This document shows, piece by piece, positions 1 through 32,482 of a stretch of 32,482 nucleotides of DNA. This stretch comes from Parcubacteria group bacterium M6-OD1-1 (GTDB lineage Bacteria > Patescibacteriota > Minisyncoccia > GWC2-36-17 > M10-OD1-4), in assembly GCA_003056085.1 (NCBI GenBank), contig LSNK01000002.1, positions 174,575 to 207,056 on the forward strand, given 5' to 3'. Position numbers and translations under genes: made by a program. The notes under the pieces are model-generated. The model saw only the letters and a list, made by a program, of their open reading frames with translations, was not told where the DNA came from and searched no databases. How positions within the stretch are numbered: the stretch's first letter is position 1; every line of letters starts with the position of its first letter.

Positions 1-179
1 TTTCTCATTAATGGTATTTAAAAATTTAATAACTTACAACTTTTTTATACTATCATAATGCTTAAAATTCTCAAACAAAAAAATAATCTAAAATAAATCA
101 AAACTTAGAAATATTATAAAAAACGCCACCCAAAAAAGACAGCATTGTAAATAAAAATATTTTTGATTTTGTAAAAATA

Positions 180-698
180 CTAAAATTCAATTCCTCGTTT
201 TGCCTTAATATTTTTATTAAAAGGATGCTTTACGTCCTTCATTTCTGTCACTAAGTCCGCCGTATCTATTAACCACTTCGGTGCATTCCTGCCTGTCAAA
301 ATTAAATCTGCGCCTTTTTTATGTTTTTTTAAAAAATCCTTTACTTCATCTTTTTTTATTAGTTTTAAATCCATTGCATTATTTATCTCGTCCATTATTA
401 CAATGTCATGTTCCCCTCCAGAAATAGCATCTTTACACATCTGCCATGTTTTTTCTGCAGCTTTTTGATGTTCTTCTATTTTATGCTGATCCCCCAATAT
501 TCCAACAAATCCAATACCTCCTTTTACTAAAGAAAAATCAGGGGAAAGTCTTTTTGAAGACTCGTCTTCCCCTGATTTAAATGGTCCTTTTATAAATTGT
601 ATCATTATAACTTTTTTCTTCTCTCCCACCGCGCGCAAAGCCTGACCCAAAGCAGCCGTTGTTTTTCCTTTTCCATTTCCGGTAAACACCGAGATCAT
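180..698 (-). CDS. cobO: Corrinoid adenosyltransferase (CobA/CobO/BtuR type)
   Basis: Transfers the adenosyl group of ATP to reduced corrinoid to make adenosylcobalamin in the cytoplasm. The start is secure: the P-loop GNGKGKTTAALG falls at residues 7-18, the usual N-terminal position for this family. VIMIQFIKG and IVIMDEINNAMDL match the family's second strand and Walker B region, and LILTGRNAPKWLIDTADLVTEM is typical of the C-terminal half (quoted here as one continuous family block near residues 132-153). Length of 172 residues is normal. It follows nrdJ on the same strand after a 166-nt gap holding a large stem-loop. Because NrdJ needs adenosylcobalamin, the pair suggests local cofactor supply by salvage; no other cobalamin gene is visible. 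The biochemical call is firm, the coupling to NrdJ is inferred from context. Confidence 0.93.
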   Translation of the reverse strand: MISVFTGNGKGKTTAALGQALRAVGEKKKVIMIQFIKGPFKSGEDESSKRLSPDFSLVKGGIGFVGILGDQHKIEEHQKAAEKTWQMCKDAISGGEHDIVIMDEINNAMDLKLIKKDEVKDFLKKHKKGADLILTGRNAPKWLIDTADLVTEMKDVKHPFNKNIKAKRGIEF

Positions 699-747
699 AA
701 ATTTAAGTTTTTAGAAATTTAGCATCAGTCAATATGGAAATCAATCT

Positions 748-869
748 TATAATTTCCAAAATTTAGAATAGTTCGAGAAAAAAGTGAGGAACGAAATAAG
801 TCGTACTGAATGTACGGTGTTGAGTATCTGAACTTTTGACGAAGAGATATTCAAATTTTAGAAATTATA
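748..869. repeat. Large imperfect stem-loop element, copy 1
   Basis: Arms 748-770 and 848-869 are complementary except for a couple of changes and one bulge, and enclose about 77 nt with a smaller inverted repeat (GTCGTAC / GTACGGT). The right arm overlaps the nrdJ stop codon at 865-867. The interior contains GTGAGGAACGAAATAAGTCG, related to interiors of the elements near 7657, 18321 and 24574. Terminator, processing site or dispersed repeat are all possible. Confidence 0.6.
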
Positions 870-3105
870 CAATCTCGCAAAGACCGGCAACACAAGCAAG
901 CTCCTTTGCCAACTCAGTCTCATCTTCAATTTCATAAGATACAATTTTTGAAAAATCAAGTTTAGGAAATTTCTTCACCATACTTTCATAAGTTTCTTTA
1001 TCTATTGTTTCATAGGGAGCCAACTGATAAACATGATCGTCTCTGGGTAAAAATGAAAGCCCTCCAACTAAATCCCAGTTGTCGTAAATCCAATCGGCAA
1101 CATCTATCCATTCTTTATCGCTAACTGAAATCGTTACGGAAGGATTATGTTCTGTAAAATTTTCTTTTACAAGCTTCCAATGCTCTAATTGGTCTTTTGC
1201 GGTAAGATCATTTTTGAAAATTGACCCTTTCGGAGCTTTGACCGGAAATTCCAAAACATAGGTATTGGCATTTATTTTTGATTGACCAACTTCAGGATGA
1301 TACGGAACTCCTTGATCCTTTAACATTTCAAATAGCGGATCTGTAGCGGATATCCTTACCCTTCTTATATAATATTGGGAATGTCTCGGATGCATCCCGG
1401 AAGAGGAATCTACGGTTTGTGATACTGTTCCCGACGGCTTCACGCATGTAACGCAAGTTGACTGGTTAATACCGAATTTCTCTGCATATTGTTTATTTGT
1501 CTTAACAGCCTCTTTTTTTAACTTATTTAAAATATCTCCGTTTCTGGCAGCTTCAGAATCCCACTGACCGGTTATTGAAACTCCGAGTAATCTTTCTTTT
1601 TTACAATTTTTCTCCCACTCATTTGATATATATCCAAAGTTAGTCAGCGTTGACTGGTAAGTTCCTAAAATAGCCGCCAATCTTGCTTTTCTAAGAAGAG
1701 ACTTTTCATCGTCATTTGACCTTGCCACAACTTCTGATAAATTACAAAACTGTTTTGATTGAAGTATTATTTCCCCGCATGGATTTGTCCCCAAACGACT
1801 TATGTCGCCCTTTAAAGAAGTTAAACGTCTTTCCGGCAATGTCCCTAAAAGCCCCCCTCGGTTAAATATTCCTCTCTCTCCGGTGCCTGATTTCATTAAT
1901 GAAATCCATTCATCTAAAAAATCAGTAGTTCTCGGTTTTGAAAAATAAACCGCCGAATTATTAGCCATACTTCTTTGGGGTTCCGTAAGATAAAACTGCC
2001 CTTTTTTAGAGTCTCTTACTTCGTTATCATCAAGATCAGAAAGTGATATTAAAGCACTCCTGCGCACTCCACCGGAAACCACCACTTCTCCAATTTTACA
2101 AACTATATCATGAACATCTAAATTACTCAGACGCCTGCCTTGTCTTTTAAGTATTTTTTCTCTTGTAAACTCAAGTACATTTCTTAAAGGATCCGGTCCG
2201 GAAGATCTTCCACCCATTATCTTCAATTTTGCTCCTGCGGGTCTTAACTTTGAAAAATCAAAATCAACATCCTTGCCGGAAAACCAAGTTTTTATTCCAT
2301 ACACCAAAGCATCAGCCCAACCTTCTTTACTATCAGGAATAACATGAGTCGTTAATTTTTTACCGCTTTGAACTTTTATTTGAGGCAGAGCCTGAACATT
2401 TTGACTTTCAGCTGAAAAACCTACACCTGCTCCACACATCAATATATACATAATCTCTCCAAAATCTTCAAGTTTGGATGGAGCGATAAAAGAACAATTA
2501 TACGCGCAAACATTTGTTTTCCTTGCAGCATCTCCGGCAAACTGCAAAAGCCTCATAGACGGCATAACTTCTTGATTTAAAATAGCTTCTCTTAATTCTT
2601 TATGAGTCTTTTGAGAAAGTTTGTCACCAAGATTTTCTTTCATGAAATCCATATATCTATCAACCGTTTCAATCCAAGTTTCTCTTCTGCCTTCCTTTTC
2701 TATCCATCTTGCATATGTCCTATAATAAACAAATTCAGCAAGCTGGTTTTTAAAATATTTTTTACTCTCCAAAGAAAGTTTTCTTACATGCTCCGGAGCC
2801 TTAATGCCCTTTTTCCTTAGCTCAGCTCTTTTGCTTCTATATAAAATATATGCCTTTGCAACATCCGTATAACCTTCAAGCATTAAAGTTATTTCAACCA
2901 AATCCTGCACTTGCTCAACCGTAGGAATATCTCCGGCAAATTTACTCTCTATTAATTTTGTAACTTTTTTAGATATGCTGCCAATTATTTTATCATCATG
3001 TTTATCTAAAGCTAAAAATGCTTTTGAGATAGCATTTTCTATTTTTTTCGGATCAAATTTTACTACTTCTCCTATTCTTTTTTGAATGTTTTTAATTGGT
3101 GGCAT
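865..3105 (-). CDS. nrdJ: Adenosylcobalamin-dependent (class II) ribonucleotide reductase, RTPR-like
   Basis: Reduces ribonucleotides to deoxyribonucleotides using a thiyl radical generated from adenosylcobalamin. Residues about 6-92 look like an ATP-cone regulatory domain. The catalytic barrel carries NPCGEI (Cys443 the likely thiyl cysteine, Glu445 its partner), Cys454, and Cys204 in AYNCSF as the likely active-site redox pair. The end, CVAGLCEIV, supplies the Cys738/Cys743 shuttle expected in this family. The block FVYYRTYARW near residues 125-134 resembles the monomeric triphosphate reductase RTPR rather than the long NrdJ type. Length of 746 is close to the roughly 740 of Lactobacillus RTPR. 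A good promoter lies upstream and the cobO-like gene follows. Substrate level (NTP versus NDP) is inferred from subfamily resemblance. Confidence 0.95.
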   Translation of the reverse strand: MPPIKNIQKRIGEVVKFDPKKIENAISKAFLALDKHDDKIIGSISKKVTKLIESKFAGDIPTVEQVQDLVEITLMLEGYTDVAKAYILYRSKRAELRKKGIKAPEHVRKLSLESKKYFKNQLAEFVYYRTYARWIEKEGRRETWIETVDRYMDFMKENLGDKLSQKTHKELREAILNQEVMPSMRLLQFAGDAARKTNVCAYNCSFIAPSKLEDFGEIMYILMCGAGVGFSAESQNVQALPQIKVQSGKKLTTHVIPDSKEGWADALVYGIKTWFSGKDVDFDFSKLRPAGAKLKIMGGRSSGPDPLRNVLEFTREKILKRQGRRLSNLDVHDIVCKIGEVVVSGGVRRSALISLSDLDDNEVRDSKKGQFYLTEPQRSMANNSAVYFSKPRTTDFLDEWISLMKSGTGERGIFNRGGLLGTLPERRLTSLKGDISRLGTNPCGEIILQSKQFCNLSEVVARSNDDEKSLLRKARLAAILGTYQSTLTNFGYISNEWEKNCKKERLLGVSITGQWDSEAARNGDILNKLKKEAVKTNKQYAEKFGINQSTCVTCVKPSGTVSQTVDSSSGMHPRHSQYYIRRVRISATDPLFEMLKDQGVPYHPEVGQSKINANTYVLEFPVKAPKGSIFKNDLTAKDQLEHWKLVKENFTEHNPSVTISVSDKEWIDVADWIYDNWDLVGGLSFLPRDDHVYQLAPYETIDKETYESMVKKFPKLDFSKIVSYEIEDETELAKELACVAGLCEIV

Positions 3106-3175
3106 TTGTTAAAAAAATTAATAATATTTAATCCTCTAAAAAAATAATGATTTATTTTTCGGCGACTATGCATAC

Positions 3176-3204
3176 ATAATATACCTAAAAACAAATCCTG
3201 GCAA
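3176..3204 (-). promoter_or_regulatory. Promoter of nrdJ
   Basis: On the minus strand TTGCCA (3199-3204) is followed after 17 nt by TATTAT (3176-3181), a near-consensus housekeeping promoter about 70 nt before the nrdJ start. No cobalamin riboswitch element was recognised in the leader. Confidence 0.65.
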
Positions 3205-3232
3205 AGAAGGGTTTTCCACAAAAACAAAACAA

Positions 3233-3258
3233 AAAACCCGTCAATATTGACAGGTTTT
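3233..3258 (-). terminator. Terminator after ftsZ
   Basis: Twelve-base-pair hairpin with a 2-nt loop and one G-T pair (AAAACCCGTCAA / TTGACAGGTTTT). On the minus strand it is followed by a T-rich run. It lies 62 nt beyond the ftsZ stop and just upstream of the nrdJ promoter, separating the two units. Confidence 0.7.
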
Positions 3259-3319
3259 CAAAAAAATATTGTGAGTATCTACCAGAAAGCAAATTCAATG
3301 CTTTTTGGCGATTTTAGCT

Positions 3320-4570
3320 TTATTTTTTCTTTCTTCGGATAAATGCTGGAATGTCCCATTCATCAGAAGAGTCAAAAATAGACTCTGAAGAAAATAATCT
3401 TTTCTTAGGAGCAGAACTTTTCTTTTCCTCCAAGTTAGAACTTTCCGGTTTTCTTTCTTGCTCGGACCTAACCCTCACTATACCATCAGAACGATTGCTG
3501 TTTGATAACTCTTGGTCTGTTTCTTTGTTCTCTAACTTTATTTTATCATTTTCTTTACTTCTTATATCATCAAAATCAGGAGCTTGAATTGTTTCAATAT
3601 GACTTCTTATGACCTCATCACCAAATCCGGTCGCTATTACCGTTATTTTAACTTCACCTTTTTTCAGCCTTGTATCTGTTAATGCTCCAAAAATAATTTT
3701 TGCATTATGGTCAACATATTCCGATATAACTTTTGCCGCATCATTAATTTCCATCATTCCCAAGTCAGCTCCTCCGGAAACAGAAAACAACACACCTTTT
3801 GCCCCCTCAATAGATATTTCAAGTAAAGGTGAATTAATAGCAGCTCTTGCAGCTTCAACAGCTCTATCTTCTCCCGAAGAAACTCCAATACCCATGAGAG
3901 CAGAGCCGGCATCCTGCATAATCGCCTTAATGTCCGCGAAATCAACATTAATAATCCCCGGTAATGTTATAAGGTCGGAAATACCTTGAACTGCCTGCTG
4001 TAATATTTCATCCACCAAAGCAAAAGACCCCATAATGGAAGTTTTTTTCTCAATAATATTAAAAATTCTGTCATTTGGAATAACAACCAAAGCATCCACC
4101 TTTTCTTTTAAACTTGCCATTCCTTCTTCCGCCAATTCTGACCTCTGAATACCTTCAAAAGAAAAAGGTTTTGTAACGACACCTATCGTTAACGCTCCCA
4201 TATTTTTTGCAATTTCTGCCACAACCGGAGAACCTCCTGTTCCTGTTCCTCCGCCCATTCCACATGTTATAAAAACAAGATCAGCGCCTTTTAAAGCTTC
4301 CCCTATTTCTTCTCTTGATTCTTCGGCCGCTTGTCTGCCGACGTCAGGATTCATGCCAGCACCAAGACCCTTCGTTGTGCTTTTCCCAATATGGATTTTT
4401 GTTTTTGCGGCAGAATGATGCAAGTCTTGAGCATCTGTATTTACAGTGATAAAATCAACTCCTTTTATCTTTGACTCAACCATGCGGCTCACAGCATTAG
4501 ACCCGCCGCCTCCAACTCCAACGACTTTAATTCTAGCAAATGTTTCTATGTCTGGTTTTATTTGACTCAT
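3320..4570 (-). CDS. ftsZ: Cell division GTPase FtsZ
   Basis: Tubulin-like GTPase that polymerises into the division ring at mid-cell. The N-terminal GVGGGGSNAV nucleotide-binding loop lies near residues 18-27, the tubulin signature GGGTGTG near residues 107-113, and the T7-loop region around NVDFADIKAIMQDAG near residue 208 completes the polymer GTPase site. A charged flexible linker of roughly 70 residues follows the globular part. The C-terminal tail DEWDIPAFIRRKKK is the conserved peptide that binds FtsA, ending in a basic stretch. Total length of 416 is usual. It lies directly downstream of ftsA on the same strand, separated by a 179-nt gap containing a long inverted repeat, and is followed by a hairpin terminator. 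Confidence 0.98.
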   Translation of the reverse strand: MSQIKPDIETFARIKVVGVGGGGSNAVSRMVESKIKGVDFITVNTDAQDLHHSAAKTKIHIGKSTTKGLGAGMNPDVGRQAAEESREEIGEALKGADLVFITCGMGGGTGTGGSPVVAEIAKNMGALTIGVVTKPFSFEGIQRSELAEEGMASLKEKVDALVVIPNDRIFNIIEKKTSIMGSFALVDEILQQAVQGISDLITLPGIINVDFADIKAIMQDAGSALMGIGVSSGEDRAVEAARAAINSPLLEISIEGAKGVLFSVSGGADLGMMEINDAAKVISEYVDHNAKIIFGALTDTRLKKGEVKITVIATGFGDEVIRSHIETIQAPDFDDIRSKENDKIKLENKETDQELSNSNRSDGIVRVRSEQERKPESSNLEEKKSSAPKKRLFSSESIFDSSDEWDIPAFIRRKKK

Positions 4571-4646
4571 GATAGTTTTAGCTAACTTTTTAATTTTATA
4601 TCTAATTAAACTCTAATATAAAGATTTAAATTTTGCAACAGTATTT

Positions 4647-4747
4647 CAGTTTGTAGGTTATAGGCTATAGTTGATAGGTTAAAAAATGTAAATTCTTTAT
4701 TTTGTATTTAAGTTAGTTATCAACTATTATCTATAAACTATAAACTG
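4647..4747. repeat. Long imperfect inverted repeat between ftsA and ftsZ
   Basis: Arms 4647-4679 and 4716-4747 match at about 25 of 32 positions as complements, with additional possible G-T pairs, and enclose about 36 nt. The right arm ends three bases before the ftsA stop codon. It could reduce read-through from ftsA into ftsZ or mark a processing point; no T-run is obvious. Confidence 0.55.
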
Positions 4748-4749
4748 AT

Positions 4750-5982
4750 TTACGGCATAAAAACCCTTAAAGATTTCATTATTTTACTGAAAAAACCTTT
4801 TGACGTGCCAGCCCCTGCGTAGCTTACCGTATTATCTTCGGCCCCCCATAAAGTCAAACCAACCGCAACAGAATATTCAGGATCTGCCACTCTATCTAAA
4901 ATTCCGTCCAATCCTTCTCCTGGAACTCCTATCTGAACCGGAAGCTTTAAACGTTCTCTTGCAACCTCAACAATATGCGGCATCTTTGATCCTCCGCCGA
5001 CCAAAACAACTCCGCCCGGAAGCAAAGACTGCTTGGAAACTTTTTTAAGCTCTTTCTCTGTAAGTTCAAAGATCTCATCTAATCTTGCATGTATAATCTC
5101 CGCTATATGTCTTCTTAAGACACTCCCCCCTCCTTCAAAGCCAAGACTCTCAAGATCAATCATCTCTTTTTTGTTTATACTTTTAATGTCAGCCGTACCA
5201 AATTCCAACTTTACTTTTTCAGCAATATCAACTTCAGTTCTCAAACCGATAGCAATATCATTTGTAATGTGACTTGACCCTATAGGCAAAATTGCCGTAT
5301 GAGTAATACTTCCATCTTCAAAAATAGATACACCGGTAGTTCCTCCGCCAATATCTAAAACAACAACTCCTAATTCTTTTTGTCTTTTTGACAATACCGA
5401 CTTGGAAGAAGCTAAAGTAGAGACAATAAGTTCTTCTACATCAAGTCCGGCTTGAGAAACTGCTTTTGTAAAATTATTTATTACAGGAATAGAACAATCC
5501 ACAACAAGAGCGTTAACCTCAAGTCTTACTCCATTCATACCTAAAGGATCTTTTATCCCTCCCTCACCGTCAATGATAAACTCTTTTGGAATAACATGAA
5601 CTATTTTTCTGTTTGCCGGAATTGAAATAGCCTCTGTTGTTTGCAAAACTCTTTGTTTATCTTCTTTGGATATTTCTTGGTCAGCCCGAGAAACAGCCAC
5701 AACCCCCTTTGAACTTCTTGATGTTATGTGCGGACCGGAAAGATTAACAAACACGGATTCTATTTCTTTTCCTGATGTTTTTTCCGCTTTTAAAACTGCT
5801 TGATTTATACTTTCTGCCACCTCATCAACATCAACCACCATTCCACGCTTAACACCGGCAGATGGAGCCTCGCCAACACCAATAACAGAAAGTTTTTCCG
5901 CTCCCCTTCTTTTTTGAACAACTACAGCCTTTATTTTGGTAGTCCCTATGTCCAAGCCGCAAATTATTTTCTCTTTTGCCAT
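4750..5982 (-). CDS. ftsA: Cell division protein FtsA
   Basis: Actin-like ATPase that ties FtsZ filaments to the membrane. The N-terminus GLDIGTTKIKAVV is the phosphate-1 motif; VVLDIGGGTTGVSIFEDG near residues 205-222 is the second phosphate loop; LVGGGSKMPHIVEVA near residues 327-341 is the adenosine motif. The SHS2/1C subdomain is present between about residues 85 and 165. The C-terminus ends in a short amphipathic segment, FFSKIMKSLRVFMP, as expected for membrane attachment. Length of 410 is typical. ftsA precedes ftsZ in the usual division-cluster order, though without ftsQ or mur genes here. Confidence 0.97.
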   Translation of the reverse strand: MAKEKIICGLDIGTTKIKAVVVQKRRGAEKLSVIGVGEAPSAGVKRGMVVDVDEVAESINQAVLKAEKTSGKEIESVFVNLSGPHITSRSSKGVVAVSRADQEISKEDKQRVLQTTEAISIPANRKIVHVIPKEFIIDGEGGIKDPLGMNGVRLEVNALVVDCSIPVINNFTKAVSQAGLDVEELIVSTLASSKSVLSKRQKELGVVVLDIGGGTTGVSIFEDGSITHTAILPIGSSHITNDIAIGLRTEVDIAEKVKLEFGTADIKSINKKEMIDLESLGFEGGGSVLRRHIAEIIHARLDEIFELTEKELKKVSKQSLLPGGVVLVGGGSKMPHIVEVARERLKLPVQIGVPGEGLDGILDRVADPEYSVAVGLTLWGAEDNTVSYAGAGTSKGFFSKIMKSLRVFMP

Positions 5983-5993
5983 TTAAAAGAATT

Positions 5994-6070
5994 AAGAAGC
6001 AAGAAAAAGGAATTAAGAATAAGAAAGCTGAAATAATGTCTTAGTTCTTAATTTTTTATTCTTGATTCTT
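5994..6070. repeat. Imperfect inverted repeat after ybeY
   Basis: Arms 5994-6023 and 6040-6070 are largely complementary (A/G-rich against T/C-rich), with a 16-nt loop. It fills the gap between the ybeY stop codon and the ftsA start. The sequence differs from the element between ftsA and ftsZ. Confidence 0.5.
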
Positions 6071-6075
6071 GAAAT

Positions 6076-6534
6076 TTATTTTTTAAAAATATAAGAAAGC
6101 ACCTTTTTTTGAATTTTATCCGTTTCCAAGCTTTCTTTTTTTGACCTCTCATGATCTATTCCAAAAAGATGAATAGTACCATGCGCCGACAGAAGCGCTA
6201 ATTCTTTATCTATACTTGTGCCCGATTTTTTTGCTTGTTTTTTTGCATATGGAAAACATATAATAATCTCCCCCATATTAAGATAAGTCTCTTTTGTTTT
6301 GGCAGCTCCAGACTTTTCAACAAAACCAAACGACAATACATCTGTAACTTTATCTTTACCTCTAAATTTTTTATTAAACTTTTTCATCCTTTTCTCTCCA
6401 ACAAAAGCGATGCTGACTTCAACGTTTTCTTTCACACCTAAATTTTTTAAAGTATTTAAAATAGTCTCTTTAAGTAAATTTACCTTAATTCTTCCTTTTG
6501 TAAAATTCACCACTCCTAAATCTAATTTTAGCAT
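6076..6534 (-). CDS. ybeY: Endoribonuclease YbeY (rRNA maturation factor)
   Basis: Metal-dependent single-strand endoribonuclease involved in 16S rRNA 3' end maturation and ribosome quality control. The diagnostic zinc motif H-x3-H-x5-H appears in SAHGTIHLFGIDHE near residues 118-131. The conserved RGKDKVTDVLSFGF block lies near residues 78-91. Length of 152 is normal. It sits downstream of the rpsU-yqeY pair and upstream of ftsA on the same strand, so it may be co-transcribed with ribosome-related genes. Confidence 0.95.
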   Translation of the reverse strand: MLKLDLGVVNFTKGRIKVNLLKETILNTLKNLGVKENVEVSIAFVGEKRMKKFNKKFRGKDKVTDVLSFGFVEKSGAAKTKETYLNMGEIIICFPYAKKQAKKSGTSIDKELALLSAHGTIHLFGIDHERSKKESLETDKIQKKVLSYIFKK

Positions 6535-6594
6535 TACTTTAAATTATAAAACAAACATTAGTACTTTTAGGGCACTGTATTCAGTATAACAATT

Positions 6595-6622
6595 TAACGC
6601 CAACTTTTGCAAGTTGGCGTTA
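6595..6622. terminator. Hairpin after the yqeY-like gene
   Basis: Perfect 12-bp stem (TAACGCCAACTT / AAGTTGGCGTTA) with loop TTGC, 24 nt beyond the stop of the yqeY-like gene. The T-run after it is weak on both strands, so termination is plausible but not certain. Confidence 0.5.
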
Positions 6623-6645
6623 AAAATAATCCCCACAAACAACTT

Positions 6646-7092
6646 TTAAGAGAGTTTTTCTTTAACAATTTGAGCCACCAAACTTCCGTCCGCTCGTCCC
6701 TTTACTTTATCCTTTAGGCTTGCCATTACTTTCCCCAAGTCCTTTATTCCTTCTGCTCCAACCTCAGAAATAGCATCTTCAATTAATTTCTTGACCTCTT
6801 CTTCAGTTAGCTGTTTTGGCATATATTTCATCAATACTTCAATTTCTGCTGCTTCGCTTTCCGCCAAATCATTCCTTCCCGCATCAGCATATTGCTTTTG
6901 AGAATCTTTTCTTTTTTTAATTTCAGACATTATAATGCCCAAAACATCATCATCAGACAATTCCTGCCCCTTATTGTCTATTTCTTTATTTTTTATTTCA
7001 GATCTTAGCATTGCTAAAACGGACTTACTCAAGTGGTCGCCCGATTTAAATGCTGTTTTAAAGTCTGAATCAACTTCCTCTTTTAAATTCAT
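6646..7092 (-). CDS. yqeY: GatB/YqeY domain protein
   Basis: Small helical protein of the YqeY family, which shares the tail domain of the GatB subunit of tRNA-dependent amidotransferases; the role of free YqeY is not settled. The N-terminal helical region runs from residue 1 to about 85 and includes VLAMLRSEIKNKEID and IKKRKDSQKQYADAGR; the C-terminal subdomain includes KYMPKQLTEEEV and GKVMASLKDKVKGRADG. Length of 148 is standard. Its first 23 bases overlap rpsU, a tight arrangement in keeping with the common rpsU-yqeY pairing. Confidence 0.93.
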   Translation of the reverse strand: MNLKEEVDSDFKTAFKSGDHLSKSVLAMLRSEIKNKEIDNKGQELSDDDVLGIIMSEIKKRKDSQKQYADAGRNDLAESEAAEIEVLMKYMPKQLTEEEVKKLIEDAISEVGAEGIKDLGKVMASLKDKVKGRADGSLVAQIVKEKLS

Positions 7093-7309
7093 TTTCGTTT
7101 ATTTTACCTAATTTAAATAATCTTTCTTTTTCTGAAGCTATATTTGATCTTCTTAAAGCTGATTCCCTTATTTTTCTTTTTGATTTTCTCGGCTCAAGGA
7201 ATCTTGCTTTTCTTGCTTTTGCCAAAATATGGCTTTGCTGAATTTTTCTTGAAAATCTTCTTAAAAAAGCTCCTGTTGATTCTTTATCTCTTCTTTTTGC
7301 TTCTATCAT
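7070..7309 (-). CDS. rpsU: 30S ribosomal protein S21
   Basis: Small basic protein of the 30S subunit. The sequence has the S21 pattern: ESTGAFLRRFSRKIQQSHIL near the start, then a long run rich in Arg and Lys (RKARFLEPRKSKRKIRESA). At 79 residues it is slightly longer than classical S21, with a short extra tail. It overlaps the HIT gene upstream by 4 bases and the yqeY-like gene downstream by 23 bases, so the three probably share one transcript with translational coupling. Confidence 0.92.
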   Translation of the reverse strand: MIEAKRRDKESTGAFLRRFSRKIQQSHILAKARKARFLEPRKSKRKIRESALRRSNIASEKERLFKLGKINENEFKRGS

Positions 7310-7650
7310 TTCAAAGGCACCTCCTCTCCTTTTTTGTCAGCCAAAAGATGCATATGAATGTGATCTATCTCTTGACCACCATCTCTGCCAACATTAACCT
7401 GAAGCCTGTAACCTCCGGATACACCCAACTCTTTAGCCGCTTCTTTGGCTGTCAAAAATATTTCCCCCAAAAGAGCAACTTCATCTTTTCCCGCATGATC
7501 CACAGACTCAATATGTTTTTTAGGAACAATGAGTACATGAACGCTTGCTTTTGGGTGAATATCTTTAAAAACCAAAAAATCATCATTTTCTAAAATGACT
7601 TCCGATTCAATTTCTTTATTTGTAATTTTACAAAATAAACAATTTGTCAT
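7306..7650 (-). CDS. HIT family nucleotide hydrolase (HINT-like)
   Basis: Histidine-triad protein, a nucleoside phosphoramidase or hydrolase of the Hint/PKCI branch. The N-terminus CLFCKITNKEIESEVILEN with two close cysteines is typical, DIHPKASVHVLIVPKKHI near residues 30-47 is the conserved central strand, and the catalytic triad HIHMH is near residues 97-101 in QEIDHIHMHLLADKKG. Length of 114 is normal. The stop overlaps the rpsU start. The physiological substrate cannot be read from the sequence. Confidence 0.93.
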   Translation of the reverse strand: MTNCLFCKITNKEIESEVILENDDFLVFKDIHPKASVHVLIVPKKHIESVDHAGKDEVALLGEIFLTAKEAAKELGVSGGYRLQVNVGRDGGQEIDHIHMHLLADKKGEEVPLK

Positions 7651-7656
7651 AATGAT

Positions 7657-7783
7657 AAATAAATTTCATATTTTAGATGCAGATTGAGGTAAAAACTATG
7701 AGTGAAATTGAGTCGTACTTACAGTACGATGAAATAAACAAATAGTTTTTAACGACGAGATGCTCTAAAATTGAAATTTATTT
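7657..7783. repeat. Large imperfect stem-loop element, copy 2
   Basis: Outer arms 7657-7680 and 7759-7783 are complementary with few mismatches. Inner arms AAAAACTA / TAGTTTTT and GTCGTAC / GTACGA continue the structure. The right arm overlaps the hisS stop codon at 7778, as copy 1 overlaps the nrdJ stop. It occupies the whole gap between hisS and the HIT gene. Confidence 0.6.
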
Positions 7784-9094
7784 TTTTAAATGATTTTTAA
7801 TCACTTTAACTATCTTCTCTATCGGAACAGTCTCCTGAGCTCCTGTTTCCATATCTCTTAAAATAATATCTCCGTCTATTGCTTCTTTTTGACCTATAAT
7901 TAAACTCATTTTTGCGCCAAATTTATCTGCTATGCGAAGCTGGGAAGACAAACTATTTCTACCAAAAGATTCCATTACATGCAAGCCCGCCGATGAAAGA
8001 TCATCAAAAAGCTTGAGGCTCTTTTTCTTTCCTAAATCTCCAACCTGAACTAAAAATATCTGTGATTTAAATGGATTCGCCACTTTCACCCCCTGTTTTT
8101 TCATAAGGTTTATAACTCTTTCCATACCAATTGCCGCACCAACCGCTGGAGTATCTTTTCCGCCGACTATTTTTATCAATTTATCAAATCTTCCGCCACC
8201 ACCCAAAGCAAGTTTAGATCTTCTGTGAGCCTTCTCACTTCCTCCTTCTGAATGCTCATCTTCCAAGAAAACCTCAAAAACGGTTTTTGTATAATAATCC
8301 AAACCTCTTACAAGATGCGGATTGAGTGAATAAGGTATTTCAAGTTCATCTAAAAATTCTAAAACTGACTTAAAGTGGTCGTGGCATTCTTTACACAAAC
8401 TATCTATTAAAGTTGGAGCATTTACTTTTATCGGCTGGCATTTTTCTTCTTTACAATCCAAAAGTCTTAAGGGATTTGTTTTAATTCTTTTTTTGCAATT
8501 TGTACAAGCTCCTTTTATTCTTGACCTGTAATATTTTAAAAGCTGACTTCTGTAACTTGGGCGGCATTCTTTGCATCCTATGCTGTTTATCTCAACATTC
8601 AGATTTTTAAGCTTTAAACTGTAACATGTTTTTACAAAAACATTTATTATCTGAGCATCATAAACAGGATCCATATCCCCAAAAATTTCAAAACCAATTT
8701 GATGAAACTGTCTGAATCTTCCGGACTGCGGTTTTTCGTACCTAAACATAGGACCAATATAATAAAGCTTTACCGGCTGGGGTAAGTTTGCCATTCCGTT
8801 TTCAATGTAAGCTCTTACAACGCTTGCTGTTCCTTCCGGACGCAAAGCAACACTGTCTTTGCCTTTGGTTTTAAAAACATACATCTGTTTTTCAATAATG
8901 TCTGTGGCCTCACCAACAGATGTGACATAAAGATCTGAATTCTCAAAAATAGGAGTGTCTATTCTTCCAAATCCATAATGCAAAGCAATGTCTCTGACCA
9001 CATCTCTCACTTTATTCCAATATTTTTGTTCTTGAGGCAAAATATCAAAAGTTCCCTTAGGAGTTTGAAATGTTTTTTTGGGTTTTCTTGACAT
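7778..9094 (-). CDS. hisS: Histidyl-tRNA synthetase
   Basis: Class II synthetase charging tRNA-His. Motif 1 to motif 2 runs through FENSDLYVTSVGEATDIIEK and MFRYEKPQSGRFRQFHQIG (residues about 117-135), with the histidine-specific LVRGLDYYTKTVFEV near residue 261 and motif 3 at GAAIGMERVINL near residue 319. The C-terminal anticodon-binding domain starts near residue 342. The insertion domain has several CxxC pairs (CKEC, CTNC, CKEC), suggesting a small zinc-binding module, as seen in some bacterial HisRS. Length of 438 is typical. lepB lies upstream on the same strand with a 44-nt gap. Confidence 0.97.
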   Translation of the reverse strand: MSRKPKKTFQTPKGTFDILPQEQKYWNKVRDVVRDIALHYGFGRIDTPIFENSDLYVTSVGEATDIIEKQMYVFKTKGKDSVALRPEGTASVVRAYIENGMANLPQPVKLYYIGPMFRYEKPQSGRFRQFHQIGFEIFGDMDPVYDAQIINVFVKTCYSLKLKNLNVEINSIGCKECRPSYRSQLLKYYRSRIKGACTNCKKRIKTNPLRLLDCKEEKCQPIKVNAPTLIDSLCKECHDHFKSVLEFLDELEIPYSLNPHLVRGLDYYTKTVFEVFLEDEHSEGGSEKAHRRSKLALGGGGRFDKLIKIVGGKDTPAVGAAIGMERVINLMKKQGVKVANPFKSQIFLVQVGDLGKKKSLKLFDDLSSAGLHVMESFGRNSLSSQLRIADKFGAKMSLIIGQKEAIDGDIILRDMETGAQETVPIEKIVKVIKNHLKK

Positions 9095-9138
9095 AATTTT
9101 TTATTTAGAATTTATGCACTTAAATACGCAAATTCTAT

Positions 9139-9681
9139 TTATTTGTAAAAACTAAATGAATCAAACGGAAATACTCTCACCGCAACCTTACCGATTAAAA
9201 ATTTGTCTTTTAAAGGACCCCATCTTCTGGAGTCAGAAGATGCCCCTCTGTTGTCTCCTAATACAAAATACTCATCGTATCCAAGCTTTACCTCGCCTCC
9301 TCCAAATGTTTCTTTCTCATTTAAAATATACTTCTCATCAAGAAAAAATCCTTTGGGGTTATCTTTGTTTTTGATAATTATTTTTCCGTTTCTAAATCCA
9401 ATTATTTCGCCGGGCAATCCAACAATTCTTTTAATATAATACTGTTTTGTGTCATAAGGATATTTAAACACAATGACATCACCTCTCTCCGGTTTGTTTA
9501 ATCTGTAAGATATTTCATCAACTATAAGATAATCGCCATTTTCAAACGAAGGCTCCATAGAAGCGCCTAAAACAAAAAACGGCTGAATAACATAATATCT
9601 TAACGGTATTATGATAACCAACGATATTAATACTAATTTTGATGTCTCCCATAAAAAGGAGAATATATTTTTAAACTTCAT
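9139..9681 (-). CDS. lepB: Signal peptidase I
   Basis: Membrane serine protease that removes signal peptides from secreted proteins. One N-terminal transmembrane segment (about residues 15-36) is followed by box B GASMEPSFENGDYL with nucleophile Ser41, box D YYIKRIVGLPGE with general base Lys84, and box E GDNRGASSDSRRWGPL near residues 142-157. Length of 180 is the short Gram-positive-like form. Probable clients in this window are the proteins with signal peptides encoded at 14143-14565 and 15578-16275. It is divergent from the LCP gene. Confidence 0.96.
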   Translation of the reverse strand: MKFKNIFSFLWETSKLVLISLVIIIPLRYYVIQPFFVLGASMEPSFENGDYLIVDEISYRLNKPERGDVIVFKYPYDTKQYYIKRIVGLPGEIIGFRNGKIIIKNKDNPKGFFLDEKYILNEKETFGGGEVKLGYDEYFVLGDNRGASSDSRRWGPLKDKFLIGKVAVRVFPFDSFSFYK

Positions 9682-9772
9682 AATGAAAATAATCTACCAT
9701 AAAAACCACGATATTACAATATCCGGCCGCAAAAAATAATCTTCTATCTTAATTTCTTATTTAACTGTTTTA

Positions 9773-9802
9773 TTGACTGTCCTCCCTTTTTTATTTTATG
9801 GT
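9773..9802 (+). promoter_or_regulatory. Putative promoter of the LCP gene
   Basis: TTGACT (9773-9778) and TATGGT (9797-9802) are 18 nt apart. Initiation would fall near 9809, where the first ATG of the reading frame sits, so the mRNA may be nearly leaderless. This argues against translation from the TTG at 9773, which is part of the -35 box. Confidence 0.45.
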
Positions 9803-9808
9803 ATCATA

Positions 9809-10852
9809 ATGATTATGAATGAATATTATGATTACGAATTAGAAGAAAAGAAAGACTCTGAACTTCTTTTATGGTTTTTGAGAGCTTTTGGTATTTTGTT
9901 TTTTTCACTTTTCATATTTTTTTTCAATACACAAGAACTTCAAAAACCATCGCAAACGGAATTTGGGGCATCTCAAATAGTAAAAACCGCTTTTTCTTTT
10001 TTAACGGAAAAAGAAAACTACATTAAAGGAGAAAAGCAAGATAGAGTAAACATTCTTTTTTTGGGAATGCCGGGGAAAGAAAACAGTGCGCCACACCTAA
10101 CAGACTCCATTATGCTTATAAGCATACGCCCAAGCACCAACCAGCTTGCAGTTTTGTCTATCCCCCGCGATCTTTTGGTTTATCTTAAAAAAGAAAAAAG
10201 GTATGCAAAAATAAATTCACTTTTTATAATAAATGAAAAAGACCCAAAACTAATAGAAGAAAAGGTTAAGCAAATAACAGGACAGGAGATTAACTACTAT
10301 ATCGCTTTGGACATAACGGCAGTTGAAAAAGTAATTGATATTTTAGGAGGGTTAAATGTTTTTGTATCAAGAGATGTTTATGACCCAAGATTCCCCACTC
10401 CCGGCTTTGGAACTGAAGTTTTTGAAATAAAAAAAGGCTGGAGATATCTTGATGGTAAAACAGTCCAAAAATATTTAAGAACAAGAAACTCACCAAACGG
10501 AGATTTCTCAAGAATGGAGCAGCAACAGGCGGTTGTTGAAGCCATAAGAAAAAAAATGTTTGGACTTAATCTTTTTTTAGACCTGCCTACTATATTTTCA
10601 ATATTTAAAACAATGTCCGACCACACACAAACAGATATTTCAAATAATGAAATAAAAAGGCTTTATACCCTTATAAAAAACGTAAGTTATGATAAAATAG
10701 AAAATAAGGTTTTAAATGGCGGGTCAGACGATTCTTTGCTTGTCGCAGATGAGTTTATGTTCGGAAGCCAAAGAGGGTTTGTATTAAAACCAAAAGCCGG
10801 AGATTTTGATTATTCGGAAATACAAAGTCTCGCAAATTCAATTTTTAGATAA
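9809..10852 (+). CDS. LytR-CpsA-Psr (LCP) family protein
   Basis: Membrane-anchored phosphotransferase family that attaches glycopolymers to peptidoglycan or other surface acceptors. The reading frame is open from a TTG at 9773, but ATG at 9809 or 9815 is preferred because no ribosome site precedes the TTG and it overlaps the putative -35 box. A single transmembrane segment follows the acidic N-terminus (LWFLRAFGILFFSLFIFFF). The LCP core shows DSIMLISI, LAVLSIPRDLLV with the conserved Arg-Asp, and YLRTRNSPNGDFSRMEQQQ, the conserved Arg-rich polyprenyl-phosphate-binding segment. The frame ends 19 nt before pth. Substrate polymer is unknown. Confidence 0.9.
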   Translation: MIMNEYYDYELEEKKDSELLLWFLRAFGILFFSLFIFFFNTQELQKPSQTEFGASQIVKTAFSFLTEKENYIKGEKQDRVNILFLGMPGKENSAPHLTDSIMLISIRPSTNQLAVLSIPRDLLVYLKKEKRYAKINSLFIINEKDPKLIEEKVKQITGQEINYYIALDITAVEKVIDILGGLNVFVSRDVYDPRFPTPGFGTEVFEIKKGWRYLDGKTVQKYLRTRNSPNGDFSRMEQQQAVVEAIRKKMFGLNLFLDLPTIFSIFKTMSDHTQTDISNNEIKRLYTLIKNVSYDKIENKVLNGGSDDSLLVADEFMFGSQRGFVLKPKAGDFDYSEIQSLANSIFR

Positions 10853-10871
10853 AATAAATTTACATAAAAAT

Positions 10872-11441
10872 ATGACATATTTAATCATAGGACTGGGCAA
10901 CCCGGGAGAAGAATACGAAAATACAAGACACAACATCGGACGGGATGCGGTAATTTACTTTGCTAAGAAAAATAATTTCTCGGATTTTTCAGAAAATAAA
11001 AAACTAAAGTCTCTTGTTTCGGAAGGAAAATTGGAAAAGAACAAAGTCATTTTAATACTGCCTGAAACTTATATGAATAAATCCGGTGAGGCGGCCTCTT
11101 TTGCGCAAAAATATTTCAAGACCAAACCGGAAAATATTTTTGTTGTTTATGACGATATAGACTTGTCTTTCGGAACAATAAAGATATCTTTCAATAAAAA
11201 CTCGGGAGGACACAAAGGAATCGGTGATGTAATAAAGAAATTAAAAACAAAAGAATTTTACAGAGTTCGTCTCGGTATAAACCCAACAAAAAAGAAAAAA
11301 AATGCTGCAGAAGTGGTTTTGAAAAAATTCGGAAAAAAAGATGAACTCGTTTTAAAAAAACTCAAAAAAACAATAAACGAATCTCTCCTCTGCGCTGTTT
11401 TGGAAACTCCTCAAAAAGCAATGGGAAAATTTAACCAATAA
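10872..11441 (+). CDS. pth: Peptidyl-tRNA hydrolase
   Basis: Releases tRNA from peptidyl-tRNA that dropped off ribosomes. Start chosen at ATG 10872, giving MTYLIIGLGNPGEEYENTRH, the family N-terminus with catalytic His (NTRHNIG) at residue 20; the open frame upstream overlaps the LCP gene and has no homology. ETYMNKSGEAA near residues 64-74 and VYDDIDLSFGTIKI near residues 93-106 with the catalytic Asp, then NSGGHKGIGDVI and YRVRLGI, complete the fold. Length of 189 is typical. A decayed duplicate of its 3' end lies beyond mfd at 13624-13716. Confidence 0.95.
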   Translation: MTYLIIGLGNPGEEYENTRHNIGRDAVIYFAKKNNFSDFSENKKLKSLVSEGKLEKNKVILILPETYMNKSGEAASFAQKYFKTKPENIFVVYDDIDLSFGTIKISFNKNSGGHKGIGDVIKKLKTKEFYRVRLGINPTKKKKNAAEVVLKKFGKKDELVLKKLKKTINESLLCAVLETPQKAMGKFNQ

Positions 11442-11447
11442 CATCAG

Positions 11448-11493
11448 AATCAACAACTGTTGTGAAAACCGCCGCAAAAATTGTTGATTTTTT
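11448..11493 (+). terminator. Possible terminator after pth
   Basis: Nine-base-pair arms (AATCAACAA / TTGTTGATT) with a 24-nt loop, followed by a run of T (488-493 of this block). It lies 7 nt beyond the pth stop. Confidence 0.45.
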
Positions 11494-11552
11494 AAATAAA
11501 ATAATATTTTTTGTTTGTCATTTTAATATTTTTAATATAAGCTAAAAAGCTA

Positions 11553-13565
11553 ATGAAGTTAAAATCCGACAGCTTACTTATTGTTGCGTTAACCCCCGAC
11601 TTGGCGGAAAGGGATGTTTTTTGGTTTTCTGAAAACGAAAAAAAAATAAAAAATTTGCTGAAAATAGATTCATTCTGGCAAAACCACGCTGTATTTATTG
11701 AAACAGACCAGAACATTAAACTTTCTGAGTTTTTAAGAAAACTCAGCGACCTAAACTACGAAAAAGTAACAACTATTTCAAGGCCTGGAGAATTTTCCTC
11801 TCGAGGAGGACTTGTGTCTTTATTTCCCGTTAATTTAAACTATGCTGTTGCAATAGATTTTCTGGGAAATAAAATAGAATCAATAAAAAAGCTCGGCGTA
11901 TCTGTTTCAGAAGACAATCGAGACAAAATATTAAAAAAACAGATTAAGACTCTTGGAGCTGACCATCTCAAAAATTTAAGCCCTGGAGATTATCTGGTGC
12001 ACATTGACCATGGTATAGGAATTTACAAAGGGAAAATCACCTTAAAAACCAAAACCGATATTCAAAATGTTCGAGGTTCAACCTCGAACATAGATAAAGA
12101 ATATTATCTTTTAGAATATGCTCCCCCAAAAAATGGAGCGGACCCGGATAAGCTTTTTGTCCCAAAAGATAAAATAGAAAAATTATCTTTGTATTTAGGA
12201 TTTGTAAAACCGACCATTCACAGATTGTCGGGAAATGCCTGGGAAAAAACATTCAAAAAAGCATCCGAAGATGCAGAGGAGCTCGCAAAAGAACTTTTAG
12301 AACTTTACGCAAAAAGATCAACTGCAAGAAAAATCCCCTGCCAAAAAGACAGCATACACCAAAGAGAATTTGAAGATATGTTTGAACATCCGGAAACTCC
12401 GGACCAGAAAAAAGCCATTTCTGAAATTAAAAAAGATATGGAATCAGACGAACCGATGGACAGACTTTTATGCGGAGATGTCGGTTTTGGAAAAACAGAA
12501 GTCGCACAACGCGCTATCTTTAAAGCGGTTGATTCGGGTCATCAAGCCGCAATACTCTGCCCTACCACTATTTTGTCAGACCAGCATTTTGAAAACTTTA
12601 AAAAAAGATTTGAAAAATTTCCATTTAACATTGCCGCTTTAAACAGATTTGAATCTAAAAAGAATCAAAAAAACACTATAGAAAAATTAAAAAAAGGGAC
12701 TGTGGATATTATCATCGGAACCCACAGACTGCTTTCTGAAGATGTATTTTCCGCTTTGAGCGGGAAAAAACTGGGTCTTTTGGTGATAGATGAAGAACAG
12801 CGTTTTGGAGTAAAACAAAAAGAAAAACTTAAAAAACTAAAAGAAAATATAGATATACTAAGTTTGTCTGCAACACCTATACCAAGGACTCTTCATCTTG
12901 CTCTCTCCGGACTCAAACAAGTCAGTCAGATAAACACTCCTCCGTTTGGAAGAATGCCTATTAACACAAACGTTCTTTGTTATGATAAAAATGTAGTGAA
13001 GGAAGCAATTAAAAAAGAAATAGAAAGAAACGGACAAGTATATTTTTTACACAATAAAATTGAAACTATAAACAAAACGATGTCAGACCTTAAAAAACTT
13101 TTGCCGAAAATCAAATTTGATATTGTTCACGGCAGACTTTCTGAAAAGGAATTGAGAAATGTTATGCAAAAATTTAAAAACAAAAAATCTGATGTTTTAA
13201 TAGCAACCACAATAATAGAAAATGGACTTGATCTTAAAAATGTAAATACTTTGATAGTGGATGATGCCGCAAGACTTGGGCTTTCCCAAGCGCATCAAAT
13301 AAGAGGAAGGATAGGAAGACATACGGTTCCCGCCTACGCATATTTAATGTATCAAAAAAACTCCTTAACAGAAGACGGCAAAAAAAGACTTGATGCTCTA
13401 AAAAAATATTCAGACTTGGGTTCCGGATATCAGCTTGCAATGTCCGACCTTCAAATAAGAGGCGCCGGAAATATTCTCGGGAAAAAACAGAGCGGAACTA
13501 TAAATCAAATAGGGCTAAACCTTTATTGTGAAGTTTTAAATGATGCTATTGAAAGGTTGAAATAA
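11553..13565 (+). CDS. mfd: Shortened transcription-repair coupling factor (Mfd)
   Basis: Superfamily 2 translocase that pushes stalled RNA polymerase off DNA. At 670 residues it is far shorter than classical Mfd (about 1150). Residues 1-120 are a remnant of the UvrB-like N-terminal part (ISRPGEFSSRGGLVSLFPV). The RNA-polymerase-interacting domain lies at about 141-210 (LSPGDYLVHIDHGIGIYKG). The motor follows: Walker A GDVGFGKTE (309-317), DEEQ (414-417), SATPIPRTL, and motif VI QIRGRIGRH, then the translocation motif region ending in GAGNILGKKQSG. The C-terminal inhibitory domain D7 is absent, and most of the UvrA-binding region too. It carries an in-frame palindrome at residues 172-179. RecG is the alternative, but the CarD-like domain argues for Mfd. 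Confidence 0.88.
   Translation: MKLKSDSLLIVALTPDLAERDVFWFSENEKKIKNLLKIDSFWQNHAVFIETDQNIKLSEFLRKLSDLNYEKVTTISRPGEFSSRGGLVSLFPVNLNYAVAIDFLGNKIESIKKLGVSVSEDNRDKILKKQIKTLGADHLKNLSPGDYLVHIDHGIGIYKGKITLKTKTDIQNVRGSTSNIDKEYYLLEYAPPKNGADPDKLFVPKDKIEKLSLYLGFVKPTIHRLSGNAWEKTFKKASEDAEELAKELLELYAKRSTARKIPCQKDSIHQREFEDMFEHPETPDQKKAISEIKKDMESDEPMDRLLCGDVGFGKTEVAQRAIFKAVDSGHQAAILCPTTILSDQHFENFKKRFEKFPFNIAALNRFESKKNQKNTIEKLKKGTVDIIIGTHRLLSEDVFSALSGKKLGLLVIDEEQRFGVKQKEKLKKLKENIDILSLSATPIPRTLHLALSGLKQVSQINTPPFGRMPINTNVLCYDKNVVKEAIKKEIERNGQVYFLHNKIETINKTMSDLKKLLPKIKFDIVHGRLSEKELRNVMQKFKNKKSDVLIATTIIENGLDLKNVNTLIVDDAARLGLSQAHQIRGRIGRHTVPAYAYLMYQKNSLTEDGKKRLDALKKYSDLGSGYQLAMSDLQIRGAGNILGKKQSGTINQIGLNLYCEVLNDAIERLK
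12067..12091. repeat. Perfect palindrome inside mfd
   Basis: Eleven-base arms ATGTTCGAGGT / ACCTCGAACAT around a 3-nt loop, read in frame as NVRGSTSN within a loop of the RNA-polymerase-interacting domain. The surrounding stretch is extra relative to the usual domain, in which the strands are joined by a short turn. Confidence 0.7.
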
Positions 13566-13623
13566 AACTATCTAAAAATATAAGAGATTATAATTAAATA
13601 TTTTTTCTTTATTTTTATAATAT

Positions 13624-13716
13624 AAAGAAAGGAAGAAAAAAATAAACGAAGCACTTTTTTACGCAGTGTCAGAGCCTCCTCAAAAAGCGATGGTAGAATT
13701 TATCTCTCTTTTTTAA
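13624..13716 (+). pseudogene. Remnant of a second pth 3' end
   Basis: In the frame starting at 13624 the sequence reads ...INEALFYAVSEPPQKAM then VEF and stops at 13714-13716. The intact Pth ends INESLLCAVLETPQKAM then GKF. Nucleotide identity over the 57-base core (13645-13701) is about 75 per cent by eye. No upstream portion of a pth gene is recognisable, so this is a decayed tail left downstream of mfd. Its last bases overlap the end of the convergent 118-residue gene. Confidence 0.75.
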
Positions 13717-14056
13717 AATATCTGTTTCTTACTTTCTTAAAGACAAACACGATTAGGCAAGCCAATAGGTAAAAAGTAAAAATATTTAAAATAAAATATG
13801 AAAATCCTCCAATATTAAAACATACTGAATCATTCATGCCCGTCAAAGAACATAAGTCTCCAACCGCCCCTGAAACAGCTATGGCAGGAAAATCAAAAAT
13901 GTGTTTAAGTTTAAAAAATAAAGTTTCCGTTACACTTTCAAAATTTTCTGTTGGGGTAGTTAGGGCTATTGTTATTCTCATGCCTATTATGGATAAAACC
14001 ATAAGAACAAAAGTCAACATTAACTTGAAAAAATTAAATTTTATAAATTCTTTCAT
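13700..14056 (-). CDS. Hypothetical membrane protein, two transmembrane segments
   Basis: Not recognised. The 118-residue protein has a hydrophobic segment at about 9-32 (FFKLMLTFVLMVLSIIGMRI), a central extracytoplasmic or cytoplasmic loop of about 50 residues containing two cysteines (DLCSLTG, SVCFNIG), a second hydrophobic segment at about 84-107, and a strongly basic tail KKVRNRYFKKER. It follows the secreted 140-residue gene on the same strand, separated by a hairpin, within an island of envelope genes. Coding is plausible from the clean membrane topology, but no family name can be given. Confidence 0.65.
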   Translation of the reverse strand: MKEFIKFNFFKLMLTFVLMVLSIIGMRITIALTTPTENFESVTETLFFKLKHIFDFPAIAVSGAVGDLCSLTGMNDSVCFNIGGFSYFILNIFTFYLLACLIVFVFKKVRNRYFKKER

Positions 14057-14105
14057 ATTTTATCTTTAAAATAATTATTTTTAAATTTTAAAAGACTTAA
14101 GAAAT

Positions 14106-14131
14106 AGAGGGTGATTATTCAATCACCCTCT
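14106..14131. terminator. Bidirectional hairpin terminator
   Basis: Perfect 11-bp stem AGAGGGTGATT / AATCACCCTCT with loop ATTC. It lies 12 nt beyond the stop of the minus-strand 140-residue gene; the T-run is better on the plus side (TGTTGTTTTTTATT). Confidence 0.7.
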
Positions 14132-14142
14132 GTTGTTTTTTA

Positions 14143-14565
14143 TTACTGAATTGAAACTCGTACAGCAAGACCATTAGGAGCATCGTAATTCTTGAAGAAA
14201 AATTTATATTCTATAGAACTACTACCGCTATACAAAGATTGTTCCGTCTTCCACATATAAAAAACTCCTGCATATCTCCAAAGATGCCATGGATCCCCGG
14301 GGATAGATGCATCTCTCCAGTAAAAATTCATGTAAGCAGACTTATCCCAATAATACAATGATTCATGCCAAGTAGTGAACTCTCTAGTCCCCTGCTCGTT
14401 AGGAGAATAATAAACTGTTGCAGTATCCCACTCAGGAAGCATAAATCCTATGGTATCTCCCGTACCTATGTAGTAATCTACATTATCCGCATAAGCATTC
14501 CCCGAAAAAACAAATGCCGATAATATCAGCATTATCGCAAAAATTGCATTTTTTAGCAATTTCAT
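14143..14565 (-). CDS. Hypothetical secreted protein
   Basis: Unrecognised 140-residue protein. It has a clear signal peptide: basic MKLLK, hydrophobic core AIFAIMLILSAFVFS, and an Ala-x-Ala cleavage site at about NAYA-DN (residue 26). The mature part is rich in Tyr and Trp (WDTATVYYSP, YYWDKSAYMNFYW, WHLWRYAGVFYMW), suggestive of a beta-rich extracellular domain. The ribosome site AAAAGGAGAAG lies just before the ATG and fixes the start. The upstream region resembles that of the CHAP gene at 15578-16275 (same hairpin, same homopolymer layout), implying shared control. The function is unknown; cell-surface or host contact is a guess. Confidence 0.75.
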   Translation of the reverse strand: MKLLKNAIFAIMLILSAFVFSGNAYADNVDYYIGTGDTIGFMLPEWDTATVYYSPNEQGTREFTTWHESLYYWDKSAYMNFYWRDASIPGDPWHLWRYAGVFYMWKTEQSLYSGSSSIEYKFFFKNYDAPNGLAVRVSIQ

Positions 14566-14605
14566 TTTACTTCTCCTTTTGACTGAAGGTTAAAAGAACA
14601 AAAAA

Positions 14606-14666
14606 GTTGCCAAGCCAATCTCAGCAACCAAAACCAATATACCATTTTTTTTTTGCGCCTTTGCAA
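14606..14666 (-). promoter_or_regulatory. Shared upstream cassette A: promoter with A10 spacer and 5' hairpin
   Basis: On the minus strand TTGCAA (14661-14666) and TATATT (14636-14641) are 19 nt apart; the spacer holds a 10-bp A/T homopolymer (14645-14654). Initiation would fall at about 14629, directly before a hairpin (14606-14628) with stem GTTGC / GCAAC and loop CAAGCCAATCTCA in plus-strand letters. The same arrangement precedes the CHAP gene. Confidence 0.5.
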
Positions 14667-14712
14667 ATTTTTTATGTGGAAAACTTTTTTGAAAAAACCT
14701 CTCGCAAAAAAT

Positions 14713-14747
14713 TAACAACTTTGGGGACGGTCGTCCCAAAGTTGTTA
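14713..14747. repeat. GGGGACG palindrome, copy A
   Basis: Near-perfect hairpin with core GGGGACGGTCGTCCC and arms AACAACTTT / AAAGTTGTT, one bulged G. It is a relative of the identical pair at 29497 and 30231, with paired changes on both arms. On the plus strand it is followed by a run of T at 14753-14758. Confidence 0.7.
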
Positions 14748-14807
14748 TTGGGTTTTTTATTTTAGATTAAAAATGTTTTGAAAAAAATAAAGCAACACAA
14801 TAAATCG

Positions 14808-14838
14808 AATTCTCCATAGGACAGTCCTATGGAGAATT
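14808..14838. repeat. Perfect palindrome
   Basis: Fourteen-base arms AATTCTCCATAGGA / TCCTATGGAGAATT around loop CAG. It lies in the 388-nt gap between the 140- and 179-residue genes. The remainder of that gap (14839-14953) is a slightly GC-richer stretch in which I see no gene. Confidence 0.7.
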
Positions 14839-14953
14839 GATAAATTTTTATTTTCTGCTCTGTCCTTTCTTCCGTTGCTCTTGTCGGAGCGAGGCACACC
14901 CCAACCGAGTTTTTATTTAATTTCAGAATTTTTATACTTCACTAAACAACAAC

Positions 14954-15493
14954 TTAGTATCTTATAGTTTTCAAAATCAAGTTCCATGTTTCATCAAGTG
15001 AAGAATCTGTATCACTTCTAGAATAAAATAGACTAATCGGTGTGTTAGTGTATTGAGAAGATAAATATATTTTCGTGATATCCGCATGAACAGGCTGGTC
15101 GCCTGGCAATTGCTCATCTAATCTGTATGTTACAAACTCACCTTTCAACCCATTTATAACTACAGGCTGAATTAACGAAATAAACTCAGGCCTAACATTA
15201 TCCGCTAAATTACTCTTTTTATCACTGTTTTGTATTGGTTCATATATGGATATATAAGACCCATCTGGTCCAGTGATTTGCGCTCTTCTAATGCGATATT
15301 GTTTATAGAGACGATTACTCGTAATGGCTAAATCTTCAAAGTTAACTTCTTTAGAATATGAAAAAGAAATATTATTTCCTGAAAAAGTTATATAAGAAGA
15401 ATTGAAGTGACTGTATTTGGCTATACCCACTCCAAACAAAATAAAAAGAATAACGAAACCAATAATAATTTTTTTATTAAAGCTTATTTTCAT
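14954..15493 (-). CDS. Hypothetical membrane-anchored extracytoplasmic protein
   Basis: Unrecognised 179-residue protein. The N-terminus MKISFNKK is basic, followed by a single hydrophobic segment (IIIGFVILFILFGVGIA, residues 9-25) with no clear cleavage site, so it is probably anchored with the rest outside. The outer part has alternating polar and hydrophobic residues (YITFSGNNISFSYSKEVNFEDLAI) typical of a small beta-rich domain, loosely recalling PsbP/LpqN-like folds, but I would not assign one. It lies 84 nt downstream of the CHAP gene, beyond a terminator-like hairpin, and lacks the shared upstream cassette. Confidence 0.65.
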   Translation of the reverse strand: MKISFNKKIIIGFVILFILFGVGIAKYSHFNSSYITFSGNNISFSYSKEVNFEDLAITSNRLYKQYRIRRAQITGPDGSYISIYEPIQNSDKKSNLADNVRPEFISLIQPVVINGLKGEFVTYRLDEQLPGDQPVHADITKIYLSSQYTNTPISLFYSRSDTDSSLDETWNLILKTIRY

Positions 15494-15522
15494 CTGTATA
15501 TATAATTATATTTTTAAAAAAG

Positions 15523-15554
15523 AAAGGGGTTATCTATAATAAAATAACCCCTTT
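15523..15554 (-). terminator. Terminator after the CHAP gene
   Basis: Perfect 11-bp stem AAAGGGGTTAT / ATAACCCCTTT with a 10-nt loop, followed on the minus strand by TTCTTTTTT. It lies about 24 nt beyond the CHAP stop. Confidence 0.75.
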
Positions 15555-15577
15555 TAAAAGGTTAAGCCTCTCTCAGA

Positions 15578-16275
15578 CTACCACTGATTCCATGTTCCTA
15601 AATAAGCCGATGTACCATGATAACCTTGACTTTGAAGATCGGCATTACTCATGAAATGCTTGCCAATAACGTATGAACCAACCCAATTTGAATCAATGAC
15701 CCACCATCCAGACACTCCACCAATCGTTGCAGGTTTTTCAGCGATAGCGTAATGAGTGTTTGTTGCGGTCATCAATATCCAACCCTGTTGAAAATGAGTT
15801 GGATTACTTTCCAATCCGTTCACATTCCCATAAACGGAATTTGGATAATTATGCATTGCATAATGATCGCTATAATACCAAGCGGTAGAACGATACAAAA
15901 CAAGACGCACAAAATACGTACATTCACCGCCGCGAAAATAGCTGCCGTAAGGCCCCCTAACGGACCAACAATGCCGTAACCCTCCTCTATAGCATTGTCT
16001 CTTGCAGTGGCATCGTCATTCGCATAATCCCAGTCACCATACCATTTTTGATAAATGTCAGAGCCATCTGAATTACTTGAATAACCATCATTGCTTTTAC
16101 TCAAAGCATGTCTCGCTTCATACAAAACTCGAGAACTCCAATCACCATGAGTCCACGCATGAGCTTCATATGGTTGAGCATTGACAGAAGACATCCCCAA
16201 AAACAACAGGACAAAGCCAAATAAAAAAGCAAAGCCACGATGGACATTACTCACCACATTGCGTTTAGCGTTCAT
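15578..16275 (-). CDS. Secreted CHAP-domain amidase/endopeptidase, frameshifted
   Basis: Two overlapping frames make one gene. Frame 1 (16275 to about 15953) gives a signal peptide (FAFLFGFVLLFLGMSSVNAQ, cleavage near residue 33) and about 75 mature residues ending IEEGYGIVGPLGG. Frame 2 (about 15953 to 15578) continues PYGSYFRGGECTYFVRLVLY, the CHAP catalytic block with nucleophile Cys at about 119, then THYAIAEKP with the catalytic His and WWVIDSNWVG with the polar third residue. The frames join if the G5 run at 15953-15957 (C5 on plus) had six bases. CHAP enzymes cut peptidoglycan amide bonds. The start is fixed by the site AGAGGAGCG. Either a real mutation, a phase-variable tract or a sequencing error. 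Confidence 0.75.
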
Positions 16276-16315
16276 AACGACGCTCCTCTTAAGTTGATTT
16301 TAAAAGAACTACTTC

Positions 16316-16376
16316 GTCGCAAAGCCAATCTCAACGACAGAGTAACTATATCATTTTTTATGGGGGGGGGGTGCAA
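16316..16376 (-). promoter_or_regulatory. Shared upstream cassette B: promoter with C10 tract and 5' hairpin
   Basis: On the minus strand TTGCAC (16371-16376) and TATAGT (16345-16350) are 20 nt apart, and a run of 10 C (plus-strand G, 16362-16371) lies in that interval. Initiation would fall near 16338, at the edge of a hairpin (16316-16338) with stem GTCG / CGAC and a loop containing AAGCCAATCTCA, identical to the core in cassette A. One stem pair differs from cassette A by a compensatory change. Confidence 0.5.
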
Positions 16377-16430
16377 ACTTATTTCTGGGGAAAACTTTTT
16401 TGAAAAACTAAATTTAAAACAAATCAAACA

Positions 16431-16466
16431 TTACTACTTATTGCGCGGTCGCGCAATAAGTAGTAA
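16431..16466. repeat. Perfect 17-bp palindrome
   Basis: Arms TTACTACTTATTGCGCG and its exact complement around loop GT. It lies upstream of cassette B, as copy A of the GGGGACG palindrome lies upstream of cassette A. Confidence 0.75.
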
Positions 16467-16552
16467 TAAAAAATATTTGATTTATTATTGAGATGAGGGC
16501 TAAAAAATAAATTATAGTATTCTCCTGCCTCTTAAATAAAATAGCAAATAAA

Positions 16553-16813
16553 TTAAGACCTGATAACCTTATGCAGTGTTGAAGAAATAAAAGTTTGATA
16601 TGGAATTCCCTCTTGGATTGCTTTTTCTTTTATCTTAATCAAGTCAACCTCTGACATTCTTATAGAAATAGTTTTGTTTTTTGCCAATGTTCCTTTGGCA
16701 ATCTTTGAATACTTTATTATTTCTCTTTTTTTATTTTTTACAGAAAAAACCCTTCCGGATTCCGCCAAATTTAAAATTTCTTTTTCTTCTTTATTTAGTT
16801 TAATTTTTTTCAT
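16553..16813 (-). CDS. Antitoxin, ribbon-helix-helix (BrnA/CopG-like)
   Basis: DNA-binding antitoxin that neutralises the upstream toxin and represses the operon. The C-terminal half TISIRMSEVDLIKIKEKAI then QEGIPYQTFISSTLHKVI (residues about 48-84) has the ribbon-helix-helix pattern common in BrnA-like antitoxins: a beta strand of alternating residues, then two helices. The N-terminal 40 residues are basic and acidic mixed and probably bind the toxin. It overlaps the toxin stop by four bases (ATGA), indicating coupled translation, with toxin first, the BrnTA order. A palindromic operator lies at the shared promoter. Length of 86 is normal. Confidence 0.85.
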   Translation of the reverse strand: MKKIKLNKEEKEILNLAESGRVFSVKNKKREIIKYSKIAKGTLAKNKTISIRMSEVDLIKIKEKAIQEGIPYQTFISSTLHKVIRS

Positions 16814-17079
16814 AATTTTTCCGTTAAATATTTTTTAGTTAATTTTCTTGATGGAATAATAGTTTTTAAAAAAACTTCTTCTTTGCTTTCTATAAAAGGC
16901 ACTAAGTAAATATAGCTCTCTATCTCTAAAATAAATATTTTTTGATTTTCGTAATTTTTATTTTCCAAAATATCTAATATCTCTCCAGCTTCTATTTTTA
17001 TCAAACAAATCTCAAAGGAAATTTTTCTTTCTTTTATAAGTTTCTTATTCTTTTTAGGATTCCAATTAAAATATTTCAT
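16810..17079 (-). CDS. Toxin, BrnT-like ribonuclease
   Basis: Probable type II toxin with a RelE-like RNase fold. Recognisable features are the start YFNWNPKKNKKLIKERKISFE (split here at residues 3-22 or so), matching BrnT F-x-W-x-P-x-K and H/R-x-V/I-S-F-E, then GEILDILENKNYENQKIFILEI and EEVFLKTIIPSRKLTKKYL, matching the strand before the C-terminal helix. It is divergent from textbook BrnT and lacks the usual His in the KHG segment (here KERK). Length is 89. The promoter and operator directly precede it. Family call is from pattern and gene order; mRNA cleavage is inferred. Confidence 0.75.
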   Translation of the reverse strand: MKYFNWNPKKNKKLIKERKISFEICLIKIEAGEILDILENKNYENQKIFILEIESYIYLVPFIESKEEVFLKTIIPSRKLTKKYLTEKL

Positions 17080-17087
17080 ATAAATTC

Positions 17088-17115
17088 ATTATATACAATG
17101 TATATACAAAGTCAA
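17088..17115 (-). promoter_or_regulatory. Promoter and operator of the toxin-antitoxin pair
   Basis: On the minus strand TTGACT (17110-17115), 16-nt spacer, TATAAT (17088-17093). A perfect 17-bp palindrome TATATACAATGTATATA occupies 17090-17106, covering part of the -10 box and spacer, where an antitoxin would block polymerase. Confidence 0.7.
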
Positions 17116-17184
17116 TGTTTATAAACAACTTAAATACCCCTACTTTTTTGATTGAAATTTAAAAATTTTACTTTACTGACCAAC

Positions 17185-17255
17185 CGTAAAATTCCACTCT
17201 TAATTCAGCTAAAATTTTAGTTAAAGATGGAGTGGCAATGAAGTGAAATTTTACG
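17185..17255. repeat. Inverted repeat between toxin gene and dprA
   Basis: Arms CGTAAAATTCCACT (17185-17198) and AGTGAAATTTTACG (17242-17255) are complementary with one mismatch, and CTAAAATTTTAG lies in the loop. It sits between two divergently read genes. Function unknown. Confidence 0.45.
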
Positions 17256-17327
17256 TTTGATTAATAATTAAAAAATAAATCAGTCATGTTGTTTTACGTT
17301 TTTTCTTTTATCTGTTAAAATTTTCTA

Positions 17328-18182
17328 ATGCAAGAATTAAAAATAAAAGATAAAAACTTTCCGGAATCTTTAAAAAATATTCCAAAACCTCCGAAAAGAA
17401 TTTTCGTGCGAGGAGATATTTTGCAGGAAGACAAAACTGCAATTGCAATAGTTGGAGCGCGCAAGTGTTCTTCCTACGGAAAACAAACGGCATACGACAT
17501 TGCTTATGCTCTTGCAAAAAATGGAGTAACTATAATCTCGGGACTTGCTTTGGGGATAGACGGAGAAGCGCACAAAGGAGCGCTTGATGCGGGAGGCAGA
17601 ACACTCGCTATTTTGGGAACAGGTATTGACGATAATTCAATTTACCCTTACTCTCATAAGTCACTGGCAGAACGCGTTTTAAAAAACGGCGCCTTAATAT
17701 CAGAATACGAACCGGGAACTCCTGCCCTACCCCACCAATTTCCGGAAAGAAACAGAATAATCTCCGGGCTTTCACTTGGAGTTTTAGTGGTTGAAGCAAA
17801 AGAAAGAAGTGGGTCGTTAATTACGGCACACATAGCGCTTGAGCAAGGAAAGGATATTTTCTCAATACCCGGACCGATACATTCTCCAAGCTCAAAAGGA
17901 ACAAACAAACTGATACAGCAAGGAGCAAAACTTGTAACAAAACCTGAAGATATTTTGGAAGAGCTTGAACTTTCAGGAATTGAAATAAAAAAGAAAGAAG
18001 TGAATTTTTCAAAAGAAGAGAAAAATATTTTAAAAATATTGGAAACGGAAGCAATACACACAAACGACATAATAAGAATATCTAAAATGCCGACAAGTTC
18101 CGTCCTTACGACAATAACAATGCTTGAGATGAAAAAAGTGATAAAAGATGTTGGTGGAAATATGTACGTTGTAAATTTATAA
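17328..18182 (+). CDS. dprA: DNA-processing protein DprA
   Basis: Loads RecA onto single-stranded DNA taken up during transformation. The Rossmann-like domain is complete: IAIVGARKCSSYGKQTAYDI near residues 39-58, ISGLALGIDGEAHKGALDAG near 75-94, LGTGIDDNSIYPYSHKSLAE near 101-120, and FPERNRIISGLSLGVLVVEA near 143-162, with SGSLITAHIALEQGKDIFSIPG. A C-terminal winged-helix domain starts near residue 220. At 284 residues it lacks the N-terminal SAM-like domain of longer DprA. Competence by natural transformation is widely suspected in Patescibacteria; nothing else for uptake is visible in this window. Confidence 0.95.
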   Translation: MQELKIKDKNFPESLKNIPKPPKRIFVRGDILQEDKTAIAIVGARKCSSYGKQTAYDIAYALAKNGVTIISGLALGIDGEAHKGALDAGGRTLAILGTGIDDNSIYPYSHKSLAERVLKNGALISEYEPGTPALPHQFPERNRIISGLSLGVLVVEAKERSGSLITAHIALEQGKDIFSIPGPIHSPSSKGTNKLIQQGAKLVTKPEDILEELELSGIEIKKKEVNFSKEEKNILKILETEAIHTNDIIRISKMPTSSVLTTITMLEMKKVIKDVGGNMYVVNL

Positions 18183-18187
18183 AGCTG

Positions 18188-18264
18188 ATTACATTTGAGG
18201 AAGATATTTTTGCCTTGCCAAAAATAATAGTAAAAGATACAAGAACATCTTCCTCAAATGTAAT
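18188..18264. repeat. Perfect 18-bp inverted repeat with long loop
   Basis: Arms 18188-18205 (ATTACATTTGAGGAAGAT) and 18247-18264 are exact complements enclosing 41 nt that hold an inner ATTTTTG / CAAAAAT stem. It starts 6 nt after the dprA stop. There is no T-run after the right arm, so this is not a plain terminator. Confidence 0.65.
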
Positions 18265-18320
18265 ACAAATATTAAATTTTAATTCTGAATTTTAAAAAAA
18301 TAATATATTTGCAAAATTAG

Positions 18321-18437
18321 AATTTTTAAAATTAAGCATAGTTTGAGAAAAAAACGAGGAGCGGAATGAGCCGCAGTTTTACTGCAACGAGTGAGCACCA
18401 GAGTTTTTTACGAAAAAATTTGCCAATTTTAGAAATT
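18321..18437. repeat. Large imperfect stem-loop element, copy 3
   Basis: Arms 18321-18338 and 18421-18437 are mostly complementary. The inside has GAGAAAAAAACGAGGAGCGG and AATGAGCCGCAG, related to copy 1, and an inner GCAG / CTGC stem. It ends 8 nt before the topA start. Confidence 0.5.
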
Positions 18438-18445
18438 ATAAATAT

Positions 18446-20611
18446 ATGAAATTAGTTATCGTAGAATCCCCTTCCAAAGCAAAGACAATTGAAAAATATT
18501 TGGGGGCTGATTATAAAGTTCGCGCATCTGTCGGACATGTTCGTGATCTTCCAAAAAGCAACAAAAAAGCAATTGATATTGATGCCGGTTTTGTGCCCTC
18601 TTATGAAATATCAAAAGGAAAAGAAAAGATCGTCAAAGAACTAACGGAATTGTCAAAAAAAGCAAACGAGGTGCTGCTTGCAACTGACCCCGACCGTGAA
18701 GGAGAAGCTATCGCTTGGCACATTAAAGAGGCTTGTAATATAAAAAATCCAAAAAGAGTAGCTTTTCACGAGATAACAAAAGATGCTGTTTTGGAAGCGA
18801 TGACTCATCCAAGAAAAATAGATGACGACTTAAAAAAAGCGCAGGAAGCAAGAAGAGTTTTAGACAGACTTGTCGGATATGACCTTAGCGGTCTTATTTG
18901 GAAAAAAGTTCGATATGGACTTTCCGCAGGAAGAGTTCAATCCCCCGCCTTAAGAATAATCATGGAGCGGGAAAGAGAAATACGCGCATTTTCACCGGAA
19001 GACTTTTGGACAATAACGGCTAATGTTGAAAATAAAAACAAAGAAAAATTTACTTTAGTATGTTCAAAAGAGTCAAGAGATGAAAAAGAAGTGGATAAAA
19101 TTTTATCTTCCGGAGAAAAAAATGAATGGTTTGTAAAAGACATAAAAGAATCCGAAGTAAAACGGTCCACTCGTCCCCCTTTTACAACTTCAACCCTTCA
19201 GCAAACAGCCAGCACAAGACTCGGGTTCGCCCCATCAAAAACAATGGGAGTTGCCCAAAAACTTTACGAGGCCGGACTTATAACATACATGAGAACCGAC
19301 AGCACAACATTGAGTCGTCAAGCTCAAAAACAAATACTAACTTTAATCAGCAAAAAATTCGGCAAAGAATATGCTTCTGAAAATTTTTTCAAAACAAAAA
19401 GTAAAAATGCCCAAGAAGCTCATGAAGCTATCAGACCCACAAACTCAACAAAAGAAATTGCAGGAGCAACAGAAGAACAAAAAAAACTTTATAAACTCAT
19501 ATGGCAAAGAACCGTTGCTTCCCAAATGCAAAATGCGAAACTCTTAAGAACAAAAATAACCGCAAACATCAAAAATGACATCATTCCGGACTTTAACACG
19601 ACCGGATCAAGAATTATTTTTTTAGGTTGGCTTGCAGCAGACCCGGGAGCAAAAGGTGAAGACGTTATATTGCCTGAAGTTAAAAAGGACGACATGCTAA
19701 AACTTCTTTTGATAGAAAAAGAACACAAACAAACCCAACCTCCTTTCAGATACACAGAAGCCGGTCTTATTAAAGAACTTGAAAAAAGAGGTATTGGAAG
19801 ACCATCAACCTATGCAAGCACTATAAAAACAATAGTTGACAGAGGTTATGTAGAAAAAGAAAACAGAACGCTATTTCCTACAGACACAGGAGATGTTGTA
19901 AGCACATTTTTGGAGAATAATTTTGCCAACTATATATCAGATACATTTACAGCCGAAATGGAACAGGAGTTAGACGATATTTCAAACGGAAAAAGAGAGT
20001 ACGCAAAAACATTGAAAGATTTTTATGGACCATTTCAAAAAGAAATTAAATCAAAAGAAAGCATAGAAAAACTAACTACTTTGGGTGATGTGGATGAGAA
20101 AATAAAATGCCCGAAATGCAAAAGCAAAATGGTTATCAAGCTTTCAAAAACCGGCAAATTTATGAGTTGCTCTACATTTCCAGATTGTGCCGGAGCAAGA
20201 ACTATGGAAGGAAAAGAGCTTGAAGGACCAAAAGAAACAGGAGAAAAATGTCCGAAATGCGAAAAACCTTTAGTTCAAAAAGAAGGAAGATTTGGTAAAT
20301 TCATCTCCTGTTCAAACTACCCTAAATGTAAATTCATAAAAGAAGATGAGGAGGAAAAAAAGAAAAAAATGACCGGAGTTGAATGCCCCGATTGCAAAAA
20401 AGGAGAAATAATGGAAAGACGAGGACGCTTTGGACTTTTTTACAGTTGTTCCGACTACCCCGACTGTAAATTTGCAATGAAAGCAAAACCGACAGGAAAA
20501 AAATGTCCGGATTGTGAAGCTTTAATGATGGAAGGAACAAAAACAATCCCCGAGCGCTGCTCAAAAAAAGAATGCCCCAATCACAGACCCGATAAGAAAA
20601 AATCTTCGTAG
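18446..20611 (+). CDS. topA: DNA topoisomerase I (type IA)
   Basis: Relaxes negative supercoils by transient single-strand cleavage. The Toprim domain opens at residue 1 (MKLVIVESPSKAKTIEKYLG) with the metal site DPDREGEAIA at 81-90. The catalytic tyrosine is Tyr281 in LITYMRTDSTTLS. The gate domains follow, with ELEKRGIGRPSTYASTI near residue 447. The tail from about residue 553 has four zinc-ribbon repeats: three CPxC...C...C units and a last one ending CSKKECPNH. Length of 721 is normal for a bacterial TopA with zinc ribbons. A strong terminator follows. Confidence 0.97.
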   Translation: MKLVIVESPSKAKTIEKYLGADYKVRASVGHVRDLPKSNKKAIDIDAGFVPSYEISKGKEKIVKELTELSKKANEVLLATDPDREGEAIAWHIKEACNIKNPKRVAFHEITKDAVLEAMTHPRKIDDDLKKAQEARRVLDRLVGYDLSGLIWKKVRYGLSAGRVQSPALRIIMEREREIRAFSPEDFWTITANVENKNKEKFTLVCSKESRDEKEVDKILSSGEKNEWFVKDIKESEVKRSTRPPFTTSTLQQTASTRLGFAPSKTMGVAQKLYEAGLITYMRTDSTTLSRQAQKQILTLISKKFGKEYASENFFKTKSKNAQEAHEAIRPTNSTKEIAGATEEQKKLYKLIWQRTVASQMQNAKLLRTKITANIKNDIIPDFNTTGSRIIFLGWLAADPGAKGEDVILPEVKKDDMLKLLLIEKEHKQTQPPFRYTEAGLIKELEKRGIGRPSTYASTIKTIVDRGYVEKENRTLFPTDTGDVVSTFLENNFANYISDTFTAEMEQELDDISNGKREYAKTLKDFYGPFQKEIKSKESIEKLTTLGDVDEKIKCPKCKSKMVIKLSKTGKFMSCSTFPDCAGARTMEGKELEGPKETGEKCPKCEKPLVQKEGRFGKFISCSNYPKCKFIKEDEEEKKKKMTGVECPDCKKGEIMERRGRFGLFYSCSDYPDCKFAMKAKPTGKKCPDCEALMMEGTKTIPERCSKKECPNHRPDKKKSS

Positions 20612-20679
20612 TGAAATTTTCAGATTTTGAGCGAGATGAAGTAAAGCCTTAAAAATAAATATTTTTATAGCCTCCCCAA

Positions 20680-20719
20680 CAAACACCCAAATCTACAATT
20701 TGGGTGTTTGTTTTTATTT
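20680..20719 (+). terminator. Terminator after topA
   Basis: Perfect 13-bp stem CAAACACCCAAAT / ATTTGGGTGTTTG with loop CTACA, followed by TTTTTATTT. A textbook intrinsic terminator 69 nt after the topA stop. Confidence 0.88.
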
Positions 20720-20746
20720 GACGATATTTTAAGTTTAATGTAACTT
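20718..20746 (+). promoter_or_regulatory. Promoter of rel
   Basis: TTGACG (20718-20723) and TAACTT (20741-20746) at 17-nt spacing, about 50 nt before the rel start and directly after the topA terminator. Confidence 0.5.
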
Positions 20747-20795
20747 TAAGTTAAAGAAAATTTTTAATTTTGTATTTTGATTTTTAATTTAAAAT

Positions 20796-22511
20796 ATGGA
20801 CGTAAATGAAATTTTAGAAAAATTAAATAATGCAACAAAAAAAGACGTTGAACAGATAACCAAAGCTTTTGAATTTGCAAAAAAGGCTCACAAAGACCAA
20901 AAAAGATACTCGGGCGAGTCTTATTTTATCCACCCGGTTGCTGCGGCAAAAATGCTTGCGGAAATCCAGATGGATACGCCAACAATTGTCGCCACCCTAC
21001 TCCATGACGTATGTGAAGACGGACATGCAACACCGGAACAAATAAAAAAAGAGTTTGGGGAAGAAGTTGCATTTTTAGTTGAAGGAGTTACAAAGCTTGG
21101 AACTGTTAAATACCAAGGGGTGGAGCGTCATGTTGAAAACTTAAGAAAAATGTTTTTGTCTATGGCAGAAGACATCAGAGTAATAATCATCAAGCTGGCA
21201 GACAGAACTCATAACATGCAAACATTAAAATATGTTCCGGAACACAAAAGAAAAAGGATAGCTCTTGAGACTTTAGATATTTATGTTCCTTTAGCCGACA
21301 GACTCGGAATGGGTAAATTTAAAGGAATACTTGAAGATTTGGCGTTTAAGTACACCTATCCGGAAGAATATGAATGGACAAAAAAACAAATAACCGGAGC
21401 AAGCTACAAGAAAGAAGAATATCTTACAAAAGTTAAAGAAAAAATCTCAGAAGAGCTGGAAAAAAATAAAATAAATATTACAAATATAGATTCAAGAGTT
21501 AAAAATCTGTATAGCGTATACAAAAAATTAATAAGAAAGGACCGGGATATTTCCAGAATTTACGACACTATTGCGGTAAGAATAATAACAAAAAACATTG
21601 AAGATTGTTATGCCGTTTTAGGAGCAATTCACAGGCTTTGGAAACCTGTTCCGGGAAAAATAAAAGACTATATAGCGCTACCAAAACTAAATGGATATCA
21701 AAGCATACATACCACTGTTTTTTGTATTGATGGAAAAATTACTGAATTTCAAATAAGAACGGAAACGATGCATGAAGAAGCGGAAAACGGCATTGTCTCT
21801 CACTGGGCATATGCTATGTCGGGGAAACAAAAAGAGGGCGGTAAAGTAAAAAAAGAATTATCTTGGGTGTCTGAACTTCGAAATTGGCAAAAAGAACATG
21901 CTGGAACCCAAGAATTTTTAGATAGTTTAAAAATTGATGTTTTTAAAAATAGAATCTTTGTCTTCACTCCAAAAGGCGATGTAATAGACTTACCTGAAAG
22001 TGCAACTCCCATAGATTTTGCATACAGCATACATTCTGGCGTAGGAGATAGTTGTTCCGGAGCGAAAGTAAATGATAAAATGGTTTCTTTGGATTACAAA
22101 CTTCAAAATGGAGAAATATGTGAAATACTAACCTCAAAAAACAAAAAACCATCCCGTGGATGGCTTCAACTTGCAAATACAAGCTATGCAAAAAATAGAA
22201 TCAGATCATATCTTAAAAAAGAACTTGGCGTAGAAGTCCCCCGGGCTCCAAAAAATTTACAGAAAATAAAAAACTTTGAATTTAAAATAGTGGCTTCTAA
22301 CAGAATTGGAATGCTGAAAGATTTACTTTCTATATTTCAATCTGAAAAAATAAATATAATAAAACTAAACACAGACTCCAGAAATAAGAAAAGACCTGTT
22401 ATTGTTATAATTTTCCCGACAAAAAGCAATACAATCGCAGACCAAGTAGCTGCAAAAATCAGGAAAGTAAAAGGAGTAAAAAGTGTTGAAAAAATGCTTC
22501 TAAAAAATTAA
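20796..22511 (+). CDS. rel: RelA/SpoT-type (p)ppGpp synthetase/hydrolase
   Basis: Makes and degrades the alarmone (p)ppGpp. The hydrolase HD domain is intact: His46 (YFIHP), His70-Asp71 and Glu74-Asp75 in LLHDVCEDG, and a later DRTHNMQTL. The synthetase domain has RIYDTIAVRII near residues 249-259, KDYIALPKLNGYQSIHTTVF near 289-308 and EFQIRTETMHEEAENG near 316-331. A TGS domain follows at about 386-450 (VFTPKGDVIDLPESATPIDFA). The ACT domain begins near 494 and runs to the end. Only about 45 residues join TGS and ACT, so the helical and zinc-finger region that contacts the ribosome is missing; length is 571 against about 730. Both activities seem retained. The 3' end overlaps parB by four bases. 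Confidence 0.94.
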   Translation: MDVNEILEKLNNATKKDVEQITKAFEFAKKAHKDQKRYSGESYFIHPVAAAKMLAEIQMDTPTIVATLLHDVCEDGHATPEQIKKEFGEEVAFLVEGVTKLGTVKYQGVERHVENLRKMFLSMAEDIRVIIIKLADRTHNMQTLKYVPEHKRKRIALETLDIYVPLADRLGMGKFKGILEDLAFKYTYPEEYEWTKKQITGASYKKEEYLTKVKEKISEELEKNKINITNIDSRVKNLYSVYKKLIRKDRDISRIYDTIAVRIITKNIEDCYAVLGAIHRLWKPVPGKIKDYIALPKLNGYQSIHTTVFCIDGKITEFQIRTETMHEEAENGIVSHWAYAMSGKQKEGGKVKKELSWVSELRNWQKEHAGTQEFLDSLKIDVFKNRIFVFTPKGDVIDLPESATPIDFAYSIHSGVGDSCSGAKVNDKMVSLDYKLQNGEICEILTSKNKKPSRGWLQLANTSYAKNRIRSYLKKELGVEVPRAPKNLQKIKNFEFKIVASNRIGMLKDLLSIFQSEKINIIKLNTDSRNKKRPVIVIIFPTKSNTIADQVAAKIRKVKGVKSVEKMLLKN

Positions 22512-23392
22512 TTGGAAGCGATTTTCCTGACTATATTTTTTAAATCCTCATTTGAAAAATATTTTACAACAAGCTCACCCCCATCACTTACATGCTTTGC
22601 CGGCTTAACAAGAACTTTTGTTCCTAAATAACCCTCTATCTTCGCTAAAGCCTCTTTAATTAAAGGATCTTGCCCAGCCATGCTTTTTACCGGCTTTTTT
22701 AGCATAGCTCGTGCAGCGACCTCTGTATTTCTTGCTGAAAGTTTTTGTGTTTTTACTTCTTTTAAAAGTTTTGACTGCATAGCGCCCTTTGGCAAAGACA
22801 GTATAGCTCTTGCATGATTTTCCGATATATCCCCTTCTTCCAAAGCAGTTTTTACATCATCTGGCAACTCTAAAAGCCTTATGGTATTCGAAACAGAAAC
22901 TCTTCCCTTTCCCACTCTTTCTCCTATTTGCGCATGGGTCATAGAAAACTCGTCTGCAAGTTGTTTGTATGACAAAGCTCTTTCAAGAGGCGTTAGGTCC
23001 TCTCTTTGAACATTTTCCAAAATAGCAAGCTCAAGATGCTCTTTATTTGTTTTGTTATCTTTTAATATAGCGGGGATTGTTTTAAATCCTGCTAATTTTG
23101 ACGCTCTATATCTTCTCTCTCCGGCTATTATTTGATATTTTTCTTCATCGTTATCTCCTATTTTTACCACAACGATAGGCTGTATCACTCCGTGTTTTTT
23201 TATAGAAGACGCCAAATCTTTTAAGGCGCTTTCTTTAAAATACTTTCTTGGTTGGTAGGGATTTGGAGAAATTTTATTTATACTGATATCAAAAACAGTC
23301 TTTTTATTAAGACTTTGTTTATTAACGCTTGTTGGTAATTTCCTGTCTTTTTTTTGAGGTATTAAAGATGAAAGTCCTCTGCCTAATGCCAT
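22508..23392 (-). CDS. parB: Chromosome partitioning protein ParB
   Basis: CTP-dependent DNA clamp that loads at parS and segregates the origin region with ParA. The start MALGRGLSSLIPQ is the family N-terminal ParA-activating peptide. ISPNPYQPRKYFKESALKDLA near residues 41-61 opens the ParB/Srx domain; IAGERRYRASKLAG near 88-101 is the CTP-binding GERRxRA box; LAILENVQREDLTPLERA near 121-138 follows. A helix-turn-helix lies at MTHAQIGERVGKGRVSVSN near 153-171. The C-terminal dimer domain is present. Length of 294 is normal. No parS site (TGTTTCACGTGAAACA-like) was found in the window. Confidence 0.96.
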   Translation of the reverse strand: MALGRGLSSLIPQKKDRKLPTSVNKQSLNKKTVFDISINKISPNPYQPRKYFKESALKDLASSIKKHGVIQPIVVVKIGDNDEEKYQIIAGERRYRASKLAGFKTIPAILKDNKTNKEHLELAILENVQREDLTPLERALSYKQLADEFSMTHAQIGERVGKGRVSVSNTIRLLELPDDVKTALEEGDISENHARAILSLPKGAMQSKLLKEVKTQKLSARNTEVAARAMLKKPVKSMAGQDPLIKEALAKIEGYLGTKVLVKPAKHVSDGGELVVKYFSNEDLKNIVRKIASN

Positions 23393-23518
23393 TTTATTGG
23401 TTTGTTAACTGATTAGTTTTTAGCTTATTAGCTGAATAAATTAATAGAGCTTATGATGTTTTTATAAAACTTTTAAGATGTATAGCTCTGTCGGCTGGAA
23501 CAAAAAATGCACTTAATT

Positions 23519-24292
23519 TTAAAGATTTTGTGATAATTTAATTATTTCTTGAGCTAAGTTTTTATAAGCCCTTGCTCCTTTTGAAAATGAATTGTAATGC
23601 GAAATCGGCTTTCCATAACTTGGCGCTTCCGCCAATGAAACTGCTCTTGGTATAACGGCTTCAAAAACATTTCCAGGAAAATTTCTTCTTACTTCTTTTA
23701 TAACAGATGCGGAAAGCCTATTTCTTTTATCGCTCATGGTAAGCAAAGCTCCCATAACATCAAGATTTGGCTCGATATTTTCTTTTATAAGCTCAATAGT
23801 CTCCAGAAGCTGAGAAAGTCCTTCCAAGGCGTAATATTCGCACTGAACAGGGATTACAACCTTATCTGCGGCAACAAGCCCATTAACTGTTAATATACCT
23901 AGAGAAGGGGGGCAATCTATTATAACAAAATCATAATAATCTAAAATTTGAGCAATAGATTTTTTCAACTTGAATTCTCTGTCTTCTTCGTCTACAAGCT
24001 CCACCGCAGCGCCTGCCATATCCTGACCTCCGGGTAAAATATCAAAATTTTCCATTCCGGAATTTAAAATAACTTCATGTGCTTGTACTTGTTCACTTAA
24101 AAAGTGATACAAATTTATTTTAGCACGGTCACCATAAATTCCAAGTCCTGAAGTTGCGTTTGCTTGAGGGTCAAGATCAACAAGTAAAACCCTCTTGCCG
24201 TGTTCTGCAAGATATGCTGCCGTGTTTACCGCAGTTGTTGTTTTGCCGACTCCTCCTTTTTGATTACAAAATGCTATTGTTGTTGCGCTCAT
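23519..24292 (-). CDS. parA: Chromosome partitioning ATPase ParA (Soj)
   Basis: Walker-type ATPase forming gradients on the nucleoid that pull ParB-bound origins apart. The deviant Walker A KGGVGKTTTAVN lies at residues 12-23, Walker A' LLVDLDPQANATSGLG near 36-51, and Walker B FVIIDCPPSLGILTVNGL near 117-134. VPVQCEYYALEGLSQLLETI is typical of the chromosomal Soj type. Length of 257 is standard. It is followed by parB after 126 nt on the same strand, the usual order. The ParA-ParB pair is often near the replication origin, but no dnaA or oriC features are visible here. Confidence 0.97.
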   Translation of the reverse strand: MSATTIAFCNQKGGVGKTTTAVNTAAYLAEHGKRVLLVDLDPQANATSGLGIYGDRAKINLYHFLSEQVQAHEVILNSGMENFDILPGGQDMAGAAVELVDEEDREFKLKKSIAQILDYYDFVIIDCPPSLGILTVNGLVAADKVVIPVQCEYYALEGLSQLLETIELIKENIEPNLDVMGALLTMSDKRNRLSASVIKEVRRNFPGNVFEAVIPRAVSLAEAPSYGKPISHYNSFSKGARAYKNLAQEIIKLSQNL

Positions 24293-24319
24293 AAATAAAA
24301 CTATTTTTTTACTAACTCA

Positions 24320-24349
24320 ACTATAACATAAGAAATGAAATGTATTCAA
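24320..24349 (-). promoter_or_regulatory. Putative promoter of parA
   Basis: On the minus strand TTGAAT (24344-24349), 18-nt spacer, TATAGT (24320-24325) with an upstream TG. It lies about 30 nt before the parA start. Confidence 0.45.
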
Positions 24350-24408
24350 GAAATGAAAAAAAGAAATCAACAATCAAAAGCGAACAACAAGTAATTTTAA
24401 TTATATCG

Positions 24409-24437
24409 TTGACAATAAAAGACAAAATGTATAATCT
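24409..24437 (+). promoter_or_regulatory. Promoter of the candidate structured RNA
   Basis: TTGACA (24409-24414), 17 nt, TAATCT (24432-24437); an alternative TATAAT overlaps at 24430-24435. Initiation would fall at about 24444-24446, exactly where the 5' arm of the long closing stem begins. Confidence 0.65.
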
Positions 24438-24445
24438 TAGGTATT

Positions 24446-24715
24446 AAGGGTATAGGATTTAAATATAATCCAATTTAGAATCTAAAAAATAAGATGACCT
24501 TAGAGTGCAATGACAGTAGAATGACTTTATTATATTGAAAAGAAGCAATGGGAAAATCTGTTATTTAGCTTCCCGGAGGGCGGGTCAATTTTAGTCATAT
24601 TTCTTCGTTACTCGTCGCTTATGATACATAAAAGTATCGCTTCACTCCTCGTGTCTCGAATATAACTAAAATTGCCTCCGCTAAATTGATTCTATTTAAA
24701 TCCCATACCCTTTTT
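24446..24715 (+). ncRNA. Candidate structured non-coding RNA, unrecognised family
   Basis: The first 33 nt (24446-24478) pair with the last 32 nt (24681-24712) at about 30 positions, and T5 (24711-24715) follows. An adjacent helix continues inward: CGGAGG (24574-24579) with CCTCCG (24675-24680), and 24586-24600 with 24660-24674 (14 of 15 pairs). A 95-nt side region (24479-24573) includes a GAAGC / GCTTC hairpin. A consensus promoter starts exactly at the 5' arm, and tRNA-Leu begins at the next base. No long open frame is present. The RNase P, SRP and tmRNA signatures I know are absent; 6S-like RNA is possible from the closed-ends shape only. A transposable inverted-repeat element is the main alternative. 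Confidence 0.55.
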
Positions 24716-24802
24716 GCCGGAGTGATGAAATTGGTAGACATGCACGACTCAAAATCGTGTGGAGGCAACTCCATGAGGGTTCAAGTCCCTCCTCCGGCAC
24801 CA
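24716..24802 (+). tRNA. tRNA-Leu(CAA)
   Basis: Acceptor GCCGGAG / CTCCGGC, anticodon stem CACGA / TCGTG with loop CTCAAAA giving anticodon CAA (reads UUG), a long class II variable arm, T arm with GTTCAAGTC, discriminator A and an encoded CCA end. The long variable arm and A73 agree with leucine identity. Its first base directly follows the T-run of the candidate RNA. Confidence 0.95.
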
Positions 24803-24813
24803 GAATAGAACTT

Positions 24814-24835
24814 GTCCGCCTTTGGCGGACTTTTT
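24814..24835 (+). terminator. Terminator after tRNA-Leu
   Basis: Perfect 7-bp GC-rich stem GTCCGCC / GGCGGAC with loop TTT, followed by TTTTTCTTT. A second hairpin, TCTTTGG...CCAAAGA with inner GGCGC / GCGCC, follows at 24835-24863. Confidence 0.8.
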
Positions 24836-24865
24836 CTTTGGCGGCGCGTAGCGCCACCAAAGAAA

Positions 24866-24892
24866 AAGCCACCCATTTTTAATGGACGGCTT
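24866..24892 (-). terminator. Terminator of the small membrane protein gene
   Basis: On the minus strand AAGCCGTCCATT / AATGGGTGGCTT pair with two imperfect positions around loop AAA, followed by a T-run. It lies 30 nt after the small gene's stop. Confidence 0.6.
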
Positions 24893-24921
24893 ATGTTTGT
24901 TGTGTATGTCAACTCAACTAC

Positions 24922-25020
24922 TTAGATTACCGCTATTGATAGCACAATACACAACGGAATAAAAACTACCAAAAAATACAACTCTGGCCAGTTTTTGTTT
25001 ATCCAGTTTAAAGTTTTCAT
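24922..25020 (-). CDS. Small single-pass membrane protein (32 residues)
   Basis: Not recognised. The frame MKTLNWINKNWPELYFLVVF then IPLCIVLSIAVI and stop encodes a short polar, Trp-containing head and one hydrophobic helix (residues 14-32). Support comes from its signals: AGGAGG lies 6 nt before the ATG, a consensus promoter lies about 32 nt upstream of the start, and a hairpin terminator follows 30 nt after the stop, making a complete transcription unit of about 180 nt. It is divergent from the DUF5652-like gene. It could be a regulatory membrane peptide or a toxin of the type I or holin-like sort, but nothing decides this. Confidence 0.7.
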   Translation of the reverse strand: MKTLNWINKNWPELYFLVVFIPLCIVLSIAVI

Positions 25021-25051
25021 TTTTTACCTCCTAAAATAACTACTAAATTTA

Positions 25052-25080
25052 ATAGTAACATACTAATTAAAGAATGTCAA
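25052..25080 (-). promoter_or_regulatory. Strong promoter of the 32-residue gene
   Basis: On the minus strand TTGACA (25075-25080), exactly 17 nt, TACTAT (25052-25057), with an extended TGT before the -10 box. It is among the best-matching promoters in the window. Its ribosome site AGGAGG is at 25027-25032. Confidence 0.75.
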
Positions 25081-25252
25081 TTTTTGTAGCATTGCAGCGT
25101 CAAGTTTACACTTGCCTTTTCTTCCAATTTTTTAAAAATATAACCAAAATACAAAACTTAAAATTTTACCTTAGAAATACTATTATTTGTATTTAATCGT
25201 CCGCATCTTAAACAAACAAAAACCCCCACTCTGGATTTTGTTGCTTTTGCGT

Positions 25253-25281
25253 TTGCCGTTAAGGTTAAAATTTGATAAAAT
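25253..25281 (+). promoter_or_regulatory. Promoter of the DUF5652-like gene
   Basis: TTGCCG (25253-25258), 17 nt, TAAAAT (25276-25281), with TGA directly before the -10 box (extended form). The start codon is 34 nt further on. Confidence 0.6.
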
Positions 25282-25314
25282 TTAGTATCGGAATTTAAAT
25301 ATTAAAATACAACA

Positions 25315-25581
25315 ATGAACTCGCAAGATCAAATAATGCAATTTTTACTTTCAAATCCTTATATATTCTTACTCTTAATAAGTTGGGTGTTGTTTTGGAA
25401 AGGTATAGCTCTGTGGATGTCGGCAAAACGCGACCAAAAATATTGGTTCGTTGCGCTTTTAGTTTTAAATACTCTTGGAATTTTAGAAATACTTTATATC
25501 CTATATATAAAATATAAAGAAAAAAAGGATTCACAAGAAGAGTTGGAGGAAGCAACAAATAATAATGAAAACACAGATTAA
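25315..25581 (+). CDS. DUF5652-like small membrane protein
   Basis: Two-helix membrane protein of 88 residues. Segment 1, PYIFLLLISWVLFWKGIALW (15-34), a cytoplasmic or periplasmic turn MSAKRDQKYW, and segment 2, FVALLVLNTLGILEILYILY (45-64), are followed by a charged tail rich in Lys and Glu. The pattern W-x-LFWKG-x-ALW ... WF-x-ALL-x-LNTLGILEI matches a family (DUF5652) that I recall as frequent in Patescibacteria; function unknown. It overlaps the next gene by 17 bases, so the two are probably co-expressed. Family name is from memory of the motif. Confidence 0.8.
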   Translation: MNSQDQIMQFLLSNPYIFLLLISWVLFWKGIALWMSAKRDQKYWFVALLVLNTLGILEILYILYIKYKEKKDSQEELEEATNNNENTD

Positions 25582-25861
25582 AACATTACTTAAAGTAACT
25601 CTCTCCTTGTTTTTAATACTTGTGGTTTTAGGATTTTATTATTTTTTTGTTGCAAAAAAATCCGGAAGCGAATTAGTTGATCCGCTTTATTGCACAGAAA
25701 GCAAAGAATGCACCACATATAGTCTTTTAAGCTGCTACAGTGCAAAGCCAATAAACAAAGACTATAAAACAAAAGTTTTAAATATCATAGAATCCGAAGA
25801 TTCTCTTTGCGGAGAAATAAAAACCTCTTGTGTGAACAACACGTGTCTAATTATAAAATAA
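25565..25861 (+). CDS. Hypothetical anchored cysteine-rich protein
   Basis: Unrecognised 98-residue protein. Hydrophobic segment at about 10-29 (KVTLSLFLILVVLGFYYFF) with no clear cleavage site, then an outer domain of about 68 residues with six cysteines (CTESKEC, SLLSCYS, DSLCGE, TSCVNNTC). The spacing suggests three disulfides, as in small secreted domains of Patescibacteria often beginning with a C-x5-C-x7-C pattern. It overlaps the DUF5652-like gene upstream, and GGAGG lies 13 nt before its start. Extracytoplasmic location is inferred. Confidence 0.75.
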   Translation: MKTQIKTLLKVTLSLFLILVVLGFYYFFVAKKSGSELVDPLYCTESKECTTYSLLSCYSAKPINKDYKTKVLNIIESEDSLCGEIKTSCVNNTCLIIK

Positions 25862-25916
25862 AGACTTGAAAATAAAACGGCCCTGCTTCAGCTTTTTACT
25901 TCCCTTATTTTAATCG

Positions 25917-28900
25917 CTAAACAATTACATTAACCAATCTTCCTTCAACGAAGATTGTTTTTTTAATATCCTTTCCTTCTATCCATTTTTGAGCTTTTTT
26001 ATTTTCAAGAACCAATTTTTTTGCATCTTCTTCCGATATGTCAGAATTTACCAAAACAACATCTCTGACTTTTCCATTTACCTGAATAACAAAATTTATT
26101 TTTTCTTCTTTTACTAAACTCTCATCGTAACTTGGCCACAAAGAAAGATAAATACTTTCTTTATTGCCAATCATACTCCAAAGTTCTTCTGCTATATGCG
26201 GAGCAAACGGAGACAAAAGAATTAGAAACTTAGAATAGCAAACTAAAGAAATTTCTGCTTCTTTTTCCATATTATTTACCAATATCATAAGCTGAGATAT
26301 CGCCGTATTAAAATTAAAACTTTCAATATCTTCAGACACCTTTTTAATTGTTTTATGCAACAATCTTTCCAAGTCGTCATTCTTTATTTTTAATTCTTGA
26401 TCATTGATTCGTTCGTGCATTTTCCAAACCTTCTCCAAAAATCTTCTTGGACCGACAATGCTGTCCGTACTCCAAGAAACCGATTGCGAAAACGGTCCCA
26501 TAAACATCTCGTATACCCTTAGGGTGTCTGCCCCAAAAGTCTCCACTATATCATCCGGATTAACAACATTCCCCCACCTTTTTGACATCTTTCTTCCATC
26601 TTCTGCGTTTATAAGCCCTACATGCTGAAGCCTTTCAAACGGCTCTTTATAATTCACCGCCCCAATATCATACAAAAATTTATGCCAAAAACGAGCGTAT
26701 ATTAAATGCCGTGTAGCGTGTTCCGCTCCACCAACATACACATCAACAGGTGACCAGTATTTTTCTTTTTCTTTATCAACTAAAACTTCATCATTTTTAG
26801 AGTCAATATATTTTAAATAATACCAAGAAGAACCTGCCCATTGCGGCATTGTATTAGTTTCTCGTTTGCCTGCGCCTCCGCATTTTGGACATTTTGTATT
26901 CACCCACTCAGAAATCCCCGCAAGCGGAGACTCCCCTGTTCCCGTCGGCTCATAACTTTCAACTTCGGGCAAAATTACAGGAAGATTTTTCTCAAACACA
27001 GGTACCGCTCCACATTTTTCACAATGAATAATAGGTATAGGTTCACCCCAATATCTCTGTCGTGAAAAAACCCAATCACGCAGTTTGTATGTCGTTTTCA
27101 TCTGTCCCCCGACAAATTCAGTAATAGCCTTTTTCGCTTCTTCACTGTCCATTCCATCAAACTTGCCGGAGTTTACCAACCTGCCATCACCATCAAGATA
27201 AGTTGTCTTTTGTATTTGTTTCCAAATAAATTTCTGATGGTCTGGAGTTAGTAGGTCTGACACCTCATTTTCATCAACCCAAACGAGAGTATGGAGGGAT
27301 TTTTCTTTATCAGAAACTTCAACTTGAGATTTAATATTTTTAACCTCGGCAAGATATGTATGAGCAATAGCATATCTATTTTGATTTTTATGTGAAGCAC
27401 AGTAACGAGCTGAGGTTATCCAATTAAGTTTTTTTGTTATAGTTACTCCGGTTATTCCACTCTCTTCTTCAATTTCAGACAAAACTGCTTCTTCCGAAGT
27501 TTGTCCATTTTCTATACCACCCATAATTCCCGTTGTAATACCCTCTAAAGTTCCGTGCCAGTTCAAAAGAGCGTATTTGCCAGTTTCAGCATCTTTCAAA
27601 TACACAATAACTGTCTCTCTTTCAACCTCCTCTAAGCCATTTTGGGGTGGATTTTTAGAATCATCCGCGCAAGGAATAATAACTTGTTTAATCTCCAGTC
27701 CAAACTTTTTTGCAAATTCAAAATCTCGCTCATCATGCGCAGGCACCGCCATGATCGCCCCTGTCCCATAATGCGCAAGAACATAATCGGCAATAAAAAT
27801 CGGCAACTCTTCGTTATTCGCTGGATTTATCGCTTTTACACCTTTAAGCTCAACCCCCGTCTTTTCTTTCCCTTCTGCAGTACGCTCAATCTCTGTTTTT
27901 TTTGCTACTTCATCGCGATACTTTTCCACCTCGTCCCAATTTTCAATTTGCCCCTTCAACTCATCAACAAGTTCATGCTCCGGAGCAAGCACACAATACG
28001 TCGCGCCAAACAGAGTATCTGGCCGAGTGGTAAATACTGTAATTTTTGGAGTTTGTATAATTTCCTCCAATAATTCCGGAAACTTATCTGTTCCCATATG
28101 CCTTTGTACGAAGTGTCCATGACCTTTTAACTCTTTTACTTTTGCCTCCAATCTATCCTTAAATAATTTAGCAGTATCTTTTCCAATTTCTTCTTCATTA
28201 TCTGAAGTAAAAACAATAATATTTTCTACTTGTAATTTAATATTGCCGTTAACACTATAAGTATAAAATTCTCCGCAAATAGGATTTTCATCATTCTCGT
28301 CCTTCCATGGAGCAACCATTATTAATGACTTAACTTTTTTACCTGTTTCACCAAGCCATCGCACAAGAAATGATGCACCACAACTGTGTCCTATAAGAAT
28401 TGTATTTTCATTAATGTCCAATTTTTCAAAAACTTTTTTATGCTCTTCATATTTAGGCGCCCATGGATGTGGCATTAAAGGAAGCTCAACCTTTACTCCT
28501 GCTTCTTCGAGTATATTTTTAATCCAAGGTTGCCAGTGTTTGTCATAAGTTCTTGTTCTATGATCCATCTCTTTTTCAGCATTTGACGGACATCCATGAA
28601 TAATAATTACATTGTTTTTTTTATCGTTGGTCTTTGAACTTTTTACTTTAAACTCTATCTCCGCCCCCTCTGATTTCCCTATCCAATTTTTTTGAGACTC
28701 TTTTATGGATTCCGGCCAATTTAAATTTTCCAAATCCTCAAGCATTCTGTCGGCATAATCCGTAATTTTTAAAACCCATTGACGCATCATTTTTTTCTCA
28801 ACCACTGTTCCGCACCTCTCACACTTATCCCCCTCCAAGTCTTCGTTTGCAAGTCCTGTTTTGCATTTTGGACACCAATTTATCGGTTCATTTGACTCAT

Positions 28901-29348
28901 ACGCCAATCCTTTTTTAAACATCTGTAAAAATATCCACTGTGTCCATTTATAATATTCAGGATTAGTCGTATTTATCTCTCTCTCCCAATCATAATTAAA
29001 ACCAATTTTCCCCAACTGCTCTTTGAATCTTTTTATATTTTTCTTAACTGCCAAAGAAGGATGGACTTTGTTTTTAATTGCATAATTTTCCGCAGGAAGA
29101 CCAAAAGCATCCCACCCCATGGGGTGCAACACATTAAACCCGTTCATTTTTTTAAAACGAGAATAAACATCAGTAGCAATATATCCCTTTGGATGTCCAA
29201 CATGAAGCCCTTCACCCGACGGATATGGGAACATGTCTAAAACATAGCACTTGGGCTTGTCTTTTTGTTCGGTGGTTTTATAAACCCCACCTTCCTTCCA
29301 CTTTTTCTGCCACTTTTTTTCTATTTCTTTGTGATTATATTCTTTCAT
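25917..29348 (-). CDS. leuS: Leucyl-tRNA synthetase with inserted serine-hydrolase and Nudix-like domains
   Basis: Charges tRNA-Leu; class I. HIGH motif GLHVGH (47-52), zinc knuckles CPKC...CERC (159-179) and CEKC...CPKC (776-823), KMSKR (920-924), anticodon domain from about 965. The CP1 editing domain has the Thr-rich TVFTTRPDTLFG (437-448) and VPAHDERD (535-542) with the conserved Asp542. Length is 1143 against about 860. Insert 1 (about 236-433; DNA about 28050-28643) is an RBBP9-like alpha/beta hydrolase: GHSCG with Ser322, Asp383 and His412 as likely triad; it resembles the free protein at 31840-32427. Insert 2 (about 560-722; DNA about 27183-27671) is Nudix-like: Gly610, Glu625, Glu628, Glu629, Gly631 retained, but Gln616 and Ser624 replace the box's Glu and Arg. 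The frame is continuous. The roles of both inserts are unknown. Confidence 0.95.
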   Translation of the reverse strand: MKEYNHKEIEKKWQKKWKEGGVYKTTEQKDKPKCYVLDMFPYPSGEGLHVGHPKGYIATDVYSRFKKMNGFNVLHPMGWDAFGLPAENYAIKNKVHPSLAVKKNIKRFKEQLGKIGFNYDWEREINTTNPEYYKWTQWIFLQMFKKGLAYESNEPINWCPKCKTGLANEDLEGDKCERCGTVVEKKMMRQWVLKITDYADRMLEDLENLNWPESIKESQKNWIGKSEGAEIEFKVKSSKTNDKKNNVIIIHGCPSNAEKEMDHRTRTYDKHWQPWIKNILEEAGVKVELPLMPHPWAPKYEEHKKVFEKLDINENTILIGHSCGASFLVRWLGETGKKVKSLIMVAPWKDENDENPICGEFYTYSVNGNIKLQVENIIVFTSDNEEEIGKDTAKLFKDRLEAKVKELKGHGHFVQRHMGTDKFPELLEEIIQTPKITVFTTRPDTLFGATYCVLAPEHELVDELKGQIENWDEVEKYRDEVAKKTEIERTAEGKEKTGVELKGVKAINPANNEELPIFIADYVLAHYGTGAIMAVPAHDERDFEFAKKFGLEIKQVIIPCADDSKNPPQNGLEEVERETVIVYLKDAETGKYALLNWHGTLEGITTGIMGGIENGQTSEEAVLSEIEEESGITGVTITKKLNWITSARYCASHKNQNRYAIAHTYLAEVKNIKSQVEVSDKEKSLHTLVWVDENEVSDLLTPDHQKFIWKQIQKTTYLDGDGRLVNSGKFDGMDSEEAKKAITEFVGGQMKTTYKLRDWVFSRQRYWGEPIPIIHCEKCGAVPVFEKNLPVILPEVESYEPTGTGESPLAGISEWVNTKCPKCGGAGKRETNTMPQWAGSSWYYLKYIDSKNDEVLVDKEKEKYWSPVDVYVGGAEHATRHLIYARFWHKFLYDIGAVNYKEPFERLQHVGLINAEDGRKMSKRWGNVVNPDDIVETFGADTLRVYEMFMGPFSQSVSWSTDSIVGPRRFLEKVWKMHERINDQELKIKNDDLERLLHKTIKKVSEDIESFNFNTAISQLMILVNNMEKEAEISLVCYSKFLILLSPFAPHIAEELWSMIGNKESIYLSLWPSYDESLVKEEKINFVIQVNGKVRDVVLVNSDISEEDAKKLVLENKKAQKWIEGKDIKKTIFVEGRLVNVIV

Positions 29349-29496
29349 TTTTTAACTTAAATACAATTTCTAAATATTCTTATAATTACATATATAATAT
29401 ACAAAAAACTAACTAAAAAAGCAAAAGTCAAAATCAATTTTAAATAAATTAAACCCATAACTATTGCTCCAAAAATAAAAACAACTACACCCCCTC

Positions 29497-29538
29497 CAAT
29501 GACAACTATGGGGACGACCGTCCCTATAGTTGTCATTG
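29497..29538. repeat. GGGGACG palindrome, copy B1
   Basis: Twenty-base arms around loop AC, complementary throughout apart from one G-T pair; core GGGGACGACCGTCCC. Identical over 42 bases to 30231-30272 on the other side of the PaaX/Cas2-like gene. The rest of the 29349-29604 gap holds AT-rich sequence without a visible gene. Confidence 0.85.
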
Positions 29539-29604
29539 GATGATTTTTCTATTATAATTTAAATAGAAAAATAGAAGATATTAAAAAAATTAATGTTATA
29601 AAAA

Positions 29605-30222
29605 ATGAAAGGAGACATAACACTCAAAATACTCGAAACTCTTAAGAAAAACACCTTAGACAGCATAGACTTGCTTGAGGCATTTTTAACTTCCGGCTAT
29701 GGATCATCTTTTGCCGCTATAGAATACAATTGGAATCGCATATCTAAAAAAAGAAGTTATAAAAATAGCACTGAGAAAGCAAAAGATATCTTAACAAAAA
29801 AAGATTGGGATAAAATAAATAAAAGATTTAATGCCATGTTAAGTAAATTAAAAAAAGATGATTTGATAGAAAAATCCAAAAATAAATCAAAAATTATTAT
29901 TAAAATAACAGAAAAGGGAAAGAAAAAAATAAACGATATAAAAAAGAAAAATTCCATATTCCCTAACAATAATTATAAAACAGCTAAAAATAATAATTTT
30001 ATACTTTTTATGTTTGACATTCCGGAAAAAGAAAGAAACAAGAGAAAATGGATAAGATCTGTTTTGACTCGTATGGAATTTAAATTAATTCAAAAAAGTG
30101 TCTGGCTTGGAAAAACAAAAATACCGAAAGAATTTTTAAATGATTTAAGAAAATTGGGAATAATCCAATTTATAGAAATCTTAGAAATAACCAAAACAGG
30201 AAGCCTCAAACAACTAACTTAA
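29605..30222 (+). CDS. PaaX/Cas2-like winged-helix regulator
   Basis: Protein of 205 residues with two parts. Residues about 5-115 look like a winged-helix DNA-binding region (KILETLKKNTLDSIDLLEAF then LSKLKKDDLIEKSKNKSKII, ITEKGKKKI), very rich in Lys. Residues about 130-200 resemble the Cas2-like ferredoxin fold of PaaX-type repressors: FILFMFDIPEKERNKRKWIR, LTRMEFKLIQKSVWLG, then an Ile-rich strand. DIPEKER carries the Asp typical of the Cas2 position, but there are no cas genes or repeats, so a transcriptional repressor is more likely than an adaptation nuclease. Two identical 42-bp palindromes flank it; they may be its operators or unrelated hairpins. Sequence is AT-rich even for this window. 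Confidence 0.75.
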   Translation: MKGDITLKILETLKKNTLDSIDLLEAFLTSGYGSSFAAIEYNWNRISKKRSYKNSTEKAKDILTKKDWDKINKRFNAMLSKLKKDDLIEKSKNKSKIIIKITEKGKKKINDIKKKNSIFPNNNYKTAKNNNFILFMFDIPEKERNKRKWIRSVLTRMEFKLIQKSVWLGKTKIPKEFLNDLRKLGIIQFIEILEITKTGSLKQLT

Positions 30223-30230
30223 AAAGTTCT

Positions 30231-30272
30231 CAATGACAACTATGGGGACGACCGTCCCTATAGTTGTCATTG
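30231..30272. repeat. GGGGACG palindrome, copy B2
   Basis: Identical to 29497-29538 over 42 bases. It begins 9 nt beyond the stop of the PaaX/Cas2-like gene, so it could also end its transcript, though no T-run follows (GGGGGTTATTT). Confidence 0.85.
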
Positions 30273-30371
30273 GGGGGTTATTTAAAATATTAAACTAATT
30301 GATTTTTGGATTTATTTATTATAGTATTTAAAAGATTAATCTCCCTACAACCTGCTCAACTCATCTTAAAT

Positions 30372-30446
30372 GCCCTCGTAGTTTAATGGATAAAACAAGC
30401 CCCTCCTAAGGGCTAGATCCAGGTTCGATTCCTAGTGAGGGCACCA
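30372..30446 (+). tRNA. tRNA-Arg(CCU)
   Basis: Acceptor GCCCTCG / TGAGGGC (last pair G-T), anticodon stem AGCCC / GGGCT with loop CTCCTAA giving anticodon CCT (reads AGG), T arm with GTTCGATTC, discriminator A, encoded CCA at 30444-30446. Its last six bases form the start of the palindrome at 30441-30491. Confidence 0.93.
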
Positions 30447-30491
30447 AATAGTACTTCTTGCGCTGAAAGCGCAAGAAGTACTATTTGGTGC
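30441..30491. repeat. Perfect 24-bp palindrome overlapping the tRNA-Arg 3' end
   Basis: Left arm 30441-30464 begins with the tRNA's GCACCA; loop GAA; right arm 30468-30491 is its exact complement and ends GGTGC. No T-run follows. It may act as a terminator or processing structure, or derive from an inverted duplication starting at the tRNA end. Confidence 0.8.
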
Positions 30492-30959
30492 AGAAATACT
30501 AACCTTTGCTCGAACCTATTTTGAAAAGCAATCGCGGAGCGATTAATCTCTTTCACGCGCCGAGCGCGTGGTGGCTCTAAACAATGTCTTACGCGCGGAG
30601 CGCGTGGTAACTCTCCGCGCCATCGCCTCCGCTAAAGCTACGGCGACCGCCCGACCAAAACCATTTCCTTTCAATTTTTTGTCGTGCTCCTCCCCAAACC
30701 CCTCCGCCGACAGGCGAAAAAAGAAAGGTAAGGAAATGGTTTTGTCGGTCGGGTTCGCTACAGAAATCTCAAAACAACTCACTAAAACAAGTTTTATTGC
30801 TTACGCAATACCGCTCGTTGTTTCGCTATTCCTTTGCGAACTGTGGCGCTACGCCTGTGGTAAATCGTCCATCCGCTCACTCACGAGAAACACCTGCGCA
30901 TTAACTACTCACTTCGTTCGTAAGCCTCTACGGTATTCTCGTGGCTCGCTTGGCTTTGA
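30492..30959. other. Non-coding, hairpin-rich, GC-richer stretch
   Basis: No convincing gene. Small palindromes follow one another: AATCGC-GGA-GCGATT (30530-30544), CACGCGC-CGA-GCGCGTG (30554-30570), ACGCGC-GGA-GCGCGT (30591-30605). A large inverted repeat pairs 30650-30670 with 30730-30753 (one 3-nt indel), and CACGAGA / TCTCGTG pair near 30890-30942. Open frames across it (for example 30568-30963 plus and 30543-30782 minus) have low-complexity, basic, palindrome-derived translations and no family resemblance. Confidence 0.6.
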
Positions 30960-31436
30960 TTAAAGTTTAGTAATAAGTCTTGGTATATTATTTTGTCCCC
31001 AATCAATTAACTCCGTAAACCGTAAATAGAAACCAAATAGATCAACCATGCGAAAATCCTTCCACTTGTGTCCATGGTCTTCTAACTCCTTAATTTCACG
31101 CACAATATATTCCTTGAGATTTTCTTGTGCTAATTTGTAGACTTCTGCTATGTTATTGGTGGTTATTGTTACTTCACTTGCGTAACCTCGTTTTGTGTCT
31201 TTGGAAAATTGTTTAAAAAATGACTGGCTGTAAACTCTTTCATCACCTCCATAAAAATTAAGCATTGTACTACCCAAACTGTCTTGTCTTGTCATGGTTA
31301 TATAGCCGAGCTCCTTGTCGTTTACTTCGTCGTTCATTGTGAGTTCAAAACCAAGTTTTGAATAAAAATCTTTCACAGTCTCTAAGTCTGGAACATGTAA
31401 TTCAATTATTAAATTGTTTCTTATTGGATTTTTCAT
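30960..31436 (-). CDS. Glyoxalase/bleomycin-resistance (VOC) family protein
   Basis: Small protein of 158 residues with the vicinal-oxygen-chelate fold. Start chosen at ATG 31436 (MKNPIRNNLIIELHVPDLET); the longer frame from 31466 would run into the RidA-like gene. The first module shows ELHVPDLETVKDFYSKLGFEL, the classic beta-alpha opening; the second ends DLFGFYLRFTELIDWGQ, similar to the D-P-x-G-x-x-I/L-x-F tail of the family. Potential metal ligands such as His in ELHVP and Glu in FTELI are present. The substrate is unknown. It lies directly downstream of the RidA-like gene and may be co-transcribed with it. Confidence 0.82.
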   Translation of the reverse strand: MKNPIRNNLIIELHVPDLETVKDFYSKLGFELTMNDEVNDKELGYITMTRQDSLGSTMLNFYGGDERVYSQSFFKQFSKDTKRGYASEVTITTNNIAEVYKLAQENLKEYIVREIKELEDHGHKWKDFRMVDLFGFYLRFTELIDWGQNNIPRLITKL

Positions 31437-31443
31437 ATTTTTA

Positions 31444-31836
31444 TTAACCCCTAATTGCAATAACATCTATCTCAATATCACAACCCTCATGAACTGTGTT
31501 GGAAATTTCTATGAGAGTTGAGACTGGCTTTGATTTTTTAAAGTATTTGTTTCTAATTGGAGAAATTTTTGAAAAGTCTTTTATATCTTTGATATAAATC
31601 ACGGCTTTTACAACATCATCCAAAGATGAGCCTGCTTCTTTCAAGATATTGTCAATTGCCTCAAAAATAAATTCTGTTTGTTTTTCAATATTGTTCGGAG
31701 TAATTGCTTTGCCGTTCTTTGCTGCAATTTGTCCTGTTATAAAAATCATTTCTTTGTCCCCGATAGGAACTGCAATTCCGTGAGAATATGTTTTTTTGGC
31801 TTTTGAACCTTTTGGTATTAATATTTTATTGTTCAT
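31444..31836 (-). CDS. RidA-like (YjgF/YER057c/UK114) family protein
   Basis: Protein of 130 residues. The fold is clear: YSHGIAVPIGDKEMIFITGQ, then NIEKQTEFIFEAIDNILKEAG, VVKAVIYIKDIKDFSKIS, and the final strand CDIEIDVIAI. In active RidA enamine/imine deaminases the Arg of P-A-R-S is catalytic (Arg105 in E. coli); here the segment reads KPVSTLIEI, with Ser106 at that place. Deaminase activity is therefore doubtful and the protein likely belongs to a non-RidA subfamily. It lies 3 nt downstream of the hydrolase gene and 7 nt upstream of the VOC gene's start on the same strand. Confidence 0.85.
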   Translation of the reverse strand: MNNKILIPKGSKAKKTYSHGIAVPIGDKEMIFITGQIAAKNGKAITPNNIEKQTEFIFEAIDNILKEAGSSLDDVVKAVIYIKDIKDFSKISPIRNKYFKKSKPVSTLIEISNTVHEGCDIEIDVIAIRG

Positions 31837-31839
31837 ATG

Positions 31840-32427
31840 CTATTTTTTGATTTTGTTTAATAATTCAGGAAATTCCTCTGTTCCCATATCGTTCAAAGTG
31901 AAATGTCCGTGCTTCTTAAATTCAACCTTTTCTATGTCGTCAATGTTGTTTAATATTCTATTAACACTTATTTGAATATCATTGTCATCGTCTTTACTTA
32001 CAAAAAGAGTGATTCCCTTGGTTTTGCTAACTAAATCTTTTTGCATTTCAAAATCAAAGAAGTCATTATCAACACCTTTTCTTTTTTCTGGGTCTAACCA
32101 CGGTGCAACTAAAACAACTTTCTCGACTTTTACATCATTTTCTGAAAGCCATCTCACTAAAAATCCGCCACCACAACTATGCCCGACTAAAATGGTTTCT
32201 GAATCAATATCAAATCTTTCAAACTCCTTTTTCCAAACAACATAGTCTGGCATATAAGCATTTGGTATTTCTAGTGAAACTGTTGGAATATTTAATATCA
32301 TCAGCTGCTTTGATAGCCACGGTAACCAATGACTATTGCTCAAAGTCGGATACTGGTCAGAATAATATTCATCTTCACTGCCAGCACCGTGTATTAAAAT
32401 TGCATTTTTTTGTTTGGTTTCTTTCAT
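31840..32427 (-). CDS. RBBP9/YdeN-like alpha/beta hydrolase
   Basis: Serine hydrolase of 195 residues. ILIHGAGS near residue 11 is the oxyanion region; GHSCGGGFLVRW at 82-93 contains the nucleophile Ser84; LFVSKDDDND near 141-150 supplies the acid; KKHGHFTLNDMGTEEFPELL (171-190) has the catalytic His175. The protein aligns along its length with insert 1 of LeuRS (ETILVGHSCG against NTILIGHSCG; VAPWLDPE against VAPWKDEN; MGTEEFPELL against MGTDKFPELL). Substrate unknown. It begins a three-gene cluster with RidA-like and VOC genes. Confidence 0.88.
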   Translation of the reverse strand: MKETKQKNAILIHGAGSEDEYYSDQYPTLSNSHWLPWLSKQLMILNIPTVSLEIPNAYMPDYVVWKKEFERFDIDSETILVGHSCGGGFLVRWLSENDVKVEKVVLVAPWLDPEKRKGVDNDFFDFEMQKDLVSKTKGITLFVSKDDDNDIQISVNRILNNIDDIEKVEFKKHGHFTLNDMGTEEFPELLNKIKK

Positions 32428-32431
32428 ATTT

Positions 32432-32482
32432 TTATTTTGTCAAATCTCCAACACTAACTCCAAGCGGTGTGTGCGTGGTCGG
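32432..32482 (-). CDS. Possible 3' end of a gene cut by the window edge
   Basis: The minus strand reads PTTHTPLGVSVGDLTK and stop in frame, ending 4 nt before the hydrolase start. Sixteen codons are too few to name a family; an upstream partner in the same operon is plausible. Confidence 0.35.
   Translation of the reverse strand, partial: PTTHTPLGVSVGDLTK

Follow-up and report, generated by a model that had tools for sequence, protein, structure and literature searches.

Homopolymer tracts in the spacers of a recurrent promoter type in Patescibacteria: probable slippage-tuned expression of secreted cell-wall hydrolases and small secreted proteins

On the minus strand of the 32,482-nt stretch of Parcubacteria group bacterium M6-OD1-1 DNA analyzed here (the window), two related promoters lie at a distance of 1.7 kb from each other. 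Both carry a run of ten identical bases between their -35 and -10 boxes, and raise the question of whether such runs act as slippage-prone switches for the genes that follow. The first-pass annotation had proposed such phase variation, placing a plus-strand G10 run at 16362-16371 with 20-nt spacing and a plus-strand T10 run at 14645-14654 with 19-nt spacing; both placements are exact to the base. On the coding strand the runs read as C10 and A10, respectively, and the first C of the former doubles as the final base of the -35 hexamer. We observed in addition a TG one base to the 5' side of the -10 hexamer in both promoters, a feature absent from that annotation, which gives the extended -10 elements TGATATAGT (TATAGT hexamer, 16350-16345) and TGGTATATT (TATATT hexamer, 14641-14636) for the promoters of a CHAP-like gene and of a gene designated SP140, respectively. 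The features of the 2 loci are as follows.

16386-16394, minus strand: DnaA-box-like element of the CHAP promoter, TTTTCCCCA, 9 nt upstream of the -35 box
16345-16376, minus strand: promoter of the CHAP-like gene; -35 TTGCAC at 16376-16371, C10 at 16371-16362, hexamer at 16350-16345, spacer of 20 nt
16316-16338, minus strand: hairpin in the CHAP 5' leader, GTCGTTGAGATTGGCTTTGCGAC
15578-16275, minus strand: CHAP-like gene with signal peptide and one frame break (frame 0, then frame 2)
14954-15493, minus strand: ORF directly 3' of the CHAP-like gene; 179 aa, one N-terminal membrane segment
14675-14683, minus strand: DnaA-box-like element of the SP140 promoter, TTTTCCACA, 8 nt upstream of the -35 box
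14636-14666, minus strand: SP140 promoter; -35 TTGCAA at 14666-14661, A10 at 14654-14645, hexamer at 14641-14636, spacer of 19 nt
14606-14628, minus strand: hairpin in the SP140 5' leader, GTTGCTGAGATTGGCTTGGCAAC, followed by a T run
14143-14565, minus strand: SP140 gene, encoding a 140-aa secreted beta-rich protein
13700-14056, minus strand: membrane protein directly 3' of SP140; 118 aa, 2 predicted transmembrane segments

These 2 tracts are the only homopolymers of at least 10 bases in the window. A dinucleotide model predicts about 6.5 A/T runs of this length, of which 1 was observed, and 0.015 G/C runs, of which one is present; A/T runs are thus scarce and the G/C run is extraordinary. Pattern searches, from which all our genome-wide homopolymer counts derive, located G/C runs of at least 8 at four places in the 766-kb genome, only two of them reaching 10, and A/T runs of at least 10 at two places. 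Three of the 4 homopolymers of at least 10 fall in the spacers of one promoter type (P ~7e-5, with promoter spacers generously bounded at 900 promoters x 22 nt, or 2.6% of the genome), and the long spacer runs are not due to chance. The remaining one, a 12-base G/C run (G12) at G000:C6:15856-15867 (L013 3857-3868), was weighed as a possible fourth phase-variable site and rejected, as it lies inside a multiply broken ORF. That ORF is histidine-phosphatase-like and contains several stops and frame changes.

Spacers between promoter boxes are weakly constrained and any long run is expected to slip, so that the tracts might be variable without having any selected function. This explanation has to accommodate the rarity of long runs elsewhere in an AT-rich window, the confinement of nearly all runs of at least 10 in the genome to one regulon, and, as described below, the presence of the tract before the same gene classes in several families; we regard it as quite unlikely.

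The third spacer tract, T11 at C6:132394, led us to a third copy of the promoter in the same genome, in which CTATCCACA, TTGATT, the T run, TGTTAATAT and the leader GTCATCAAGATTGGCTTGGTGAT are followed in this order by a signal-peptide gene for a secreted Peptidase_M23 endopeptidase (Pfam 2.3e-14). A search of the genome with the leader motif, allowing 1 mismatch, had missed this copy. Common to the three promoters are a YTWTCCMCA box 8-9 nt before the -35 box, an extended -10 element, a leader hairpin and a signal-peptide gene, signal peptides being called throughout by eye and hydropathy. The upstream box is present at 3 of 3 promoters; the background rate is close to 1e-4 per position. Within this genome, matches with 0-1 mismatch were found only at the 2 window promoters, and a search allowing 3 mismatches returned mostly background (48 matches vs 56 for the reversed control). 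A TTWTCCMCA-like box occurs at a similar distance in G000, G002, G031 and G207; it is a candidate DnaA box.

Related promoters were observed in other genomes of the group. G002, from the same family, has two paralogous genes for secreted proteins that have promoter, leader and signal peptide in common but carry tracts of A14 (spacer 22) and A8 (spacer 16). At one of the G002 copies (L024 1290-1370), the end of an IS transposase abuts the -35 box on its upstream side and replaces the DnaA-box-like element. Both ends of G002 contig C5 (L078) carry very long poly-T/poly-A tracts, of up to ~80 bases, possibly assembly artefacts. In G031, from another family, T10 precedes a CHAP gene and T9 an M23 gene, with TTATCCCCA upstream of both promoters. 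A single contig of G137 carries five such promoters (T10, T10, T9, T9 and T10), serving genes for Amidase_6, CHAP, SP140 and two further secreted proteins, and a sixth (T10) precedes another Amidase_6, so that T9-T10 occurs six times in this genome, with small secreted proteins downstream in three cases, Amidase_6 in two and CHAP in one. Other instances are T9 before Amidase_6 in G055, T8 (spacer 17) before SP140 in G098, and TTGCAAG-C8-T8-ATGATATACT in G207, at two contig ends with a 77-bp repeat in common. Extended -10 boxes are present in our three promoters, in the G031 CHAP promoter and in those of G207. The SP140 homologues of G083 and G240 have no tract at the promoter, the homologous G083 promoter having a spacer of exactly 17 nt; the tract is therefore not universal.

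Across these copies the flanks are conserved while the tract ranges over A8-A14, T8-T11 and C8-C10, and the spacer from 16 to 22 nt. Tract length differs between duplicated promoters and between homologues, the comparison being across loci or genomes. In one such case, the promoter of the G137 CHAP gene and that of a neighboring small secreted gene are near-identical over ~190 bp through the -10 box, with four substitutions, and the sole length difference in this stretch is T10 vs T9 in the tract; further small indels occur only downstream, in the leader. The occurrence of an A, T or C run at the equivalent place argues that repetitiveness, rather than base composition, is maintained.

Observations of this kind bear on two further explanations. 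One is that the tracts have a static, structural role, as rigid or bent A/T spacers that aid extended -10 promoters, and that their length plays no part in switching. Most of the tracts are indeed A or T, our own promoters have extended -10 boxes, and T8 spacers occur at housekeeping promoters; yet the equivalent position is occupied by C10 in our genome and by C8T8 in G207 instead of A/T, the tracts of homologues span 8 to 14 bases, and the two near-identical G137 promoters have different tracts, so that this explanation appears unlikely. The other is that the runs are artefacts of assembly or sequencing, such as two-color poly-G or homopolymer miscalls. In favor of this are the draft state of the genome, the loss of frame in the CHAP gene at a short G run, and the position of the other long G/C run in an ORF with several lesions. 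Against this, the flanks are conserved on both sides of the tracts, the tracts recur with A, T or C in separate genome assemblies, and only two G/C runs of at least 10 exist in the genome; we consider an artefact very improbable.

We surveyed 315 genomes for the pattern TTGAC, T8 or more, TATNAT, and obtained 30 matches in 26 genomes vs 1 for the reversed-pattern control, which indicates that the matches are real promoters and says nothing about switching. Signal-peptide genes lay downstream of 3/3 T10 matches, 7/13 T9-T10 matches and 3/17 T8 matches. The secreted bias of T9-T10 relative to T8 gave a Fisher P of 0.045, and is weak, at 0.20, with the G137 cluster counted once. Spacers of T8-T9 were also found at housekeeping promoters (ribosomal protein S12, RNase P RNA, MreB and many T8 cases), and a tract alone is therefore no proof of switching. 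A C8 promoter pattern gave three matches vs four controls in the same 315 genomes, which is not significant by number; the sites of interest among them were only our own and that of G207.

In the aggregate, we believe that the promoters are probably phase-variable and tuned by slippage, in the manner of porA, fetA and vlp, and that they direct the synthesis of secreted peptidoglycan hydrolases and small secreted proteins. The proposal of the first-pass annotation is thus supported by the third copy, by recurrence in other families, by tracts that vary in length and base beside conserved flanks, by the duplicated G137 pair that differs in the tract, and by the strong bias towards secreted peptidoglycan hydrolases. 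That annotation had spoken of surface genes; the tracts do precede exported products, with predicted signal peptides and M23, CHAP or Amidase_6 domains, and these are better described as secreted cell-wall hydrolases and small secreted proteins. In the mechanism we envisage, the upstream box, the -35 box and the extended -10 box would be the fixed parts of each promoter, and the mononucleotide run in the spacer the variable one. Replication slippage would add bases to the run or remove them, and tract length may thereby vary within a population; the distance between the -35 and -10 boxes would change with it (16-22 nt among the copies found), and transcription of the M23, CHAP, Amidase_6 or small secreted protein gene would rise or fall from cell to cell. 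In sigma-70 promoters, the optimal spacer is 17 nt, and an extended -10 box can relieve the dependence on the -35 box and on spacing. The latter property is the main caution on the slippage-tuned reading, since the extended -10 boxes could soften any effect of spacing on expression. Also counting against this reading is the frame break of the CHAP gene in the assembly. It falls at a G5 run just upstream of the presumed catalytic Cys, and could equally reflect real decay of the gene, variation at the coding level or an assembly error. Pfam gave no match for the window CHAP-like protein alone, even when read through the break. The benefit of such a system may lie in heterogeneous expression of wall hydrolases toward host or neighbor cells.

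Most documented cases of phase variation come from cultured pathogens and commensals, and several known systems resemble the one proposed here. The porA and fetA promoters of Neisseria meningitidis carry a homopolymer between the -10 and -35 boxes, with a spacing of ~17 likewise taken as the optimum, and the poly-C of opc reaches the -35 box, as our C10 does (PMC7864442, PMC2791445). The present promoters differ from these in belonging to another phylum, in serving secreted wall hydrolases rather than outer-membrane proteins, in the interchangeability of A, T and C tracts, and in sharing a DnaA-box-like element and a leader hairpin. In Mycoplasma hyorhinis, a homopolymeric A tract is present in every vlp promoter (PMC10502178), and there too each member of a gene family in an AT-rich, reduced genome has its own slippage-prone promoter tract; here, however, the products are not Vlp lipoproteins, the tract base varies, and switching is inferred from sequence. 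The poly-G promoters of Treponema pallidum (tprE/G/J, tprL and TP0126) also have a G/C homopolymer, of 7-11 bases and with its length tied to activity, although the tprL poly-G overlaps the -10 box whereas our run lies in the spacer (PMC7864442). The nearest precedent in the CPR is a hypervariable repeat gene in a Gracilibacteria genome (PMC6851277), where local hypervariation is likewise associated with a repeat, in that case a coding 9-mer rather than a promoter homopolymer. Open-access full texts combining phase variation with Patescibacteria, CPR/Candidate Phyla Radiation or Saccharibacteria described no phase-variable promoters; a search limited to such texts is not proof of absence, and the homopolymer-spaced switch looks like one not previously described in this group. 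If the reading is right, tiny and probably symbiotic genomes would spend nearly all of their long homopolymers on randomizing the output of secreted cell-wall hydrolases, which could act on host walls.

The leaders may contribute a further level of control. Over five leaders (three own, two G002), 95.6% of the cells of a 9-bp hairpin are paired vs 22-54% for slid versions, with two pairs changed on both sides, so that its conservation, on five sequences, is suggestive; no Rfam covariance model matched the leader above gathering scores. The SP140 hairpin and its T run also score as an intrinsic terminator, a possible attenuator, and our own leaders contain a conserved GUUCUUUU able to pair with the ribosome-binding site. 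A second, post-initiation layer of control is therefore possible.

The 13.6-17.3 kb region that contains both promoters lies between mfd and dprA, which adjoin each other in G001 of the same genus; the region is therefore an accessory island. The same island contains a CopG-antitoxin/BrnT-toxin-like gene pair (16553-17079, minus strand), and its intergenic spaces contain long, perfect or near-perfect hairpins at 14808-14838, 14713-14747 and 16430-16467, probably terminators. Homologues of SP140 were found in G083, G098, G137, G076 and G240, also with small membrane ORFs to the 3' side, and were not found in viral contigs. The predicted SP140 fold was of low confidence (pLDDT 61) and matched generic beta-sandwich structures, for which reason we draw no function from it. 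A small membrane-anchored ORF lies 59-152 nt downstream in 9 of 14 cassettes, an arrangement that may be immunity-like and that we offer as a lead only. More speculatively, Patescibacteria might carry dispersed, sometimes tandem cassettes, each with a gene for a secreted wall hydrolase or for a small beta-rich protein, in many cases followed by one for a small membrane-anchored, immunity-like protein, that are switched individually by slippage; individual cells would then differ in the set of weapons or host-entry enzymes that they display, as a form of bet-hedging for epibiotic attack or competition. We put this forward tentatively.

Elsewhere in the window, a leucyl-tRNA synthetase of 1143 aa (25917-29348, minus strand) has two domains inserted in its editing-domain region, Ser_hydrolase (Pfam 4.6e-12) and NUDIX (2.1e-6), and a free-standing Ser_hydrolase ORF lies nearby (31840-32427, minus strand). 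The protein encoded at 29605-30222 (plus strand) contains a PaaX central Cas2-like domain (Pfam 5.1e-12).

Follow-up and report, generated by a model that had tools for sequence, protein, structure and literature searches.

A palindrome before tRNA-Leu in a Parcubacteria genome: probably one decaying copy of a non-autonomous mobile element of Patescibacteria

Introduction

What is the long stem that stands directly before a tRNA-Leu gene in the Parcubacteria group bacterium M6-OD1-1? The stretch of DNA analysed here, referred to as the window, comprises 32,482 nucleotides of contig LSNK01000002.1 and belongs to a 766-kb genome that is 97% complete (G000); the nearest relatives of its parA among named genomes are Parcubacteria/Patescibacteria. 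An earlier note had taken the stem for part of a regulatory or housekeeping RNA of an unlisted family, with its own promoter and terminator. CPR/Patescibacteria make up a large and mostly uncultured share of bacterial diversity; their genomes are tiny, and many inserts in their rRNA genes are unexplained. A study of these inserts (PMC11270868) classifies group I and group II introns, leaves many short ORF-less inserts uncharacterised and compares some of the latter with RNase III-type intervening sequences (IVSs); its text does not mention hairpin, palindrome or intergenic. In this study, we describe a family of dispersed palindromes and conclude that positions 24446–24712 are probably one copy, now in decay, of a palindromic mobile element of Patescibacteria that is non-autonomous and MITE-like or REP-like in kind.

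Methods

The covariance model R1 (208 positions, 61 pairs) was built from 27 copies of the element, the window copy being left out. The genome sample contained one genome per species, many of them fragmented at these repeats, and the gene context of copies was taken from mechanical ORFs. E-values of the short-calibrated models are rough; despite this, bit scores of 60–225 leave little doubt about the matches. Genomes and loci are denoted by G and L numbers where they have to be told apart.

The palindrome before tRNA-Leu

The features of the locus are as follows.

24409–24437, plus strand: predicted tRNA-Leu promoter (TTGACA, 17 nt, TAATCT), recurring in G005–G008 and lying outside the element
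24446–24712, no strand assigned: whole palindromic element, probably one decaying copy, delimited by the outer repeat, the R1 match and the borders of the G016 copies
24446–24478, plus strand: left arm of the outer stem P1 (terminal inverted repeat), pairing with the right arm at 30 of its 33 positions
24478–24572, plus strand: left hairpin P2 (arms 24478–24495 and 24556–24572), from the R1 alignment; its G.A rod is degraded
24572–24580, plus strand: mini-hairpin P3, CCCGGAGGG; the form CCC-N-GGG recurs in nearly all copies
24580–24681, minus strand: right hairpin P4 (arms approximately 24580–24601 and 24659–24681), from its inverted repeat and the R1 alignment
24599–24662, minus strand: putative surviving tandem-G.A hairpin, readable on the minus strand (model R2, 59.3 bits, E 2.9e-15)
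24681–24712, plus strand: right arm of P1, from the inverted-repeat alignment with the left arm
24716–24802, plus strand: tRNA-Leu, anticodon CAA, the invaded transcription unit (ARAGORN; Rfam tRNA 56.9 bits)

The geometry described in the earlier note, a 33-nt arm pairing with a 32-nt arm at about 30 positions and a second helix inside the stem, is borne out. The arms form 30 pairs with two mismatches and one bulge, and the outer-stem score of 25 was reached by none of 2000 dinucleotide shuffles (mean 8.4, sd 1.5, maximum 19). The outer stem encloses the further helices P2, P3 and P4, and the inverted repeat 24586–24601/24659–24674 within P4 is 94% complementary. Folded as RNA, the whole stretch gives -69.6 kcal/mol (z -3.3), equalled by none of 100 shuffles. 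As the note had also stated, a run of five T (24711–24715) follows and the tRNA begins at the next base.

Scanning the window with Rfam 15 returned the tRNA as its sole match and thus leaves a structured sequence belonging to no Rfam family; the models of 6S RNA, RNase P RNA, SRP RNA and tmRNA were unmatched, in agreement with the note, which had seen no RNase P or SRP RNA signatures. Group I and group II intron models had no match, at the gathering threshold or at E 0.5, in the window and 48 copy-holding loci. R1, on the other hand, matches 24477–24683 over its full length (model positions 1–208 of 208) with 129.6 bits and E 4.7e-36; for a model built without any window sequence, this match is the strongest proof that the structure is more than chance.

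Two neighbouring genes are recorded here as separate observations. A leucyl-tRNA synthetase of 1143 aa (25917–29348, minus strand), encoded near the tRNA-Leu, has an unusual architecture in which a serine-hydrolase-like domain (269–425) precedes the editing domain (434–565) and a NUDIX domain (579–708) follows it. A 205-aa protein (29605–30222, plus strand) carries a C-terminal PaaX-middle/Cas2-like domain.

A dispersed family of copies

Of 383 genomes sampled from the Patescibacteria class of the window, R1 detects the element in 58, distributed over 49 genera; a single G016 copy used as the query finds 23 carriers among these 383 genomes. A phylum-wide sample yields ten carriers among 379 genomes, six of them outside the class. 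The intact element measures approximately 270 bp and occurs in one to about 20 copies per carrier genome. R1 counts about 20 places for G178, against about a dozen for G347 and about nine for G223; since the element almost equals its reverse complement, a place is as a rule hit on both strands. Among relatives, DNA similarity reveals about a dozen or more copies in G016 and one in G006, and a second copy was not found in the genome of the window. Searches of phages and plasmids with blastn and of viral contigs with two exact patterns gave no matches.

Seven compared copies in G016 are 87–97% identical over 268–279 nt. Their borders are sharp, with similarity stopping at the ends of P1, and the flanks are therefore unrelated. 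Intergenic copies lie in every orientation to the adjoining genes: 18 between co-directional genes on the same strand, 16 on the opposite strand, 11 between divergent and four between convergent genes. A role as a terminator or 3' end was rejected, since convergent genes are not preferred. No consistent target-site duplication was seen across about 50 copies, and TA is common beside some of them. The dispersed copies that the earlier note had named as the mark of a mobile element are thus present, while the target-site duplications that it had named with them are inconsistent.

Nested palindromes occur inside copies L015, L020 and L119, and short derivatives consist of a P1-like part only or of a single hairpin. 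In L015 and L020 (G016) the P4 loop houses a smaller palindrome, CCCCGTTAGAAGT...ACTTCTAACGGGG, with CTC on both sides, a possible 3-bp duplication. The tandem-G.A rod also occurs in solitary single-hairpin elements scattered in G001 (L336, L339, L342 and L344), G248 and G190, and G001 is the sister genome of the window.

Mirrored G.A hairpins and covariation

P1 forms terminal inverted repeats of approximately 25–30 bp around P2, P3 and P4; it is the most variable part of the element between genomes, and its ends fall into several subfamilies. In many genomes the T-loop consensus of tRNAs, GTTCRANTCC, is often found in the inner part of P1 (canonical subfamily, for example L104, L105 and L110). 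An origin of P1 from tRNA was rejected: a T-stem is missing nearby, and neither of the two best solo matches in G016 is a tRNA.

The nominally unpaired parts of P2 follow a regular scheme in which one or two G-C pairs are succeeded each time by a 2x2 loop; the loops are GA opposite GA in 25, 17 and 16 of the 27 copies. GA/GA loops alternating with G-C are the pattern of tandem sheared G.A pairs, and such pairing is predicted for P2. When P2, reversed P4 and the single hairpins are aligned together, 94.9% of the cells are paired, and C-G pairs are swapped for G-C between P2 and P4. Judged by this joint alignment, P2 on the plus strand and P4 on the minus strand are one and the same hairpin, a putative rod of tandem G.A mismatches. 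The element is therefore a mirrored pair, either strand having one G.A hairpin within the 5' half. For the window, R2 recognises the minus-strand hairpin (24662–24599) and no G.A hairpin in P2; with the plus-strand rod decayed and the minus-strand one kept, the window copy looks like a decayed relic.

Standard pairs occupy 93.5% of the cells, 48 of the 61 pairs have changed on both sides, and pairing falls to 32–44% when the partner is slid. Template switching can correct the arms of a long inverted repeat against one another in the DNA, and covariation alone is for this reason no demonstration of a functional RNA. What the covariation here shows is maintained palindromy, not a working free RNA; that the mismatched motifs are conserved does argue that something recognises them. 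Strand preference bears on the same point. On the plus strand, P2 has 41 G.T (G.U) against 14 A.C cells, whereas P4 leans the other way with 19 against 29, a contrast with a Fisher p of 0.0006 on non-independent cells and 0.09 by columns. A single RNA strand is therefore not supported, and a free RNA read from one strand was rejected; the bias is weak evidence in favour of mirrored hairpins rather than one functional transcript.

Occupied and empty tRNA-Leu sites

In five genomes (G000, G005, G006, G007 and G008) parA adjoins tRNA-Leu(CAA), and all five carry TTGACA-N17-TAATCT between the two genes (TACGCT in G005). This reading of the promoter is preferred because the arrangement recurs in related genomes; the alternative reading, TTGACA/TATAAT, has a spacer of merely 15 nt. 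The element is absent from the junction in G005, G007 and G008 and present in G000 and in G006, which shares its genus with G007 and G008 and has the element directly 5' of the tRNA. Since the promoter is kept in genomes without the element, and the element of G000 and G006 lies between promoter and tRNA, the promoter is that of the tRNA. The consensus promoter of the earlier note thus exists and recurs in G005–G008 without being the element's own, the element being shared by G006 alone of these four. Judged from this arrangement, it is the ancestral tRNA-Leu promoter and lies outside the element, which appears to have been inserted downstream of it. The element and the tRNA are very probably on one transcript, as the note had suggested.

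The T-run fares differently: in G006, ACCCTAAAC replaces it 3' of the element, so the T5 that the note had assigned to the element as a terminator is not kept. The flanks in G006 permit a TAA duplication and those in the window do not. The copies in G000 and G006 lie approximately 5 nt upstream of the same tRNA gene. The two genomes share a broad branch of the tree without coming out as sisters in it, and their tRNA-Leu copies may go back to one ancestral insertion or to two; the recurrence before one tRNA could also mean a site preference or a retained role.

Copies in rRNA genes and spacers

Copies lie in rRNA spacers upstream of 23S (L103) and downstream of 16S (L118), and four lie within rRNA genes. 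L117 (G362) has 259 nt inserted near position 460 of the 16S model, and L115 (G159) has 279 nt inserted near position 229 of the 23S model; in both, the remainder of the rRNA gene aligns well around the insert. L121 and L123 are also within 16S genes. All four are opposite in orientation to the window strand, a number too small for inference. In L123 (G183, 500–1628) the 16S rRNA gene is broken by approximately 1.1 kb, of which the element is only part.

Discussion

A mobile palindrome is supported by the family and its dispersal, the sharp borders, the copies in tRNA leaders and in rRNA genes, and the occupied as against the empty tRNA-Leu site. Such an element would move as DNA by means of an enzyme supplied in trans, for which the P1 ends, the G.A hairpins or both are natural candidate signals. 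When transcribed, it would fold into a compact rod of hairpins, and insertions in rRNA and tRNA transcripts would therefore be tolerated. RNase P has the established function of removing tRNA 5' leaders; at the window it would cut the element off as a leader at the 5' end of the tRNA. A search of G016 for an autonomous partner found that close matches to the end sequences were all elements, contig ends or short hairpins, in a fragmented assembly.

The stem before tRNA-Leu probably does not represent an RNA gene in its own right. A structured RNA with a regulatory or housekeeping function, encoded by several genes of its own and maintained because its fold is under selection, could claim the strong covariation and the conserved mismatched motifs, and the window copy would indeed be transcribed, from the tRNA promoter. 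That promoter is nevertheless the tRNA's; presence is patchy, orientation to genes is random and copies sit within rRNA genes, while the G.U/A.C contrast speaks against one transcript and the arms are also correctable as DNA. We consider such an RNA, and with it the central proposal of the earlier note, quite unlikely. Highly improbable is a local attenuator in which P1 and the T5 end transcription ahead of the tRNA and so regulate it: a stem followed by TTTTT does stand directly 5' of the gene, yet the T-run is replaced in G006, three relatives lack the element altogether, a stem around a 200-nt loop does not have the shape of an intrinsic terminator, and the terminator scan lists none there.

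Closer to the mobile palindrome is a BIME/REP-type unit, whose paired inverted hairpins travel as single-stranded DNA through the action of a Y1 (RAYT-like) transposase. Two inverted, imperfect hairpins per unit, single-hairpin versions, intergenic dispersal and the lack of a consistent target duplication are all shared with REP/BIME. At approximately 270 bp, however, the units are far longer than REPs and have a long outer closing stem, and Y1_Tnp is found in 11 of 15 carriers against eight of 15 non-carriers, while the four multi-copy genomes G347, G223, G242 and G337 have none. A Y1/RAYT (IS200-type) transposase as the mobiliser was rejected, being not clearly associated with carriers, and a true BIME/REP system is accordingly very unlikely. 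By its features the family is MITE-like and BIME-like, with no clear RAYT association. It resembles bacterial MITEs in being short, non-coding, dispersed and able to fold into hairpins, in its nested insertions, and in combining terminal inverted repeats with near-identical copies in unrelated flanks; it differs from them in having no consistent target duplication or found parent transposon, and in keeping covarying inner stems and conserved G.A motifs that ordinary MITEs do not need. Rickettsia palindromic elements, compared here by description, are likewise palindromic, dispersed, non-coding inserts in reduced genomes; they differ in being known for in-frame insertion in protein genes. L117 (16S) and L115 (23S), ORF-less inserts of 260–280 nt at a helix of an otherwise intact rRNA gene, resemble IVSs and the unclassified CPR rRNA insertions (PMC11270868) in a way that the window copy, lying in no rRNA gene, does not, and the new family differs from those insertions in also lying between protein genes and before tRNAs. 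The open-access literature searched held no description of such a palindromic family, which is apparently undescribed.

More tentatively, and with rather more doubt than confidence, the family may be an unrecognised class of mobile element, in which mirrored tandem-G.A hairpins provide one working hairpin per strand or transcript in any orientation, serving both as a signal and for tolerance in essential RNAs. If this is true, the hairpin would be the signal for the enzyme and would also let the insert be tolerated in single-copy 16S and 23S rRNA.

The mobile palindrome carries a caution for similar loci, namely that a long inverted repeat may covary strongly without giving rise to a functional free RNA, and a warning that 16S genes can carry the element. 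R1 is ready for annotating Patescibacteria genomes. The family poses the question of which enzyme moves it, and it ties some of the CPR rRNA inserts to a mobile element that also lies between protein genes and at tRNAs.
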